Below are positions 1 through 64,000 of a stretch of DNA of 64,000 nucleotides, in pieces. The position numbers and the translations under genes are program-made. This stretch comes from Planctomycetota bacterium (GTDB taxonomy: Bacteria > Planctomycetota > PLA2 > JAEUHO01), in assembly GCA_029259775.1 (NCBI GenBank), contig JAJDEN010000027.1, positions 1-64,000 of the forward strand, given 5' to 3'. Positions within the stretch are counted from its first letter, which is position 1; each line of letters opens with the position of its first letter. Under the pieces are notes generated by a model that did no database searches, had not been told where the DNA came from, and was given only the letters and a program-made list of their open reading frames with translations.

Positions 1-437
1 TGGGGCTTCAGGGGGATCCCCAGGATCTCGGAGGCTTTTTTTTGGATCTGCAGGATCAGCTTGGCTTGCTCGAGCTCCCGCACCAGGCGGGCGTTCTCCT
101 TGCGCAGCCTCTCGTTCTCTCTCGCCACGGGATCACTACGCTTCCCTTTGGGGCCTCGAGGCTGCTTGAGCGCACCCAGTGCGCCCCGACGACGCGCTTG
201 GCGCCATGATGTGAGATGCGAGGAGTAGAGCCCTTCACGGCGGATGAGCGCGGCGATGGCGCCGGGCTCCTTGCACGCGTCGGCCTCTTCAAGGATCTTC
301 AACTTGTACTCGGCCGTGAACTGCCGGCGCTTGCTCTTGGCCAGCACCTCGGGGTCCGGCCGGCGGCCCCGGCCCGCAGGGCCTTCGCTCCGCTCAGGCC
401 CTGCGGGCCGGGGGGCGTCTTGCTTCTCGTTCGTCAT
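1..437 (-). CDS. IS3-family transposase OrfA, partial (runs off the left edge)
   Basis: The minus-strand frame is open from an ATG at 437 to the window edge, about 145 codons with no stop. AAGGTG lies about nine bases before the start. Residues around 35-65 (RRQFTAEYKLKILEEAD, then a Ser-Trp-Arg helix) form the HTH_Tnp_1 DNA-binding domain. A leucine-zipper-like helix follows (RENERLRKENARLVRELEQ) and the frame ends in QKKASEILGIPL, as in OrfA of the IS3 family. OrfB would lie outside the window. The N-terminus contains a low-complexity stretch encoded by an 18-bp inverted repeat. The call as IS3-type OrfA is secure; the subgroup is not. Confidence 0.85.
   Translation of the reverse strand, partial: MTNEKQDAPRPAGPERSEGPAGRGRRPDPEVLAKSKRRQFTAEYKLKILEEADACKEPGAIAALIRREGLYSSHLTSWRQARRRGALGALKQPRGPKGKRSDPVARENERLRKENARLVRELEQAKLILQIQKKASEILGIPLKP
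367..413. repeat. 18-bp perfect inverted repeat inside OrfA
   Basis: The arms at 367-384 and 396-413 are exact reverse complements, GC-rich, separated by an 11-base loop (385-395). The element lies in frame in OrfA and encodes the Gly/Pro/Glu-rich segment AGPERSEGPAG. It looks like a small palindromic insertion in the N-terminal tail. Confidence 0.8.
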
Positions 438-482
438 GGAGATCACCTTACCGCCCTCACTAATCTCGGTGGGGTCGGTGCC

Positions 483-1721
483 TCACATCACATTGGCACG
501 TAGGGCGCGCCGCTGTGTGCCGAGGCGTAGCAAGGCGTAGGCAACTGCAGCGCTTGGCTCCCTGGATGCAGCGAACGCAGTCTCCAACTGGGGTAGCGCA
601 GGGCGTGCCGCAGGCCCGATGTCTCCCAGAGCCTTGGCCAGGGCACCGAGGACTCCCAAGTGCGTCTCGACACGAAGGCGCTCCGTCAGGGCGGGAACGG
701 CAGCGGCTGACTTCTCTGCGAACCTCCCGAGGGAACCTGCAGCCGCGAGGCGTACGAAGCGGTGCTCGTCAGACAGCAAGGGCATCAGCGCCTCGATGAC
801 GCGCGGCCCGCCTTCCGACGCGCCGGCGAGGCGGCCAGATGCCGCGGCACGGACGATTGAGTGCTTATCCTTCACGCCGACCAAGCAGGCGTTCTCCGCC
901 TCTTGACTCTTGCCCGTCGTAGCCAGGGACCTGAAGGCCTCCGCGCGCACGTCCGGCGCACTGTCCCGCGTCGCCCCGATCAAGGCCGGAAGGACCCGCT
1001 TGGTGAGATCTCGTCCCTTGGGGTAGCGAGCCACGGGTCGCAGCGCATACACGGCCCACTGCCGCGCGACGGCCTCTTCATCCTTCGTCGCCATGCGGAA
1101 CAGAATGTCCGCCAGGCGGCCCTGCTCGCGGACCAAGTACGGCCGGTCCTGCCCGTGGAAGATGTAGGCGTTGCCAATGGCGTTGGCCGCGAGAGAGCGG
1201 ATCTCCTCGTCTTCGTCCCCCGTACGGACCACCAACTCGCCAAAGACAGCTTCGTCGAGGAAGTCATTCGGATCGATGACAACGGCGATGGCTGCGCGGC
1301 GCACGGTGACGTCTTCGTCACGAAACGCAGCCGCTGGGGCTGTGCGCAGGAGCGCCCACATCGCCAGCCGGCGGACACGCGGTCTGCCGTCGTTCACGGA
1401 AGAGCGCAGCGCCTTGATCGTTGGCGGCGCATCGTCCTTCAAGGCGATGAGTGCCTTGTAGGCGGTGTCGCGTACGTAGGCGTCCTCGTCCTCGAGACAC
1501 CGCGCGAGCAACACGGCCGCGGTCCTAGCTGCCGGGCCGAGCTTGAAGATCGCGTACGCCGCCTTGCGGCGCGCCGCGACGTCAGGCTTCTTCAGCTCAG
1601 CGATCCAGTGCGCGACGGTCTTCCCGTCGTGCCTCGGCGCCGTCGCAGGCGGCTCCTCTGCCCAGGCGAGTACGGGCGAGATGCACGCCCAGTGGAGAAT
1701 CAGAACCCACACGAGGCGCAT
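483..1721 (-). CDS. Secreted HEAT-repeat protein, possibly 3'-truncated by the IS
   Basis: 412 residues from ATG 1721, chosen because GGGAG lies eight bases upstream; an in-frame GTG at 1730 has worse spacing. Residues 1-22 are a signal peptide (MRLVWVLILHWACISPVLAWA). The rest is repeating helical pairs of HEAT/PBS type, with Asp-x-Asp turns such as EDEDAYVRDTAYKALIAL. Such proteins are exported scaffolds with no activity of their own. The stop codon (485-483) is the TGA that also begins the presumed IS terminus TGAGGCACCGACCCC, so the natural C-terminus may be lost. No partner gene is adjacent. Confidence 0.75.
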   Translation of the reverse strand: MRLVWVLILHWACISPVLAWAEEPPATAPRHDGKTVAHWIAELKKPDVAARRKAAYAIFKLGPAARTAAVLLARCLEDEDAYVRDTAYKALIALKDDAPPTIKALRSSVNDGRPRVRRLAMWALLRTAPAAAFRDEDVTVRRAAIAVVIDPNDFLDEAVFGELVVRTGDEDEEIRSLAANAIGNAYIFHGQDRPYLVREQGRLADILFRMATKDEEAVARQWAVYALRPVARYPKGRDLTKRVLPALIGATRDSAPDVRAEAFRSLATTGKSQEAENACLVGVKDKHSIVRAAASGRLAGASEGGPRVIEALMPLLSDEHRFVRLAAAGSLGRFAEKSAAAVPALTERLRVETHLGVLGALAKALGDIGPAARPALPQLETAFAASREPSAAVAYALLRLGTQRRALRANVM

Positions 1722-1885
1722 GCGCTTCACTCCCGCGACGACTCCAGCCTAGCAGGATCGTCGGATCGAGCGTGCGGCCACGGCGTGGCGACCCGCTGGC
1801 AGCCATTGCCCCGCCCGCGCCGCAGGGGCATCATTGATGCACCGTGAACTGCAGTAGGGGTAGCTCCGATGTGTAGAGGAGTGTC

Positions 1886-2521
1886 ATGACCGAGCACAGC
1901 AGCGCCCCTTGGCGCGTCCGCTACGACAGGTTCGGCAGGGCCCAAAGCGTTGTGGGGCCGGATCACATCGAGGCGACCAGATCACTTCATCGCATTCACC
2001 GCGAGCATGACGAGCGGCTTCGCGCGGCAACCCACCCGGACCCCGACGAACTACTCCGTGATCCGGCGATCCCGAAGACGCTCCGCGCTGATCTACCGCC
2101 GGTTGCGCAGACTCCCGGGACGACGTGGGACATGCGCCGCTCCGCCAATGCTCGCCTGATCTCGGCGGCCCCTGAACTCTTGGGCGCCGCTCGGGCGGCG
2201 TACCGGTTCCTGGGCAAGCGAGCCGCGTCGGTGCCAGGTGAGGGGCAGCCCAAGACCGAGGAGCAGGAACTGCTCCGTGAAATTGCGCGGGCCATTAGCA
2301 AGGCCCTTGGCGAAGACCTGGACAGGATGAGCTTCGTCGATGATCGGGCCCCGTTGCACCTCTGGCCGGGGGACCGGCACCTTCCGCGATCTCGCCGACG
2401 CTATCGCTGCAAGGTGTGCAACCTCGGGGTCGGCAAGGCGCATGACAGCATGTGCGCTTGGCTGCGTGAGCAGGTTGAGCGGTGCCAGGCCCTGTGGCCG
2501 CACGCTGCCCACTGGGACTGA
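1886..2521 (+). CDS. Phage-like protein with a C-terminal CxxC motif
   Basis: 211 residues, function unknown. Residues around 85-110 (ANARLISAAPELLGAAR) match the short motif in many prophage and plasmid proteins of unknown role. Residues around 165-195 (RRYRCKVCNLGVGKAHDSMC) carry Cys-x-x-Cys and a later His/Cys, suggesting a small zinc-binding site. The gene is divergent from the HEAT-repeat gene and convergent with an integrase remnant, which fits a mobile-element origin. No strong ribosome-binding site is seen. Confidence 0.5.
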   Translation: MTEHSSAPWRVRYDRFGRAQSVVGPDHIEATRSLHRIHREHDERLRAATHPDPDELLRDPAIPKTLRADLPPVAQTPGTTWDMRRSANARLISAAPELLGAARAAYRFLGKRAASVPGEGQPKTEEQELLREIARAISKALGEDLDRMSFVDDRAPLHLWPGDRHLPRSRRRYRCKVCNLGVGKAHDSMCAWLREQVERCQALWPHAAHWD

Positions 2522-2531
2522 CGGCGGTTAG

Positions 2532-2981
2532 CTAGGCTCGGCGTTGCCCCCGACGAACTGATCCCTGGGTGGCTTCGAGAGCCGCCCTCAGGTCCAGCAA
2601 ACGGACGTCAGTGTACGTCCGCATCGTCAACTCAAGTTTGCTGTGCCGCGCCAGCGCCTGCGCGGTCCTCGGGTGGACGCCCGCCGCCGAAAGCCGCGTG
2701 ATGAACGTCACGCGCAGGCTGTGGAAGTCGAGGATCCGCCCCTGGTCGTCCTCGCCGTCGAGCTTGGCGGCGACGAGGTTGGCGTTGACGGTGCCGTGGG
2801 TCGGGAACAGCCTGCCGGGGAGCTGCGGGAACATCGATGAGAACAAGAGCGTCTCGTTGCCGTCCACCAGTTGCGATCCGCTTGCGACGACCAGCAGCCA
2901 GCGTCTCTTTGCCCACGCCGGCCACCTCGGCGGGTCGGTCTCTTTCTCCCGGACGCGCTTCCGGCCGGGAAGATGCTTCAA
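2532..2981 (-). pseudogene. Tyrosine recombinase (integrase) C-terminal remnant
   Basis: 149 codons matching only the last third of a phage-type integrase. The HxxR box is present (DFHSLRVTFITRLSAAG), followed by the second His (ALARHSKLELT) and the nucleophile Tyr (MRTYTDV). The arm-binding and core-binding domains and the first catalytic Arg are absent, and no in-frame continuation is visible upstream of 2981. The surviving part closely resembles the intact integrase at 16017-17195 (shared VHPRTAQALARH), so it is probably a relic of a related island. It should be inactive. Confidence 0.75.
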
Positions 2982-3624
2982 CCAACAGGAACTAGGTCAG
3001 GGCGTAGAGGGACGCAATGAGGTCTTCGAAGTGGAGTTGGCGCCGCCCGACATGGACACCATCGGGCATCCAGAGGAGATTGCTGAGACGAACGCCCGCA
3101 CGTCTCCGATTGCTAATGCGCGGCGCTCAGGCTCGTGTACGAGCGCCTCCGGCGCTCGCCTCGCTTGATCTCCGCGCTGTCAGAGACCGTCCGACCCTGC
3201 AGGGCAGGGGCGCCCCGGCGGAGGGTGTCCTTGTGGGCGGGGCGCCGTTCGCTGCGTCAGAGTGACCGAGCCGAGGGGCCGTGAGGCCGGGCAACGCGCC
3301 GCACCCCGGCATCGGTACTCCGCGGACAGCGCCCGACTTCAAGGAGGCAGCAGACGCTTCATTGGAACTGAGACCACTCGGGGTCAGTCCGCTGGGCCCC
3401 TCTCCGTACCGTAACCCTACCCCTGAGCCCCGCGGCTGTGACCGCTGTCATGCACAACCCTGAGGGTGCCTTGAGAATGGCGGTGGCGGCGCCCGAAGCA
3501 AACCGTGTGTGTGAGCGCGCGTTACTCCGGGTGAGGCGCCTCATTCTGCGACGAAGACCGCGGGCGGACTCAGCGCGCCTCGGCTAGGGTGCAGTTGCAA
3601 TCTCGCGTTGTGGTGGACTGCCTC
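2982..3624. other. Gene-free stretch between integrase remnant and lipoprotein gene
   Basis: Only short, compositionally driven ORFs occur on either strand. I find no repeat, RNA gene or recognisable N-terminal integrase coding sequence. It is most simply decayed island DNA plus the promoter region of the gene at 3625. Confidence 0.5.
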
Positions 3625-4347
3625 ATGATCGTTCGACGTCTGGGCACGCTTCTGGCGACCGCGATCCTCACAGGTGCCGCGAGCTGTGGTCGAGCGCCGC
3701 CCGATGCCGGTTCTCCGCCCGTAGTTGAGCGCGGCGCCCCTCCTCAGGTCGAGCCGGGTTACGAGATGGGGGAGCCCTCGTACTGTGAGATTGCGCTTGG
3801 GCCCGGGGCGAAGGCGCGGCGCTGGGTGGTGCGCAGCGGTCCAACCCTGTACGTCGATCTGGACGGCGACGGGAACCTCACAGAGCCGGGCGAACGCCAG
3901 CAAGGAGCAGCCGACGGGCAGCGCATGTCCTTTCCGGCAGTGGAGTTGACCGCGGGGGCGCAGCGTTACACCCTGACTTGTTGGTTCGAGGCGGGACACC
4001 CTGTCCTTCGCCTCCGAGATCCGCGGGGGCGCCACTGGAAGGCCTGGGGGGACGAGGCCGGTCCTTTACGCTTCGCGACGCTGGCCACCCAGGCGCCAGT
4101 GATCCACTTTGACGGATTGCTGTGGATGGGAATCGAGACGCAACAGGCCGTGGTGGAGCGGGAGCGAGGAGTGTTTCGCGTGTGCGCGGGTGTCGGCTGT
4201 CACGGCCGTGGTGCTGGCTCGTTCGCCCATCTTGAGTACGCAGCCGTGCCGCTCGATGCGTTGCCAGTTGCGCGGGTCACCTTCCTCAGCGCGGAGTCCG
4301 GGGACCCGCCCGTCAGCGTCACCGCGGACCTTGATCAGAGATGCTGA
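3625..4347 (+). CDS. Exported protein with a calcium-loop-like DxDGDGN motif
   Basis: 240 residues from ATG 3625, which gives a signal sequence (MIVRRLGTLLATAILTGAAS) followed directly by Cys; an upstream ATG at 3589 would bury it. The Cys could be a lipidation site, though the lipobox is weak. Residues around 80-90 read YVDLDGDGNLTEPGER, an EF-hand-like acidic loop common in secreted planctomycete proteins. Two further Cys pairs could form disulphides. Function unknown. It stands alone on the plus strand. Confidence 0.6.
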   Translation: MIVRRLGTLLATAILTGAASCGRAPPDAGSPPVVERGAPPQVEPGYEMGEPSYCEIALGPGAKARRWVVRSGPTLYVDLDGDGNLTEPGERQQGAADGQRMSFPAVELTAGAQRYTLTCWFEAGHPVLRLRDPRGRHWKAWGDEAGPLRFATLATQAPVIHFDGLLWMGIETQQAVVERERGVFRVCAGVGCHGRGAGSFAHLEYAAVPLDALPVARVTFLSAESGDPPVSVTADLDQRC

Positions 4348-4607
4348 AGTAGTCGCTTCTTCGGCACCGTGCGTGTCAGCAGGTTCGGCGGCGGAAGGGC
4401 GCGTATCGTGCTCAGCATGCGCGGCTGGCCGTCGGAGCATGTCCGGTCCAGTGTGATGACCGTTCACGTCGCGTCGTCACCGCCTCTGCGCTGATGCCTC
4501 TTCACATCACGTCGCCCTCGCGTTGACAAGTGTGCGGTTGCCAAGTATCTGGCCGCGTGCTACGGTCAGGCGTGGAATTGGGAATGCTCGGAATGAGGAG
4601 ATTTACG

Positions 4608-5135
4608 ATGAAGATCGTGACATCAATGCTCTTTGGCGTTGCGCTCGTGCTTGTGTGCGCCGGATCCCTGGCTGAAGGAGCACCCACTCTCAGCGCGAAG
4701 GAGCAGAACGTACTGTCTTCGGTGCGTGCGAGCGGGGGTGGCCCCGACTGGGTGTGTGACTACATCGTCGGCCGTTGCACGTATGCCTTCACCCGCAACA
4801 TGCCCTGCTACGGCACGTCAGCAGGCTGTGGTCCCTGTCAGACAGGTGGATCGCAGCAGTTCAATCAGTGCATCACTTCCGACTGCGACGACAAGATCGT
4901 CTGGGAGTGCTTCGACGCAGTTGGTGGGCCCTGCTACGACGTTCCGCTGGATTGCGGAGTCGCGGACGAGGGCCGCTGCACGACGACGATGATCTGCATC
5001 CAGTCCTCGACTTGCTCAGCGAATCCGCCGCCGAACAACGTGTGGTGCACCTGCAGCAGTGGTGCTTGCGCTCAGGCGGGTGACCCGACCGCGATCACGT
5101 GTGACGTGCAGGGTTGCTTGCTACAGGCGCCCTAG
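4608..5135 (+). CDS. Small secreted cysteine-rich protein with a GG-type leader
   Basis: 175 residues from ATG 4608, preceded by GAGGAG at eight bases; upstream in-frame starts lack this site and precede the signal peptide. Residues 1-23 are a secretion signal (MKIVTSMLFGVALVLVCAG). The mature part holds 18 cysteines, an even number suggesting nine disulphides. Just before the first of them, LSAKEQNVLSSVRASGGG resembles a double-glycine leader. A C39-like peptidase gene lies 2.7 kb downstream on the same strand and could process it; that link is inference. No known family is recognised. Confidence 0.65.
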   Translation: MKIVTSMLFGVALVLVCAGSLAEGAPTLSAKEQNVLSSVRASGGGPDWVCDYIVGRCTYAFTRNMPCYGTSAGCGPCQTGGSQQFNQCITSDCDDKIVWECFDAVGGPCYDVPLDCGVADEGRCTTTMICIQSSTCSANPPPNNVWCTCSSGACAQAGDPTAITCDVQGCLLQAP

Positions 5136-5271
5136 GGCACGTGGAATCGTTCTGGGATGACGGCTTCGAGAGAGGGGCGCCACGAGCCTCCTATCTCCCA
5201 GCCCGCCGGCCGGGGAGCCGTGCGTCCCCACGCACTCGTTCCGCCACATGCACTCCGGGGAGGCGTGCGTA

Positions 5272-5305
5272 GCGTGGCCCGGGCCATCACGAGCCCGGGC
5301 CACGC
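5272..5305 (+). terminator. Strong hairpin after the cysteine-rich gene
   Basis: 13-bp perfect arms at 5272-5284 and 5293-5305 enclose an 8-base loop. It sits 137 bases after the stop codon and before the next operon. No T-tract follows, so it may end transcription with help or protect a 3' end. Confidence 0.5.
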
Positions 5306-5373
5306 CTTGCAGCGGCGTGAAGGCTGCTTGAGATCGCCGTGCGTAGATCGCGGCAATGAGGAGAGATGAGGGC

Positions 5374-7854
5374 ATGAATGCCAGCCCGCGCTGGATCAGC
5401 CGCGTGTTCATCGTGGCGGGGCTGACGGTCGCGGCCGTCGCCTGGTGGCTTCTGGATCACTCCGTAGATCCCGAGGCGATCGGCACGGCGCAGCCGGGCC
5501 GACGCGACAGCGTCGGCAAGGAACCGGGCCTGATCCTCGGGGTGTCGCGGCCATCGGCCGAGGTCGTGCGACCGGTTCTGCTGTCGATCGTGGTGTCAGC
5601 GAAGCTGACCGCACGGCCGATCGAGGGAGCGGAGTGCCGGATCGTAGCCGTTGCGGACGGGCGTCCGGAGGTCACGACCAACGCCGCGGGTAGCGCGCGA
5701 CTGGAGGTGCCCTCGGGGTTCTCCGGTCGCATTGTGATCCGAGCGGCGGGATATCGCGATCACGAGGAGGACGTAGTCGTGCCGGAGCGCGGCGGTGCGG
5801 CTCTGCACGTCGCTCTCCAGGGGAACGGCGTCATTCACGGCGTGGTCACAGGCCTCGGCGCCGACGACAAACGTGGTAGACCCCTTCAGGGCGCGCGCGT
5901 GTTGATCACGGGCCTGGGGGCCAGCGTCACCTTGAGAACCGACCAGGACGGCACGTTCCGCCTTGCGGGTATCCCAACGCCACGTTCGATACGCGTTGCC
6001 GCTGCCTATACCGGTTTCGCCGGAGCACGAAAGACGGTTCGCCTCGTGGGGGAGCGTCGCGTAACACTCACTCTTGCGCCCGTCGCGCTATGCCGGGTGC
6101 GCGTACGCGTCCCAGCCATGGCCAAGGTCGCGCAGCCTACCTACCTACCCTTGAGCCTCGTGTACCGACGGTCGGTTGTCCTATCTGCCCGCGTAATGGT
6201 GTCGCGAGGCCAGGGCGTCGTGACCTTCCAACTCCCGGATCGCGAGCCCGGGCCTCTTGTCGGGTACCTGAGCATGACGGCGGGCGCCGGTTCTCTTGAG
6301 GCGCGAGCTACGACGTACATGACGTCGGGCGGAGCGCAGGCTGAACTCGACTTCGCCGGCGCAGTCGTGCGCAAGGTGCGCTTCACGCTTCGTGGCAAGC
6401 CGATCGGGCGCGATCTGGTCTACTTCGACGCAGGGGCCGAAGTGATGACTGTCGCCACGGACGATCGGGGTGTCGGGCGCCTCATCGGACTCCCGTCGCC
6501 AGGCGGGACGGCCGCTGCCAAGCGGGTGTTCTGGGCGGCGAACGCGGTCTCTCACCCTGTCGAAACGCTGCAGGAGATGGTCGCGTCCGTGGATCTGGCT
6601 GACGGCGGAGGTCAGGTCACCGTCAGCGTGCCGCCCGGTCTGACGGGAACGCTGACGCTGCGGGAGATTCGCAGGCAGGGGGCCGGACTCCATATCGAGA
6701 CGCTTGGGCCGCGCCGTGACCAGGCGTCCGTGTCCTTCCGGGTACCGGCAGGCCTCTACCGCATCGAGCTGTCTGGCACCCCACTCACGGAGTATGTGCT
6801 CGCGGTCCGTCCGGGCGAGCAGATCTCGCGCGCTGTTGCCGCGGCGGGGGAAACGGGCTCTATCACAGGCAGCGTCGACTCTATCGCGGAAGCCGAGGTC
6901 ACGGTGTGGCGTGTTACCTCCGATGGTCGCAAGGGCGAGAAGCGCAGAGTGCTTCGCGTGGCCCCGAAGGGGACCTTCGAGGTAGACGGGCTCCCACCGG
7001 ACCGCTACCTCCTTACCGTCCGCTTCGGCGAGGGCCGCGCGGCTTCGAAGAACCTGGAGGTGCGGTCTGCGCAGGTGTCCTCTGCCGGCGTCATCAGCGC
7101 CGCAAATTTGGAGCAGGTCACCATCACCCTGTTGCGCGCGGACGGCCAGCCGCTGGGACATCAGCGTGTGTTCGTCTCCGAGGGGGGGTACTACAACGCG
7201 TACGTGCACCGGATGACCACCGACTCGCGGGGGCAGGTCCGTCTGGACGTCGGCGACAGGCAGCCGTTGGACCTGCGCCTGCGCGGGCTGGCCATCCAGT
7301 TGCAGCAGGGACATCGTTCGCATGTCGTCAAGCTCCCCCCCGAGCTTCATGCTGAGGGGTTCGAGCTCTCATTCCCCCCGGCGTTGCGCCAGAAGGGGTC
7401 GGTGTACTGGCTCGCCTCGGTGGACCGGGGGCACGCCCTCGTGAGGCTTCGGGCCGCGCAGGAGTCCACGATGCGGCACGTCCCTCCCTGCACGGGTCTC
7501 CAGCACTTCTGGGCGGAGACCTGGGATGGGATGCGCGTCTTCACTGCTACGCCTAGCGAGGGCGCGACGAGCATGCGGGTTGAGACGCCCACGATCGTGC
7601 GACTCTCGGCGGAGGGCCTTCCCGCAGACGTCGCATGGACTCTCACGATGACACGCCTGGGCCGGCTGATAGTTGGGAATCAGCGCATCGTCTGTGACGG
7701 ACGACGCCACGGGGCGGATGCGCCTGGGCGCCTGGTGGTGCCTCTGCCCAAGGACTCCTCAGGCCTGCTCACGATCGTGGGGAGCTCCGTCCAGTACAGA
7801 GTCGATGTCGACGAGAGGGGGCGCAGTCATGTGGAGCGCGTTGTCCGGAAGTAG
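5374..7854 (+). CDS. Membrane-anchored protein with CarboxypepD_reg-like repeats
   Basis: 826 residues from ATG 5374 (GAGGAG about ten bases upstream); an ATG at 5356 is less likely. Residues around 5-25 (ISRVFIVAGLTVAAVAWWLL) form an N-terminal membrane anchor. The rest consists of several beta-sandwich units of the carboxypeptidase-regulatory type, each built as a G.V..G.P..GARV / TDQDGTFRLAGIP cycle, for example at residues 150-210, 500-570 and 590-650. Such proteins sit in the envelope with structural or binding roles. It begins a tight operon: the next gene overlaps its 3' end by 26 bases. Confidence 0.65.
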   Translation: MNASPRWISRVFIVAGLTVAAVAWWLLDHSVDPEAIGTAQPGRRDSVGKEPGLILGVSRPSAEVVRPVLLSIVVSAKLTARPIEGAECRIVAVADGRPEVTTNAAGSARLEVPSGFSGRIVIRAAGYRDHEEDVVVPERGGAALHVALQGNGVIHGVVTGLGADDKRGRPLQGARVLITGLGASVTLRTDQDGTFRLAGIPTPRSIRVAAAYTGFAGARKTVRLVGERRVTLTLAPVALCRVRVRVPAMAKVAQPTYLPLSLVYRRSVVLSARVMVSRGQGVVTFQLPDREPGPLVGYLSMTAGAGSLEARATTYMTSGGAQAELDFAGAVVRKVRFTLRGKPIGRDLVYFDAGAEVMTVATDDRGVGRLIGLPSPGGTAAAKRVFWAANAVSHPVETLQEMVASVDLADGGGQVTVSVPPGLTGTLTLREIRRQGAGLHIETLGPRRDQASVSFRVPAGLYRIELSGTPLTEYVLAVRPGEQISRAVAAAGETGSITGSVDSIAEAEVTVWRVTSDGRKGEKRRVLRVAPKGTFEVDGLPPDRYLLTVRFGEGRAASKNLEVRSAQVSSAGVISAANLEQVTITLLRADGQPLGHQRVFVSEGGYYNAYVHRMTTDSRGQVRLDVGDRQPLDLRLRGLAIQLQQGHRSHVVKLPPELHAEGFELSFPPALRQKGSVYWLASVDRGHALVRLRAAQESTMRHVPPCTGLQHFWAETWDGMRVFTATPSEGATSMRVETPTIVRLSAEGLPADVAWTLTMTRLGRLIVGNQRIVCDGRRHGADAPGRLVVPLPKDSSGLLTIVGSSVQYRVDVDERGRSHVERVVRK

Positions 7855-9487
7855 GCCCTGGCGTCGCGTGTGCGCCGCTGCCACCCTGGTCCTGCTGAGC
7901 GCTGGGGGGCTGCTGGAGCCGCTAGAGGCCAGGGGTGATTCGCGCGCCGTGGACCTCGATGTGCGAAAGGACTGTGGCGCGTACTGCCTGGGCGTGGTCC
8001 TCAACCTGCTGAAGGGCGAGGCGCCGAGCTTCCAGAAACTGCGCAGCCTTGCGAACGTCGACGAGCATGGGAACTCGTCGTTGCTAGACATCGCGCGCGC
8101 TCTGCGCGAAAGAGGCGTGGATGCGCAGCCCTATCGGCCTGGGCAAGCGCGCCCCGGCCAAGTGTGCATTTTCCGAATAGGCAGCTACGGAGCTGGGGGG
8201 AACCCAAGCGGACACTTCGTTGTTGCGGTGCCCTCGGCAGCGAACAGCAGGCATGTCGTCGAGCTGTCGCCCCCGTTCAGCGTTCGGCACGGCCCCTGGA
8301 CGTCCCTCTCTGCTGCCTACGGAGAGAACGCCCTCGCCTGCACGGTCACCCCCGCTGGCTTGCCGACGTTCGCTCGTTTCGCGGGCTTCGGAATCGGGCT
8401 GGTCCTGCTAGGACTCGGGGCCTTTCTCCTCGTGGCTCGCCTGCGTAGGGGGGCGTCTCGACCCCACGTCTACGGGGCCGCCTCCGTCCTAGTGGCGCTC
8501 GCCTTGGTTGGTGGGTGTGGTGCGCAGCAGCCTTCATCGGCCCCCAGTCGCGCGATAAGCTTCCTCCCGGGCGACGTGGTGAATCTCGGCTCTGTCCAAG
8601 CGGGCAAGCGTGCGGTCACCATCCAGGTGAGGAACGATGGGACCGAGCCGATCACCCCCCGACCCCCGCAGTCTTCGTGCGGATGCCTGTCGGTAGACTT
8701 CGACACGTCTCCGCTCCAGCCCGGAGAGGTTCGCTCATGCGAAGCTCTTCTTTCGATCCGACGCTTCGGCGCACAAAGCCACAGCATCACGTTCTTGTTC
8801 GAAGGCATCGGGATTCGCGTCGTGCGCATCCATGCCTCGGGCGTAGCAACTGGTCTTCGGTACCGCGGTGAGCGTGACTTGGGCAGGGTCTTCGTAAACT
8901 CGACGACGAAGTTCCAACTCGACATTGGGATCGACGAGTCCTGGCTCAGAGGCCGCGACCGTCCGTCGCGGCCTGAGGTGACATGGCAATTGGTTGAAGG
9001 CGGCTCCGTGCGGCTAGGCGAGACTACGCTGACGCCGGAGCTCGAACGTGGCGGTCTGGTAGCGAGGGCAGCCTTGACCGTGCGGCCGGCCTTCGTTGGG
9101 CGCGGTCTCTGTCGTGTGCATGCGTTTGTTGACGGCGTGGCCATCCCGTTTCACGTGCATTGGTCCGCATCGTCCCCCCTCCATTTTAGTGAGTCCGCCC
9201 TGGTGCTCCGGACCGAAGGCGACGATCGCCTCCGGGGGCAGGTGCGCGTGTCCACGACCGAGGAGTTCGCCTTGCTCGGAGCGACATTGCACGGCGAGAA
9301 GAGCCCGCTTCGTGTCAGGCTCGACATAGAACCCAAGGGCGTGGGGGCAACGCTCGCGGCCGACGGCCCAGTGTCCTGGGCCAGTTCGGGGATCGGGACG
9401 ATCGACGTACGCGTACTGCGCCGCGCCACCGGTGAGGAAATGGTCTTCCCGCTACGAGTCGTTGCGGCGTTCAAGGAGGCGCGTTGA
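7829..9487 (+). CDS. C39-like cysteine peptidase fused to a DUF1573 domain
   Basis: 552 residues from ATG 7829 (GAGAGGGGG upstream). After a signal peptide, residues 35-170 resemble a C39 peptidase: a Cys in VRKDCGAYCLGVVL and a His in NPSGHFVVAV, the expected order for the Cys/His pair. A membrane helix follows (FGIGLVLLGLGAFLLVA), then a second hydrophobic segment with a lipobox-like VGGC. Residues 230-340 are a DUF1573/HYDIN-like Ig domain with the characteristic SSCGCL. The C-terminal 200 residues look like further beta domains. C39 enzymes cleave double-glycine leaders; here no ABC transporter is attached. Confidence 0.7.
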   Translation: MWSALSGSRPWRRVCAAATLVLLSAGGLLEPLEARGDSRAVDLDVRKDCGAYCLGVVLNLLKGEAPSFQKLRSLANVDEHGNSSLLDIARALRERGVDAQPYRPGQARPGQVCIFRIGSYGAGGNPSGHFVVAVPSAANSRHVVELSPPFSVRHGPWTSLSAAYGENALACTVTPAGLPTFARFAGFGIGLVLLGLGAFLLVARLRRGASRPHVYGAASVLVALALVGGCGAQQPSSAPSRAISFLPGDVVNLGSVQAGKRAVTIQVRNDGTEPITPRPPQSSCGCLSVDFDTSPLQPGEVRSCEALLSIRRFGAQSHSITFLFEGIGIRVVRIHASGVATGLRYRGERDLGRVFVNSTTKFQLDIGIDESWLRGRDRPSRPEVTWQLVEGGSVRLGETTLTPELERGGLVARAALTVRPAFVGRGLCRVHAFVDGVAIPFHVHWSASSPLHFSESALVLRTEGDDRLRGQVRVSTTEEFALLGATLHGEKSPLRVRLDIEPKGVGATLAADGPVSWASSGIGTIDVRVLRRATGEEMVFPLRVVAAFKEAR

Positions 9488-9508
9488 TCCATGCGAGGGA
9501 GTGAGCTT

Positions 9509-10693
9509 ATGTGGTTTGAGAGAGCAGAGCGCACAGTCGGGCTGCGGCTGGCCGCCGTCGCACTATTCGCCTTTCTGGTCGTGGGCCTCGACACGACGAT
9601 GGCGGAGGCAGCCGAGGGATCGACGAAGGAGGCTGACTGCGAGCGCATCCAGACGCTGCTGCTGACGGATCTCGAAGCGCAGTTGCGGGAATCTGCTCGG
9701 TTGCGATGTGAGGACGTGGAGTCCTCGCGCACGAGGACCATCCGGCACACGTGGGAGATCGAGGGCAATCCTGGGCTCGGCAGATGGCGCCTCCGGCAGG
9801 TGATCGAGCGGAAGGGGAGCCGCGGGCGGGACACCGTGCAGATCCTAGATGGCGACGCGTTGACGGTGATCCAGCCGGGTACACGAGGCTGGAACGCCTC
9901 GCGTGAGAGCTGGGGCAGCCGGAAGTTCTATGCCCTGGGCGTCCTGCTCCGCCATGGATACCCTGTCGAGGGCAGGCGTCTGGACCGCTTTCTGGCCAAT
10001 ACGCGACCTGTCTGGGTCCATGAGGCCGACGAGACGGTGCGCGTCCTCATACCTGGCTCGGAGCAGATCCGGGATGGACTCCGCAAGGGGGGCAAGGTCA
10101 CCGGATTCCTCGGATGGCGGTTCTCATTTCGGAGGATCGAAGGGCGCATGCGATTGGTCGAGATGCTGTTCCTCGAGAGCTCCGATCGCACGACCATTGT
10201 CTCTAGCGATGGGACCGAGTCGAGCCTCCGCATTCCCGGTGAAGGGGACGTCGAGTTCTTCCGTACGTCGTACTCGGCAACCAACAAGCTCACCTGGTCC
10301 GAGTTCCGGCGCGTACAGGGCCTGGTGATTCCGACGCGCTACGACTTCAAGGATGCACGCGCCCACAACAGCGCCGTCATTGATCCTGCTTCCCTGAAGC
10401 CCGTGGCGTCGTTCCCTGAGGGCTACTTCGGCGTACGCGCACCCCCGGAGTGGGGAGCGCGCGGGAGATTCCACGACCTGCGGACCGGCGAGACCAGCGT
10501 TACCGAAGGGGACGGACCATCGCAGCCCGAGGCAGACATCGAGAGCATGGCGAACCGCGCACGTGACGCAGATCTCGATCTCGCCGGCCAGGACGATGGA
10601 CCGAGCGCCGCCTGGTTCGGCTTGCTATTCGGAGCCCTGCTCGCGGTGGTGGCGCTTCTGCTGGTTGCGCGCATGAGGCGTAGGCGTTCTTGA
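9509..10693 (+). CDS. Exported protein with a C-terminal membrane anchor
   Basis: 394 residues from ATG 9509 (GAGGGAG eight bases upstream); ATG 9491 has no such site. There is a signal peptide at about 10-33 (LRLAAVALFAFLVVGLDT) and a C-terminal transmembrane helix followed by Arg residues (AWFGLLFGALLAVVALLL, then RMRRRRS). Between them is a beta-rich domain with repeated Trp and Arg, loosely reminiscent of LolA-type lipid-binding sheets (WEIEGNPGLGRWRLRQV), but no family is secure. It is the third gene of the 5374-10693 operon, 21 bases after the C39/DUF1573 gene, so it probably acts with it at the cell envelope. Confidence 0.5.
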   Translation: MWFERAERTVGLRLAAVALFAFLVVGLDTTMAEAAEGSTKEADCERIQTLLLTDLEAQLRESARLRCEDVESSRTRTIRHTWEIEGNPGLGRWRLRQVIERKGSRGRDTVQILDGDALTVIQPGTRGWNASRESWGSRKFYALGVLLRHGYPVEGRRLDRFLANTRPVWVHEADETVRVLIPGSEQIRDGLRKGGKVTGFLGWRFSFRRIEGRMRLVEMLFLESSDRTTIVSSDGTESSLRIPGEGDVEFFRTSYSATNKLTWSEFRRVQGLVIPTRYDFKDARAHNSAVIDPASLKPVASFPEGYFGVRAPPEWGARGRFHDLRTGETSVTEGDGPSQPEADIESMANRARDADLDLAGQDDGPSAAWFGLLFGALLAVVALLLVARMRRRRS

Positions 10694-12276
10694 GGAGCGC
10701 CTCGGCCGCCTCGCGCAAGGCGTCGCGGCCGGGTTCCGGTTCGCGTCTTCTGGACAGTGCCGTCGCTACCGGTGGTTGTGTATGACCTGCACCCCAGAAA
10801 CTGGACCACCTCTTGGGGGGCAGGTCACTCTCTTCGGGCGGAGCTCGCTCCCCACATGGCGGTCCAAGTTCTTGAGTCGCCGCTTCACGACGCATCTGGG
10901 TCAGCTTGGCGAATCACGGCGGGAAGTGGAACACACCTCCCCCACGGTCAAAGGTGGACCCTGCAGAACACTCAGGCTGTGCCACGAAGGCGCACCACTG
11001 GCAGGCGCCGATCTCCCCCGAGGTGCTGAGGCTCGACGTGAAGGCGCCTGTGTGGGCCGCTGTTGCGGCCCGCGTCCGGAGTGAGCCACCGAGTGCCCCC
11101 ACCGCCGACGCGATCACGGCCTAGTGTGCGTCTTCTTGGGCGCGGTGCCGATGCACAGCGGCCAGCGCCCTAGGCCGTCCTCCGTGGCGTTGCGAACCTT
11201 CCTGGCAGGGCTGCTTGTGCGAGGTCGCGCAACGACGTGCGCAGAAACAGGGCAATCCACGGCAACATCGCAGGCGCACGAAACTACAAGTTGCGCCCCC
11301 ACGGCGACTTACGAAGCGGGAGCGCCGGCCTGTCAAGCCGGAGGTCGTGCCTCTCTGGTGGCGCGCGGTTCTAACTCTCCTATTCGCGATCCGAGTTGAT
11401 CCTGAAGGAGCGCCACCACAGCGCGAACTAGCACGTTCGGGCTCCTGGCTGTCGTGGACACTTGGAGAAGGTGCACTGCTAGTTGGATCGTGTCGCTGTC
11501 CGGGGCTCCGGTGACAAGCATGTGCCCAAGCAGGTTGGTCATGCTTTCCGAATCCCCCATTCCTTGCGGGTCCTGGGCGTCTGACGCTCCGCTCGACAAG
11601 CTGAATGTCACGGGGCTAGGCGATCGACACCGGCCTCCGCCTCATCGTCGTGCGCAACCGATGGGGTCCAAACCCACCCGTCGCCTCAAAGAGTTGCGAC
11701 GGCTCGAGTTCGGCACGAACACGACGCGGGCCTCGTCGACCGTGTGCCCCTCGGCGGGCCCCGACCGAACTCGCGCCGATGCCTACGTCCGTCGCTGTTT
11801 GAACTTCGGTCGTGGTGCGGACCGGAGCCCAGCCGCGGCACTCGTCGATCTTCGCCTGAGGCGTGCCGAGGAACGGGCGAGGGTCTCGCTCAACGGCAGG
11901 TGACTACCTGCCACCTCCCGACCAGGAAGACACGGCCTGCGGCGGGGCACAGTCCTTGGGTCTCGCCGACGACGACCCTGCCGTCCTCCAAGTGCAGAGC
12001 GGCAGTTCGAACCACGCGTCGGCGAGTCGGCGAGCGGCGCCCTACACGGCCCCGAGCATGGCCGACAGCCCTCGCATCGAAAGTGGAGCCGGCTTTCTCG
12101 GCACTTTCTCGAGTGCGCAGAAGTGCTACGTAGTGAATGGTGATGCGCGGGGTGCGTCTTCATTCAACGCCCACCGCAGGTGCTGTGCACGATTGCTACT
12201 ATTGCACCGGTACTGCACTCCCTGATCGCGCTCATGTCGCACGCGAATGGGCCGCGGGAAAGCAACGGAGCGAGAG
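10694..12276. other. 1.6-kb gene-poor region
   Basis: No ORF on either strand has convincing codon use, a start signal or a recognisable product; those present overlap each other in different frames. It contains one IS-end-like palindrome (10783-10827). The short sequence GTTCGAACC near 12004 looks like a T-arm fragment, but no tRNA fold surrounds it. It is probably decayed mobile DNA. Confidence 0.5.
10783..10827. mobile_element. Abutted IS-end-like inverted repeats
   Basis: The 45-bp segment starts TGACCTGCACCCCAGAA and, read from the other strand, starts TGACCTGCCCCCCAAGA: 17-base ends with few mismatches around about 11 bases. The TG start and C-rich block resemble IS3-family termini. 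No transposase lies inside. It may be a minimal remnant or a junction of two IS ends. Confidence 0.4.
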
Positions 12277-14043
12277 ATGTCAACACAGCCAGAGCCTAGT
12301 CAGGCCGCGAAGTCCAAGACACCCACAGAGCAGCAGTCTGCAGGCTTGTCGGCAAGCGCGGACCTTCTTGGGGTCTTGGTCGGGCACGTCCTCACCAGCG
12401 GCAGCAACTGGTCTTTGAGGATTCGACGAGCAGGATCGGACGGCAACGGGCGGACCTCCTTGCTGCGACACGTCGGGAAGTTGCGCGGCGTCTTGTACGA
12501 GTTGGCAGACTCTGGCTCCGGGCTCTCCTCGGGCGTCGACGCGCAGATCCACCCGCACGAATCCGGGGCGTTCAAGACGCCAGGCTGTGACTCCCTCTAT
12601 GCGGCGACCGTCCTGTCAGTCGGAATCCACCTCCCGCATCTGTTTGCGGAGGGCGGACCGCTCTTTGATCCAGCGCTCCTCGCGGCAGATGGGAAGCTAG
12701 TGCCGGGTGCGCTTGGCGGTGGTCGCATGCAGCTCGCGCGGCGCTTCGCCGTTGAGCATGCGCGCCAGTTCGTGTTCCGTCCCTCGGCGGCCCTTGCGTC
12801 CTATGACACGGTCTACCTTTTCTTCCTGATCTCCGAGCCCGTGGCGTTGTCCGCAAAGGACAAGGAGCGGATCGATCGAGTCCAGTGCCAACTGGCACGG
12901 CTGGTACACGGGGGATACGCACGCAAGATCGGGAACTGGATCCCGCTTCCGCTTCCGTACTCGAAGGGCGGCAAGTCCTTCGTGACTTCACGGCTTCTCT
13001 GGGCGCGAAAGGACCTCGTCTACGAACTGAAGAAGCTGGATGACTGGACGCGTACCGAAGAGCCGGCCCTGGCGGTGCAGCCAAGGGCCCAATCCGGTCG
13101 GCAGGGTCGCCGGCGACGTGCGCCGGAGATGCGACTCCGTACGTTGATGGACGACTACGAACTGGTCGACCTTGACCTGCCGGACACGATACGGCAGCTC
13201 ATTGCCGCCGGACACTGCCCGGGCAGATCCCTGATGCTCGACGAGCTGCCGCTCCTGGTCGATGCCATGGCGCGCGCGGGATACGGGTTTGAGGACGTGA
13301 GAATCGTCGTAGCAGATACCAGGTTCCCCTTGTCGTACTCGGCACACATCGATGGCTCCAAGCGGCAGGGCCTCGCGCTTCGGTTCAGCCAGACCATTCG
13401 CGCGCGCAACGAGGCCTACGGTGCGAGGCTTCCCTACGGGATCACGGGCATCGTCCTTCTTGCGGACGGCGACGGTCGAACCGTCGATCGCTATGTCGTC
13501 ACGGGGGGGACGAAGGGTTCTCCCTTCCGAATCGAGGTGTCCCATGACGTCTTGATCTCCGCCAAGCGCTTTCACCGGGCGCTCTCCAGCCACCTCAAGG
13601 GCTTCCCGTACCAGGTGCCCCAGGAGGTGTGGGAGGAGATCGTCCTCAGCCGCGGCCTTCGCGATCCCCGCATCGTTCTGGGGCGGAGCCGCACACCGAA
13701 GAAGAACGAGGCTCCGCTCGTAGAGCGAATCGGGAGGTTCACGGCCGAGGCGAAGCCTCTCGAGCCCTGTCACTGGGAGTCGGGAGACTCCATTCCCTGG
13801 CCCGTCCTCCGGGACGGTCAGGTCGTCTTCCGCCTCGCGGCGGTCAGCGACTACTTGGCGCGCGAGATCGAGGGCCCGGCCCCGAGCCGCGGCGAGGTCG
13901 CTGCGGCCGTGCGCGCCGCCGGTGGCGCGCCGTATGGCGCGATGCGATTCGGCGGGCGCGTGATCCGCGTGTGGACGCTGCCGTATGCGGGACGCCCGCG
14001 CGGGCCTGCGCCTGCGCCTGGGCGTGGGCGGGCTCCTGCGTGA
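12277..14043 (+). CDS. Island protein, possibly replication-related (primase-like?)
   Basis: 588 residues from ATG 12277 (GGAG six bases upstream). No family is recognised with confidence. Residues around 170-215 (VYLFFLISEPVALSAKDKER, then a helix ending in ARLVHGG) recall the last part of an archaeo-eukaryotic-type primase. The extreme C-terminus (VAAAVRAAGGAPYGAMRFGG, then RVIRVW) looks like the winged-helix tail of phage replication proteins. A basic linker (about 275-290) separates the halves. Iteron-like repeats follow immediately (14056-14146). A role in maintenance of the integrative element is inference. Confidence 0.4.
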   Translation: MSTQPEPSQAAKSKTPTEQQSAGLSASADLLGVLVGHVLTSGSNWSLRIRRAGSDGNGRTSLLRHVGKLRGVLYELADSGSGLSSGVDAQIHPHESGAFKTPGCDSLYAATVLSVGIHLPHLFAEGGPLFDPALLAADGKLVPGALGGGRMQLARRFAVEHARQFVFRPSAALASYDTVYLFFLISEPVALSAKDKERIDRVQCQLARLVHGGYARKIGNWIPLPLPYSKGGKSFVTSRLLWARKDLVYELKKLDDWTRTEEPALAVQPRAQSGRQGRRRRAPEMRLRTLMDDYELVDLDLPDTIRQLIAAGHCPGRSLMLDELPLLVDAMARAGYGFEDVRIVVADTRFPLSYSAHIDGSKRQGLALRFSQTIRARNEAYGARLPYGITGIVLLADGDGRTVDRYVVTGGTKGSPFRIEVSHDVLISAKRFHRALSSHLKGFPYQVPQEVWEEIVLSRGLRDPRIVLGRSRTPKKNEAPLVERIGRFTAEAKPLEPCHWESGDSIPWPVLRDGQVVFRLAAVSDYLAREIEGPAPSRGEVAAAVRAAGGAPYGAMRFGGRVIRVWTLPYAGRPRGPAPAPGRGRAPA

Positions 14044-14055
14044 GCAACCGCCGCA

Positions 14056-14146
14056 GAAAGCGTTACACGGCGCGAAAGCGTTACAGCCCATGGAATGGAC
14101 CTACGGGCTCCTCTGCTGCACGCCATGTAACGCCAGAAGTGCTACA
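14056..14146. repeat. Iteron-like GCGTTACA repeats
   Basis: GAAAGCGTTACA occurs twice in direct orientation (14056-14067 and 14074-14085; 18-bp period). GCGTTACA appears inverted at 14126-14133, and a degenerate copy (GAAGTGCTACA) lies at 14136-14146. The cluster sits between two island genes. This layout suits a replication-initiator or regulator binding site. Confidence 0.55.
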
Positions 14147-14323
14147 GCGGTTCCGCGGCCCCCGCATCGACCAGGCCGAGGAGGGCCTAGTAGCGTCGTC
14201 CCTCAAGCGGTCGCGGCCCATGCAGCGGGGTAGGGCGGAAGGAGTAGGCTCAGGGCGATCGGCGCTCTGCCGTCGGCCGCTGGCACTACAAACGGGAGAG
14301 ACCACAGGGACCGAGGTGCTGTC

Positions 14324-15601
14324 GTGAATGCTGGCCGCGAAGATCCGCATGCTGGGCGAAGGTCGACGCTCGTGCTTCACCCGGCCGAGTGGAGCCCGCC
14401 CCACGTCCCCGGTACAGAAGCCATGTCGTACGCCGACGCCCAAGACGAGGGCTTCCATGACTTCGGCGACCACGACCGGTTCATCTGCCTGCCGGTCCAG
14501 TACCCCTCGATGGCGCCCAAGGAATCCACGCGCTGGTTGATGCAGCGCGAACTCGGGCAGTGCCTCGAGCGCGGGGCCAGTGTCCTGGTGCTGGTCCCTC
14601 CGCCCGCGGAGGCGCCCCCGCTGGAGGTGGCGGACGACGAGCCGTTCAACAGCACGCGCCAGTTCCTGTGTGAGATCACCGGCGGGCTGAAGGGCGCGGT
14701 TCTGGATGAACTGCCGGTACGTCGAAGGGCGCACGTGACCGTCACGGATCTCGCACCGCCTCACCTGAAGGAGCATCTCGGCTGCTGCGCGCCCCATTTC
14801 CTGACGCAGTTCGAGGATCGCGACCGCGTCGTCCTGGCCGAATGCGGTCGTGCGCATCCGAAGCCCGCGGTCCTCGTCGCACACGTCGGCGCAGGCGCGT
14901 GGTCGGCGATTCCCTGGACGAAGGGCGCGCCTTCCGAGGCTGAGATGGGCAAGCTCATCGAGATGCTCGACGAGGTGGCGCAGATGGTCCCCAGGCCGCG
15001 CAAGATCAAGCCGATCCCGGGGGACATCTCACGACCCGAGGTGAGAGCATCGGCGCCGAATCAGTTCGTCCGGAAAGGCAGGGTCTGGGAAGTCTGCTTT
15101 GGGGGCAAGTCGGCGTCTCTGCCCCACGTCAATGGACTTCGGGACATCGCGAACGTCCTCTTGGCAGAGGGTAGGCGGGTGGATCTCCTCGACCTGCTCG
15201 ACCGAGAGAGGCCAGCAAAGACGAAGGTGGATCCTATCTGGGACCGTTTGACCCGCACCGAGGTCAGGAAGCTCATCGAAGTTGCCAAGACGGAAATCGC
15301 TGGGCTTGAGGCCAGCACGGAGCCGACGGATCTCGGGAAACTCGACGGACGGAGAGCAGAACTTGAACAGCTTGAGCGGCACCACCGAGCGTCCACGGCG
15401 CGCGGAGGCCGGTCGCGCCCGCTCGATCCGCGTTTCAAGCGCGCCGGGGATGCCCTGCGCAAGCGCATCAAGGTCGCTCTGGGCAAGATCAAGGCGGAAC
15501 ACCCTGCACTGTGCGAGCACCTGGACGAGGCCCTGCGAGCCGGCCACTACCGGGCCTACCTGCCAGCGGGTGGGTCAGTCCGCTGGATGATCCAGTTGTA
15601 G
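14324..15601 (+). CDS. Island protein with a C-terminal regulator-associated domain
   Basis: 425 residues from GTG 14324 (GAGGTG five bases upstream). The N-terminal 230 residues are unrecognised. From about residue 240, FVRKGRVWEVCFGGKSASLP, then GLRDIANVLLAEGRRVDLLDL, a charged helical stretch, GGRSRPLDP and a final HPALCEHLDEALRAGHYRAYLP match a C-terminal module I know from large actinobacterial and myxobacterial regulators and ATPases (the 'Grx-GLRYLARLLA...HPALGRHL..A..TG..C.Y.P' pattern). The module's function is not established. The gene lies between the iteron-like repeats and the excisionase/integrase pair, so it is probably a regulator or sensor of the element. Confidence 0.45.
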   Translation: MNAGREDPHAGRRSTLVLHPAEWSPPHVPGTEAMSYADAQDEGFHDFGDHDRFICLPVQYPSMAPKESTRWLMQRELGQCLERGASVLVLVPPPAEAPPLEVADDEPFNSTRQFLCEITGGLKGAVLDELPVRRRAHVTVTDLAPPHLKEHLGCCAPHFLTQFEDRDRVVLAECGRAHPKPAVLVAHVGAGAWSAIPWTKGAPSEAEMGKLIEMLDEVAQMVPRPRKIKPIPGDISRPEVRASAPNQFVRKGRVWEVCFGGKSASLPHVNGLRDIANVLLAEGRRVDLLDLLDRERPAKTKVDPIWDRLTRTEVRKLIEVAKTEIAGLEASTEPTDLGKLDGRRAELEQLERHHRASTARGGRSRPLDPRFKRAGDALRKRIKVALGKIKAEHPALCEHLDEALRAGHYRAYLPAGGSVRWMIQL

Positions 15602-15740
15602 CCGCACTCAAGGCTTCGAGCCGCCCGACTACGAGCACTCTCGCGCACGCGACCCTTCGGGTCTCAAATGCGACGCTGAGAGTCGCGCATCCACGGTTGG
15701 GGGCGCACGACCGTGCGCCCACGAACGCGGAGGCGCACGC

Positions 15741-16013
15741 ATGTCTGACACTGACTCCCGGGAAACAGGATCCCGTCTTCTCACGATTCCGCACGTGGCC
15801 GATCGCCTCGACTGCTGCGTGCGCTTCGTATGGACGCTGATCGCGCAGGGCCACCTCACGCGCATCGTGCTGTCCGCGCGCGCCACGCGCATCGCGGAGA
15901 GCGAGGTGAATGCGCTCATCGAAGCCAAGACGCGCAGACAGCTCCCGCCAGACCGTACGCAGGGGCGGCCGGCCACGCGCCGCCCCAAGCTGCCCGGCGA
16001 GCAGAGACGCTGA
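15741..16013 (+). CDS. Excisionase-like helix-turn-helix protein
   Basis: 90 residues. Residues 12-65 (LLTIPHVADRLDCCVRFVWT, then LIAQGHLTRIVL and a SEVNALIE helix) follow the MerR-like HTH_17/AlpA-excisionase plan: strand, HTH, wing, recognition of R/A-rich DNA. The basic C-terminal tail is unstructured. The stop is three bases before the integrase start, so the two are surely co-transcribed, as xis/int pairs commonly are. It probably sets recombination direction or represses the module. Its promoter region (15602-15740) contains a small GACCC-TTC-GGGTC hairpin at 15651-15663. Confidence 0.75.
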   Translation: MSDTDSRETGSRLLTIPHVADRLDCCVRFVWTLIAQGHLTRIVLSARATRIAESEVNALIEAKTRRQLPPDRTQGRPATRRPKLPGEQRR

Positions 16014-16016
16014 TCG

Positions 16017-17195
16017 ATGCCGCGCGTGTTCCAACCCAAGTACGGTCCATCCCATGACCGGCGCCAGTGCCGTACGTACTGGGCCGACTTCTCCATCCGA
16101 GGCCTGCGCCACCGCGTTCCTCTCAAGACGCGCGACAAGAAGGTGGCACTGCACGGCCTGGCTGACCTCGTCCGGCGCGAGGAGCGCAGGGCTGCCGGCA
16201 TCTGGGCGCCTTCCGAGGACCGCGCCACCGGTCCGATCTCAGCCCTGCTGGCGGAGTTCACAGCCAGTCTCGTGGCCCGCGGTGTTTCGGCGCGTCACCT
16301 CCAGTCGCGCACGAAGGACTTGAGCGAGTTCGCGGACACCTTTGGCGTACGCACGGCAGCCGACCTCGATCCGACGCAGGCCGATCGCTGGATTGCCGCG
16401 CTCAGGTCCCGGGACCTGGCGCCCGCTACGATCAATGGGCGCCTGCGCGCCCTGAAGCAGTTCGGTCGTTGGCTCGTGGCCTATGGTCGCCTGACCAGAA
16501 GCCCCTTCGGCACCGTGCGCTTGCTGAACGAACAGATCGGCCGCAGGCACAAGCGTCGTGCCCTCGCGCCGGAGCAACTCGATCGGCTCCTGCAAGCGGC
16601 ACGCGAGCGTCCGCTGACCGAGGCGCGCGCTCGGCGATCCGGAGGCCGGGTCTCGCTCAAGGAGCGCGCACGCCTTGGCCTGCTTGGCCGAACGCGAGCG
16701 CTCGTCTACGCCTTCTGCGCCGGCACCGGCGCAAGGCGGGAGGAGACGCGCCAGCTTCGCTGGCAGGATCTCGAACGAGATGCGCGGAGCGCCGTCATTG
16801 CGGCCGGTCACGCGAAGTCGCGGCGCGAGCAGCGGCTGTTCATCCACTCGGACCTGGCGCTCGCCTTGCGGGAGTACCGGACGCTGCTCCGCTCGGCGCC
16901 GGACGACGTCCTGTTCCCCCACCGGATGTTTCCGACCATCCGGACCTTTCACAAGGACGCCGCGGCCGCGGGCATCGAGCGGGTGGATCGCGCCGGTCAC
17001 GTCATCGACTTCCACGCGCTCAGGACGACCTTCATCTCCCGCCTCTCGGCCGCCGGCGTCCATCCTCGAACGGCGCAGGCGCTCGCACGGCATGGATCAC
17101 TCGAGCTCACCATGCAGACCTACACCGATGTCGACCAGTTGGACCTTCGCGGGGCCGCGGAGCTGCTCAAGGAGCATCCGCGCACCAGGCCGTAG
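16017..17195 (+). CDS. Tyrosine recombinase / integrase 1
   Basis: 392 residues, full length. The N-terminal AP2-like arm-binding region (about 1-60) is followed by a SAM-like core-binding domain (75-165) and the catalytic domain (185-375). The full catalytic set is visible: Arg240 with Glu243 (GTGARREETRQLRW), Lys267 (HAKSRREQ), His333/Arg336 (FHALRTTF), His359 (ARHGSLELT) and nucleophile Tyr369 (MQTYTDV). It breaks and rejoins DNA for site-specific integration. It is coupled to the excisionase-like gene upstream. It is closely related to the remnant at 2532-2981 and to integrase 2. Confidence 0.93.
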   Translation: MPRVFQPKYGPSHDRRQCRTYWADFSIRGLRHRVPLKTRDKKVALHGLADLVRREERRAAGIWAPSEDRATGPISALLAEFTASLVARGVSARHLQSRTKDLSEFADTFGVRTAADLDPTQADRWIAALRSRDLAPATINGRLRALKQFGRWLVAYGRLTRSPFGTVRLLNEQIGRRHKRRALAPEQLDRLLQAARERPLTEARARRSGGRVSLKERARLGLLGRTRALVYAFCAGTGARREETRQLRWQDLERDARSAVIAAGHAKSRREQRLFIHSDLALALREYRTLLRSAPDDVLFPHRMFPTIRTFHKDAAAAGIERVDRAGHVIDFHALRTTFISRLSAAGVHPRTAQALARHGSLELTMQTYTDVDQLDLRGAAELLKEHPRTRP

Positions 17196-17435
17196 CCACC
17201 AAGGCGTGCCCGTTGGCTTTCCGCGGCCATGAGCCGACCGGCGCGATGCCGCATGGGGCAGGCGTAAGTGCGTGCCCCAAAAGCGCCTACGTCCGCGCAC
17301 CCGCTCCTCTCTTGGGGGCATCCACACGCCTCGGCGGTTTCGGGCACACTGGAGGTGCCGTCTCGGGTCCGATGGGCCCTGCTCGCCCCGCAGCGAAGGA
17401 CGCCCAGCACGCGACCGATGGCACCGGAGATCCCC

Positions 17436-18896
17436 ATGACGACACTCTTTCGCCCGACCTACCGGAGCAAGAACGGCCAGCAGCGAGAGTCCAGCCGCTG
17501 GTGGGTGCGCTACTCGCTGGGCGGCAAGACCCTCCGCGTAGGCACAGGCCTCACCGACAAGCGTGCCGCGGAGCTTCGCGCCGGGGAAATCGTGCGCCGC
17601 GCCGAGATGCAGGCGGCGGGCATCTCCGACCCCTTCGAGCAACACGTCACCGTACCGTTGCGAGAGCACGTGGACGACTTCCTCGCCGAGCTGGGTTCGC
17701 GCGACCTGAACGAGAAGTACGTCGCCGACCGCGTCACGTGCCTGCGCGAGTTCGAGGAGGCGAGTGCGATCAGCAGGCTCTCGGATCTGACGCCGGAGGT
17801 GGTGACGCGCTGGATGGGCCAGCTGCGTGGCCGAAAGCTCTCGGCACGTAGCGTGAACAGGCGGCTTGCCGCCGTGCGTCAGTTGGGCCGTTGGCTCAGG
17901 CGCGCAAGGCGCCTGGCGTTTGATCCGTTCGACGGCGTCAAGCCGCTCAACGACAAGACCGATCGCCGCCACGTCCGCCGGGCGCTGACGCCGGCCGAGA
18001 TCACGCGCCTTCTCGATGCGGCCCGAGAGCGGCCCCTGGAGGCAGCGCGGGCCGCACGGGCGAGGGCAGAGGTGAGCGAGCTCGAGGTTAAGAGGCTCGA
18101 GAGGATCGGGCAGACGAGGGCCTTGATCTACGCGCTGGCGCTGGGAACAGGGCTTCGCCGTGGCGAGTTGCAGCGGCTTCGCCACGCGGACCTCGACCTT
18201 GAGGGCGGCGTGCTCACGGTGCCCGCCGTCTCGGCCAAGGCCAGGTGCGAGCAGCGCGTGCCACTCAGGAAGGACCTCTGCGAGAGGATCCGGACGTTCA
18301 TGGCGCGTTCGGGCCTTAGGGAGAGCGGCTCCCCGGTGTTCCCGACGGGTTCCTTCCCAGCGATCCGCACCTTCTGGAAGGATCTGGAGTGCGCCGACAT
18401 TCCGCGCCGCGACGAGGACGGACGGGTCGTCGACTTTCACGCGCTGAGGACGACGTTCGTTTCCGGCCTTGCGGCGGCGGGCGTCCATCCGCGTGTGGCG
18501 CAAGCGCTCGCGCGTCACTCGAGCGTCGACCTCACGATGTCGGCGTACATGGACCTGAGCCTGCTTGACCTTCGCGGTGCTGTCGAAGAGCTACCGCTCG
18601 GCGACGCGCAACGCGCATCCGAGAGGCACATGGCCGAGGAGCAAAGCGCAGATGCACTTTGCCGCGGGCTTTGCCGCTCGACGCCCACGTCGGCGCATTT
18701 CACTGCACTTACGCGCACACGAGAAGCCGGTCAGCAAAGTGCGGATGGCGACCACAGAAACGACGCAAGTCGCGGTCACACCAAGGGGTTAGATGGTGGA
18801 GCGCCCGATCGGGTTCGAACCGACGACATTCAGCTTGGGAAGCTGATGCTCTACCAACTGAGCTACGGGCGCGCTCCGGAAGCGTCCGGAAGGTAG
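17436..18896 (+). CDS. Tyrosine recombinase / integrase 2, running through tRNA-Gly
   Basis: 486 residues from ATG 17436 (GGAG seven bases upstream); earlier in-frame ATGs lack a site. The catalytic domain is complete: Arg in GTGLRRGELQRL, Lys in SAKARCEQRV, HALRTTF, ARHSSVDLT, and nucleophile Tyr in SAYMDLSL. After the usual C-terminus an extra tail of roughly 90 residues ends in VRTDDIQLGKLMLYQLSYGR, which is the antisense translation of tRNA-Gly. The gene's 3' end is therefore the integration site, with the recombinase next to the tRNA 3' end. The natural stop before integration was probably elsewhere. Confidence 0.88.
   Translation: MTTLFRPTYRSKNGQQRESSRWWVRYSLGGKTLRVGTGLTDKRAAELRAGEIVRRAEMQAAGISDPFEQHVTVPLREHVDDFLAELGSRDLNEKYVADRVTCLREFEEASAISRLSDLTPEVVTRWMGQLRGRKLSARSVNRRLAAVRQLGRWLRRARRLAFDPFDGVKPLNDKTDRRHVRRALTPAEITRLLDAARERPLEAARAARARAEVSELEVKRLERIGQTRALIYALALGTGLRRGELQRLRHADLDLEGGVLTVPAVSAKARCEQRVPLRKDLCERIRTFMARSGLRESGSPVFPTGSFPAIRTFWKDLECADIPRRDEDGRVVDFHALRTTFVSGLAAAGVHPRVAQALARHSSVDLTMSAYMDLSLLDLRGAVEELPLGDAQRASERHMAEEQSADALCRGLCRSTPTSAHFTALTRTREAGQQSADGDHRNDASRGHTKGLDGGAPDRVRTDDIQLGKLMLYQLSYGRAPEASGR
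18641..18747. repeat. Candidate arm-type direct repeats near the attachment site
   Basis: GCAAAGCGCAGATG (18641-18654) recurs as GCAAAGTGCGGATG (18734-18747), identical at 12 of 14 positions. An inverted GCAAAGTGC lies at 18654-18662. They are 50-160 bases from the tRNA 3' end, where integrase arm sites would be expected. Confidence 0.35.
18797..18872 (-). tRNA. tRNA-Gly (anticodon CCC)
   Basis: The full cloverleaf can be drawn on the minus strand: acceptor GCGCCCG/CGGGCGC, D-stem GCTC/GAGC, anticodon stem TCAGC/GCTGA with loop TTCCCAA (anticodon CCC), T-stem GTCGG/CCGAT with loop TTCGAAC, and encoded CCA. Its 3' end points at the integrase gene, so it is the likely integration target of the island. 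Confidence 0.95.
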
Positions 18897-18980
18897 GTCT
18901 CCCCAGGGGCATCGTCAAGGCAGGCTCCGTCCGCTACCCTTGACGGCGGCCGGCCCACCCAGGCCGCGGAGGCCACGTCC

Positions 18981-21020
18981 ATGAGCATTCGCTGGAAGCT
19001 GATCACCGGCGCGCTGTCGTTCCTGCTGCTGTTCGTCGCCGTTTTCGTGGCCACCACCTTCGTTACCTCGAGCCAGAAGGCCGACGGCCTGGTCATCAAC
19101 CTGGCCGGCCAGCAGCGCACCACCAGCGAGAAGATGACCAAGGAGATCCTCGCCTACGCCGAGGACCCGAGTGAGGAGAACTGGGAGGCCTTCGGACGCT
19201 CCAAGGCGCTCTTCGCCGCGACCCACAAGGCACTCACACGAGGGGGCGCCGCACCCAAGATGATGGGCGACGTCGTCGAGACCGACGAGGTACCCGCCGC
19301 CAACGACGACACCATCAAGACGAAGCTCACGGAGGTCCAAGCGACCTTCGACGCCTTCGTGCAGGCGTCCGACAAGCTCGACGCCGAGGCGCGCGCCGCC
19401 AAGGACGAAGGCGACATGGTCGTCGCGCAAGCGCCCGAGCTGCTCGCCAAGCTAAGCGCCGTGCTGAAGCGTGCACAAGCGGTAGCCAGCAACGAAATGC
19501 TCGACGCCGAGGCGCGCGCCGAGTGGACGCAGATCATCAACCTCGCCTCGCGCCAGAGCCTCATGGCGCAGAAACTCGGCACGCTCGCGCTCACCTACCT
19601 GCGCGCGCCCACCGAGGATGGCAAGCAGGCCCTGGAGGTCGCCCTCGAGATCTTCGATGGCACGCACAGTTCGCTGACGTCCGGTGGGACCGTCCTGCTC
19701 GACGTCGACGACGAGAACAGCGGCGTCATGATGGCCGCCGCCCCCAACGTGCGCGTGCAGCAGGCGCTCGCCGAAGCCGGCGAGGCGTGGGACGTGTTCC
19801 GCCGTGCGCTGCGCGGGCTCGAGCTCGCCGCCGTCGCGCGCGCCGGCGCGGTCAAGGCAGCCCTCCGCCACTCCCCCACCATCCTCGCTGCGATGACCGT
19901 CGTCGTGAACCGTGCGCAGGCGCTGTCGGAGAAGAAGGTCACGACGATCCAGACCGTGCAGATCGGCGCGCTCGCGCTGGGCATCCTGCTCGTGATCTTC
20001 GCGTCGCTGATGGGCAACAGGATCGGCACCAACGTGATCCGGGCCGTAGACGCCGCCGAGACGATCGCGGACGGAGATCTCACCCACCGCAGCGAGACGA
20101 TGTCGAAGGACGAGACCGGCCGCCTCCTTGGATCGCTCAACGACATGACCCACCAGCTCAGCGAGCTCGTGCAGCAAGTGCAGCTCTCGGGCGTGAGCGT
20201 GGGCAGCTCGTCGACGCAGATCGCCGCCAGCGCCAAGCGCCAGGAGTCCGCCGTCAGCGACCTCTCGTCCACAGCGACCCAGATCGCAGCGACGTCGACG
20301 GAGATCTCGGCCACGGCCGACGAGTTGCTCGCCACGATGAACGCCGTCGGCGAGGTCTCCGAAGGCACGTCGCGCGACGCGGCCAACAGCAAGCGCGGCC
20401 TGGAGGACATGGAGCGCACCATGTCGCAGATGGTCGAGAGCACCGAAGCGGTGCAGGAGCGCCTCTCGGCGATCAGCGAGAAGACCGCGAAGATCTCCAG
20501 CGTCGTGACGACGATCATGAAGATCGCCCAGCAGACGAACCTCATCTCGCTCAACGCCGCCATCGAAGCGGAAAATGCCGGCGAGCTCGGGCTGGGCTTC
20601 GCCGTCGTCGCCAAGGAAGTGCGGCGCCTGGCCGACCAGACGTCGAAAGCCTCCAAGGGCATCGAGCAGATGGTGCAGGAGATGCAATCCGCCGTGGCCA
20701 CCGCCGTCATGGGCATGGATGGGTTCTCGACCGACATCCGCAGCGGCTCCGCGTCCGTGAACACCGTCGCGACCCGGCTGGGCAAGATCATCGAACAGGT
20801 CGAGGATCTCGTTCCTCAGTTCGATTCCGTGCGCGAGGGCATGTCGGCCCAGGCGCAGGGTGCGGGTCAGATCGCCGACGGCGTGCGCCAGATCGTCGAC
20901 TCGTCGGAGGAGACCGCCCTCTCGGTCCGACAGACGAACGCCGCGATCATGCAACTGGCCCGCGCTTCCGAGGAGCTCCAGAGCGGTGTCTCACGCTTCC
21001 GCGTGAACGGCGACGCGTGA
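18981..21020 (+). CDS. Methyl-accepting chemotaxis protein with PilJ-type sensor
   Basis: 679 residues; GGAGG lies eight bases upstream of the ATG. One membrane helix (about 8-27) precedes an extracytoplasmic sensor of PilJ/nitrate-sensor type with two related segments, [18 protein letters not shown] (about 38) and [16 protein letters not shown] (about 180). A second helix lies at about 330-350, then a HAMP region (about 350-400). The signalling hairpin near residue 525 carries [19 protein letters not shown]. It should pass ligand state to a CheA-CheW array. It is convergent with the Wsp-like operon, a natural partner, although it could serve another array. Confidence 0.88.
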
Positions 21021-21054
21021 ACGGCAAGACGTAGGCGCCAACGCCGAGTCTTCG

Positions 21055-22263
21055 CTAGGCGAAGTCGATCTGCACGAGCGATACGTCATCGTCGAACTCA
21101 GCGGCCGCGCGCTCGCGCTTGGCTGTCTCCATCATCGCATCGAGCGTGCGGGCCGATGCGTCCTGGAACACGTCGATGAACTCCTCGTGCGTGCGTACGC
21201 GGCCATCGGCGCCCCGGATCTCGTAGACCCCATCGCTGTAGATGAACATGCGGGCACCGGGCGCGACTTTGCGCAGGCAGGTCTGGTAGTCGAGGTCCGG
21301 CAGCACGCCGGGCATGGGCCCCCCGGACTCGAGCAGGGTGGGTTCTCCGGCGACGGCCGGGTCGTCGAAGTAGACGGCGGCCGGATGGCCCGCCCCGGCC
21401 CACGCCAGCTCCCGCGTCGAGCGTTTGAAGACGCCGTACCAGATCGTGAAGAACTTCCCGTCGTGATCCTGCGTGCGGAACGTGTTGTTGAGCTGGCTCA
21501 CGACGCCGCCCGGATTGCGGAAGTCGGTGTTGGGCAGCGTGCGCGAGCGCAGGGTGGTGAGCACCGACACGCCCAACAGAGCCGAGCCGACACCATGTCC
21601 GCTCACGTCCAGCAGGTACATGGCGAAGTGGTCGTCGTCCAGCCAGTGGTAGCCGAACGCATCACCGCCCAGCGAGGCCGACGGAATGAAGCGCCAGTCC
21701 GCCAGCAAGCCGTCCGTCACAGGCTCGGGCAGCAGCGACTGCACGTACCGGGCGGCCTGCTCGAGGTCCTCGGCGATCGCCTTCTCCTTCTTGGCCAGCT
21801 CGCGGTAGGCCTCGTCGCGCTGCAGGCGTGAGACGTAACCGTCGGAGTGATGCCGGATGCGCGCGACGAGCTCGACGGGGTCGGGCAGCTTCACGAGGTA
21901 GTCGTTGGCGCCGTTCGCGAAGGCCTCGGCCTTCGTCGCGGGCTCTTCCTTCGTGGAGAGCACGATCAGCGGGATCCGGCGCGTCGTTTCTTCGGCGCGG
22001 AAGCGCTTCACGAGCTCGAGGCCGTCCAACTGCGGCATGACCAGGTCCGAGAGGATGACTGTCGTCTCCTCGGCGGCGGCCAGCTCGATGGCTTGCGTCG
22101 GATCGTTGCAGTAGCGGAACTTGATGTCCGTATGCGCGGCCAGCATGCGTCGCACGGCCTCGCCGATGATGGGCTGGTCGTCCACGAGCAGGACGCTGAC
22201 GACGTGGTCAGGCAGCCGCTCGGCGATCGCTTCGGGAGTGTCGGCCGTAATCACGTCGGACAT
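21055..22263 (-). CDS. WspR-like receiver fused to PP2C/SpoIIE phosphatase
   Basis: 402 residues from ATG 22263 (GGGAGG upstream), four bases after cheB, last gene of the operon. Residues 20-140 are a receiver with acidic pair D28/D29, phospho-acceptor D73 (VILSDLVMP) and K125. Its sequence (LVDDQPIIGEAVRRML, LSTKEEP, GANDYLVKLPD, then VARIRHHS and LQRDEAYREL) follows WspR receivers closely. After a helical linker (150-180), residues 190-400 form a PP2C-type Ser/Thr phosphatase: GGDAFG, DVSGHGVGSALLG, YSDGVYE and FDDDVSLVQI give the metal-binding Asp residues. No GGDEF domain is present. The likely output is dephosphorylation of an anti-sigma-antagonist type protein. Confidence 0.92.
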   Translation of the reverse strand: MSDVITADTPEAIAERLPDHVVSVLLVDDQPIIGEAVRRMLAAHTDIKFRYCNDPTQAIELAAAEETTVILSDLVMPQLDGLELVKRFRAEETTRRIPLIVLSTKEEPATKAEAFANGANDYLVKLPDPVELVARIRHHSDGYVSRLQRDEAYRELAKKEKAIAEDLEQAARYVQSLLPEPVTDGLLADWRFIPSASLGGDAFGYHWLDDDHFAMYLLDVSGHGVGSALLGVSVLTTLRSRTLPNTDFRNPGGVVSQLNNTFRTQDHDGKFFTIWYGVFKRSTRELAWAGAGHPAAVYFDDPAVAGEPTLLESGGPMPGVLPDLDYQTCLRKVAPGARMFIYSDGVYEIRGADGRVRTHEEFIDVFQDASARTLDAMMETAKRERAAAEFDDDVSLVQIDFA

Positions 22264-22267
22264 GGTC

Positions 22268-23335
22268 TCAGGAACCTCCCGCGTCGCTCGAGGATTCGGC
22301 GGCGGCCGCGAGCCTCTTCCATGCGCGTTCGATGCGAGCGCCCATCTGGTCGATCGGCACGACGGCGGAAGCCGCGCCGCACTCGGCCGCCGCCTTCGGC
22401 ATGCCGTAGACCACGGACGTGGCCTCGTCCTGGGCAAGCGTGCCCCAGCCCGCGTCCTTGAGCTTGCCGAGGCCCTTCGCGCCGTCCTGCCCCATGCCGG
22501 TCAAGAGCGCCGCGGCGCCCGGCGTCGGCCAGCTGCGCTTGAGACTCTGGAAGAACACGTCCACACTGGGGCGGTAGACGAGGTCCTTGGGGTCCGGCTC
22601 GTAGCGCATGCGTCGCGAGAGGCCCATGACCAGGTGGTCGCTGCTCGAAGCGACATGGATCGTGCCGGCCTCGGGCGCGTCGCCTGCCTGAATGGGCTGG
22701 GCGGGCCAGCCCGTCTGGCGGCTCAACCACTCCACCAAGCCCGGCACGAACGCCTCGTCCAGATGCTGGACGACGACGACGGCGGGACGGAACGCCTCGC
22801 TGAAGCCTGTGATCGTGTCGACGATCGCCTGCGGACCGCCGGTGGAGGCGCCGATGACGACGAGTCGCTCCGCGGGCATCGACGGCGGCGGGAACGAGCC
22901 GGAGGAACTGCGCTTGCGCAGCGCCTTGAGCTCCGGCACCGGCTGCGTCAGCCGCCGGATCGTGTTCATCTTGCGTAGGACCGGCTCGTGGTCCTTGAGC
23001 GAGCCGTCCGCATTGAAGGTCGGACCGCTGACCGCGTCCAGCGCGCCGGCACCAAGCGCGTGGAACACCTTCGAGAGGTTGCCTTCGACGGTCGCCGTCA
23101 CAACGAGGATCGGACACGGCGAGTTGCGCATGATGCGACGGGTGGCTTCCACGCCGTCCAGGTTCGGCATGATGAGATCCATGAGGATGAGGTCCGGAAC
23201 ATCCGCCGCGCACATCGTTACGGCCTGCTCGCCGTCTTCGGCGATCCACGCGACCTCCCCGTCGTCGGCCGTCAGGACGAGCCTGCTCAGCGCAAGCTGC
23301 GCGAGCTTGAGGTCGTTGACGATGGCGATCCTCAC
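22268..23335 (-). CDS. cheB: CheB/WspF-type protein-glutamate methylesterase
   Basis: 355 residues. The N-terminal receiver has phospho-acceptor D53 (LILMDLIMP); the usual first acidic pair is Asn-Asp (IAIVNDLKLA), as in several WspF-like proteins. The C-terminal esterase domain has catalytic Ser164 (IGASTGGPQA), His191 (VVQHLDE) and Asp284 (GMGQDGA). It removes methyl groups from receptor glutamates and resets the array. Its start overlaps the cheA stop by four bases (ATGA). In Wsp systems loss of this protein locks the pathway on. Confidence 0.93.
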   Translation of the reverse strand: MRIAIVNDLKLAQLALSRLVLTADDGEVAWIAEDGEQAVTMCAADVPDLILMDLIMPNLDGVEATRRIMRNSPCPILVVTATVEGNLSKVFHALGAGALDAVSGPTFNADGSLKDHEPVLRKMNTIRRLTQPVPELKALRKRSSSGSFPPPSMPAERLVVIGASTGGPQAIVDTITGFSEAFRPAVVVVQHLDEAFVPGLVEWLSRQTGWPAQPIQAGDAPEAGTIHVASSSDHLVMGLSRRMRYEPDPKDLVYRPSVDVFFQSLKRSWPTPGAAALLTGMGQDGAKGLGKLKDAGWGTLAQDEATSVVYGMPKAAAECGAASAVVPIDQMGARIERAWKRLAAAAESSSDAGGS

Positions 23336-25641
23336 GCGTCCCTCCGCTCGAGGGGGCCGCCGATCAGATCGGCGACCTCGCGCACGAGGGTCTCGTCGTG
23401 GAAGCTGCTCTTCGTGAGGTAGGCGTTGGCGCCCGCCTCCAGGCCGCGCATGCGGTCCTCTTCGGACTCCTTGTAGGAGACGATCATCACGGGGATCGCG
23501 CGCAGCCGCGCGTCGTCCCGGATGCGGCGGACGAGCTCGATGCCGTCCATGCGCGGCATGTCCACGTCACTCACGACGAGGTCGTAGTCCTGCGCCCGCA
23601 CGGTGTTCCACGCGTCAGCCCCGTCCACACACACATCGACCTCGTAGCCACGGTTGGCGAGCAGCTTGCGCTCGACTTCACGCACGGTGATGGAGTCGTC
23701 GACCACGAGGATCCGCTTGCGTGCCCGGCCTACGTCCGACCGCAGCTGGCTCGTTGCTCGGATGGTGCGCAGACGTCCCGCGTGCAGCAACTGATCCACG
23801 GAGTGGACGAGGTCTTGCACATCAACGATCACAAGGGGATTGCCTTCGGTGTCGAGCGCCACGGCGGAGACGTTGGCCACGGCGCCAAGCCGCCGGTCGA
23901 GCGTGCGGACGACGAGACTCTGCTCGCCCAGGTAGCGATCCACGGCCAGCCCGTACACCGCGTCGCCCGATTTCACGATCACGACGTACAGGACATCCGT
24001 AGGCTTCTGGCGAGCGCGCAGGCCCAGCACGTCGGCGGCAGGCACGAGCCCGATGACCCGGCCGTCGTGCTCGAAGCTCTGGCGGTTCTCGATCGACTGG
24101 ACGTCGGCCGCCTCGACGCGTACGAGCGACTCGATCTGTGTGAGCGGGAACGCGAAGGGCTCGCCGGCGATCTGGAGGATGGCGACGCGGATCACGGAGC
24201 GCGTGATCGGCAGGATCATCGTGAACCGCAGGCCCGCGGGGCGACGGCGGGCGCGAACCGTTCCGCCCGCCTCACGCACCATGCTGTGGACGACATCCAG
24301 GCCGACGCCGCGTCCTGAGATCTCGGTCACCGCCTGCTTCGTCGAGAAGCCCGGCAGGAAGAGGAACTCCATCAGCTCCGCCTCGGACAGGTCCTCTGCA
24401 ATGGCCGTAGTGATGAGGCCGCGGTCGACGATCCGCGTACGCAAGGCGTCCAGATCGATGCCGCGGCCGTCGTCCAGCACGTTGATCTCGAGCATGCCCG
24501 CGTGATGGCGCGCGACCAGTCGCAGCGAGCCCGTCGGCGGCTTGCCCGCAGCGTCTCGCGTCGCCTCGTCCTCGAGACCGTGATCGAGCGCGTTGCGCAA
24601 CATGTGGTTCAGCGGCGCTTCGAGGCGTTCGAGAATGTCGCGATCGACGGGCACGTCCCGCCCCTCGATCTCGAACTTCACCTTCTTGCCAAGATCCCGG
24701 GCGAGATCGCGCACCATGCGCGGGAAGGCCGTGACGCCCTCCGCGAAGGGCCGCATGCGACTCGTCAGCACCTGGCGGTACATGCGGCCGGCGAGGTCCG
24801 CGCTGTGACGCGACGCCTCGTCGAAGGTGGCGACGCGCTCCGCGATCAGTGCGAGCACCTCCTCGGTCTCGCGGCGGAGCGCCTCGAACGGATCGGGCTC
24901 AGGCACCTCGAAGCCATCGCGCTTGAGCCGGTCGCGTGTGCCCATGAGGCCCAAGCTGAGGCGCTCCACCCCACGCCGCAGACCGTCGAGCGCGTCGGTG
25001 TGCTCCGCCAGCCGGCGCGCCTGCACGACGGACTCGCCCGCGTAGCTGAGCATGCGCGTGAAGACCTCGGGGTCGACACGCACGGCCGAGGCGGCGCTGC
25101 GCAGCGTCGCCCCGGTGCTCGCCAGCGGCGCAGGCTCGGGTTCGGACGGGGGGTCTTGTTCGGGCTTGGGAGACGCCTCCGGATCGGACTGGGCAGCGGC
25201 CGCAGGAGCGGCCTCCTCGAGCTCGCCCTGCTTCGCCTGCTCGAGCCGGACGACGATGTCCGCCAGCACCCCCTTGTGCTCGGCAAAGAACGCATCGGTC
25301 TGGCCGTCCTGCAGGTCCCCGGTCTTGCGGAGCACGTCGGTGCCCGCGAGCAGCGCGTCGACCGCGCCGCCGCCAAGCACGACGCCGCCCTCCTGGGCGA
25401 GCACGAGCAGGTCCTCCATCGCGTGCGCCAGGGTGACGACCGCATCCAGGCCGACGATGCGCGCGGCGCCTTTCAGCGAGTGCGCTGCGCGCATGAGAGG
25501 TTCGATGAGGCCGAGATCCTCCGGCGCACTGTCGAGTTCGACGAGGCCCGCCTCGAGCGTGGCGGCATGCGTCTCCACCTCGGCCTGGAACAGGTCGAGC
25601 ATCGAGAATCCACTGAGGTCTTCGGGCGGCGGCACGCTCAT
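23332..25641 (-). CDS. cheA: CheA/WspE-type hybrid histidine kinase with receiver
   Basis: 769 residues. Order: HPt with phospho-His54 (RAAHSLKGAARIVG); a Pro/Glu-rich linker (about 140-175) and no obvious P2 domain; dimerisation helices; HATPase with N-box HMLRNALDHGLED and G boxes (ISGRGVGLDVV); CheW-like adaptor (about 470-610); C-terminal receiver (640-769) with D692 (LVVSDVDMPRMDG). CheA-REC hybrids of this kind phosphorylate both their own receiver and the separate output regulator. Stop and start overlaps on both sides (four bases each) tie it to the CheW and cheB genes. Confidence 0.94.
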   Translation of the reverse strand: MSVPPPEDLSGFSMLDLFQAEVETHAATLEAGLVELDSAPEDLGLIEPLMRAAHSLKGAARIVGLDAVVTLAHAMEDLLVLAQEGGVVLGGGAVDALLAGTDVLRKTGDLQDGQTDAFFAEHKGVLADIVVRLEQAKQGELEEAAPAAAAQSDPEASPKPEQDPPSEPEPAPLASTGATLRSAASAVRVDPEVFTRMLSYAGESVVQARRLAEHTDALDGLRRGVERLSLGLMGTRDRLKRDGFEVPEPDPFEALRRETEEVLALIAERVATFDEASRHSADLAGRMYRQVLTSRMRPFAEGVTAFPRMVRDLARDLGKKVKFEIEGRDVPVDRDILERLEAPLNHMLRNALDHGLEDEATRDAAGKPPTGSLRLVARHHAGMLEINVLDDGRGIDLDALRTRIVDRGLITTAIAEDLSEAELMEFLFLPGFSTKQAVTEISGRGVGLDVVHSMVREAGGTVRARRRPAGLRFTMILPITRSVIRVAILQIAGEPFAFPLTQIESLVRVEAADVQSIENRQSFEHDGRVIGLVPAADVLGLRARQKPTDVLYVVIVKSGDAVYGLAVDRYLGEQSLVVRTLDRRLGAVANVSAVALDTEGNPLVIVDVQDLVHSVDQLLHAGRLRTIRATSQLRSDVGRARKRILVVDDSITVREVERKLLANRGYEVDVCVDGADAWNTVRAQDYDLVVSDVDMPRMDGIELVRRIRDDARLRAIPVMIVSYKESEEDRMRGLEAGANAYLTKSSFHDETLVREVADLIGGPLERRDA

Positions 25642-26243
25642 TGGAGGCTCCGCGCCAGGCCCTCGAAGAGCCGCTTCGGGTCGATGCGGCCTGCGGGGCC
25701 CTCGGGCGTCTGGACGACCCCGTCCGTGAAGTGGATGGCGCTCTTGGTGACCGTGTCCTGCGCGCTCTTGAGTTGCGAGGCTTCGAAGCGCTCGAAGTCG
25801 AGGACGGCGTCGACAAGCAGGGCCCAGGTCTCGCCGTCCTGCTGCACGACGAGCATGCGGCGCTCGTCCTCCGCGCTCTCGCCCCCCTCCGGTTCGGCCT
25901 CCAGGCTGAACAGGGCGCGCAGGCTGGCGCAGAGGTGGATCTCGCCCCGCAGGCTCACGAGGCCGCGCAGCACGTCGCCCGTACGGCCCGGGACGGACCG
26001 CACCGGGGCGCGCGGGTGCACCTCGACGACGGTCTCGGTCGGCATGGCGAAGAGCTCGTCACCGAGGCGGAAGAGACCCACGGAGAAGCGCGTGCCGCGC
26101 TCTTCCTTGTCCATCGTGATCTTGAGCGTCTGCCGCCACGCCTCGAGATAGGCCTCCGGCGGCTCACGACCGAGCAGGCGCGCCGCCGCATCGGCGAGAC
26201 GGCCGCCCCCGCGCTCCGGGTTGGGCGCATCGCGCTCAGGCAT
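25638..26243 (-). CDS. cheW: CheW-type adaptor (WspD position)
   Basis: 201 residues. An N-terminal extension (ADAAARLLGREPPEAYLEAW) precedes a CheW SH3-like fold (about 55-170) with LRGLVSLRGEIHLCASLRAL. The extension resembles that of WspD. CheW proteins tie receptors to CheA. The start overlaps the cheR 3' end by eight bases. The second adaptor in the operon (27468-27965) lacks this extension, and the two probably hold different positions in the array, as in Wsp systems. Confidence 0.88.
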   Translation of the reverse strand: MPERDAPNPERGGGRLADAAARLLGREPPEAYLEAWRQTLKITMDKEERGTRFSVGLFRLGDELFAMPTETVVEVHPRAPVRSVPGRTGDVLRGLVSLRGEIHLCASLRALFSLEAEPEGGESAEDERRMLVVQQDGETWALLVDAVLDFERFEASQLKSAQDTVTKSAIHFTDGVVQTPEGPAGRIDPKRLFEGLARSLQ

Positions 26244-27471
26244 CGTCGCCCCCCTTCACCCGGGCGGCCTTCTCGCGCAAGCGACGCGCCCGGCCCCGGT
26301 CGCCCCGCGTCTCAGCAAGCAACGCAAGTTGCATGAGCGACGGGTAGTGGTTTGGATCCAGGTAGAGCGCGCGGCGCAGCGCCGCTTCGCTCTCGTCGTC
26401 GCGGCCTCGGGCACTCTCCACGAGCGCCAGCAGATGGAAGTGATCCGCCGACACGGGGCCTTCGGCGATGCCGTCCACGAGGGCCCGTCGGGCCTGGTCG
26501 AGATCCCCGGCATCGGCCAGGCCGGCGGCGCGCCGCAGCACGTCACCCGGATCTGCCACCGGCGGGGGCGGCACGGGCCGCTTCATCGCGGGACGCGGCG
26601 TGGGCGTGCGCGGCGGCGCCGCTCGCGGCGTCCGTGAGTCAAGCCCGCGCACGGCCGGCCTCTCGGCCACACCCTCCCGTTGCGCGAGATAACGACAAGC
26701 GAATGCCTCGGGCGGTGCCGCCAGCACGAGCCCCGCATCGCGCGCCGCGGCGACCTCGGCGTGGCCGACGAACAGCAGCCCACCCGGCCGCAGCATGCTG
26801 CGCATGCGCCTGAGCAGGCGCTCGCGCGCCTCCGGCACGAGGTAGATCATCAGGTTTCGGCAGAAGAGCGCGTCGTAGGGCGGCTCCCCGAGGCCGAAGA
26901 CGGCATCCAATACGTTGGCGTGGCGGTAGGCGATCCGGTCGAGGACCTCGGCCCGCAGTTGGTACGTCTCCCCGTGGGGCTCGAACCAGCGTTCGCGCAC
27001 GGAGGCGGGCAGGCGCCGCACGTTGCGGCGGCGGTAGCGGCCGCGCTTGGCATAGTCGATGGCACGCTCGCTGACGTCGCTCGCCTCGATTGTGACGCGG
27101 TCCATGTCGACGCCCGCTTCGAGCAGGGACATCACCAAGGACGCCGGCTCCTCCCCCGTGGACGTGGCGAGGCAGTGGATGCGGAACGTGTGTGTCGCAT
27201 GCGCCGTCAGGCGGCGGAGCGCCTCGCTCACCAGGAGATCGAAGGACGCCGGATACCGGAAGAAGCTCGTCTCGTGCACCATCACGGCCATCGCGAGGCG
27301 TTCGAACTCTGCACGGTCTCGAGCTACGTGGTCGGCGTACGCATCGAGGTCCGTGATCTCCATCGCCTTCATGCGTCGGCGCACGGTCGCCTGCAAGCCG
27401 ATGCGGCTCAGCGCGGCGGGATCGAGCCCAAGCGAGGTCGTCAGCTGATCCTGGATGCGACCGATGCTCAT
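26236..27471 (-). CDS. cheR: CheR/WspC-type methyltransferase with TPR tail
   Basis: 411 residues. Residues 1-270 are the CheR fold: an N-terminal helical domain, then the SAM-binding domain with HCLATSTGEEPASLVMSLLE and YDALFCRNLMIYLVPEAR. A low-complexity Pro/Arg linker (about 280-315) leads to about 90 residues of TPR helices (RRALYLDPNHYPSLMQLALL). This CheR-TPR arrangement is that of WspC. It methylates receptor glutamates using S-adenosylmethionine. It overlaps both neighbours, so translation is coupled. Confidence 0.93.
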   Translation of the reverse strand: MSIGRIQDQLTTSLGLDPAALSRIGLQATVRRRMKAMEITDLDAYADHVARDRAEFERLAMAVMVHETSFFRYPASFDLLVSEALRRLTAHATHTFRIHCLATSTGEEPASLVMSLLEAGVDMDRVTIEASDVSERAIDYAKRGRYRRRNVRRLPASVRERWFEPHGETYQLRAEVLDRIAYRHANVLDAVFGLGEPPYDALFCRNLMIYLVPEARERLLRRMRSMLRPGGLLFVGHAEVAAARDAGLVLAAPPEAFACRYLAQREGVAERPAVRGLDSRTPRAAPPRTPTPRPAMKRPVPPPPVADPGDVLRRAAGLADAGDLDQARRALVDGIAEGPVSADHFHLLALVESARGRDDESEAALRRALYLDPNHYPSLMQLALLAETRGDRGRARRLREKAARVKGGDDA

Positions 27472-27965
27472 CCGGCCTCCGGCGTGGCGCGTTGCCGCAC
27501 GGAAGCGAGCACGTCGGCCGGAATCAGCTCCCTGACCTCGACGAGTTGCACGAGGTCATCACCGTCGCGCAGGATGCGGCCGAGGCCGCTGAAGCCCGCC
27601 GTCTCCGGCCCGGGATGGCTGCCCGGTGCGTCAGGATCGAACTCTGCTACGCGCGTGACGTTCTCCGCGAGGATGCCCACGTAGTCGGCATCGGCGCCGC
27701 CCTGGAACCAGCGTCCGCTGGCTCCACCCCCACCGAGATCACAGACGATGATGCGGTTGGCGAGCTTGACGGGACACGCGCCGCGGCCGAACAGCCGGCA
27801 GAGGTCGAGAATCGGCACGACGGTGCCGCGGTAGTCGATCACGCCCGTCACGGCCTCGTGCGTACCCGGGACGCGTCGCGGCTCGATGCCGGGGATCACC
27901 ATCACGATCGCCGTCGAATCGACGGCGAAGCGCTCGGAGCCGACGTAGAAAACGACCGCCTGCAT
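27468..27965 (-). CDS. cheW: CheW-type adaptor (WspB position)
   Basis: 165 residues consisting only of the CheW fold: FYVGSERFAVDSTAIVMVIP, then HEAVTGVIDYRGTVVPILDL and a C-terminal VQLVEVRELIP. It is second in the operon, five bases after the receptor gene and overlapping cheR by four bases, matching the place of WspB. It links the receptor to CheA. Confidence 0.9.
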   Translation of the reverse strand: MQAVVFYVGSERFAVDSTAIVMVIPGIEPRRVPGTHEAVTGVIDYRGTVVPILDLCRLFGRGACPVKLANRIIVCDLGGGGASGRWFQGGADADYVGILAENVTRVAEFDPDAPGSHPGPETAGFSGLGRILRDGDDLVQLVEVRELIPADVLASVRQRATPEAG

Positions 27966-27970
27966 CGTGC

Positions 27971-29158
27971 TCAGTCTTCCAGCCGGAACTTCGCGATCTC
28001 GTCGTTCAAGGTGTTGGCCGCGCCGCGCAACTCCTCCGCGACCGACGTCACCTCACGTAGCGACGCCACCGTCTGCTGCACGGTCTCGTTGAGCGAGCGC
28101 ATCGCGTCGTTGATGGCGTCCGCGCCGTGGGCCTGGCTCTTCATGCCTTCCCCGACCGAGTCGAAGCGACGCGTGAGGCGTTCGACTTCGGCGATGATCG
28201 AGCTCAGCTGCGTGCCGACCTCCCCCACCACGCGGACGCTGCGCCGCACGTGGTCGGCAAACTTGTCCATCTCCATGACGCCGGCGGAGACCGACGTCTG
28301 CATCTCGCCGACCGTGCCCTCGATGTCCAGCGTCGCGGCGGCGGTCTGATCGGCCAACCGGCGGATCTCCTGGGCCACGACGAGGAAACCACGCCCGTAC
28401 TCGCCGGCCTTCTCGGCCTCGATGGCCGCGTTGACCGACAGCAGGTTCGTCTGGTCGGCGACCTTGGTAATGGTCGTGACGACCGAAGTGATGTCGCCCG
28501 CCTTGTCGTTGATGACCGAGAGCTTTCCGGAGATTGACGAGCTGCTGTCGCTCAGCTGCGACATCGTCGACTCCATCTTCTCAAGACGATCGCGGCCGGT
28601 ATCGGCGAGCGAAGCAGAGTTGTGCGCGATCTCCTGCACGTCATCGATCGTGCGCATGAGCTCGGCGCCCGTGGCGGAGATCTGCTGGACCGACGCGGCA
28701 ATCTGGTTCGTGGAGGAACCGAACGCGCTGACGGTGGCCTCCTGCTCGCGACTGGTGGCTGCCAGCTCGGTCGAGGTCGAGGTCAGCTGGATGCTGGACT
28801 TGCGCACGGCGGTGACCAGGCCGGCGATCTTGTCGACGAAGGCATTGAAGCTGCCGGCCAGTTCCCCCACCTCGCTCTCGCCGACGATGTCCAAGCGGGC
28901 GCAGAGGTCGCCGTCGGACTCGGCGAGGTCGCGCAGCCGCTCTTGGAGGCGGCTCATGCTTGCGAGGAGCGGCCGGACGAGGACGAACTGACCGACGACG
29001 AGAATCATGGCGATCAAGGCGGCGCCGATCCAGAGCGCGGTGGGCTTCTCCAGCGGCAGGATCCCCGTCGCGGCCCCCAGCAGCACCAGCAGGCCGACGA
29101 ACAGGATCAGATGGATGATCCGGAAGCTCTGCCGGAAGCCCATGTCGTGGATGTTCAT
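27971..29158 (-). CDS. Methyl-accepting chemotaxis protein without periplasmic sensor (WspA position)
   Basis: 395 residues, first gene of the operon, with GAGGGAG upstream. Two closely spaced membrane helices (about 17-34 and 40-62) leave almost no extracytoplasmic domain. WspA carries a large periplasmic 4HB domain, so the input differs: membrane state or the HAMP region may be sensed. HAMP (about 62-115) is followed by the MCP hairpin with the tip TNLLSVNAAIEAEKAGEYG (about residue 240). Signals pass to the CheW/CheA proteins encoded just downstream. Confidence 0.9.
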   Translation of the reverse strand: MNIHDMGFRQSFRIIHLILFVGLLVLLGAATGILPLEKPTALWIGAALIAMILVVGQFVLVRPLLASMSRLQERLRDLAESDGDLCARLDIVGESEVGELAGSFNAFVDKIAGLVTAVRKSSIQLTSTSTELAATSREQEATVSAFGSSTNQIAASVQQISATGAELMRTIDDVQEIAHNSASLADTGRDRLEKMESTMSQLSDSSSSISGKLSVINDKAGDITSVVTTITKVADQTNLLSVNAAIEAEKAGEYGRGFLVVAQEIRRLADQTAAATLDIEGTVGEMQTSVSAGVMEMDKFADHVRRSVRVVGEVGTQLSSIIAEVERLTRRFDSVGEGMKSQAHGADAINDAMRSLNETVQQTVASLREVTSVAEELRGAANTLNDEIAKFRLED

Positions 29159-29209
29159 GGGGTTGACTCCCTCGCCCCTGACGGGACGCGGGAGTGTAGC
29201 AACGCAAGC

Positions 29210-30064
29210 CTAGGAGGCGGCTTCCGGCGGCGGATCTGTGGGCCTCCGGCGATCGATGCGACCGACGTCGCCCCGGACCATCGCCTCGGGCAGCGTCCAC
29301 CCCCCATCCGCGAGCCAAACGGCACCCGTGACCCACGGGGTCGCGGGGCTGGCGAGCAGGCAGACGAGCTCCCCGACCTCGTCGGTCGTGCCGAAGCGAC
29401 CCAGGGGGATCTGGTCGAGCACCTGCTGCTCCATCTCCTGGGACGGCCAGAGGCGCTCGGCCGCGCCGGCCGTCACGAACGGTCCGGGCGAGACGGCGTT
29501 GACCCGGATGCCCAGGTGCGCCCACTCGGCGGCAAGCGTACGGGTCATGGCCTCGACGCCTGCCTTGGCGCAGGCCGAGTGGACGACGCCGGGCTTGCCG
29601 GTTGCCGCATACGGCGCGGAGATGTTGACGATCGTGCCGCCACCGTCGCGCATCCGCCGGCCGACCTCACGGGAGACGTAGAAGACGCCGTTCAGCGCGA
29701 TGTCGATGACGGCCTTGAAGCCCTTGGGAGCCAGCAGCATGGCGGGCCGGATGAAGTTGCCGGCCGCGTTGTTGATGAGGACGTCGATGCGACCGAAGCG
29801 TTCGCACGCCTCGCGTACGACGCGCTTGACCTCGGCAGGCTCGCGGACGTCGAGCGCGGCGCTCAGGACCTCGAAGCCGAACTCGGCGCCGCGTTCGATC
29901 AGCGTCGCGTGGTGCTCGATGCTCCGGCTGGCGCAGACGATGTTGGCCCCGAGGCGACCGAGGCGCGTCGAAACGGCGAGCCCCAGCCCGGTCCCCCCGC
30001 CGGTCACGAAGGCGGTCTTGCCGGCGAAGAGCCCCTCGGGCAGCAAGGACGTCGTTTCACTCAT
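29210..30064 (-). CDS. SDR oxidoreductase, 2,4-dienoyl-CoA-reductase-like
   Basis: 284 residues from ATG 30064; upstream in-frame codons run into the intergenic repeat. NAD(P)-binding TGGGTGLG motif at about 22-29, NNAAGN at about 98, and the catalytic Ser in VNISAPY. The usual Tyr of YxxxK is replaced: the segment reads VVHSACAKAGVEAM, with Lys kept. This His-Ser...AKAG form is typical of dienoyl-CoA reductases, which have a different Tyr. Likely role: auxiliary enzyme for beta-oxidation of unsaturated fatty acids. It is monocistronic. Confidence 0.8.
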   Translation of the reverse strand: MSETTSLLPEGLFAGKTAFVTGGGTGLGLAVSTRLGRLGANIVCASRSIEHHATLIERGAEFGFEVLSAALDVREPAEVKRVVREACERFGRIDVLINNAAGNFIRPAMLLAPKGFKAVIDIALNGVFYVSREVGRRMRDGGGTIVNISAPYAATGKPGVVHSACAKAGVEAMTRTLAAEWAHLGIRVNAVSPGPFVTAGAAERLWPSQEMEQQVLDQIPLGRFGTTDEVGELVCLLASPATPWVTGAVWLADGGWTLPEAMVRGDVGRIDRRRPTDPPPEAAS

Positions 30065-30096
30065 GCGGGGAGGGTACCCGCGCCGGAGTGGCACCT

Positions 30097-30280
30097 GTAG
30101 GGGCGGGGCTTGTCCCCGCCCGAGCGCTCGCGCATCCCGATCGGGACCTACCAGGTAGGGGCGGCCCTCGTGGCCGCCCTCCGACGCTGGTGACTCGTGG
30201 GCGACCACGAGGGTCGCCCCTACACGTAAGGGCACCCGTTGCAGTCCACGTCCCGGGCGGGCACAAGGCCCGCCCCTACC
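30097..30280. repeat. Dispersed palindromic repeat cluster, copy A
   Basis: Starts GTAGGGGCGGGGCTTGTCC and ends with its reversed form CGCCCCTAC. Between these lie further palindromic units with a short AAGG/CTTG centre. The module includes GGGACCTACCAGGTAGGGG, which recurs at 50.7 and 61.0 kb. It lies between SDR and lipoprotein genes and is non-coding. Confidence 0.85.
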
Positions 30281-30307
30281 GGCCACTGGAGGTGCGCCAG
30301 CCCTCGC

Positions 30308-31042
30308 TCAACGCAGCGGGACCACCTGGTCGTTGGTGATGAGCAAGCTGCGGAGACTGTGCTCGCGCAGGATGTTGCCGCGCACCTCCGAGACGAACTC
30401 GACGTCCCCACGCGCCATGATCTGCAGGTCCTCCCGGCCGTCGCTGCGCGTCCGCAGCACGATGCGACCCGCCTCCAGGCTCAGCTCGCCCAGCACGAGC
30501 CGCGCGTCCCCCACCGCCGTACGCCGGGCGGGGCGCTTGTTGTCCACGTCGTCGCCTGTCAGCCGCGCGCGCTTCGCGAGCTCCGGCGGCAGGTAGATCG
30601 TGAGCCGCGCCGCCTTGACCCGCGTCGGATAGTCGACGAAGTGATCCCGCGCGAGCTGCGCCGGGCTCTTGGAGACCTTCTTGCCGACAGGCCGCGCGTC
30701 CTTGCGCGCACGGCGGCCCGGGATCGCCAGCGTCGGCCCCTTGAGCGCCGGCACCTGGATCACGGCTGGGGTCACGACGGGGGTCGTGCGAACCGGTTCG
30801 GGCATGGTTTTGGTGCGCGGGGAGACAGGTTCCAGCGTGCGCTCGAAGCCGCCGTGGGCCACCCGCCAGGGACCCCCGATCTCCTCCTCGGCCGCCACCG
30901 GCTTCCACGGACCGCTGTCGGTCACGACACGCACGGAGCTGCCATCCACGAGCGGCATGCCGGCCTGCCGCTGGGCGGCACAGCCGGCCCACGCGACGGC
31001 GGGGAGCAGGAGCGCGAGAGCGCAGGCGTGACGGGATCGCAT
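30308..31042 (-). CDS. Putative lipoprotein following the secretin gene
   Basis: 244 residues. The signal peptide ends in a good lipobox (AVAWAGC), so it is probably lipid-anchored. A Pro/Thr/Val-rich linker spans about 65-110. The C-terminal domain (ARLTIYLPPELAKRARLTGD, later DARLVLGELSLEAGRIVLRT) is beta-rich and not recognised. It starts nine bases after the secretin stop, so both are co-transcribed. It could be a secretin pilotin or accessory factor, but that rests on position only. Confidence 0.55.
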   Translation of the reverse strand: MRSRHACALALLLPAVAWAGCAAQRQAGMPLVDGSSVRVVTDSGPWKPVAAEEEIGGPWRVAHGGFERTLEPVSPRTKTMPEPVRTTPVVTPAVIQVPALKGPTLAIPGRRARKDARPVGKKVSKSPAQLARDHFVDYPTRVKAARLTIYLPPELAKRARLTGDDVDNKRPARRTAVGDARLVLGELSLEAGRIVLRTRSDGREDLQIMARGDVEFVSEVRGNILREHSLRSLLITNDQVVPLR

Positions 31043-31051
31043 CGTCGGGGG

Positions 31052-32461
31052 CTACTTCTCGTCGTCGAGCTGCGCGCCCCAGCCCGGAGGCTTCGGCAAG
31101 CAGACCTTGGGCATTTCCAGGGGCTTGCCGCAGCAGTCGCCGCTCTTCTTGTCGCCGGCGGCTTCGAGGCGCTCCAGCTCCTTGGGGGGGACGACGATCT
31201 TCAGATCGGTCGTCTTGCGCACGATGTGGGGGGTGAGGATGAAGATGAGCTCCGTCTTCTGCTTCGACTCCTTCGTACGCGTGAAGAGTTCGCCGAGCAG
31301 CGGGAGATCGGAGAAGAAGGGCGTCTTCGCCTTCTCCGTCGAGGTCTGGTTGGTGTAGAGACCCCCGATCACGAGCGTCTCGCCATCGCCCAGCGTCACC
31401 TGCGTGCTGGCCTCGCGCAGCGTCTGGATCGGCGCGAATGTGCCGCCGGTCCGGGTGGCGGCCAGGGCCCCGGCGCCGCGCACCTGCGGGCTGACCTGCA
31501 GCGTGACGAACTGGTCGCCGATGTGCTTGGGCGTAACCTCGAGCTTCACGCCGGTCTTGACGTTCGCGGCGCGGAACTGCTCGTTGTTGCGGTCTGCGAA
31601 GTTGAGCGCGACGATGGGGACGTCCTCGCTGGTGCTCACCGTCGCCTTGATGCCCTGTGTGGCGATGATCGAGGGCCTCGAGAGGATCTCCGCCTTGCCG
31701 TTGATCTGCAGGGCCTGGTAGTTGAGGCTGAAAGCGCCGAAGTCGACGGCATTCTGACCCGCGAAGCCGAAGGCTGCGGAGGAGCCCTGGAAGGGGAAGC
31801 CCGGCGCGAAGCCCGAGCGCAGGAACGACGGCGGGTTGAGCGTGGCGCCCGCGCCGCGGAAGAGGGTGTTCGGGCCGCCCACGTTGCGATCGTGCAGGTA
31901 GTCGAGGCCGAACTCGAAGTTCGAGTCGTAGGTGACCTCGATCACCTTCGCTTCGATGAAGACCTGCGGCTCCGAGACGTCGAAGTAGGCGATGGCGTCG
32001 AGCACCATCTCGACCGCGTCCGCCTCGCCCTCGATGAGCACCTGATTCTTGTTGCCCTTCAGCGACTGGATCTTCGTCAGCCCCGGCAGCTTCGCGAAAC
32101 CCATCGCCGTGACGGCCGCGATGATCGACTCGGGCTGGGCGAAGTTGGTCCGGTAGAAGTAGATGACGGTCCCGTCGGCCCGCTCGATCAGACCCTCGTT
32201 GTGGAAGGTGAGCGCGGGCTTCGGCTCGCCCTTGGGTGCTGCCTCTTTGGGCGCTGCCTTCTTCGGAGGGGCCTTCTTCGGCGCTGCCTTCTTGGGAGCT
32301 GCCCTCTTGGCGGGCGCGCCCTTCGCGGGAGGCTTGGGTGCGGGCTTCTTGTCGTCGGCGCGGCCCGGGGCCGCCCCCAGCGCCAGACCCAGGCTCACAC
32401 AGAGCGCGAGAACGACACGACGAACGACCAAACGGTCCTGCAAGACACTGAGGATACGCAA
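31052..32461 (-). CDS. Secretin (GspD/PilQ superfamily)
   Basis: 469 residues from TTG 32461, chosen because AAGGAGGTG stands five bases upstream and a signal peptide follows (VVRRVVLALCVSLGLALGAA). A Lys/Ala/Pro-rich linker (about 38-80, PKKA repeats) precedes one N-domain and the secretin core: FIEAKVIEVTYDSNFEFGLD, then VTLQVSPQVRG, VTLGDGETLVIGGLYTNQTS, PLLGELFTRTKESKQKTELI and ILTPHIV. Secretins form outer-membrane rings for pili or type II/III secretion. No other assembly genes are nearby, so its partners are elsewhere. Confidence 0.9.
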   Translation of the reverse strand: MRILSVLQDRLVVRRVVLALCVSLGLALGAAPGRADDKKPAPKPPAKGAPAKRAAPKKAAPKKAPPKKAAPKEAAPKGEPKPALTFHNEGLIERADGTVIYFYRTNFAQPESIIAAVTAMGFAKLPGLTKIQSLKGNKNQVLIEGEADAVEMVLDAIAYFDVSEPQVFIEAKVIEVTYDSNFEFGLDYLHDRNVGGPNTLFRGAGATLNPPSFLRSGFAPGFPFQGSSAAFGFAGQNAVDFGAFSLNYQALQINGKAEILSRPSIIATQGIKATVSTSEDVPIVALNFADRNNEQFRAANVKTGVKLEVTPKHIGDQFVTLQVSPQVRGAGALAATRTGGTFAPIQTLREASTQVTLGDGETLVIGGLYTNQTSTEKAKTPFFSDLPLLGELFTRTKESKQKTELIFILTPHIVRKTTDLKIVVPPKELERLEAAGDKKSGDCCGKPLEMPKVCLPKPPGWGAQLDDEK

Positions 32462-32748
32462 CCGGCACCTCCTTCCTGACTGCCTACCTGTCGAATGGCG
32501 GGCCACGGACCGGGCGGGAAGCGCCGGAGGTCGCAGGCGGCCGTTCGTTGGGCCTCCGAACATGCCCGGATCGCCGGCGGTCACGAGGGCGTCTCCGCAA
32601 TCGGCCACGTTCGGCCACGGGGGCGCCCTTGCGCCTCGCCCGCGAGGACAAACTTGCGCGTGCGGGCCTCGGGCGCTCGGAGGCCGATTGCTCCCCATCG
32701 CGTGGGGGCTACAATCCGGCCCGCAATCCCAGGGAGGGATGAGGTTCC

Positions 32749-34146
32749 ATGACCGAGCACTACGATCCGGGTCTTCTTCCGCGCACCTACTTCAAGGCGC
32801 CGCGCGTGCCGTTTGATTTTCGCGCCCTGGCGCTGGCGATCATGGGGTTCCTCGTCTACTGGGCGGGCGGCTTGGCCCTCAGCGGGATGTTCTGGCCGTC
32901 GGACCTCCCGGATGGCGCGACGTACAGCGTCTCCGGCGGATTCCTCGACTGGGCCTTCTCGCTCTTCGGCGGCGTCCCCTACATCGGGGAGCAGGTCTAT
33001 CGCCTGCTGACCGGCGCACTGCGGCTCGACCCGTCGATCAGCTACGCGGACTACGGCTTCTGGGAGATCCTGCTGGGCGGGGCCTGGTTCATCGGTATCT
33101 GGTCGTTCTTCGCGCTCGGCATCCACCGCATCACCACGATGCGCATCGCCCGCGACGAAGGTCTGTCCATCGGCGAGGCGCTGCGCTTCTCCGCCAAGAA
33201 CTGGACGACGCTCTTGCTCGCCCCCGTCATCATCGGCGGCGTCATCGGTCTCTTCTTCGTCTGCAACATGGCGGCGGGGTTCCTGATCGAGATCCCGGGC
33301 ATCGGCGGCATCCTCGCGCTGATCCTGGTCCCGCTGGCGTTCGTCTCGACGCTGCTGATCCTGCTCGTCGGCGTGGGCGGTGTGTTCGGCCTGCCGCTCA
33401 TCGGTGCGGCCGCGGCATGGGAGTGCAACGGCAGCCTGGATGCCATCAGCCGCGCGTTCTCCTACCTCTTCGCGCGCCCGCTGCAGTACTTCTGGAACTT
33501 CTTCCTCATCTTCCTGTTCACGGGAATCATCCTGCTGGTCGGTGGCTGGTTCCAGTTCACGTTCGCCAAGTCGATCGACGCCGGCGGCATCTGGAGCACC
33601 GAGCACACGCTCATGCTCGACCCCATGTCGCGCGACCTCTCCGAGGGCTCGGACTACAGCGAGCTCGAAGGTGACGACATCGACACCTACAAGGAGCTGG
33701 ACATCAAGCGCGAGGACACCGACAGGCGCGCGCCCCACATCAGCCCCCCGGCCATGGACATCGACACGGTCGGCGTGGTCAGCTGGGCCTACAAGCTCAA
33801 TGCCCTCATCTTCTGGCTGTTCCTCAACCTGATCTGGCTCGGCGTATCGGGCTACGCCCTGTACTGGCTCATCGGCGCCTCCACCTCCGTCTACGCGGAT
33901 CTGCGCGCGGACGTGGACGGGACCGGCGAGGACGAGGTCTACGTCGCGGAAGAGGATCTGGATCTCGATGCGGTGGCCGAAGGCGGCCCCGCGGAAGAGG
34001 CCGCGGCTGCCGAGGCGGCCACGGAGGCCCCGGCCGAGGAGCCTGCTGCGGAGGCCGACGAGACACCGGCGCCCGCCCCCGAGGCACCTGCGGATCCCGC
34101 GCCCGAGGCGGACGAAGCGGGCGACGGGGACACGTCGAAGGACTGA
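32749..34146 (+). CDS. Multi-pass membrane protein with acidic Ala/Pro/Glu tail
   Basis: 465 residues with GGGAGG upstream. Predicted membrane helices lie at about 25-45, 105-125, 155-180, 185-215, 245-270 and 345-375, the last after a charged loop (300-330). The C-terminal 70 residues are Glu/Ala/Pro repeats (EEAAAAEAATEAPAEEPAAE). No family is recognised. It is divergent from the secretin gene and co-directional with the VWA gene 48 bases downstream. A similar plan is seen at 43288-44271. Confidence 0.6.
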   Translation: MTEHYDPGLLPRTYFKAPRVPFDFRALALAIMGFLVYWAGGLALSGMFWPSDLPDGATYSVSGGFLDWAFSLFGGVPYIGEQVYRLLTGALRLDPSISYADYGFWEILLGGAWFIGIWSFFALGIHRITTMRIARDEGLSIGEALRFSAKNWTTLLLAPVIIGGVIGLFFVCNMAAGFLIEIPGIGGILALILVPLAFVSTLLILLVGVGGVFGLPLIGAAAAWECNGSLDAISRAFSYLFARPLQYFWNFFLIFLFTGIILLVGGWFQFTFAKSIDAGGIWSTEHTLMLDPMSRDLSEGSDYSELEGDDIDTYKELDIKREDTDRRAPHISPPAMDIDTVGVVSWAYKLNALIFWLFLNLIWLGVSGYALYWLIGASTSVYADLRADVDGTGEDEVYVAEEDLDLDAVAEGGPAEEAAAAEAATEAPAEEPAAEADETPAPAPEAPADPAPEADEAGDGDTSKD

Positions 34147-34194
34147 CACCGCTTTCTGGGAACGGGACTCGCGGCATGGCTATCCTTGGGGGCG

Positions 34195-35841
34195 ATGCGC
34201 ACGCTCGCCCTCGCCGCCTGCCTCCTGACCGCCGGTCTGCTGCTCCGCACACCGTGCGCCCAGGCGGAGAACGACGAGTGGCCGCTCTTCCAGAAGGCCT
34301 TCAAGGACACGTGGAAGATCGGCGGGCTCGACAAGCGCACCCTGCGTGGCAAGCTCCGCGCGAACAAGCGCTCAGCAGTCCGTGGCCTTCGCAAGGCGCG
34401 TGACGCCCGGGCCGTGCCCGTGCTCGTGGCGGCGCACAAGAAGCAGCTGAAGTTCGTCGATGGGCTCGAGAAGCAGTGGTCGAAGCGCAAGGCTGCCTGG
34501 GAGAAGCAGCGGCCCGAGATGGATGCCATCATCAGTCGGGCGGCGAAGAACCAGCCCCCGCGTCCGGACGGCAAGATCCTCGTCCCCAAGAAGGTCATCG
34601 ACTGGCAGAACGAAGCCGCGTCGATCGAGAACATCCGCCGCGACATCGCGAGCGAGCTCGAGATCGCCGAGTACACCCGCAAGGGCATGGCCCGCATCTG
34701 CAACACGGTCGAAGGCAAGGAGTTCGACAAGGCCCTCGCGCCGATCCTGAAGGAGACGGGCGACGGCAAGAAACCGGGGCAGCGCGAGTTCATTCGGCTG
34801 CTCGGCTTGATCCAGGGCAACGCCGTCACGACGGTGCTCGAGAAGCTGGCGGCCGACATCCAGCCGTTCGTATCCGCTACCGCCCTGGAGTCGCTCGGCC
34901 GGCAGAACTGTCCGCGCAGCATCGGCACCCTGCTTCTGCGCCTGGACGATCCGCGCTGGCAGCTCCGTGTGGCCTCGCTCGAGGGCCTGTCGTACTTCAA
35001 GGAGGCCCGCGTCGTCGAGGCGCTGCTCGCCCGCCTACCGCATGAAGACGGTGTGCTGAAGCGGCACTACTACACGGCGCTCAGCCGCATTCTCAGCGAG
35101 TCACTTCCAACGACGCTCGAAGCATGGTCGTCGTACTGGAAGGCGAACAAGGACGCCGTGGTCAAGCGCTGGGCCGAGAAGGCGGACGGCCTGCCGATCC
35201 ATGACGACCTCCCGGCCGTCGAGCTCAAGAGCGAGGGCAACTCCGGCTCGACGTCGTTCTACGGCCTCAAGACCGAGAGCAAGCACATCATCTTCGTGAT
35301 CGACATCTCCGGCTCCATGGGAGAGCAGGGCGGCGTGACCAAGGACGGCACGATGCGCATCGACATCGCCAAGCGCGAGCTGAAGAACGCCATCCGCACG
35401 CTGAACGCCAAGGAAGAGGACGAACGCGGGGCCGCGAGCTTCAACGTCGTGGCCTACGCCGCCGAGGTCACGGTCTTCAAGACGGGCAAGATGATCGTTG
35501 CCACGAAGAACAACAAGGAGAAGGCGTTCAAGTGGATCGACGGTCTGGAGGCCATCGGCGCGACGAACATCTACGACGCTCTCGAGCAGGCCTTCGAGAT
35601 CATTGGCACGCGCAAAGCCAGGAAACAGTTCGACAAGGGCGCCGACACGATCTTCCTGATGACGGACGGCAAGCCCAACCGCGGCAAGGTTACGGACCCG
35701 CTGCTCATTCGCGAGGAGATCAAGAAGATCAACCGCGAGCGCAAGATCACGATCCACACGATCGGCGTGGGCGAGAACGTCGCCGAGGGGTTCCTCAAGG
35801 CCCTCGCGAGCGAGAACGGCGGCGAGTTCCTCGCGCGGTAG
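34195..35841 (+). CDS. Secreted protein with HEAT-like helices and a VWA domain
   Basis: 548 residues from ATG 34195; a TTG at 34186 is the other option. A signal peptide (MRTLALAACLLTAGLLLRT) is followed by about 300 residues of charged helices, HEAT-like from 190 to 290 (LEKLAADIQPFVSATALESL). A VWA domain begins near 365 with MIDAS motif DISGSMGEQ and later FLMTDGKPNRG, so the metal site is intact. VWA proteins bind partners through the metal ion. It probably acts in the periplasm or at the cell surface. Confidence 0.8.
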   Translation: MRTLALAACLLTAGLLLRTPCAQAENDEWPLFQKAFKDTWKIGGLDKRTLRGKLRANKRSAVRGLRKARDARAVPVLVAAHKKQLKFVDGLEKQWSKRKAAWEKQRPEMDAIISRAAKNQPPRPDGKILVPKKVIDWQNEAASIENIRRDIASELEIAEYTRKGMARICNTVEGKEFDKALAPILKETGDGKKPGQREFIRLLGLIQGNAVTTVLEKLAADIQPFVSATALESLGRQNCPRSIGTLLLRLDDPRWQLRVASLEGLSYFKEARVVEALLARLPHEDGVLKRHYYTALSRILSESLPTTLEAWSSYWKANKDAVVKRWAEKADGLPIHDDLPAVELKSEGNSGSTSFYGLKTESKHIIFVIDISGSMGEQGGVTKDGTMRIDIAKRELKNAIRTLNAKEEDERGAASFNVVAYAAEVTVFKTGKMIVATKNNKEKAFKWIDGLEAIGATNIYDALEQAFEIIGTRKARKQFDKGADTIFLMTDGKPNRGKVTDPLLIREEIKKINRERKITIHTIGVGENVAEGFLKALASENGGEFLAR

Positions 35842-35914
35842 TTGCCTAGGTGTGTGCCTCTGTGGTTCCACTCTCTGCTCTTACGCGAGCACAAGAGCGC
35901 GGACCAATTGAAAA

Positions 35915-35942
35915 CGGCGACACCGAGTGATCGGTGCCGCCG
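35915..35942 (-). terminator. Intrinsic terminator of the sigma-factor gene
   Basis: Arms at 35915-35926 and 35931-35942 (12 bp, one mismatch, 4-base loop) are followed on the minus strand by TTTT. It lies 50 bases past the sigma-gene stop. On the plus strand the same hairpin closes the VWA gene, without a T-run. Confidence 0.75.
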
Positions 35943-35993
35943 CTGGCGCTTCGTTCGACCAGAAGCGCTCCCCCTTGGACGAAGAGCTCCGCG

Positions 35994-36773
35994 CTAGACG
36001 AAGAGCTCCGCCTTCTTGTTGCTGTGCAGCTCGCGCAGGCGACGGATCACCTTGCTGTGGATCTGGCAGACGCGGCTCTCCGTGAGGCGCAGCATGCCGG
36101 CGATCTCGCGCATCGAGAGACCCTCGTAGTAGTAGTACTGAATGACGATCTGTTCCTTCTCGTTCAGGCTCTTGAAGAAGAGAGCGCGAACGTCGCGGAG
36201 CTGCTGCGACTCGCGGGGCGCGTCGCCCGCCTTCTTGTCGCCGATCAGATCGATCATGCGGCCGCCGGCCTCGCTGTCGTCGCCACCCGCGTCATCGGTG
36301 AGCGAGAGGACGGACGTCGGCGTCGCCTCCTTGCGCAGCTTCTCGTACTCCTCCATCGACATCTCGAAGGCGTCGGCCATCTCGATGTCGGTCGGCTCGC
36401 GCCCGAGGTCGGCGTAGAGCCGGCGGAGGGTCTTGTCGACCATGTTCGTGCGCAGACGGACCAGGCGCGGCACCCAGTCGTTCGTGCGGAGGTTGTCGAG
36501 GATCGCACCGCGGATACGCGCCGTGCAGTAGGTCTTGAACTGGAAGCCACGCGAGCGGTCGAAGCGGTCGATCGCCTCGATGAGGCCAAACGTGCCCATG
36601 CTGACCAGGTCGTCGGTCTCGACGCTCGCCGGCAGCGTGCTGGCCATGCGCTCGGCGAGGTACTTCACCAGGGGGAAGTACGCTTCGACGATCCTCGCCT
36701 TGTCGTCAGAGGAGCCTGTCTTCTCGTAGGCGTCCCAGAGGTGCTTGAAGTCGGCGTCGCGAAGTTTGCGCAT
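35994..36773 (-). CDS. fliA: FliA/WhiG-family sigma factor
   Basis: 259 residues; GGAG lies nine bases upstream. Region 2 (about 30-110) contains VKYLAERMASTLPASVETDD, then GLIEAIDRFDRSRGFQFKTY and ARIRGAILDNLRTNDWVPRL, the hallmark of the FliA/SigD/WhiG group. Region 3 is at about 115-180 and region 4 at about 200-250 with the HTH LSMREIAGMLRLTESRVCQI. It would direct RNA polymerase to flagellar-type promoters. No anti-sigma or flagellar gene is adjacent. Its leader carries a c-di-GMP-I riboswitch, so expression is likely set by c-di-GMP. Confidence 0.93.
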   Translation of the reverse strand: MRKLRDADFKHLWDAYEKTGSSDDKARIVEAYFPLVKYLAERMASTLPASVETDDLVSMGTFGLIEAIDRFDRSRGFQFKTYCTARIRGAILDNLRTNDWVPRLVRLRTNMVDKTLRRLYADLGREPTDIEMADAFEMSMEEYEKLRKEATPTSVLSLTDDAGGDDSEAGGRMIDLIGDKKAGDAPRESQQLRDVRALFFKSLNEKEQIVIQYYYYEGLSMREIAGMLRLTESRVCQIHSKVIRRLRELHSNKKAELFV

Positions 36774-36854
36774 CTGAAGTATCTCCGTCTCTCATACGTC
36801 CGTCGCCGGACGTGCCCTGTGATCCCGTACCTGTGGAGTCGGGGGCGAGACGGT

Positions 36855-36870
36855 GACGCGCGTTCGCGTC
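36855..36870 (-). promoter_or_regulatory. Possible expression-platform hairpin of the riboswitch
   Basis: GACGCG arms (36855-36860 and 36865-36870) form a short stem 18 bases after the aptamer and about 80 bases before the sigma-gene start. No T-run follows. Whether it competes with the aptamer or with the ribosome-binding site is not clear. Confidence 0.35.
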
Positions 36871-36887
36871 CCCATGCTGCTGCCCAT

Positions 36888-36996
36888 GGCTTGGTAGCTG
36901 GCTGCCATTGAAGCCACCTCGGGGAATGAGGTGGCTTGGAAGGCCCTGTAGCTTTGCGCCGCCGGCTTTCGCCGGGTTTGCCCGTTCATCCAAGGT
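36888..36996 (-). ncRNA. Cyclic di-GMP-I (GEMM) riboswitch aptamer
   Basis: Read on the minus strand, the aptamer contains CGGGCAAACC, a CCGGC-GAAA-GCCGG tetraloop hairpin, GGCGCAAAGC, a long hairpin with AAGCCACCTC/GAGGTGGCTT arms, and ATGGCAGCCAGCTACC. These match the conserved blocks of the GEMM-I class in order and spacing. The outer stem CTTGG/CCAAG pairs 36990-36994 with 36890-36894. It lies 115 bases upstream of the sigma-gene start in the same orientation. It should bind c-di-GMP and control that gene; the direction of control cannot be read. Confidence 0.9.
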
Positions 36997-37178
36997 TGCG
37001 AGGGGAAAAGATCAACGGGATGGGCGCCCCAGTCCAAGGGAGCCGATCCCGGCCGCGTGCGACCGAAGTCACCCGCAACAGACGGACATTACCCCAGCCC
37101 CGAAAGCTGGCAACCGCGTTCAAAAAAATAACACTCAAGCTTCAAACGTGATGTGACGGAACGCCGGAGAGCCCAGGT

Positions 37179-38000
37179 TCATGCGCCGTGCGTGGGGCCG
37201 TTCTCATAGAAGGTCGGCCTACGCTCGGCCAGGACATCGTTCCCGGAGGGGATGTGTTTGTCGCGAGACAAGACAGTGTCGGCTGTTGTTCGCAACGACG
37301 TCACGCCGTCGGCCGGCGCATCGGCTGCAGCCTCACCGCGGGGGGTTGCGATGCGACTGCAGCCCGTGAAGTGCAGCGCCGGCCGCGGCGGACGATCTTC
37401 CATTCCGAAGCGGTTGGCCGTGACGGTATAGACCCGGTTCTCGAGTGCCCGGACGAGCATCGCCTTCTGGCACCAGCCCGGCAGCACGAGGTTGCTCGGA
37501 TGCGCGATGACATCCGCGCCGCGCAGCGCGAGGGTGCGCGCCGCCTCGGGATACATCCAGTCGAAGCAGATCATGGTGCCCACCCGCAGCCCCCGATGCT
37601 CGTGCACGGGGAACGGGCTGTCGCCCGGATCAAACACCTCACGCTCGAAGCCGAAGAGATGGATCTTGCGGTAGCAGCCGACCAGCACGCCGTCCGCGAC
37701 GATGGCGGCGGCATTGAAGACCTGATCGCCGTCGCGCTCAGGGAAGCCTGCCACGATCATGCCGCCGGTGGCGCGGCTCCACGTCAGCAGGCGATCGGTC
37801 GTGGGGCCGCCGGCCACGGGCTCGGCGAGCGAGAGCACCTCGGCGCGGTCGAGAAAGCTGTAGCCCGAAGCGAACAGCTCGGGCAGGACGAGGAGATCGG
37901 CACGTAGCCCTTCGAGGTGCGGCTCCAGGGCGTCGAGATTCGCCTCGACGTCACCGAAGATGGGAGCCGTCTGCAGCGCGGCGATCGTGTGCGTGCTCAC
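37179..38000 (-). CDS. Carbon-nitrogen hydrolase (nitrilase superfamily)
   Basis: 273 residues from GTG 38000; no ATG alternative keeps the first strand (IAALQTAPIFGDVEANLDAL). The catalytic triad is in place: Glu in LLVLPELFASGYSF (about 42), Lys in YRKIHLFGFE (about 112) and Cys in GTMICFDWMYPEAAR (about 146). These enzymes hydrolyse amides or carbamoyl groups; the substrate cannot be read, and N-carbamoyl amino acids or omega-amides are possible. The C-terminus (NDVLAERRPTFY) is typical of the family. The gene stands alone. Confidence 0.88.
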   Translation of the reverse strand: MSTHTIAALQTAPIFGDVEANLDALEPHLEGLRADLLVLPELFASGYSFLDRAEVLSLAEPVAGGPTTDRLLTWSRATGGMIVAGFPERDGDQVFNAAAIVADGVLVGCYRKIHLFGFEREVFDPGDSPFPVHEHRGLRVGTMICFDWMYPEAARTLALRGADVIAHPSNLVLPGWCQKAMLVRALENRVYTVTANRFGMEDRPPRPALHFTGCSRIATPRGEAAADAPADGVTSLRTTADTVLSRDKHIPSGNDVLAERRPTFYENGPTHGA

Positions 38001-38039
38001 GCCCGCGAGGCTACACGCGGTGCGCTCCTGAGCGAGGCG

Positions 38040-39491
38040 CTACTTGTCGCCGTCCGGCTTCTGCCCGTCGCCGGGCTTGCGATCGCCGTCGCCGGAGTGC
38101 CGGCCGCGCCCTTTCATGCCGCCGCGCTTGAACTTCTCGGTCATCTGGTCCCACGCAGCCTGGTCCCAGCTGTCGGGCTTGACGAGCGGCGAGGACTTGT
38201 CGCGCATCCAGCGCTTGAAGGCCTCTTGCAGGTCCTTCCATTGGGCGTCCGAGACCCCCTCAGGCTTGCGCGGGCCGCGGCGCGTGCCGCCGGGTCCGAA
38301 GCCCTTGCTCTTCCCCTTGCCCCTCACCTTGCCATCGCGGCCGTTGCGGCCGTTGCGGCCGTCGCGGCCAAAGCGACCTACGCCGCCGAAGCGATCGAGT
38401 ATGCGCCTCAGCCACGTCGCGCGCTGTTCGGCTTGCGCTCGCGGGGGCAGGGTCTCGACCATCGCGACCGGCACCCGAAGCCTGTCGCGCAGCACGCGCT
38501 TGATCACGTCGTCGCCATCCTTCGCAGCGGCCTCGCCATCCTTGCGTTCGGAGGCGACCCAGCGATCCACGAGCTGCACGAGCAGCGACGCTTCTTCGCG
38601 CAGCAACTTGCCGTCGCGCTTGAGCAGACGGCGTAGGCTGCGGCGTACTTCCTCGTTCTCGGCGTTGCGCAGCAGCGCCTCGCGGTCTTCCAGGCTCGAG
38701 GCGAACTCCGCGGGCCAGGTCTGCACGACCTTGTGCGCGACCGCGGCGACGTAGGCGTCCTTGCCCTTGATGTCCGAGCGGGCGAGTTCCTCGCGCAGCT
38801 TGTTCGCACGCATGAAGCCCAGCATGCGCCCCACGCGCTTGCGCATGTTGCGCTTGTCCTCGGGCTTCGTGGCCGCCTCGAACTGGGCCCGCATCGCCTT
38901 GAAGCGAGCGAGCATCTTCTCGGGCACGCCCATCGCGGTCAGCTGCTCGTCCGTCGGGAGCTTGCCCTCAGGCAGGGCGCTCTCGGCGACCTTGCCCCAG
39001 AACGTGCGGCCGAACGACATCTCGAAGACATGGGAGGAGATGTCGCGGCGTCGCAGCTGCCCCTCGAATCCGCGGCCGAGCTTCTGCAGCGCGGCGTGCG
39101 CCAAGCCCTTGCTGATGAGCATGTGGCTGCCACGGTCACGAAGACGGTCCCAGCGCTTGCTCTTGTCGCGCATGTGCCTGAGGCGCGCCTCGAACTGCTT
39201 GCGCTGCTCGGGGGGCATGTTGCGGATGCGAACCACGTTGCGAGCGATCACCTGCTTCTTGCTGAGGTCGAGCTGGTCCCAGCCTTTGACCTTCTCACGC
39301 AGGAACGTCAGCTCTTCGGGCTTGAGCTGTGCCAGGTAGTCCTGGACCTCTCCCGTCCTGGGACCCGCCTTGCGATCCGCCTTCTTGGCGCTGCGCTCGC
39401 CATCGTCCGCATACGCCGTCCCCGCGATCGAGGCTGCGCAAGCCAGCGCGATCAGGCAAGCGAGCAGTACGGGAAGGGTGCGCCTACGCAT
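38040..39491 (-). CDS. Periplasmic charged helical protein (DUF3106-like)
   Basis: 483 residues. Signal peptide (VLLACLIALACAASIAGTAY), then highly charged helices including RIRNMPPEQRKQFEARL, the kind of segment found in DUF3106 proteins. A Gly/Arg/Asn tract (FGRDGRNGRNGRDGKVRG) lies near 395-415, and the C-terminus is Gly/Lys/Asp-rich. It is the third gene of an ECF-sigma operon, five bases after the anti-sigma gene, so it may sense or buffer the stress that releases the sigma factor. Its own activity is unknown. Confidence 0.65.
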   Translation of the reverse strand: MRRRTLPVLLACLIALACAASIAGTAYADDGERSAKKADRKAGPRTGEVQDYLAQLKPEELTFLREKVKGWDQLDLSKKQVIARNVVRIRNMPPEQRKQFEARLRHMRDKSKRWDRLRDRGSHMLISKGLAHAALQKLGRGFEGQLRRRDISSHVFEMSFGRTFWGKVAESALPEGKLPTDEQLTAMGVPEKMLARFKAMRAQFEAATKPEDKRNMRKRVGRMLGFMRANKLREELARSDIKGKDAYVAAVAHKVVQTWPAEFASSLEDREALLRNAENEEVRRSLRRLLKRDGKLLREEASLLVQLVDRWVASERKDGEAAAKDGDDVIKRVLRDRLRVPVAMVETLPPRAQAEQRATWLRRILDRFGGVGRFGRDGRNGRNGRDGKVRGKGKSKGFGPGGTRRGPRKPEGVSDAQWKDLQEAFKRWMRDKSSPLVKPDSWDQAAWDQMTEKFKRGGMKGRGRHSGDGDRKPGDGQKPDGDK

Positions 39492-39496
39492 CGGAC

Positions 39497-40060
39497 CTAG
39501 CCTCCGGCGCCGTTCTCGGCGTCGAACTCTTCATCGAAGGACGACTCTTCCAAGGCGGCGTCATCGACGCTCAGCAGCACGTCGGCGTGGAGCAGCAGGT
39601 CGCCGAGCTCGTCGGCGGGAACATCCTTGAGCACAGAGACCACGTCCGTGGTGGCGATGGTGGTCGTGGGTGCGAGGCCGCCGTCTTCGTCGGCGTTCTG
39701 CATCACGAAGACGGTGGCGCCGACGGCGAGCATGACGGCGGCGGCCGACGCGAGCGGACGCCGGTACCACGCCATACTGAGCATCTTGCCGCTACGGCGC
39801 TGCTGTCCGATACCGACACCTGAGAAGACGTTGGCGGCGAAGTCGGCCGGGATCGGCTCGTCTTCGTAGCTCTCGAGCAGGTCGCCGATGTGGCGCAGGT
39901 GCTCCACCTCGCGCAACGCACCCGCGTTGTCGTCCAGCCAGCCGGAGACGTGCAGCGACTCCTCGGTCGAGAGCTCGCCGTCGATGTAGGCGTTGAGCAG
40001 CAGGCGCCGCTCTTCGACATCGATCAGGTCGAGGTTGGTGAAGTTCGAAGGGGTGTTCAT
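39497..40060 (-). CDS. Membrane-bound anti-sigma factor
   Basis: 187 residues. The cytoplasmic N-terminus (LLLNAYIDGELSTEESLHVS, then WLDDNAGALREVEHLRHI) fits an anti-sigma domain but lacks the Cys/His ligands of the zinc-containing type. One membrane helix (LASAAAVMLAVGATVFVMQ) lies at about 100-120, and an acidic C-terminal part is outside. It starts 19 bases after the ECF sigma gene and should hold that sigma factor at the membrane. Confidence 0.78.
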   Translation of the reverse strand: MNTPSNFTNLDLIDVEERRLLLNAYIDGELSTEESLHVSGWLDDNAGALREVEHLRHIGDLLESYEDEPIPADFAANVFSGVGIGQQRRSGKMLSMAWYRRPLASAAAVMLAVGATVFVMQNADEDGGLAPTTTIATTDVVSVLKDVPADELGDLLLHADVLLSVDDAALEESSFDEEFDAENGAGG

Positions 40061-40079
40061 GAGGGGTACCTCAATGAGG

Positions 40080-40727
40080 TCAGTTGCCTGACTCCGTTTC
40101 GGGGGCCTGGCTTCCGGGTGTGAGCGCGCCTTCTGCCGCGACGAAGCGATGCAACCTCTTGCGCAGGTTCTCGCGTGCTCGCGTCAGGAGTGACTTGACG
40201 GCGGGGACGGTCGTCTCCATCGCCTCGGCCACGTCCTCGTAGGAGCAGCCGTGAAAGCGTGTGAGCACCAGGGCCAGGCGTTGCTGATCGGGCAGCAGGT
40301 CGACCGCCGCGCGCACATGCGCTGCGACCTCGCCGCCCTCCATCTCGCTCGCGGCCTTCGGGCTGCGCGCGTCCTCGAAGGCCGGCACGCTGTCCTCGCC
40401 CGAGGGGTCGCCGAACACAGCCGTGAAGCTGTTGACGCGGCGGTTCTTCTCCGCGCGCAACCGCCGGATCTCGTTCAAGCAGGCGTTGACCGTGATGCTG
40501 TAGAGCCACGTCTTGACCTTCGCTTTCGGCTGGTAGGTCATCTTCGACCGGAACACCCGGAAGAAGACCTGCTGCGCCACGTCATCGACCCCCGCGGAGC
40601 GCGAGCCCAGATAGCGACGCACCAGCGACAAGACCAGCCCCTGGTACTTGTGGACGAGCACCTCGAAGGCGGACTCGTCCCCGTCTTGGAAGCGGCGCAT
40701 GAGGATCTGATCGGCGTCAGGGGTCAC
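40080..40727 (-). CDS. rpoE: ECF (RpoE-type) sigma factor
   Basis: 215 residues from GTG 40727 (AGGAG ten bases upstream); the longer frame to 40865 starts in unlikely sequence. Region 2 (about 10-80): ILMRRFQDGDESAFEVLVHK, DDVAQQVFFRVFR and WLYSITVNACLNEIRRLR. Region 4 (about 135-190): LLPDQQRLALVLTRFHGCSY, then an HTH ending in VKSLLTRARENLRK. It directs a stress or envelope regulon and is followed by its anti-sigma gene. The C-terminal tail of about 20 residues is unusual only in being Gly/Pro-rich. Confidence 0.9.
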   Translation of the reverse strand: MTPDADQILMRRFQDGDESAFEVLVHKYQGLVLSLVRRYLGSRSAGVDDVAQQVFFRVFRSKMTYQPKAKVKTWLYSITVNACLNEIRRLRAEKNRRVNSFTAVFGDPSGEDSVPAFEDARSPKAASEMEGGEVAAHVRAAVDLLPDQQRLALVLTRFHGCSYEDVAEAMETTVPAVKSLLTRARENLRKRLHRFVAAEGALTPGSQAPETESGN

Positions 40728-40869
40728 TCGTACGTTGCTCCTGGGTACATGAACCCGACGGCGGGTCAGGGGTTGCGGGGCCAGCCTGGCAACTCCGTGA
40801 CCACCGCAACTACCAGGGCTCTCTGGCCACCCTACCCGGACATCACGCCCAGACGAGACGCCCAAGAGA

Positions 40870-42429
40870 TCAGCGCACGCGCCCCCAGCGGCTGGGCGGC
40901 CAGATCCGGATCCGGACGGGCCCGATCAGGGCCTTCGTGGGGATGTCACCGGCTTCCCGGTAGCGGCTGTCCTTGCTGTCGGTCGTGTTGTCGCCCATGA
41001 CGAATACGGCGTCCTTCGCGATCAGGTGCGCATTGCGGCCGCGCTGGCCGGAACTCGGGACGCCCTGGGTGCCCAGGTGGGCATAGTGCAGGTCGCGGTC
41101 GAGCACGAGGCGCTCGAGGGCCGTGTCGGCGCCGCGGGCGGCGACGCGGAGGCCGAGGGCCGAGTCCGGCGCAGCCCGGGCCTGCGTGAAGGACCAGTCC
41201 GAGCAGCCGGCGCGCAACACGCCATCGACGTAGCTCAGCCGGAGGCGGAGATCGGCGCCGGACGGCGGCGTCGGGCGCTCCGCCAGGGTCTCCCGGCGGA
41301 CGGAGCCGTCGGCGGCCGTCACCTCCTCGGACAGCGCGATGCCGGTGGCGTTCACCTCCAGCGTCCAGGCTGTGGTGGCCCCGTCCACGCTGCCGCCCGG
41401 ACCGCGACGCACGGTGAGGCCGAGGGTGCCGGCTACACCCCGGCGGCCATGGAGGACGGCGTAGCCGTCGCGCATGACGAAGCTGTTGCCGAGGCCGCTC
41501 GGTGGGTGCGCCGGGAAGCCGCCGCGCTTCCACGCCAGGGCGCCCGAGCCGCCGTCGACCCAGCCCTCGGGCGCTCCCGCGCTGAAGTCCCACGCCCGGA
41601 CGTGGCCGCGCATCACTTCGCGCACCTCGTCCGGTTTCACGAGCATCGTCCCGTCGATGTAGACGTCGCCGAACAGGATCGCGATCTCCTCGCCGGGCAA
41701 GCCGATCAGGCGCTTCACGTAGGTGATGCCGCCCCGCTCGAACGTGACGATCGACCAGCGCTCCGGCACGTTCCCCCGTCCCAAGAGCAAGACCGCGACC
41801 CGGTCCCCCACCTCCAGCGCAGGCACCATGCTCTTGGAGGGGATGCGGTAGACCTGCACGATGAAGAGCTTGAGGATGAAGAACACGAGGATGGCGCCGA
41901 AGATCCAAGGGCCCTCGTGCAAGAGCAGCCGGCGCGCGGTGTCGCTACCGCTCGCGACAAGCGCCACCGACGGTCGCCCACGGTCGGCGCGATGCACCAA
42001 CTGCCGCGCCGAGCGCGCGTTGCCAAACCGATGCCCCGTCCCTTCCGCCTCGAGCTCGGCCAGATGCGCGCGGACATCATCCAGCACGCGCCCCCGGCTG
42101 CCGGGATCGCGCACACCGGACGCGACCTTGATGGCGACGGGATTCGGCTCGGGAGCGGGCATCGGATGCGCCCCGGAGGCAGCCCGCGGCGGCTCCGGCT
42201 GGTCTGCCCTGCGGTAGAGGGTCAAGCCGCGGGCACTGCGTCCGCCGGAGGCGATGGTGCCCGAGCGCAGCGCGCCGTGGAGCAGCGCATGCACCGCACC
42301 CTCGTGCAGTTGCAGGGCCCCGGGCAGCGCCTGCCGCAGCGCGGCAAGCAGGTCCAGAACGTCGGCCGGGCCCTCGCCCAGGCATCGCACGATGACCTGC
42401 TCCGCCTTGTCGTCACCCTGCCCACTCAC
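40870..42429 (-). CDS. lepB: Signal peptidase I with N-terminal winged helix and large insertion
   Basis: 519 residues from GTG 42429, about twice the usual length. Residues 8-70 resemble a PadR-type winged helix (VHALLHGALRSGTIASGGRS, then GLTLYRR). A membrane helix at about 165-185 leads to the catalytic Ser (VYRIPSKSMVPALEVGDRV) and Lys (ITYVKRLIGLPGEEI). A 170-residue beta-rich insertion (about 285-455; WDFSAGAPEGWVDGGSGALA onwards) precedes the last box FVMGDNTTDSKDSRYREAG. It cleaves signal peptides of exported proteins. Confidence 0.88.
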   Translation of the reverse strand: MSGQGDDKAEQVIVRCLGEGPADVLDLLAALRQALPGALQLHEGAVHALLHGALRSGTIASGGRSARGLTLYRRADQPEPPRAASGAHPMPAPEPNPVAIKVASGVRDPGSRGRVLDDVRAHLAELEAEGTGHRFGNARSARQLVHRADRGRPSVALVASGSDTARRLLLHEGPWIFGAILVFFILKLFIVQVYRIPSKSMVPALEVGDRVAVLLLGRGNVPERWSIVTFERGGITYVKRLIGLPGEEIAILFGDVYIDGTMLVKPDEVREVMRGHVRAWDFSAGAPEGWVDGGSGALAWKRGGFPAHPPSGLGNSFVMRDGYAVLHGRRGVAGTLGLTVRRGPGGSVDGATTAWTLEVNATGIALSEEVTAADGSVRRETLAERPTPPSGADLRLRLSYVDGVLRAGCSDWSFTQARAAPDSALGLRVAARGADTALERLVLDRDLHYAHLGTQGVPSSGQRGRNAHLIAKDAVFVMGDNTTDSKDSRYREAGDIPTKALIGPVRIRIWPPSRWGRVR

Positions 42430-42458
42430 GGTTCGCGCACCCTACCCCCGACTCGAGG

Positions 42459-42638
42459 CTAGAAGAACAGCAACAGGGCGAGCAGCAGCACCACCGCGAT
42501 GAGGCCGAGAATCAAACGCGTGACCGGCGGCCCATCCCGCAAGCGGCCCTCGCCGTCGAACTCTCGCGCGAGGAACTCGTCGTAGTCGTCGTCGTCGAGA
42601 TGCGTCGACGGATAGTCGTCGTCATCGAGGTCGCTCAT
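42459..42638 (-). CDS. Small acidic single-pass membrane protein
   Basis: 59 residues. It starts inside an ATGA overlap with the HNH gene upstream. The N-terminus is Asp-rich (MSDLDDDDYPSTHLDDDDYD) and the last 20 residues form a membrane helix (LILGLIAVVLLLALLLFF). Function unknown. It lies 30 bases before the signal peptidase start on the same strand and is probably translationally coupled to the HNH gene. Confidence 0.65.
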   Translation of the reverse strand: MSDLDDDDYPSTHLDDDDYDEFLAREFDGEGRLRDGPPVTRLILGLIAVVLLLALLLFF

Positions 42639-43228
42639 GAGCGCGACCTGCCCAGGGCGCCGGCGAGCGCCTTGGCCGGAATGAAACGATGCCACACGGG
42701 GCGCTCCTGCAGCGAACGCGGATCGAGACCGCCGGGCCAGCGCGGCACCGTGGGTTGACGGCGCAAGCTCATGCCGATCGACGCCAGCGGGTGGTCGGCC
42801 TTGCGCGCGTTGCAGGGGACGCAGGCGGCGACGCAGTTGAGCCACGACGTCGCGCCGCCGCGCGAGCGCGGCTTGATGTGGTCGATCGTCAGATCCCCCA
42901 TCCCCGGCGCGCGGCCGCAGTACATGCACTCGAAGCCGTCGCGTCGGTAGACGTTGCGCCGCGTGAACGAGACTGGCAACTTGGGGAACCCGTTGTAGTG
43001 CGTCAGGACGATCACGTCGGGGACCGGGAACTCGAACCCGATGGCGCGCAGGCGTCCGACATCGCCCGGGCCGCGCTCGATCCAAGCCTCCCAGTGCGCA
43101 ACTTCGAACGTACCGGGATGGACCGCGCCGGCAACGCCGCGCGCCATGAGTACGACGGCGCGCCGCACCGTCGTGGTCGTGACAGGTAGCCACGACCGGT
43201 TCAGCACCAGCGTCTTGCGATCGAGCAT
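42635..43228 (-). CDS. HNH endonuclease domain protein
   Basis: 197 residues. The N-terminus (LVLNRSWLPVTTTTVRRAVV) is that of a widespread family of free-standing HNH proteins. The nuclease fold at about 98-145 has paired zinc Cys (CMYCGRAPG), the active DH (LTIDHIKPRSRGG), then Asn (SWLNCVAACVPCNARKAD). All metal and zinc ligands are present. These proteins are found in many phyla outside phages, and their physiological substrate is unclear. It overlaps the small membrane-protein gene by four bases. Confidence 0.9.
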   Translation of the reverse strand: MLDRKTLVLNRSWLPVTTTTVRRAVVLMARGVAGAVHPGTFEVAHWEAWIERGPGDVGRLRAIGFEFPVPDVIVLTHYNGFPKLPVSFTRRNVYRRDGFECMYCGRAPGMGDLTIDHIKPRSRGGATSWLNCVAACVPCNARKADHPLASIGMSLRRQPTVPRWPGGLDPRSLQERPVWHRFIPAKALAGALGRSRS

Positions 43229-43287
43229 CGCCCGATCCTACCGGTTCGTGAGGACCGGGGAAGAAGTGAGTTCCCTGGGCGGGACGT

Positions 43288-44271
43288 TCAGCGCGCGCGC
43301 TGCAGCTGCGTGAAGGCTCCGAGTACGGCCGCACGCGACGCCCAGCGGATCCACACGGCGAGCTGTACGAGCAGGAAGAGCGAGACGAGCGTGAACGCGT
43401 CGTCGCCGGTGGCCATCTGTGCGGCAAGGCCGACCGCGAGGAGCAGCAGGAACGCGGGCACGCCGATGGCGAGCGCCGACCCCCAGGCCCTGCGCCGCAG
43501 CGCGCGCCAGAGGCCTCGCCAGAAGGCCGCCAGCGCACTCCGCTTGCCGTAGACGATCAACTCGGCGCGAGCCAGGTCCGCGGCGATCCGGAACCACAGG
43601 AAGCAGATGACGAGCACCGCCTCGCGGATCCGATCGCCCCACCACCCAGAGCCTTCGGACGGCGACATGAACTCGCTCGACTTGATGCCGCCGCCCCACG
43701 CTTCGAGCACGATGCGTGCGACGACGTAGTAGGCGAGGCCGAACACGATGCCGACGCGCAGCATCCGACCGTAGCCTCGCGCACCGTGGGCGAAGAAGGC
43801 GCTGACCCGAACAGGGCTCTCCCGGCTCGCCGCCGTGCCCAGCAGGCCGCCGGCCGCGAGGGCGCCGAACAGCCACGCGATCACCACGATCCAGAAGTGC
43901 GTGAGCGTGAGGCTGTCGAACAGAGGCTTCTTCTCGCGCTTGATGTCGCGCCAGATGCCCGGATCCAACCCGGCCTCCCAGCCTTGGGCACGCTCGATCG
44001 CGTCGGGTGTCGCGCCGGACAGCACCGCAGCATGCGGATGTTCATCGAGCCGCTCGGACACACCCTGCCAGAAGGGCAGCACGACGGTGAGGCCCAACAG
44101 GAGTTGCACGAGGACGATCATGAACAGCACACGCCAGGAGGCGCGCATGTGGGCGAGGCCGGCCCGGACGAGGCCACGCTTCGCGCCGGCGGCCGCCGCG
44201 GGCGCGGGGCTCTCGACAGGGGGCAGCTCGGCAAGCGGCGTCGCCATGCCGGGATCGCTTCGGTCGACCAT
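43288..44271 (-). CDS. Multi-pass membrane protein
   Basis: 327 residues. An Ala/Pro-rich N-terminus is followed by membrane helices at about 45-70, 130-155, 170-195, 215-240, 265-290 and 295-315. No catalytic motif and no known family is seen, although its plan resembles the protein at 32749-34146. The start overlaps the M1 peptidase stop by one base (TGATG), which implies coupled translation. It may help place or export that peptidase, but that is inference. Confidence 0.6.
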   Translation of the reverse strand: MVDRSDPGMATPLAELPPVESPAPAAAAGAKRGLVRAGLAHMRASWRVLFMIVLVQLLLGLTVVLPFWQGVSERLDEHPHAAVLSGATPDAIERAQGWEAGLDPGIWRDIKREKKPLFDSLTLTHFWIVVIAWLFGALAAGGLLGTAASRESPVRVSAFFAHGARGYGRMLRVGIVFGLAYYVVARIVLEAWGGGIKSSEFMSPSEGSGWWGDRIREAVLVICFLWFRIAADLARAELIVYGKRSALAAFWRGLWRALRRRAWGSALAIGVPAFLLLLAVGLAAQMATGDDAFTLVSLFLLVQLAVWIRWASRAAVLGAFTQLQRAR

Positions 44272-46793
44272 CAGAGTCCCCCGTAGAACGAGGTGCTCAT
44301 CTCGACCCAGCCGAGGGCGCGGATGGCGAGTTGCAAGGACGCTCCCGCATTGGATCGGGTCGTGCGTCCGTCGTTGGTGCGGTTCGCATCCAGCGCATAC
44401 GCGTAGTAGGGATCGACTTCGGCCGAAACGGCCTTCACCGGGCCACGGAAGCGCAGCTTGGCCCAGCGCGTCTGCTGCGGCCGCTGGGGCGTCACGCGAC
44501 TGAGCGCCAAGCCGTGCGCCGGCAAGGTCTCTTCGCGGAGATCCCCACGCTTCACGCCGCCATCCCCCGTCGGCTCGACACGGAACTCGCGGAGCGAATC
44601 GTCCCGGTCCCAGAGGAAGTCACGCACGCTGCCGTCGGCGAAGCGCACGCGCACGTCCATGGGGATGCGCACGCCCGCATAGCGGCGGACAACGATGGTC
44701 GATTCGAACGTCTTGTCCTTCTTCTTGTCCTTGGCAGCGTCCTTCTTGCCCTTGGCAGCGTCCGCCTCGCCAGGCGGGACGAGTTCCGGCAGCGCGTTGG
44801 CCGTGACGCTCTCGATGCCGAAGTCGAAGTTCGTCGACTCCTCGAAGAGCTGGGTCAGCAGCCAGCGGATGTCGCCCTTGCCGTCGCGCTTGGCCACCTC
44901 AACGGCGACATCGTAGAAGTCCCTCGGCACAGGGTGCTTGAACCGGAAGCGCTCGCAGTAGGTGCGCATGATGCGGATCATCGTCGGCTCGCCGACGAAG
45001 CCTTCGATCGTGCGCAAGGACGCCGCGGTACGGCGGTAGCTGTTGTTGCCGTACGAGCCGCGGTCCATGTACTCCCAGGCGCGCCGCCCGTTGATCGGGT
45101 CGACGTGCGGACGGCGGGCGTTCGAGCTGCGCCCCCATTCCTTGGGGCTCGACGGTAGCGGCTCGATGTGCGTCAGCGGCGGGACTTCGCGCAGGAAGGA
45201 GAGCGGCGTCACCTCGCCGTACGAGCCCCAGAGGGAGATGCGTCCGGGTGGGTGGTTGACCCCGATCATGCCCGCGATGGACTTGACGATGGCCAGGTCG
45301 CCGAAGGGCACCTTGAGGGACTCGTCGAACACGGGCGTGACGAACGGGACCGCCCTGCGGGCCGTGGCGGCGATCCCCTTGAACTCGAACGGCGGTTCCC
45401 CGTAGTGCGGGAGACCGGCGTACCAAGTCGCGGCCGCGTAGCCCTCGTAGGCCTTCGCCTGGACCTTGCCACTGGCGAAGGTGTTCATGCCCTCGTCCAT
45501 CCAGGCGTAGCGGAACTCATTGGTCCCGACCAGACCGTAGAAGTGCTGGTGGCCGAACTCGTGGATGAGCACACCCTCCGGGCTCTGCTGACGCGCGGCG
45601 CGAATGTAGCGCGTGCCGCCCGTGATGAGCGTCGGGTACTCCATGCCCCCGGCGTCCCGGCCGCGGTGATCGGGGTCGACCACCGTCAGCGTCGGGTAGG
45701 GGTACGGGCCGTACCAGAAGCCCATGTAGGCCAGCGCGTTGAACACCGCCTTGCGATGGCGCTCGAGCTGATTGGCGTGCTCGGGCTGCAGCAGGATGTA
45801 GACCGTGACCTCGGGCAGGTCGAGATCCGTGACCGGCACGCCGAGGATGCCGGCGACGCGCTCTTGCTCGGCGACCTGCTTCGGCGTGAGTGCCTCCTTC
45901 GTGAAGCGCTCCTCGTGCAGCTCGAAGTCCTCGCCACAGACCCACGCGAAGTCGTGCACGTGTTCGGCCTTGTGGCGGTAGGTGACCGTGCCATCCGCGT
46001 TCTTGCGGCCCTGGTCGTCGCGCGTGCCTCCACTGAGGTCCGAGCGCAGGCCGGTCGACCCGAGCTTGCCCTCGAAGCGCGCGGGGACGGTCAGCGACAC
46101 GTCGTAGCTGCCGTAGTCGGCGTAGAACTCGCTGCTGCCGTGGAACTGATGGCAGTTCCAGCGCCAGGCGGTCTCGCCGTCGATCGTGTCCTCTTCCCAG
46201 ACACCGGGCTTCGGATACCACTGCGCGACCATGAAGAACGCGCCGTTGCCGCCGAAGCCGGTGCGCGCGAACACCTTCGGCATGCGGCTTTGCCAGGCCA
46301 GCTCGAAGGTTGCGCTCCCACCCGCGGGAATCGGCGTCGAAAGCGGAATGCGGACCACTGTCTGATCGTCGACGTTGCCGTCGTCCTCGTGCACGAAGTC
46401 GAGCTTCTCGGGGTTGATCAGCTCCGCGCCGCCTTTGCGCTGGAACGAACCGAGCTTGATCCAGCCGGGGGCGGACGTGTCGAAGGTGTGCCCGCGGTGC
46501 TTGCCGCTGGACTCGCGCATGAAGGTCGAGCGCTCGTCCTTGAACGCGTTGAGGTAGAGATGCAGGCGCATCTCCTTGACCTCGACAGGGGACTCGTTCT
46601 TCCAGGTGAGCGTGCCTTTGCCGTCGATCAGGTACGTACGAGCGTCGAGGTTCGCCTCGATCTCGAAGCGCAGGGTCTCATCGCTCTTGCTGGGGAAGTC
46701 CGCCTGCGCGGGCGGTGCCGGCAGGAGCTGGGGCACGAAGTGGGCAGCCAGGGCGAGGGCGCCCCAGAGCAGGAGCAAGCCGCGTCGTCTCAT
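44271..46793 (-). CDS. M1-family zinc metallopeptidase
   Basis: 840 residues. Signal peptide (LLLLWGALALAAHFVPQLL), an N-terminal beta domain (about 35-260), then the catalytic domain with zinc motif HEFGHQ (about 409) and the third ligand Glu in NEFRYAWMDEGMN, 18-19 residues later, as in the aminopeptidase N group. The family's exopeptidase GAMEN sequence becomes GGMEYPTLI. The C-terminal part is helical and then beta-rich. It should act outside the cytoplasm on peptides. It is coupled by overlaps to the acyl-CoA ligase upstream and the membrane protein downstream. Confidence 0.9.
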   Translation of the reverse strand: MRRRGLLLLWGALALAAHFVPQLLPAPPAQADFPSKSDETLRFEIEANLDARTYLIDGKGTLTWKNESPVEVKEMRLHLYLNAFKDERSTFMRESSGKHRGHTFDTSAPGWIKLGSFQRKGGAELINPEKLDFVHEDDGNVDDQTVVRIPLSTPIPAGGSATFELAWQSRMPKVFARTGFGGNGAFFMVAQWYPKPGVWEEDTIDGETAWRWNCHQFHGSSEFYADYGSYDVSLTVPARFEGKLGSTGLRSDLSGGTRDDQGRKNADGTVTYRHKAEHVHDFAWVCGEDFELHEERFTKEALTPKQVAEQERVAGILGVPVTDLDLPEVTVYILLQPEHANQLERHRKAVFNALAYMGFWYGPYPYPTLTVVDPDHRGRDAGGMEYPTLITGGTRYIRAARQQSPEGVLIHEFGHQHFYGLVGTNEFRYAWMDEGMNTFASGKVQAKAYEGYAAATWYAGLPHYGEPPFEFKGIAATARRAVPFVTPVFDESLKVPFGDLAIVKSIAGMIGVNHPPGRISLWGSYGEVTPLSFLREVPPLTHIEPLPSSPKEWGRSSNARRPHVDPINGRRAWEYMDRGSYGNNSYRRTAASLRTIEGFVGEPTMIRIMRTYCERFRFKHPVPRDFYDVAVEVAKRDGKGDIRWLLTQLFEESTNFDFGIESVTANALPELVPPGEADAAKGKKDAAKDKKKDKTFESTIVVRRYAGVRIPMDVRVRFADGSVRDFLWDRDDSLREFRVEPTGDGGVKRGDLREETLPAHGLALSRVTPQRPQQTRWAKLRFRGPVKAVSAEVDPYYAYALDANRTNDGRTTRSNAGASLQLAIRALGWVEMSTSFYGGL

Positions 46794-48646
46794 GCCTCGT
46801 ACGCCTCCTCGATGAGCTTGCCGAACCGTTCCACGATGACATGCCGGCGAGGTTTGAGCGTCTGCGTGAGCAGTCCGTTGGCGCTGTCGAGCATCTCCGG
46901 GAGCAGCGCGATACGCGTGATGCGCTCGAATCCCTTGAGCGCGGATGTGCGGACGCGCGCTTCCTTGCGGAGGAGCTCGCGAACATCCTCGCGCTCCGCC
47001 AGGGCCGCGGCGTCCATGTCACCGAGGCCCAGCGCCTTCGGCACCTCGATCGGATCCGGCAGCAACAGCGCGGCGAGGACCTTCTGGTCCTGGCCGACGA
47101 CGATGGCCTGCTCGATCAAGGGCGAGGCGAGAAGCGCCTGCTCGACGTTGGTCGGCTCGATGTTCTCACCACCCTTGAGCACGATCGTCTCCTTGATGCG
47201 ACCGCGGAAGCACAGGTCGCCGTACTCCGTCATCATGCCAAGATCGCCCGTATCGAACCAACCGTCAGCGTCGATCACGCCACGGGTCAGTTCCTCGTCC
47301 TTGTAGTAGCCCTGCATGATGTGCGGGCCGCGCGTGACGAACACGCCGATCTCGCCCGGCGGCAGCACGGCGCCTGTCTCGGCGTGGCGCACCTGCACCT
47401 CGACCTCAGGCACGACCGTGCCGATGGTCCCAAGGACGTTGCGTGTCTCGCGGCGCACCGACACGACGGGGCTCGTCTCGGTGAGACCGTAGCCGACGAG
47501 CACGGGAAGCTCGATCGTTCGGAAGAACCGGTCGATGTGCGCGGGCATGAGCCCGCCGCCGGAAATGGCGCCACGCAGGTTCTTGCCGACGAGCTTGCGC
47601 ATCTTGCTGAAGACGATCTTGTGGCCGAGCCGGTCGACCGGCCACGCAAGCGCTGCCAGGACGAGGGCGCCCGCGCGCACGGCGCCGTCGACGACCAGCC
47701 CCAGGCCGCGCGGCTTGCGGACGCGGAAGTGCCACCCGCGCGCGCGGTCCCAGGCGCGCGTGCGCACGGTGGCGACCGCATACGCCGTCTTGAAGATGCC
47801 GCGCTTCAAGGGAGAGCCCTTCTCGAGCGCCTTCTGCACGCCCTGGAAGACGGTCTCCCAGATGCGCGGCACCGACGGCACGAAGGTCGGCTCGTAACGG
47901 GCCAGGTCTTCCTTGAAGTGGCGCCGGTCGGTGTAGACGAGCGCCGCCCCACTGCAGAGCGCGATGTACTCGACGGCGCGCTCGAAGATGTGCCACGGCG
48001 GCAGGACCGAGAGGAAGCTCTCAGCCGCGCCGATGTTGAAGACACCGGGGCAGACAGCGACCTGATGGCCGAGGTTGCTCTGGTTGAGCATCACGCCCTT
48101 CGGCCGGCCCGTGGTGCCGGATGTGTAGATGATCGTGGCCAGGTCATCGGGCCCGCAGCCCTCGGCGAGCGCAGCGAAGTCCGGCGTTGCGGCACCTGCG
48201 GCGAGCAGTTCGTCGACCGTGCGACCGGGCGCGTCCTTGGGGTCGAGGCTGATGACCTCCCCCATCGACGGGACGTCGCTGCGAATCGCCTCCAGTTGCT
48301 TGGCGTGGCGACCGCTGTGCGCGAAGACCAGCCCGACCTCCGCATGCTGGAAGATCGTGGCCAGCTCGTCCCCGGGCGTGTCCGTACCGCGCGGCACGGT
48401 GACGCCGCCCGCGAGCATGATCGCGAGATCGACGAGGATCCAGCGGCGTGAGTTGTCGGCGTAGATGCCGACGAGATCGCCCTTGCGAACACCGAGCTCC
48501 CGCAGGGCGTTCGAGAGCTTGGCCGCGTTCGCGAGGAGCTCGGCCAGCGTGACGCTGCCTTGGCGATCCACGAGGATCGGCAGCTCGGCGTGCTGCTCGA
48601 GGGCGCGGACGAAGTGGGCCGGTACGGTGCGCGGGGTGGAGCTCAT
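46790..48646 (-). CDS. Long-chain fatty-acid-CoA ligase (AMP-binding)
   Basis: 618 residues, typical for the long-chain group. P-loop motif YTSGTTGRPKGVMLNQSNLG at about 172, VGYGLTETSPVVSVRR at about 385, GWFDTGDLG at about 465 and ETIVLKGGENIEPTNVEQAL at about 490 are the expected adenylation motifs. It activates fatty acids as acyl-AMP and then acyl-CoA, at the inner membrane. It starts the ligase/peptidase/membrane-protein operon and overlaps the peptidase gene by four bases. Substrate chain length is not certain. Confidence 0.9.
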   Translation of the reverse strand: MSSTPRTVPAHFVRALEQHAELPILVDRQGSVTLAELLANAAKLSNALRELGVRKGDLVGIYADNSRRWILVDLAIMLAGGVTVPRGTDTPGDELATIFQHAEVGLVFAHSGRHAKQLEAIRSDVPSMGEVISLDPKDAPGRTVDELLAAGAATPDFAALAEGCGPDDLATIIYTSGTTGRPKGVMLNQSNLGHQVAVCPGVFNIGAAESFLSVLPPWHIFERAVEYIALCSGAALVYTDRRHFKEDLARYEPTFVPSVPRIWETVFQGVQKALEKGSPLKRGIFKTAYAVATVRTRAWDRARGWHFRVRKPRGLGLVVDGAVRAGALVLAALAWPVDRLGHKIVFSKMRKLVGKNLRGAISGGGLMPAHIDRFFRTIELPVLVGYGLTETSPVVSVRRETRNVLGTIGTVVPEVEVQVRHAETGAVLPPGEIGVFVTRGPHIMQGYYKDEELTRGVIDADGWFDTGDLGMMTEYGDLCFRGRIKETIVLKGGENIEPTNVEQALLASPLIEQAIVVGQDQKVLAALLLPDPIEVPKALGLGDMDAAALAEREDVRELLRKEARVRTSALKGFERITRIALLPEMLDSANGLLTQTLKPRRHVIVERFGKLIEEAYEA

Positions 48647-48730
48647 CGGCCCAGAGCCTAATCGAAGAGGTCCGCGACCAAGGCACGCGCGACGCGGCGG
48701 CTCACGGAAGTGACGCCCAGCTTGCTGAGC

Positions 48731-49435
48731 CTAGGGGGCGGACTCGAGGATCTGCCGGTAGATGACGGTCGTCTGGTGCGGGAGGAGGGTCGTCCACTTC
48801 ACGAGCCCGGCGACGGGCGCCTCATGCGCGAGGAAGGTGGTCCAGCGGCCGCCGAGCTGGCCGTAGCGCTGGAACTCGACCCGGTAGACGGGCATCTCGC
48901 GCTCGCCCCACTTCATCCAGCGGGGTCGGATGGAGTCGACGCGGACCTTGGTGCTCGCCGGCATGCCGAAGCGGTTGAGTCCGTAGAGCACTTCCTGCGT
49001 GCTGCGCGCGCTGCAGGTCTCCTTGCCGCGGTGGGCGTCGTGGATGCTGCAAGCGAGATACGGGGCCGCGGTGCGCAGGTTGCGTTCTCCGCCGATCCGC
49101 TCAGGGCCCTTCCGCGGACGCAGGACGAGGCCGGACTCCATCACCACGGAGCACGACTTGCTCGTGGGCCGGCTGAGATCGAAGAAGAGCGCGCGCTCGC
49201 CGGGGCGGGCGTCGAGCATCGGGTTCTCGAAATGGAAGGCCAGGGGCTCGGGACGATCCTGCTGCGGGAGCAGGACGAAGCGCACGTAGCCCAGCGCGAG
49301 GGCCATGATGCCGAGCGCGATGACGGTGAACCGCTCGCGCAACCTCGCCGCAGGAAGATTGGTGCCGGGGAGGCCCGCGTCGGGCCCGTTCGAAGCAGGC
49401 CCATCCGAAGAGGGTCGGGTCGCTTCAGCGCTCAT
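48731..49435 (-). CDS. Membrane-anchored protein of unknown function, paralogue A
   Basis: 234 residues from ATG 49435, overlapping the upstream gene's stop (ATGA). One membrane helix (FTVIALGIMALALGYVRFVL) at about 35-55; the rest is exported. A disulphide is possible between the Cys in APYLACSIHD and GKETCSARS. The end APVAGLVKWTTLLPHQTTVI parallels VPVYGLLKWKRGGETWEF of the upstream gene, so the two appear to be diverged tandem copies. No family is recognised. Confidence 0.55.
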   Translation of the reverse strand: MSAEATRPSSDGPASNGPDAGLPGTNLPAARLRERFTVIALGIMALALGYVRFVLLPQQDRPEPLAFHFENPMLDARPGERALFFDLSRPTSKSCSVVMESGLVLRPRKGPERIGGERNLRTAAPYLACSIHDAHRGKETCSARSTQEVLYGLNRFGMPASTKVRVDSIRPRWMKWGEREMPVYRVEFQRYGQLGGRWTTFLAHEAPVAGLVKWTTLLPHQTTVIYRQILESAP

Positions 49436-50037
49436 CGCGTCCCCCGTGCCGGCACCGTGCCGCTCTTGAACTCCCAGGTCTCGCCGCCGCGCTTCCACTT
49501 GAGCAGGCCGTAGACCGGCACCTTCTCGCTCAACCATGCGACGACGGTATCCGACCCCTCGGGCAACGCGGGGTCGATCAAGTCGACGCGCCAGCACTCG
49601 TGCTCGGCCCGATTGACGGTGATGCGGTCGGGCTTGATCGTGCGGATGATCCAGAGGCGGTCGAGGGCGTCAGGCACCTCGGGCGCCATCAGCGGGAACC
49701 AGCCGTGGTCGGTCAGCTTGTGCTGGTAGGAGACGGCCGAAGCGGGCCCCTTGTAGATCTCGCCCTGGGCATCGCGCAGCACGCGACGGATGAGCTTGAA
49801 CGGCTCGGCGTACGGCGGGAGTCGGGGGCTCTGCTTGAGCTCGAAGTCGATGAGCCGGCGCGACGTCCGCTCCTGGTAGGTCGCGGCCTCGCCGGCCTCC
49901 GCGTCGGAGAGGAGGCCGCCCACATAGAAGAGCGGCCCGGTGCGATGGACGAAGCCTGGCCGCTTGTCCATATAGAGGACGATCATCACGGCCAGGCCGA
50001 CGACGGCAGCGGCAAGAAACAGGATCAGCGCGCGCAT
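49432..50037 (-). CDS. Membrane-anchored protein of unknown function, paralogue B
   Basis: 201 residues. The N-terminal anchor is MRALILFLAAAVVGLAVMIV. The exported part is beta-rich with conserved Trp/Lys near the end (VYGLLKWKRGGETWEF). It is the first of a two-gene operon with its paralogue at 48731-49435. Both may read out a lipid or polymer through a shared fold, but nothing in the sequence identifies a ligand. Confidence 0.55.
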   Translation of the reverse strand: MRALILFLAAAVVGLAVMIVLYMDKRPGFVHRTGPLFYVGGLLSDAEAGEAATYQERTSRRLIDFELKQSPRLPPYAEPFKLIRRVLRDAQGEIYKGPASAVSYQHKLTDHGWFPLMAPEVPDALDRLWIIRTIKPDRITVNRAEHECWRVDLIDPALPEGSDTVVAWLSEKVPVYGLLKWKRGGETWEFKSGTVPARGTR

Positions 50038-50214
50038 CGGTCCTCCGGCCGGGCCCCATCGCCTCGGACGAGCAGGATTCTACGCGTGCGGGGCGCCGGG
50101 CCGGGCGAAACCTCCTGAGCCGGACGGCCGTCGGTACACTCGTCGGCTTGCACCCGGCATCCCGCATGCCCGTATCCCGCATGATCGCGGCGCCGACCAG
50201 AAGGAGACCTAGCA

Positions 50215-50541
50215 ATGGCCAACCTGACCGCCTTCACGGACGAGAACTTCGACACCGAGGTCGCGCAGAGCGACACGCCGGTCCTGGTGGACTTCGGGGC
50301 GGAGTGGTGTGGTCCTTGCCGTGCGCTTGCCCCGATCGTCGAGGATCTCGCCTCGGAGTACGAGGGCCGCCTCAAGGTCGGCACCGTCGACATCGACAAG
50401 GCCCAGGAGGTGGCGAAGAACTTCGGCATCATGTCTGTGCCCACGATCATCTTCTTCAAGGGTGGCGAGGTCGTCGACAAGATCACCGGCTTGCAGGCCA
50501 AGGCGAACCTGAAGAAGCGCATCGACGCGGTCTTGGCGTAG
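50215..50541 (+). CDS. trxA: Thioredoxin
   Basis: 108 residues, normal length. The active site WCGPCR is in the context VDFGAEWCGPCRALAPIVED (about 25-44), with cis-Pro in SVPTIIFFKGG (about 75). A strong site, AAGGAG, precedes the ATG. It reduces protein disulphides in the cytoplasm using thioredoxin reductase. The gene is monocistronic and closed by a clear terminator. Confidence 0.97.
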   Translation: MANLTAFTDENFDTEVAQSDTPVLVDFGAEWCGPCRALAPIVEDLASEYEGRLKVGTVDIDKAQEVAKNFGIMSVPTIIFFKGGEVVDKITGLQAKANLKKRIDAVLA

Positions 50542-50595
50542 AAGGGCCTGGCCTAGGTCCGACAGGCGCGTACGCGCCACACCCAAGCGACTCAT

Positions 50596-50634
50596 CGACC
50601 TGGCGGGACCATCCCGCCGGGTCGTTCTCGTTTT
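50596..50634 (+). terminator. Intrinsic terminator of trxA
   Basis: 13-bp arms (50596-50608 and 50612-50624, one mismatch) around a 3-base loop are followed by TTCTCGTTTT. It lies 55 bases past the trxA stop. Confidence 0.85.
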
Positions 50635-50703
50635 GCCCTGGGGCCGGGGGCTCGCTGTCACGGGTGGGTAAAGCATCCGAATGCGGGGCGACGTCTGGTT
50701 GCC

Positions 50704-51150
50704 GTAGGGGCGGCCCTTGTGGCCGCCCGAGCGCGTCCTGCCACGTCGGGACTTACCAGGTAGGGGCGGCCCTTGTGGCCGCCCGCCTCCACGGTGAACT
50801 GCACGCGGTGGCGGTTGCGTATCGGACGCGATCGGCGTGGATTGGGGCGCCTCTTGGCGTGAGACGGAAGGCGACCACGAGGGCCGGGACAACCTCCGGT
50901 TGCTGAAGGGGCGGCCATTGTGGCCGCCCGCCACCGGGGTGAACTGAACGCGGTCGCGGTTGCGCATCGGACGCGATCGGCGCGGATTGGGGTGCCTTGT
51001 TGCGTGGGGCGCCTTGTGGTGCAAGTGGGGAGGGCGACCACAAGGGTCGCCCCTACCCGTAAGGGCACGGGGGGTAGGGCCGCGCGCGTTGACGAGGACC
51101 ATGCCGCGAGGTGCGTAGGGCTGCCGGGCGACCACAAGGGTCGCCCCTAC
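50704..51150. repeat. Dispersed palindromic repeat cluster, copy B, with internal duplication
   Basis: Five GTAGGGGCG-type palindromic units lie in both orientations. A 59-base segment at 50793-50851 recurs at 50938-50996 with few changes, so a unit of about 145 bases is duplicated in tandem. The whole lies in the gene-free 933 bases between trxA and the ferritin-like gene. Spacing is irregular, unlike CRISPR. Confidence 0.85.
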
Positions 51151-51312
51151 GGCATCCCCACGCCGGCGTGAGTTCCGCCACGCAGCCCCGCACCCATCAG
51201 ACCGCTTCGATCGGTGCGTGAAGACGCCGAACGCCGGCTCCTTCTGGACGTCGCGACGGAACTCTCGCCGGCGCACCATCCATCGCTCGAGCAGCCCATC
51301 CGGTCACAACCC

Positions 51313-51360
51313 CCCTAAATAGGGATTGATCGAAGCAAAGACCCCCATATCTTGGGGTCT
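51313..51360. promoter_or_regulatory. Two short palindromes upstream of the ferritin-like gene
   Basis: CCCTA-AA-TAGGG (51313-51324) and AGACCCC...GGGGTCT with an 8-base spacer (51339-51360) lie 115-160 bases before the start. They may be operator sites or a leader hairpin. Confidence 0.4.
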
Positions 51361-51474
51361 GTCGGTTGCCCGCCCTACGATCCCCCCGCCTCAGGGAGGG
51401 ACGAGGCGCGAGTTGGAGAAGGCCCGGACGACGAAGTCGTCCTGAGAGGGTCTTCGCAAGGAGAGGGTCCACGC

Positions 51475-51978
51475 ATGCTGCCCACGAACTTGACACCCCT
51501 CGAGGTGTTCGACGCCGGCATCCATAGCGAAACGCTTGCGTACAAGATGTACGACAAGCTCAGCAAGCGCATCGAGGTGCCCACCCTGCAGGCACGCCTC
51601 GCGCAGCTGAAGAAGGACGAGAAGGATCACCGCAAGACCCTTCGCGCCCATCGCAAGGAGCTCTTCGGATCCGAAGAGGCGGCCATGACCGAGGCGGACA
51701 CGGGCGAGATCTTTGGGGTGGTCGACGTCGCCGCGGTCCAGGACAAGGAGTCGCTGATCCAGACCCTCTACGCGGCCATCCGCTTCGAGGAGTTCAGCGC
51801 CTACTTCTACGACAAGCAGCGCCACAAGATCCCGAACCGGGAAGCACGCATCTTCTTCGAGGTGCTGTCCAGCGAGGGCAAGTTCCACGCCGACATCCTG
51901 AAGCGGCAGATCGAGAGCGTGCGTCCCATGCGCCTCGAGATGGACGAGCGCGGCCGAGCCATCGAGGTTCTTACGTAG
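51475..51978 (+). CDS. Ferritin-like (rubrerythrin-type) diiron protein
   Basis: 167 residues from ATG 51475, with AAGGAG upstream. It consists of a four-helix bundle: EVFDAGIHSETLAYKMYDKL, LAQLKKDEKDHRKTLRAH (ExxH-like ligands), RFEEFSAYFYDKQRHK and FEVLSSEGKFHADILKR. No rubredoxin-like Cys motif follows, so it is the erythrin domain alone. Such proteins reduce peroxide or handle iron. Two palindromes in the upstream region could bind a redox or metal regulator. Confidence 0.8.
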   Translation: MLPTNLTPLEVFDAGIHSETLAYKMYDKLSKRIEVPTLQARLAQLKKDEKDHRKTLRAHRKELFGSEEAAMTEADTGEIFGVVDVAAVQDKESLIQTLYAAIRFEEFSAYFYDKQRHKIPNREARIFFEVLSSEGKFHADILKRQIESVRPMRLEMDERGRAIEVLT

Positions 51979-52043
51979 GGGCAGCCAACCGCCGTCGCGC
52001 TCCGCGCACGGCTCAGGCCGCACCTACAGGCTACTTCTACAAG

Positions 52044-54341
52044 CTACTTGCCGAGGTCGATCGTCGCCGTGGCGGCATTCGGCACTGCGACCTCGACGAT
52101 CGCGTAGCTGTTCTTGCCTTCCGGAAGGTAGACCGAGTACGTGCCCGGCAGCAGGCGCGCCTCGTAGCGGCCGTCCTCCGCGATCTCGACGTTCTGCCAG
52201 TGGCTCCCGTTCCTGCCGGAGATCCAGAAGCTGCGCTGGTCCGGGCCCGGCGGCTCGCCCTCGACCAGCACCCGACCGGAGACCTGCGTGCGCTGCGGGA
52301 TGCGCAGCGTGATGGTGACGACGCCCCCGTCGGTCACCCCGTGCTCCTCCCCGCGCTGGCGCAGCTCATCGTAGGCCTTCTCCTTCTCGTCGGCGGTGCT
52401 GCTATTCCGGAGGAAGCGGCCGTAGGCGCCGGCATCCAGCATCGAGAGCCAGCGCGCTAGACAGCGCCCGACAGGCAGTCCGCCCACCTCGAAGCGACCC
52501 TCGTCATCCACCCGCTCCGTCCGTAGCGTGCCGTCGCGGTAGAGGATGTAGATCGTCTCGCCCTTCGCGGGCCGCGCGTTCTCGTCCAGGAGGCGGCCCT
52601 TCACCGTGCCTGACGGCGGCAGGCGGAACTCGATGCCCTCCGCATCGCCGGTGCGCAGGTCCACACCCCGCACGACGGCAGGCAGTGCGTTCGGGTAGGA
52701 GGCGATCACGTCGTACCGGCCGGGGCTCTGGGGCGGCAGCTCGAAACGGCCAGCGCCGCCCGCCACCGCATCGGGCTCGCGGTCGTTGATGTAGCCCGTG
52801 AGCTTGATGCCCTCCCGACCCTCCTCCACGCCCCCGTGGATCACGAAGAGCCGGGCCCCCTTCACCGACTCGCCGTTGGCGCGCTGGACCGTTCCGCGCG
52901 CGACGTGGCCCGCAGCGAGCTCGATGGTGATCGTCGTGGTGTCTTTGGCGGTGACGACGACGTCCGGCATCTTGGCCGTCGGGAACCCGTCCGCCGTGAC
53001 GTTGACCGTGTAGGTACCCGGCGCGACGCGCCCAAACTGGAACGCGCCGTCCTCCGCCACGAAGGGCGTCGCGCCCAGCCCGCGCTTCACCTGGTTCGAC
53101 ACGAAGCGCTGCATCCAGTCCTTGGGCGGCTCCTTCGCGTCGAGCTGGATGCTGAACCGCGGCACCGGTGCCCCCCCATCAGCCTGCTTGATGACGCCCT
53201 TCAAGACGCCCGGCACGGGGAAGACGACCTTGATGTCGTCACGCCCCACGCCCACACCCTGCTCCATGTGCACGGGCAGGCCCTGCACCAGGACGCCGAG
53301 GCTCGTCGATACCTTCTTCGGCAGCCACTCGATGCGAAAGGCGCCGTCCGCTCCCGTCTCGACAGCCCGGACCGTCCCCTGCATCTCACCAGCCGCAAAG
53401 ACACGCGCGCCGACGACAGGCGTACCGTCGGACCAGTGCACGGTGCCCGCCACGTAGCCGTCTTCCGGCAGCGTGACGTCACCCACGTCCTTCACCTGGC
53501 CGTCTTCGAGGCTCACGCTGCGGAGGATCTCCGCAGCCCCGGACGTCGCGTTGACGAAGACCGTGGTGGGCGTCGCCTCGAGGTTCTCGAGGACGAAGGT
53601 GCCGTCCTCGTTGGTGGAGGTTTCGTGCTCGATCGCCGGAGCCAGGTCGGGATCCGCCAGCACGACCCCCAGCGCGTTCGTCACGCGCCACGACGCGGCC
53701 ACCTGCGCACCGGCCACGGGGCGCTTCTCGTGATCCACGACGCGCCCCTTGATCGTCGCACCCTTGCCGAGCTCCAGGTCGCCGATGTCCTTCGTCTCCC
53801 GACCGCGGAGATCGAGGTCTTCGCTCGATGTGGGAGCAAGGCCCAGGCTGCGACCCTCAGCGCGAACGACGTAGCCCTTCGAGGGGGTCACGTCGAGGAA
53901 CGCGAAGCGCCCATCGGGCCCGGTCTCCGCTTCCAGCACGTCGAAGCGCCCGTTGACCTCGGCCCGCAGATAGCTGATCAGCGAGTCGTAGCGGGCCATC
54001 GTCACGGTGACGCCGCGCATGGGCACGCGACCGTCCTTGCGCACGACGCGACCGCGCACGACGGCGCCGCCCTTCGTCGTGCCGCGCACCTCCGCCGGGA
54101 CGGTCGGCACGAGGGGCGTTGCCGTGTCGGCCTCCGCCGCCTTGGCCTCGCCCTTCGTGCCGAGCCCCCTGAGCGTGGCCGCTCTCCCGTCCTCGCTCTC
54201 GGTCCCCATGAGATCGGGATCGGTCGCGGACGCATCGCTGCCTGTGCTACCCAGGATGCCAAACGGCAGGATGCCGGCGGCGTCCAGCGCCAGCCCCACG
54301 ATCGCGAGGCCGAGAATCGTGAAGATGATGGTGCGGCTCAT
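52044..54341 (-). CDS. Large exported protein with CarboxypepD_reg-like repeats
   Basis: 765 residues. An N-terminal anchor (IIFTILGLAIVGLALDAAGI) and a Ser/Thr/Ala-rich linker (30-85) precede seven or so repeats of the regulatory beta-sandwich, each with a GxVxxxDGxPxxGAxV start and a DGxFxxxxLxPG end, for example at 93-150, 200-265, 290-345 and 460-520. Such proteins form envelope or surface structures or bind glycans. It lies 54 bases after the ABC permease gene on the same strand, but a functional link is doubtful. A related protein is at 5374-7854. Confidence 0.7.
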   Translation of the reverse strand: MSRTIIFTILGLAIVGLALDAAGILPFGILGSTGSDASATDPDLMGTESEDGRAATLRGLGTKGEAKAAEADTATPLVPTVPAEVRGTTKGGAVVRGRVVRKDGRVPMRGVTVTMARYDSLISYLRAEVNGRFDVLEAETGPDGRFAFLDVTPSKGYVVRAEGRSLGLAPTSSEDLDLRGRETKDIGDLELGKGATIKGRVVDHEKRPVAGAQVAASWRVTNALGVVLADPDLAPAIEHETSTNEDGTFVLENLEATPTTVFVNATSGAAEILRSVSLEDGQVKDVGDVTLPEDGYVAGTVHWSDGTPVVGARVFAAGEMQGTVRAVETGADGAFRIEWLPKKVSTSLGVLVQGLPVHMEQGVGVGRDDIKVVFPVPGVLKGVIKQADGGAPVPRFSIQLDAKEPPKDWMQRFVSNQVKRGLGATPFVAEDGAFQFGRVAPGTYTVNVTADGFPTAKMPDVVVTAKDTTTITIELAAGHVARGTVQRANGESVKGARLFVIHGGVEEGREGIKLTGYINDREPDAVAGGAGRFELPPQSPGRYDVIASYPNALPAVVRGVDLRTGDAEGIEFRLPPSGTVKGRLLDENARPAKGETIYILYRDGTLRTERVDDEGRFEVGGLPVGRCLARWLSMLDAGAYGRFLRNSSTADEKEKAYDELRQRGEEHGVTDGGVVTITLRIPQRTQVSGRVLVEGEPPGPDQRSFWISGRNGSHWQNVEIAEDGRYEARLLPGTYSVYLPEGKNSYAIVEVAVPNAATATIDLGK

Positions 54342-54395
54342 GGCGTCCTCCCCCGAGAGCGAACGCGCATCCTAGCGCTACCTGCGGGGCGTGGG

Positions 54396-55211
54396 TCAGG
54401 CGGTCAGGCGCAACTCCAGCCGCCGCGCTAGCAGCGAGAGCGGGAAGCAGATGAGGAAATAGGCGGCCGCGAGCGGGAGCAGGGCCTCGTAGTCCTTGTA
54501 GCTGCTGGACCGTAGCAGGCTGGAGGAACGGGCGAGCTCGACCACGCCCGGGATGAGCATGAGCAGCGAGGAGTCCTTCACCAGACTGACGAACTGGCCG
54601 GCGAGCGGAGGCGTCATGCGGCGCATGGCCTGGGGAAAGACCACGTAGCGGTAGACCTGGCCCTGGGTCATGCCCTGGGCCAACGCGGCCTCGGTCTGAC
54701 CGCGATCGATCGACTCCACGGCCGCTCGCACGATCTCGGTGATGTACGCCCCCGTGAAGACGGACAGCGTCACGATCCCGACGACGTAGGGCTCCCGCAC
54801 GAACTGCGCGATGCTGACGGGGGCCCCAGCACCGGTCAGGATGTTGGCGGCGATCGGGGCGAGGCAGAAGTAGGCGAGGATCACCTGCACGAGCAAGGGC
54901 GTGCCGCGCACGAGCTCGACGTAGATGGTCGCGAGCTGCTTCCAGATCAGGTTGCGCGAGAGCCGACCCAAGCCGCCCAGCAGGCCGAAGGCGAGGGCGC
55001 CGACGATGCTCACGCCCGACAACCAGAAGGTCGTCCACATCGCGTCCAAGAACGTCGAGACGCGCTCGCCCCGCCAGACATGGCCCCAAGCCCAGCGGTA
55101 GTTGGGCAGGACGAAGAGCACGACGGCCATGAGGCCGGCAAAGCCGACGGTGACCGCCGCGCGTATCCAGAACTCGCGACTAGCGGACGTCCTCGAGGCC
55201 GTACTTCTCAT
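54396..55211 (-). CDS. Polar amino-acid ABC transporter permease
   Basis: 271 residues from ATG 55211, which overlaps the substrate-binding gene by 32 bases and has AGGAG four bases upstream; no start exists nearer the first helix. Membrane helices lie at about 15-35, 50-75, 95-120, 140-165 and 225-260. The family's cytoplasmic loop (EAALAQGMTQGQVYRYVVFP, then QAMRRMTPPLAGQFVSLVKD) is complete. It belongs to the HisMQ/GlnP group. The matching ATPase is not encoded in this window. Confidence 0.88.
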   Translation of the reverse strand: MRSTASRTSASREFWIRAAVTVGFAGLMAVVLFVLPNYRWAWGHVWRGERVSTFLDAMWTTFWLSGVSIVGALAFGLLGGLGRLSRNLIWKQLATIYVELVRGTPLLVQVILAYFCLAPIAANILTGAGAPVSIAQFVREPYVVGIVTLSVFTGAYITEIVRAAVESIDRGQTEAALAQGMTQGQVYRYVVFPQAMRRMTPPLAGQFVSLVKDSSLLMLIPGVVELARSSSLLRSSSYKDYEALLPLAAAYFLICFPLSLLARRLELRLTA

Positions 55212-55977
55212 AGAGCTCCTGCAGGCGCCCGTCGAGGCGCAGCGTCCGAAGGACGAGGTTGAGCCACGCGACGCTCTCGGGGTCGCCCTTGCGGCACGCG
55301 ATCGCATACGGCTCCCGGCTCACGGGCGTCGCGATGACGAACGTCGAGTCGGAGTTGTTCTTGTGGTGCTTGCGAATGGACCAGAGGTCGTAGAGGAACG
55401 CGTCCGCGCGGCCCTGGACGACTTCGCTGGCTGCGTCATTCTCGAGCTCCGTCGTGACGATCTTCGCCTTGGGGCAGTGCTTCTTCGCGGCTGTGTGGCC
55501 CGTCGTGCCCTCCTTCACGGCGACGACGCGTCCCGCCTGGTTCAGGTCGGCGATGCTCTTGATGCCGGCGCCCTTCTGTTTCGACACCAGCAGGCACGTG
55601 ATCGTGTGGAAGTAGGGATCGCTGTAGGAGACCGACAGCGCGCGCTCGGGCGTCGCTGTCATGCCGCTCATGATCAGGTCGGCCTGGCCACCGACCAGCG
55701 TCGAGATGATGCTCGCCCAGGCCACCGGGAGGAACTCGACGTCGACCCCGAGCTCCTTGCCGATCATGCGCGCGAGGTCGATGTCGAAACCGACCAGCTC
55801 ATCCTGCTCGTTCTTCCACTCGAAGGGCCGGAACGTGGGCTCGGTCGCAATCACGAGCTTGCCGCGCTCGCTCGCCTTGCGGATGACGGCGTTCTCCCAG
55901 AGATCGGTCGCCTCCATCCCGCGACCGCCGCAGGCCGAGACCAGGACGGCCAGCCACGCGAGGAGGCACGCCCTCAT
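55180..55977 (-). CDS. ABC transporter substrate-binding lipoprotein (SBP_bac_3)
   Basis: 265 residues from ATG 55977. The lipobox VLVSAC gives a lipid-anchored binding protein. The family signature is clear: GKLVIATEPTFRPFEWKNEQ, VGFDIDLARMIGKELGVDVE, ADLIMSGMTATPERALSVSY. It binds a polar amino acid or similar solute in the periplasm and hands it to the permease downstream. It overlaps the Xaa-Pro aminopeptidase gene by four bases, a pairing that suggests uptake of amino acids from degraded peptides. Confidence 0.92.
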   Translation of the reverse strand: MRACLLAWLAVLVSACGGRGMEATDLWENAVIRKASERGKLVIATEPTFRPFEWKNEQDELVGFDIDLARMIGKELGVDVEFLPVAWASIISTLVGGQADLIMSGMTATPERALSVSYSDPYFHTITCLLVSKQKGAGIKSIADLNQAGRVVAVKEGTTGHTAAKKHCPKAKIVTTELENDAASEVVQGRADAFLYDLWSIRKHHKNNSDSTFVIATPVSREPYAIACRKGDPESVAWLNLVLRTLRLDGRLQELYEKYGLEDVR

Positions 55978-57368
55978 GCGTCGAGTCCGATGATCGCCTC
56001 GATCTCCTCCGGCTCCTTGGGCGCGGCGGCCGAGAGCACCTCGCAGCCGTCGGCGGTCACGAGGATGTCGTCCTCGATGCGCACGCCGATGCCGACGTAG
56101 TCCTTCGGTGAGGCCTCTTCTTCCGGGTGGAAGTAGATGCCCGGCTCGATGGTGAAGACCATGCCCGGCTCGAGCTTGCGACTGCTCGCACCGTCGTCCG
56201 CGTAGGCGCCGACGTCGTGCACGTCGATGCCGAGCCAGTGCCCGGTGCCGTGCATGAAGAACTTCCGGAAGGTCTTCTCCTCGATGGCCTTCTCGACGGG
56301 GCCTTCGAGGATGCCCATGTCGATCAAGCCCTCGGTGATGACCTGCACCGTCGTCTTGTGGATCTCGGTGTAGTCGAGGCCGGGACGGACGAGACTGATC
56401 GCTTCCATCTGCGCGTTCAGCACGAGGTCGTAGATCATCCGCTGGTGCCCAGAGAAGGTGCCGCCCACGGGCCACGTGCGCGTGATGTCACCCGTGTACC
56501 AGTTCACTTCCGCGCCGGCGTCCACGAGGACGATCTCGCCGTCCTGGCACGTAGCGCGGTTGTCGATGTAGTGCAGCACGCAGGCGTTCGCGCCGGTGCC
56601 GACGATGCTCGGGTAGCCCGGCGAGCGCGCGCCATGCTTCTGGAAGTAGAACTCGATCTCGGCCTGCAGCTCGAACTCGGTGATGCCCGGCTTCGTCATG
56701 CGCATGCCGCGCACGTGCCCCTCGGCCGAGACGCGGCACGCCTCACGCATGGCCTCGATCTCGGCCTGCGACTTGATCAACCGCATCTCGTGCAGCGCAT
56801 CGCGCGGCTCGATGATCGAAAGCGGCGAGCGCGTACGGCCGCGCCCCGCTCGTTGGGCCTTGCGGTAGGCGCGGATGACCGACGCGTCGAGCGCCTCATC
56901 GATGCCGAGCGCGTAGTGCACCTCGGACCTGCCGGCGAGGAGCTTGGGCAACTCTTCATCGAGGGCGCTGATCGGGAAGGCCTTGTCGGCGCCGAGCGCC
57001 TCCTGGGCGCGGTCCACGCCCACGCGCGGGCCGTCCCAGATCTCGATCGAGAGGTCCCGCTCGCGCAGGAAGAGCACGAAGGGATGCGTCTCGTGGCCGG
57101 GGAGCAGCACGACGAGCGCCTCGGGCTCCTCGAAGCCTGTCAGGTACCAGAGGTCGGAGTTCGGCCGGTAGGCGTAGTTCGTGTCGTTGCTGCGGTTGCG
57201 CACCGGGTTGGCGCCGAAGATCGCGGCACCGGTCTCACCGACGCGCTTCATCATCCGGGCGCGACGGGTGGCGTGCAGATCGCCCCCCGTCTCGCGCCGG
57301 GAGGTCTCGGTGCCGGAAGCCTGTGCGGCGAGCGTCTCGTCCGCTGCTGCTTGGGCGTCGTCCATCAT
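55974..57368 (-). CDS. pepP: Xaa-Pro aminopeptidase (M24B)
   Basis: 464 residues from ATG 57368. The N-terminal AMP_N domain (about 30-170, with NDTNYAYRPNSDLWYLTGFE) precedes the pita-bread catalytic domain. Metal ligands are visible: two Asp in LVDAGAEVNWYTGDITRTWP, His in FMHGTGHWLGIDVHDVG, Glu in FTIEPGIYF and Glu in VRIEDDILVT. It removes an N-terminal residue preceding proline. Overlaps of four bases on both sides place it in an operon with the TPR gene and the transporter. Confidence 0.93.
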   Translation of the reverse strand: MMDDAQAAADETLAAQASGTETSRRETGGDLHATRRARMMKRVGETGAAIFGANPVRNRSNDTNYAYRPNSDLWYLTGFEEPEALVVLLPGHETHPFVLFLRERDLSIEIWDGPRVGVDRAQEALGADKAFPISALDEELPKLLAGRSEVHYALGIDEALDASVIRAYRKAQRAGRGRTRSPLSIIEPRDALHEMRLIKSQAEIEAMREACRVSAEGHVRGMRMTKPGITEFELQAEIEFYFQKHGARSPGYPSIVGTGANACVLHYIDNRATCQDGEIVLVDAGAEVNWYTGDITRTWPVGGTFSGHQRMIYDLVLNAQMEAISLVRPGLDYTEIHKTTVQVITEGLIDMGILEGPVEKAIEEKTFRKFFMHGTGHWLGIDVHDVGAYADDGASSRKLEPGMVFTIEPGIYFHPEEEASPKDYVGIGVRIEDDILVTADGCEVLSAAAPKEPEEIEAIIGLDA

Positions 57369-59551
57369 GCGTCGCTCTCCGCGGCCTCGGCCGCCTCGTC
57401 CTCTTCCGCCACCCCGTCTTCCTCGGCGACACAGTCGCGGATGGTGCGGAGCACCTCGTCCTCGACACCGTGCGCGCCGATCCAAGGCGCCTCGCGGAAC
57501 GGGATGTCCATCTCCTCGGCCATCTTGCGTACCTCGGCACGCAGGTCCGGCTCCATGCGGTGATGGATGAGGATGGCGCTGCTCTCCTGGGCACCCTCCT
57601 CGATCTCCTCGAGCGTCTTCTTCGGCGGACGCGAACCCGTGAAGATCCACGAACCCTCGAAGCCGAGGTCCTTCGCGACCGACGTGAAGCGGGCGAGGTG
57701 CGGACGGCGCCCCTCGTCGCCACCGACGAGCAGGATCAGCGGCTCTTCCTCGAACTCGGCCAGCGTCGCCTTGCAGGCGTCGGTGGAGGGCGATCCCACG
57801 TCGATGCCCGCGTCCTTGGCAGCGCCCAGCGCGTCCTTCAGCAGCGACTTGACCGCGGCCTTGTCCCGCTGGCCGGCCTCTTGGAGCATGGAGACGGCGC
57901 ACTGGATGTGGCCGGGCTCGCCGGACTCGAGGCAGGCGGTCGCACACGCGATGCACTGCTCGACGAACTGCTCGTCGCGATCCTCCATCACCTCGTAGAG
58001 GTCGACGAGCTCGCGAACGTAGGAGTGATCGTCCAGCATCGCGGCGAGCGGCCCGGCTTGGTCGAGCAACAGCGCCTCGAGGCGATCGTAGGTCTCGCGC
58101 TGGTAGAGCTTCGCGCGGAAGCGTTCGTAGGTGCGCAGCGCTTCCTCGCGCTCGTTCAGCCCCACGAGGGCCGCGAGCCGCATGCGGTAGGCACCAAACC
58201 AGGTGTCGAAGTCGGGGCGGCTACGGAACGCCTTGTCGACGTGGCCAAGCGCCTTGTGCGGGTCGTCGGCGAACACAGCCTCGGCGGCCTCGAGGTGGTC
58301 CGCAGCCGTCATGGCCGCCGGCTTCTCGTCGCGACGCCCACGGCGACCACGACTCCGGTCGCCGCCGCGATCGGCATCGCGGCCACCACGGCCGCCGCCA
58401 CGACGCCCAGGCAGGCGCGCATCCGGCACGGCTTCGAGCAGCGCGTCGAACACGATCTCCTTGAGCTCGACGTCGAGGTTGGAGGGACCGGCGTCGCGTG
58501 TGATGTAGCCCTGCGCTTCCTCGAGCTCGTCGCCTTCGACGCCCAGCTCGAGCATGCAGTGACCGAGGAAGAAGCGCGAGCGGGCGTGCACGATGCGCGC
58601 CTTGGCGCGGTTCTCCCGCATGAGCGTGTCGGCTTCACGGAAGCAACGCGCCGCCTTCTCGAACTCCTCGGCCTCGTAGTACAGCATCGCGAGCGTGTAG
58701 ATCGCGTTGTACGAGCGGCCCTCGCCGCCCTCGACCTCACCGACGAGGATCTCACGCGCCGCCTCGCGGTCCGCGCGGTCGGCATTCGGAAGCAGATCGA
58801 GCGTGCCGCGCACGCCGAGCGTCGCGAGCGCGAGGTCTCCGACCAACACGCTGCGGTAGGGGTCGTCCTCGGGCAGGTGCTCGAGCGCACGGCCGTAGCA
58901 CGCCGCCGCTTCTTCCCAGCGCTCGCCCAGCTGATGGACGCGGCCCATCTTGCGGTCGACCTTCGCGCCGGCGCGAGGTTCGAGGCCGGCGTTCACCGCA
59001 AACGCGGCGGCGCGGTCGAGACGCGCGAGCGCCTCGTCCTCGTTGCGCTCGCCCCGCTCGTAGCGGTCGGCGCGGCGCAGCGCTTCCTCGAGCAGGAACT
59101 CGGCGTCACGCCGGCTCCCCTCGTCGTCGTTCGCCGCGAGGTGCCGCTGGTAGTATTCGAAGACGCGCTGATCCTCGCCGTCGCGGAGCAGCAGACGCCC
59201 GACGGCGCGCAGGGCGATGCGTCCCTCGGGATGGTCGAGGCCGTCCTCGAACTGCGGTGCGGCGATGAGGGCGTGCAGGCGCTCGCGCTCACCACGACGT
59301 GCGGCGGCGTCCAGCGCACCGAGATGGTGCCAGCGCTCCGCCTCGCCTTCCGATGCCGGGAGGTCGTCGGCGATGTCGGCGATCAGCTCCGCGGCAGCGC
59401 CGACGTGGAAATGACTCTCGACGCGGTCGGGCGCGAGCTCCAGGAGGTCCTGCACGGTCTTGAGCGCGCGGCTGACCTCGTTCTTGCCGCCCTTGGCGGC
59501 GTCCAGGAGGGACTTGTTGACGATGCGATCGATCTCGTTCTTCCAAGGCAT
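57365..59551 (-). CDS. TPR-rich protein with a DUF2325-like C-terminal domain
   Basis: 728 residues from ATG 59551. Residues 1-570 are TPR-like helical repeats, interrupted near 380-410 by an Arg/Gly-rich tract (RRGGGRGGRDADRGGDRSRG). The C-terminal domain (about 610-715) starts PLILLVGGDEGRRPHLARF, continues with WIFTGSRPPKKTLEEIEEGA and ends in ILIHHRMEPDLRAEVRKMAE. This order (VGG, G, then a hydrophobic strand with H) fits DUF2325. The tail is acidic. The role is unknown; the Arg/Gly tract could bind RNA. Confidence 0.6.
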   Translation of the reverse strand: MPWKNEIDRIVNKSLLDAAKGGKNEVSRALKTVQDLLELAPDRVESHFHVGAAAELIADIADDLPASEGEAERWHHLGALDAAARRGERERLHALIAAPQFEDGLDHPEGRIALRAVGRLLLRDGEDQRVFEYYQRHLAANDDEGSRRDAEFLLEEALRRADRYERGERNEDEALARLDRAAAFAVNAGLEPRAGAKVDRKMGRVHQLGERWEEAAACYGRALEHLPEDDPYRSVLVGDLALATLGVRGTLDLLPNADRADREAAREILVGEVEGGEGRSYNAIYTLAMLYYEAEEFEKAARCFREADTLMRENRAKARIVHARSRFFLGHCMLELGVEGDELEEAQGYITRDAGPSNLDVELKEIVFDALLEAVPDARLPGRRGGGRGGRDADRGGDRSRGRRGRRDEKPAAMTAADHLEAAEAVFADDPHKALGHVDKAFRSRPDFDTWFGAYRMRLAALVGLNEREEALRTYERFRAKLYQRETYDRLEALLLDQAGPLAAMLDDHSYVRELVDLYEVMEDRDEQFVEQCIACATACLESGEPGHIQCAVSMLQEAGQRDKAAVKSLLKDALGAAKDAGIDVGSPSTDACKATLAEFEEEPLILLVGGDEGRRPHLARFTSVAKDLGFEGSWIFTGSRPPKKTLEEIEEGAQESSAILIHHRMEPDLRAEVRKMAEEMDIPFREAPWIGAHGVEDEVLRTIRDCVAEEDGVAEEDEAAEAAESDA

Positions 59552-59744
59552 GGAAGCTGTTCTCCGATGTGGGCCGGCGTGAACGCCGGGGGGGAGGCTC
59601 TCCGTAGGGAGGGCTGTTTCTTTGGCGAATCGAGGAAACGCGGACACTGCGCACAGCAGGCCGCGGCCGGAGCGTGCCCCCGCGATTCGTCACGTCGGGG
59701 GCGCCCGGTGCGGCGAGATCCTACCGGAACGGCGGCCGTTTCGG

Positions 59745-60929
59745 CTACCCGACGATGAGACGTGCTGTCTCCTGGCCTCCGGCGTGGGCCGTCAGGACCT
59801 CGGCGAGACCGTCGAGAAGCGCCTCGACGCCCACATCGTCCATGGTTCGCGGGAGGTAGAAGACCGCCAGCGCCGCCAGCGTCCGTGGCCCGACCCGGGC
59901 GCGATCTGCATCCCCCAGCGGGCTGCCGAAGGCCCCCGTCGCGTCCGCCAGGAGGGGTCGACCCTCCAGGGCGACGGCGCGTCCGTCCTGGGCGGCGTAG
60001 CTCTCGCCCGGACCCCCCGTGCGGACCACCAGTTGGTCGCCCAGCGCTCCGGCGTCGTAGAGGGCCAGGGAGGCGCGCGTCCGCAAGGCGTAGAGGGCGG
60101 CCGATCCGGCCAGCGCGTCCGCCGGATCGAGTTCCTGGCCGGCCAGGACCTGGCCCACGAGCGCCTCGCTCGGCGGGACGAACTGCTCACGATCCAGACC
60201 GGCTTCGCGGTAGAGGTCCCGGCCGATCGCGATGCCGGGGATCTGGCCGAGGTCGGCCGCGTGGCCCCACATCGAACGCAGCCCCCCTACGGCTCGCTCC
60301 AGCTCACCGGCCAGCTCCGGGCCGACGTCGGCTGCAGCCAGGTCTTGCATGAGGAGGCAGCCGAGGCGCAATCGACCGTGGAGCGAGGCATCGAGCAGCA
60401 CGGCATTCGGCGCCGACAGATCGATGCCGCGCGGCGGGCCGCCTGGTTCCTCGGGCAGCAACACCCGCACGGCTTCGGCCGCCGCGAGATCGCGCAGGCT
60501 CCTGCGGTCGAAGCGATCGGCGGTGCCGATTGTCTCGAGCAACTCGGTGACCAGCATGTCGTCGAGCGGTACCGGGCCGGCATGCCAGACGCCGGCGTCG
60601 ATGATGACGCCACGCCCGGCGGGCAGGAGGAACGCCGCGGGCTCCTTGGCTGGCTTGTTGGACGACTCCTCGCCGGGGCGGAGCACGACGATCCACGACG
60701 GCGCGGGGCCGGAGGGGATGTAGGCCCGTCGCGCCTCGGGGTAGCGCTGGAGGTGGGCGACGCGGCGCGGGCCGCGCTTGCGACGGTCCACGGCCACGAG
60801 CACGCGGCCGCGCTTGCCCAGGTAGGCGCGCTCGCCCACGTCGAGCAGGCAGCCGTAGGGCTGGAACGACTCCACGCTCGCGGGCTGCGCCGCGAGGGCG
60901 AGGTCGCCGGTGGATACGGTGGGCCGCAT
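59745..60929 (-). CDS. Ureidoglycolate-lyase-like cupin fused to a B3/B4 domain
   Basis: 394 residues. Residues 15-130 resemble the cupin fold of ureidoglycolate lyase (SFQPYGCLLD, EPAAFLLPAGRGVIIDAGVW, HAGPVPLDD). Residues 185-380 match the B3/B4 domain known from PheRS beta and free-standing relatives: VPPSEALVGQVLAGQELDPA, ALYALRTRASLALYD, GDQLVVRTGG and GSPLGDADRARVGPRT. B3/B4 relatives act on misacylated or free amino-acid-like ligands. The fusion is unfamiliar to me. The reaction is unknown. Confidence 0.65.
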   Translation of the reverse strand: MRPTVSTGDLALAAQPASVESFQPYGCLLDVGERAYLGKRGRVLVAVDRRKRGPRRVAHLQRYPEARRAYIPSGPAPSWIVVLRPGEESSNKPAKEPAAFLLPAGRGVIIDAGVWHAGPVPLDDMLVTELLETIGTADRFDRRSLRDLAAAEAVRVLLPEEPGGPPRGIDLSAPNAVLLDASLHGRLRLGCLLMQDLAAADVGPELAGELERAVGGLRSMWGHAADLGQIPGIAIGRDLYREAGLDREQFVPPSEALVGQVLAGQELDPADALAGSAALYALRTRASLALYDAGALGDQLVVRTGGPGESYAAQDGRAVALEGRPLLADATGAFGSPLGDADRARVGPRTLAALAVFYLPRTMDDVGVEALLDGLAEVLTAHAGGQETARLIVG

Positions 60930-60969
60930 GGGCCCAGGTTATGGGCGACGGCACCCGTCGGCCATAACC

Positions 60970-61106
60970 GTAGGGGCGGGGCTTGTCCCCGCCCGAGCGC
61001 TTGCTGCCACGTCGGGACCTACCAAGTAGGGGCGGGCCTTGTGCCCGCCCTTCTTCGTCGGCACCTCGTGCCATCGCATGAGGGCGACCACAAGGGTCGC
61101 CCCTAC
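60970..61106. repeat. Dispersed palindromic repeat cluster, copy C
   Basis: Starts GTAGGGGCGGGGCTTGTCC, nearly identical to copy A, contains GGGACCTACCAAGTAGGGG, and ends CGCCCCTAC. It lies between the convergent cupin-B3/B4 start region and the helicase stop. It is non-coding. Confidence 0.85.
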
Positions 61107-61260
61107 ACGCCGCTGGCAGTGCGAACTCAGCTCAGAAGGGACCGGCGGAGCCAGCACGCGAGCTGGCGAGCGTGCACTGGCGCACCTACGCCCGATGGGC
61201 CCTACGCGACGGAACGTCGCGTGGGACGCCCCTACCCGCGACGCCGCGGCGGCGGCGTCG

Positions 61261-62700
61261 CTACCGCCTACGGCGCTTCACACTGGCCCACGGCGGGACG
61301 CCGGGCGGGCGATCGGCCTTCTTCGCCTCAGGCTTCTTCGCCTCGGGCTTGGCCAGCTCGAACCCCGGGAAGGAGTTCTGCTTGATCTCCTTGTTGATCA
61401 GCTTCTCGATCGCCGTGAGCAACAGGCCATCGTCCTGCGTCACGAAGGAGACCGCGGCCCCCTTCTTGCCCATGCGGGCCGTACGGCCGACACGGTGGAC
61501 GTAGTCCTCGGCGGACTGCGGCAGGTCGTAGTTCACGACATGCGTGATGTCGTCGATATCGAGGCCGCGGGAGGCGACGTCCGTGGCGATCAGGAGCGGG
61601 AACTTGCCGTCCTTGAACGCCTGCAGGATGCGCTCGCGCTGCTTCTGGGGCAGCCCGCTGTGGATCAACTCGGCGCCGACGCCCCGCTGCTGCAGCTGGT
61701 ACGTCAGGCGGTCGACGCTGAAGCGCGTCCGGACGAACACGAGGCCCTTCTGCGGGTCGAGCTCCTTGATCACGGCCATGAGCAGGTCCTGCTTGCGCCG
61801 TCCGTCCACGAAGTAGAACTGCTGGTCGATGGCCTCGACCGTCAGCGTGTTCGTCTCGATGATCACGCGCTCGTGCTCACCGACATGCTTCGCGATGAGG
61901 CGCTCCACATCGTCGTTGAGCGTCGCGGAGGTGAGCAGGGTCTGCCGGCGGTTCTTGGACGCGGCCAGTAGCTTGTCTACGTCATCGCGGAAGCCCAGGT
62001 CGTACATGCGGTCGACCTCGTCCAGCACGATCGCATCGAGCTCTTCGAGCTTGAGCGCGCGCCTACTGATCAGGTCGAGCAGGCGTCCGGGCGTGCCGAT
62101 GACGATGGCCGCGTTCTTGAGCGCCCGGATCTGCGAGTCGAGCGGCGTGCCGCCGTAGCAACACACCGTGCGCACGGGCACGAAGCGCGTCAGCTTCACG
62201 GCCTCGGTCGCGATCTGGATCGCGAGCTCACGCGTCGGTGCGACGGCGAGGATGCGGACGGGGCCGCGCGGCTCGCCAGCGCCGTCGGGCGTGGCGTCCT
62301 CGACCTCGTCCATGAGAGCGAGCAGCGGCACGAGGAACGCGGCCGTCTTGCCTGTGCCCGTCTGGGCACGGCCCATGACGTTCTTCTCGTCGAGCACGAC
62401 GGGAATCATCGCGTCCTGGATCGGCGAGGGCTTGATGTAGCCGGCGGCCGCGATGGCCGCCGTCAGGTTGGGCGCGAGTTCGAACTTCTCGAACTCGGTC
62501 GTGGGCAGGCCGGCGGGCACGGGCTCGCCGCGACCGTCCGACTTGGGGCCGCCGCTGCCGCCACCAAGGCTGGGGCCGCCGCCACCGGAGCGGCCACCGC
62601 CGCCACCGCCTGAGCGGCCGCGGCCGCCCGATTGCTTTCGCGGGCCACGGGGGCCGCGCGTGCTTCTGTGGGGGTGTCCCCCGTGAGGTCCGTCTGACAT
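61261..62700 (-). CDS. DEAD-box RNA helicase
   Basis: 479 residues from ATG 62700. The N-terminal 50 residues are Gly/Arg/Ser-rich (an RG-type RNA-binding tail). Motifs: Q motif (GYIKPSPIQD), AQTGTGKT, PTREL, TPGRL, DEVD in place of DEAD (VLDEVDRMYDLGF), LTSATL, FVRTR, ATDVASRGLD and HRVGRTARMG. It remodels RNA with ATP. The C-terminus is short and basic, unlike CsdA or DbpA. DEVD is a known natural variant and should be active. No clear ribosome-binding site is seen. Confidence 0.93.
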   Translation of the reverse strand: MSDGPHGGHPHRSTRGPRGPRKQSGGRGRSGGGGGGRSGGGGPSLGGGSGGPKSDGRGEPVPAGLPTTEFEKFELAPNLTAAIAAAGYIKPSPIQDAMIPVVLDEKNVMGRAQTGTGKTAAFLVPLLALMDEVEDATPDGAGEPRGPVRILAVAPTRELAIQIATEAVKLTRFVPVRTVCCYGGTPLDSQIRALKNAAIVIGTPGRLLDLISRRALKLEELDAIVLDEVDRMYDLGFRDDVDKLLAASKNRRQTLLTSATLNDDVERLIAKHVGEHERVIIETNTLTVEAIDQQFYFVDGRRKQDLLMAVIKELDPQKGLVFVRTRFSVDRLTYQLQQRGVGAELIHSGLPQKQRERILQAFKDGKFPLLIATDVASRGLDIDDITHVVNYDLPQSAEDYVHRVGRTARMGKKGAAVSFVTQDDGLLLTAIEKLINKEIKQNSFPGFELAKPEAKKPEAKKADRPPGVPPWASVKRRRR

Positions 62701-62811
62701 GGAGAGAAATGTTACCTGACCCGCGCTGGGTTCTTCGCTCTGGCGCCACCGGCGGCCAGACACGGCGACGATGGTATAAGGTCCGCCGCGATTCGACAGG
62801 TTCCGCCGCGC

Positions 62812-62901
62812 GGAGAGGTGGCAGAGTGGTCGAATGCACAGGCTTGCTAAGCCTGCGTACCCGTCAGGGTACCCGGGGTTCGAATCCCCGCCTCTCCGCC
62901 A
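62812..62901 (+). tRNA. tRNA-Ser (anticodon GCT)
   Basis: Type II tRNA with encoded CCA. Acceptor GGAGAGG/CCTCTCC; anticodon stem CAGGC/GCCTG with loop TTGCTAA (anticodon GCT); long variable arm with GTACCC/GGGTAC pairing; T-arm CGGGG-TTCGAAT-CCCCG. The 90-base length fits serine. Confidence 0.97.
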
Positions 62902-62954
62902 TTTTCCCCGCCGTGCGGCGGTCGCCATGCGAGTCCCGGCCGGAGACTTGGCCC

Positions 62955-64000
62955 ATGAAGCTGGCGTACTGGGTCCTCTGTGCCTCGATCGCGGCGGTCG
63001 CCTGCGCGACGTCGGTGGCCGACGAGAAGGCGTCCAAGGAACTGGCACGCCATGGTCTGCGCGCCGGGCCGAGCCCGGATCTACCGGGCCTCCTGCCCGC
63101 CACGGTGCCCGGCCCGTCGTCGGCCCATGTGCATCTCCTGCGGGGGTCTTTGAGGGCCCTGCCGGCCGGGGACGATTCCCAGATTGCACCTGTCTCGCCC
63201 ATCTACTTCCCGCAATGGGCGCCCACGCCCAAGGACGTCTTCGATAGCATCACGCAGGCGGGCACGCGTTACTTCGTCGTGATCCGGGCCATCGACGCAG
63301 GCAGCGGCTGGGTACGCGAGGGTGCGCCGGGCTACGGGCCCCTCGCCCGCGGTCTCGCCGGCAAGATCTCCGGGTATGAGACGTGGACGGTCGAGTTCGC
63401 GTTCATCGGCAACGAACGCAAGGCCGCGACCCTGGTCACACCGGCGGCCCAGGCACAGGCGCGTCGACGCAACGTGAGCAGCCGGAAGGCGAGCGGTGCC
63501 GAGTGGACGCTTCGCCGATCCACCGAGAACGCCTACTTCGATGCGTTGAAGCGCGAAGGGCTCCCCGCCGAGCTCACGGGCCGCCTCGACCTTCGAAAGC
63601 TGTTGGGCGTTGCGCGCTCCATGCGGATGCGTGTGTTCGCTGGTGCACGGGCTGACGAGGCCTGGGCCAAGGTCATTCACGTACTGGAGCCCGCACGACG
63701 GCTCCTCCTCGCGGACACACCGCGCGATGTTCGCGCCCGCGTGATGCAAGACCTCGCCTCCGCGCTGGGCGCCACAGGCGAAACGAGCAGGCAGTTGGCC
63801 CTCCTCTCCGAGCATGCGCGCGCCGACCCGCAGAGCAGCTCCGCATGGATCGGCTTGGCGCGTTTCTACCTGCACGTCCTCGCTCTCCCCGAGCACGCCC
63901 TCGCGTTCGCACAGAAGGCGCATGCCCTGGCACCGACGTCAACGTCCTGCATCACGCTGGCCGCCGCGTTGTCCCGCCTCGGACGCGATGACGAGGCGAT
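62955..64000 (+). CDS. TPR-containing lipoprotein, partial (runs off the right edge)
   Basis: The frame is open from ATG 62955 to the window end, 348 codons with no stop; GGAG lies about ten bases upstream. The signal sequence ends in a lipobox (SIAAVAC). A novel-looking domain follows (about 95-180, YFPQWAPTPKDVFDSITQAG, RYFVVIRAIDAGSGW), then TPR-like helices from about 270 (SSAWIGLARFYLHVLALPEH). It is probably a periplasmic scaffold. The C-terminal part is missing. Confidence 0.7.
   Translation, partial: MKLAYWVLCASIAAVACATSVADEKASKELARHGLRAGPSPDLPGLLPATVPGPSSAHVHLLRGSLRALPAGDDSQIAPVSPIYFPQWAPTPKDVFDSITQAGTRYFVVIRAIDAGSGWVREGAPGYGPLARGLAGKISGYETWTVEFAFIGNERKAATLVTPAAQAQARRRNVSSRKASGAEWTLRRSTENAYFDALKREGLPAELTGRLDLRKLLGVARSMRMRVFAGARADEAWAKVIHVLEPARRLLLADTPRDVRARVMQDLASALGATGETSRQLALLSEHARADPQSSSAWIGLARFYLHVLALPEHALAFAQKAHALAPTSTSCITLAAALSRLGRDDEA

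What the first reader, a model, noticed from the sequence alone, without database searches (positions are those of the whole stretch)
21055..29158. Wsp-type chemosensory operon with phosphatase output instead of diguanylate cyclase
The minus-strand operon keeps the Wsp order exactly: MCP, CheW, CheR-TPR, CheW, CheA-REC, CheB, response regulator. The final regulator has a receiver that resembles WspR so closely (YLVKLPD, then VARIRHHS and LQRDEAY) that common descent is the simplest view. A PP2C/SpoIIE phosphatase replaces GGDEF. The pathway would thus act by partner switching on a sigma/anti-sigma system rather than by making c-di-GMP. REC-PP2C regulators such as HsbR exist in other pathways, but I do not know one described as the output of a Wsp array.
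Basis: partly seen in the sequence, partly recalled or inferred. Interest (0 to 1): 0.88.

Follow-up and report, generated by a model that had tools for sequence, protein, structure and literature searches.

The report
Wsp chemosensory array with phosphatase output
The only chemosensory array found in this planctomycete-type genome has the gene order of the surface-sensing Wsp system, but its final regulator carries the Wsp receiver on a serine-phosphatase domain instead of a c-di-GMP-making enzyme, so it would likely work a protein partner switch; the same regulator family occurs under record names of about ten bacterial phyla.

Summary
Seven tightly coupled minus-strand genes (21055-29158) have the Wsp order and end in REC-PP2C. 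Its receiver is 59-60% identical to Pseudomonas WspR, but 32-33% to its own CheA receiver and to non-Wsp REC-PP2C. It is the only WspR-type receiver, and its CheA the only CheA, found in the genome (92.5% complete). Of 73 homologous loci, 45 hold a Wsp-class CheA and 5 more a CheB; of the other 23, 16 genomes have such a CheA elsewhere and 7 show none. The same receiver class also carries GGDEF, class III cyclase, HD-GYP or histidine-kinase outputs; three loci hold two outputs. Stalk lengths between receiver and enzyme differ only by sevens in the 310 PP2C and cyclase proteins measured, as a coiled-coil switch predicts. Partner switching rests on linkage: an RsbW-like and/or STAS gene lies in 11 of 73 PP2C loci and 0 of 23 other-output loci (Fisher 0.04). 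None is linked here and no biochemistry was done. Prior art: a 2012 census tabulated phosphatase and cyclase regulators in CheR-TPR clusters, and Shewanella Che1-CrsR is a chemosensory cluster with a partner switch. Which output is ancestral is unresolved. New variant of a known kind.

The parts
27971..29158 (-). MCP, 395 aa, two predicted TM helices with a very short loop (my reading), HAMP, signalling domain (WspA position)
   Evidence: Pfam MCPsignal 7.4e-34, HAMP 4e-08; lacks the ~150-residue periplasmic part that five relatives have
27468..27965 (-). CheW (WspB position)
   Evidence: Pfam CheW 5.8e-21
26236..27471 (-). CheR methyltransferase with C-terminal TPR-like region (WspC position)
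   Evidence: Pfam CheR 9.3e-40; weak TPR-family matches 314-401
25638..26243 (-). CheW (WspD position)
   Evidence: Pfam CheW 3.1e-22
23332..25641 (-). CheA with Hpt, HATPase, CheW and C-terminal receiver (WspE position); only CheA found in G000
   Evidence: Pfam; Hpt AHSLKG motif from residue 53 and N/G boxes present; the only match beyond the receiver in the genome
22268..23335 (-). CheB receiver-methylesterase (WspF position)
   Evidence: Pfam CheB 3.1e-50; motifs GASTGG, VVQHLD, GMGQDG
21055..22263 (-). REC-PP2C response regulator, 402 aa, start corrected to ATG 22263 (WspR position)
21850..22200 (-). WspR-type receiver, residues 22-138, phosphoacceptor D73 at 22045-22047
   Evidence: 59-60% identity to WspR over 146 residues; D73 in 83 of 83
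21736..21879 (-). 48-residue stalk helix, residues 129-176
   Evidence: AlphaFold2 model, mean pLDDT 90.2, pTM 0.70; stalk length varies by sevens across the family
21061..21708 (-). PP2C (SpoIIE-type) domain, residues 186-401, metal-site aspartates D201, D219, D344, D393 (assignment to metal sites recalled)
   Evidence: Pfam SpoIIE 7.9e-37; D201 and D219 in 83 of 83, D344 82 of 83, D393 81 of 83, the rest gaps
18981..21020 (+). second MCP with PilJ-type N-terminus, convergent with the operon; possible second input
   Evidence: Pfam PilJ 2e-13, MCPsignal 3.1e-30; a convergent MCP beside REC-PP2C in 5 of 9 family loci

Best explanation
This is a Wsp-class chemosensory operon whose last gene joins a WspR-type receiver to a SpoIIE-type PP2C domain, so the array is predicted to switch on a serine phosphatase that would likely reset a STAS/RsbW partner switch rather than make c-di-GMP. 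Shown by sequence: the operon and its order; receiver orthology to WspR; intact phosphoacceptor and PP2C aspartates; no second CheA, no GGDEF protein with a WspR receiver and no flagellin found in the genome; conservation in the family and across phyla. Inferred: (1) CheA (P-His) phosphorylates D73; (2) phosphorylation orders the stalk into a coiled coil and dimerises the PP2C domains; (3) the phosphatase removes phosphate from the serine of a STAS protein; (4) the freed STAS protein binds an RsbW-like kinase/anti-sigma and releases its client, likely a sigma factor. Partner genes are unlinked here; four small STAS genes of G000 that carry serine at the usual site are candidates.
For: Receiver class: 471 receivers score above 100 bits against the receiver profile, 424 of them above 200; all other detected receivers score 65 or less apart from one at 90 (L085). 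Receiver tree: PP2C, GGDEF, cyclase, HD-GYP and HK receivers form one clade against 7 CheA-REC and other REC rows, 99/96. Core: window CheA scores 590-646 bits against the CheA of seven GGDEF Wsp operons (L187-L193) but 220-247 against three CheA of another class; Wsp cores are one clade, support 100. Linkage: REC-PP2C lies directly 3' of CheB in 38 of 73 loci, 5' of the operon in 7, elsewhere in the locus in 5; 45 of 73 loci hold a Wsp-class CheA, 5 more only CheB; of the other 23, 16 genomes have a Wsp-class CheA elsewhere. Family: found in 10 of 12 genomes of the window's family. Partner genes: RsbW-like ATPase in 10 of 73 and STAS in 5 of 73 PP2C loci, 11 of 73 with either, against 0 of 23 other-output loci (Fisher 0.04; 0.2 to 1.8 RsbW genes expected for assumed densities of 1-8 per 5 Mb). 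They are the co-oriented next gene in L028, L031, L067, L070, L072, L089 and lie just upstream of the MCP gene in L086, L090; all 11 loci Pfam-confirmed. Further receivers: 37 of 48 REC-PP2C genomes show no non-PP2C protein with a WspR-type receiver at E 1e-38 (at most 37 candidates scored per genome). Stalk: PP2C 166 of 192 at one length and 26 exactly seven shorter; cyclases 106, 11 and 1 of 118 measured (122 tried) at 0, -7, -14. Structure: REC, long helix, PP2C, with RssB, WspR, SiaA and an RsbU-RsbW protein among the nearest solved folds. The general coiled-coil mechanism was proposed for PPM phosphatases in PMC12143880 (passages).
Against: No STAS or stand-alone RsbW-like gene lies in the window, on its contig or in the nine family loci, and the real partner is not identified. 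Linkage exists in only 11 of 73 loci; in L035 and L054 the genes are convergent, in L093 not adjacent; the contrast with controls is weak (Fisher 0.04; controls total 0.38 Mb against 1.15 Mb). No phosphotransfer or phosphatase assay was run. 7 of 23 genomes with unlinked REC-PP2C show no Wsp-class CheA, and L032, L033, L068 have CheB but no CheA in 2.8-7.7 kb upstream. G000 is 92.5% complete, so 'only' is provisional. PP2C domains can act on other phosphoproteins.
Confidence: 0.72

Rival explanations
1. The phosphatase acts on targets of Hanks-type serine/threonine kinases, not on a STAS protein; the array would then reverse kinase signalling.
For: In L026 the REC-PP2C gene lies beside very large genes, one of 2766 aa whose start reads like a protein kinase (my reading, no Pfam scan). 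No STAS is linked in the window.
Against: RsbW and/or STAS genes recur near REC-PP2C in 11 of 73 loci. Whether protein kinases recur there as often was not examined.
Confidence: 0.14
2. c-di-GMP is still the end of the pathway: the partner switch controls a diguanylate cyclase, as HsbA controls HsbD in Pseudomonas.
For: G000 has 7 GGDEF matches and a conserved c-di-GMP riboswitch on a sigma gene in the same window; HsbA-HsbD precedent (PMC6482189 passages).
Against: No GGDEF gene in the operon or with a WspR receiver found; no HsbD-like link was looked for.
Confidence: 0.08
3. CheA feeds mainly another, unlinked response regulator and REC-PP2C is a side branch.
For: G000 has many other receivers; 23 of 73 REC-PP2C genes have no CheA or CheB in the fetched flank.
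Against: Position as the last, 4-nt-spaced gene of the operon; receiver orthology to WspR, the known Wsp output; CheB next to REC-PP2C in 9 of 9 family loci.
Confidence: 0.05
4. The PP2C domain is a non-catalytic adaptor, as in E. coli RssB.
For: RssB proteins are among the nearest folds.
Against: The four PP2C aspartates are conserved in 81-83 of 83 sequences.
Confidence: 0.02

Closest known systems
Wsp system (WspABCDEFR, Pseudomonas), ACF class of chemosensory systems
   Same: Gene order, domain layout, WspR-type receiver (59-60% identity), CheA without a Pfam P3 hit
   Different: Output is PP2C, not GGDEF; the MCP lacks a periplasmic domain in this genome
WspH systems of Burkholderia (hybrid kinase in place of WspR; PMC8552884, passages read)
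   Same: Another output on a Wsp core; precedent for output exchange
   Different: Output is a histidine kinase, gene 5' of the operon; reported there for Burkholderia, whereas the PP2C form spans phyla
Shewanella Che1 with CrsR/CrsA (PMC9855816, passages read)
   Same: Chemosensory cluster holding a regulator/antagonist partner switch (RpoS)
   Different: F7-type array with CheD and CheY; CrsR has a third, kinase/anti-sigma domain (PMC6482189); by the layout described, not a Wsp operon
HsbR/HsbA of Pseudomonas (PMC6482189, passages read)
   Same: Receiver-controlled PP2C acting on a STAS protein
   Different: REC-PP2C-kinase, fed by HptB, not by a CheA array
REC-PP2C and REC-cyclase regulators counted in cheR-TPR clusters (PMC3447774; abstract, section 9 and passages read)
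   Same: Same architecture class already tabulated in 2012
   Different: No tree, receiver orthology, partner linkage or stalk analysis in the parts I read; its Table S2 was not read

Membership tests
Wsp/ACF chemosensory system | Order MCP-CheW-CheR-CheW-CheA/REC-CheB-regulator | tested here: met
   same as annotated L188 and L193
Wsp/ACF chemosensory system | CheA and CheB group with those of GGDEF Wsp operons against other CheA | tested here: met
   (outgroup of only three CheA)
Wsp/ACF chemosensory system | CheR fused to TPR | tested here: inconclusive
   no Pfam TPR; weak NCBIfam TPR-family matches at 314-401
Wsp/ACF chemosensory system | Regulator with WspR-type receiver | tested here: met
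WspR (diguanylate cyclase) | GGDEF output domain | tested here: not met
   SpoIIE/PP2C instead
SpoIIE/RsbU-type PP2C phosphatase | PP2C fold and metal-site aspartates | tested here: met
SpoIIE/RsbU-type PP2C phosphatase | Dephosphorylates a STAS phosphoserine | not testable with these tools
   needs an assay
HsbR/CrsR | REC-PP2C-kinase/anti-sigma three-domain protein | tested here: not met
   402 aa, no HATPase domain called
Partner-switching module | STAS antagonist and RsbW-like kinase with the phosphatase | tested here: inconclusive
   absent from the window, present elsewhere in the genome; in 11 of 73 homologous loci

The most novel reading that the evidence does not exclude
The Wsp array is a universal signalling chassis with a plug-in output. 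One orthologous receiver and coiled-coil stalk, kept in heptad register, drives PP2C, diguanylate cyclase, class III cyclase, HD-GYP or histidine-kinase domains, and two different outputs can be wired to one array. The PP2C form is an old, phylum-crossing lineage in which surface/envelope sensing runs a partner switch on gene expression, and in this flagellin-less family it is the sole chemosensory pathway.
Probability: 0.45. Interest if true: 0.82.

Novelty: new variant of a known kind. Interest (0 to 1): 0.64.

Why it matters
Wsp is the textbook case of a chemosensory array that makes c-di-GMP. Here the same array, with an orthologous receiver, ends in a serine phosphatase in many phyla, and in others in cyclases or kinases. 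That gives a natural domain-swap series in which the kinase, receiver and stalk stay constant while the enzyme changes. It makes two open questions directly testable: how one receiver can regulate unrelated catalytic domains (heptad-register stalk, as proposed for PPM phosphatases in PMC12143880), and how chemosensory arrays connect to partner switches outside Shewanella. Loci such as L035 (Desulfoferrobacter suflitae strain DRH4) hold array, REC-PP2C, RsbW-like and STAS genes side by side.

Tried and rejected
Rejected: chance likeness of the receiver (wide score gap to other receivers); descent from ordinary REC-PP2C (L201, L202 receivers 33% identical and outside the clade); a GGDEF WspR elsewhere in the genome (none found); flagellar chemotaxis as the array's purpose (one CheA; no flagellin match). 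The FliA/WhiG sigma of the window as the sure target was not adopted: the riboswitch-sigma pair also occurs in five order-level relatives without a full WspR-type REC-PP2C match.

Led nowhere: no relative in viral contigs; the four own STAS proteins are about equally distant (18-29% in local alignments of 50 residues or more) from the five linked STAS proteins, so no partner could be singled out; of the 8 own STAS matches, my script read the wrong strand for L105, L106, L108 and L112 and these were not resolved.

Limits: the receiver tree has only 146 columns and 31 open forks, so direction and number of output swaps stay unsettled (PP2C label 9 changes, at least 4 forced by starred branches; CheA+CheB tree 4). 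Identity of the window receiver ranges 46-60% to 17 GGDEF rows, 38-64% to 20 cyclase rows, 47-82% to 75 PP2C rows and 31-58% to 3 HD-GYP rows. Rows dropped: near-duplicate PP2C receivers before the tree; loci without CheA above 400 and CheB above 150 bits before the core tree; L195, L196, L198, L199 and P0254 had no stalk length on the tree. In one search the GGDEF regex failed for 119 of 125, so the GGDEF figure is (123 of 125 at one length); 4 of 122 cyclases were not measured. First stalk regexes left 19 and 11 PP2C rows unmatched and gave two odd values (57, 65), which the better anchor resolved to heptad values.
Full report
1. What is there. The window is G000:C20:1-64000 of a 5.09 Mb, 66-contig genome, 92.5% complete. 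A genome of the same family (G010, locus L153) is the record titled Planctomycetota (L025; identical rows). The operon 21055-29158 is intact, with neighbouring genes overlapping by 4-8 nt or 4-5 nt apart. Domain calls. The last gene most likely starts at ATG 22263. CheA has Hpt, HATPase, CheW and receiver; Pfam gives no P3 (H-kinase_dim) hit, which fits what PMC8552884 says of WspE (passages).

2. Is the regulator a WspR relative? A profile of 37 REC-PP2C proteins finds WspR structures first (3bre 5.5e-71, 3i5a 3.7e-70) through residues 15-165, that is receiver plus the start of the stalk; PleD, the next receiver-only match, is at about 3e-21. The window receiver is 59% and 60% identical to those two over 146 residues, 58-62% to receivers fused to cyclase, HK or HD-GYP (L101, L038, L205, L206), but 32-33% to its own CheA receiver and to non-Wsp REC-PP2C (L201, L202); full ranges are in Tried and rejected. 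In the 125-row tree all WspR-type receivers form one clade against 7 outgroup rows (99/96) and the window sits with nine family members (96/83); the base is unresolved.

3. Is the core Wsp? In a CheA+CheB tree of 64 rows (63 loci with both genes above threshold plus the window) one side of a branch (92) holds 9 GGDEF, 2 GGDEF+PP2C and 2 PP2C systems; the other holds 47 PP2C, 2 cyclase, 1 cyclase+PP2C and 1 HK. The window is in a planctomycete PP2C clade (99); output labels need 6 changes (SH-aLRT only). With three CheA of another class as outgroup the Wsp core is one clade (100), with poor inner support. So PP2C-Wsp is not a recent local swap, but which output is older is open.

4. How widespread? 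Of these 38 lie directly 3' of CheB, 7 directly 5' of a Wsp operon (Gemmataceae-type), 5 elsewhere in the locus, 23 have no Wsp genes in the flank, several flanks being short. A Wsp-class CheA is in 45 of 73 loci, CheB alone in 5 (two of these at a contig end), and MCP, CheW, CheR, CheA and CheB are all seen in 30. The 3'-of-CheB layout is found under record names of ten phyla ('Deltaproteobacteria' names are loosely placed). Of the 23, 16 have a Wsp-class CheA of at least 350 bits elsewhere in the genome; 7 do not. In 392 planctomycete genomes 20 have a REC-PP2C of at least 350 bits that covers the receiver, 10 of them among the 12 genomes of the window's family (only 4 candidates scored per genome). 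The nine fetched family loci all have CheB next to REC-PP2C.

5. Other outputs and double outputs. WspR-type receivers also carry GGDEF (L026, L098, L103 by Pfam; L028 by sequence; L187-L194 by match to the L098 protein), class III cyclase (L038, L099, L101, L102, L104; L195-L199), HD-GYP (L200, L206; L085 with a 90-bit receiver) and histidine kinase (L205). L026 and L028 have a GGDEF operon with a divergent REC-PP2C; L038 has CheB, REC-cyclase, REC-PP2C in a row. In 48 REC-PP2C genomes searched, 11 have a further non-PP2C protein with a WspR-type receiver and 37 none at E 1e-38. Of the 11, 2 are GGDEF, 6 cyclase, 1 HD-GYP, 1 has no recognised output (L059) and 1 is cut by a contig end (L081).

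6. The stalk. Measured from the conserved AR-I-R-Y-H motif to the enzyme's first motif, 192 distinct REC-PP2C proteins have 42 (166) or 35 (26) residues; 118 of 122 REC-cyclases have 40 (106), 33 (11) or 26 (1), and 4 could not be measured; no off-heptad value among those measured. GGDEF: 123 of 125 at one length, mostly close relatives. On the tree this needs at least 3 changes for PP2C and 2 for cyclases, all in multiples of seven. The model shows one 48-residue helix between the domains. This is what a coiled-coil stalk that must keep register predicts, and fits the general mechanism proposed in PMC12143880 (passages). The heptad steps are observed; the mechanism remains inferred.

7. The partner switch. 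Profiles built from Pfam-confirmed members and own-genome STAS/RsbW proteins find stand-alone RsbW-like ATPases in 10 of 73 and STAS proteins in 5 of 73 PP2C loci (11 with either), and none in 23 loci with other outputs (Fisher one-sided 0.04; the 23 loci total 0.38 Mb against 1.15 Mb, and at least L195-L200 of them hold no Wsp operon in the stretch). L031 reads CheB, REC-PP2C, RsbW, STAS; L086 and L090 have RsbW just before the MCP gene. A further REC-PP2C locus, L204, also has an RsbW-like gene. All five linked STAS proteins carry serine in an SSAG or DSSG motif. In G000, STAS and RsbW-like genes exist but elsewhere: 8 STAS matches, of which L107, L109, L110, L111 are small proteins with serine at that site (the other four not resolved); 3 strong RsbW-like matches, one fused to a receiver. 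The window itself has no STAS and no RsbW-like ORF; the ATPase profile meets only CheA. The partner in this genome is therefore a prediction.

8. Compared with what is known. Two facts lower the novelty. The 2012 census of cheR-TPR clusters lists PP2C and mononucleotidyl cyclase among fused outputs (PMC3447774). Shewanella Che1 contains CrsR/CrsA, a partner switch on RpoS (PMC9855816); the primary paper was not held. My searches for the specific pairing (open-licence library only) showed, in listings and the passages I opened, no study of a Wsp array with a PP2C output. What is added here: receiver orthology, spread and depth, double outputs, partner-gene linkage, and heptad steps in the stalk.

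9. Verdict. Real, well conserved, new variant of a known kind. The class (Wsp core, PP2C output) is near certain; the partner-switch action is likely (about 0.72); the exact client is unknown.

Noticed in passing
35994-36992 (-): A c-di-GMP-I riboswitch (36890-36992) lies directly upstream of a FliA/WhiG-family sigma factor gene (35994-36773). A homologous sigma gene follows the riboswitch in 8 of 8 riboswitch-bearing genomes of the window's family and at 5 riboswitches of order-level relatives; 6 of the 19 riboswitches found have none. No flagellin was found in G000.
   Followed up: partly
27971-29158: The operon's MCP has two TM helices joined by a very short loop and lacks the roughly 150-residue periplasmic domain present in five family relatives (ORFs of 545-597 aa): an apparent loss of the external sensor.
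   Followed up: partly
18981-21020: A PilJ-type MCP converges on the operon; a convergent MCP stands there in 5 of 9 family loci, so it may be a second receptor of the array.
   Followed up: partly
L195-L199: Planctomycetes with an unlinked REC-PP2C carry WspR-type receivers fused to a class III cyclase (368-408 aa) with a weak HNOBA match in 4 of 5, with no Wsp operon in the fetched stretch.
   Followed up: no
L065 and L074: Nearly identical Wsp-PP2C operons in a Desulfobulbaceae MAG and an Ignavibacteria MAG: recent transfer or binning error.
   Followed up: no
L201:4705-9359 and L202:5832-10819: In Methylococcales a large ORF with a CheA-like receiver match overlaps by 4 nt a REC-PP2C whose PP2C resembles the Wsp type but whose receiver does not (33%): a possible source of the PP2C domain.
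   Followed up: partly
L049, L051, L053, L054, L056, L057, L097: In Gemmataceae-type loci REC-PP2C is 5' of the Wsp operon, like the 5' regulator of Burkholderia WspH systems.
   Followed up: no
17268-18896 (+) and tRNA-Gly 18797-18872 (-): A tyrosine recombinase gene whose end overlaps a tRNA-Gly gene lies just beside the array locus: a possible integration site.
   Followed up: no
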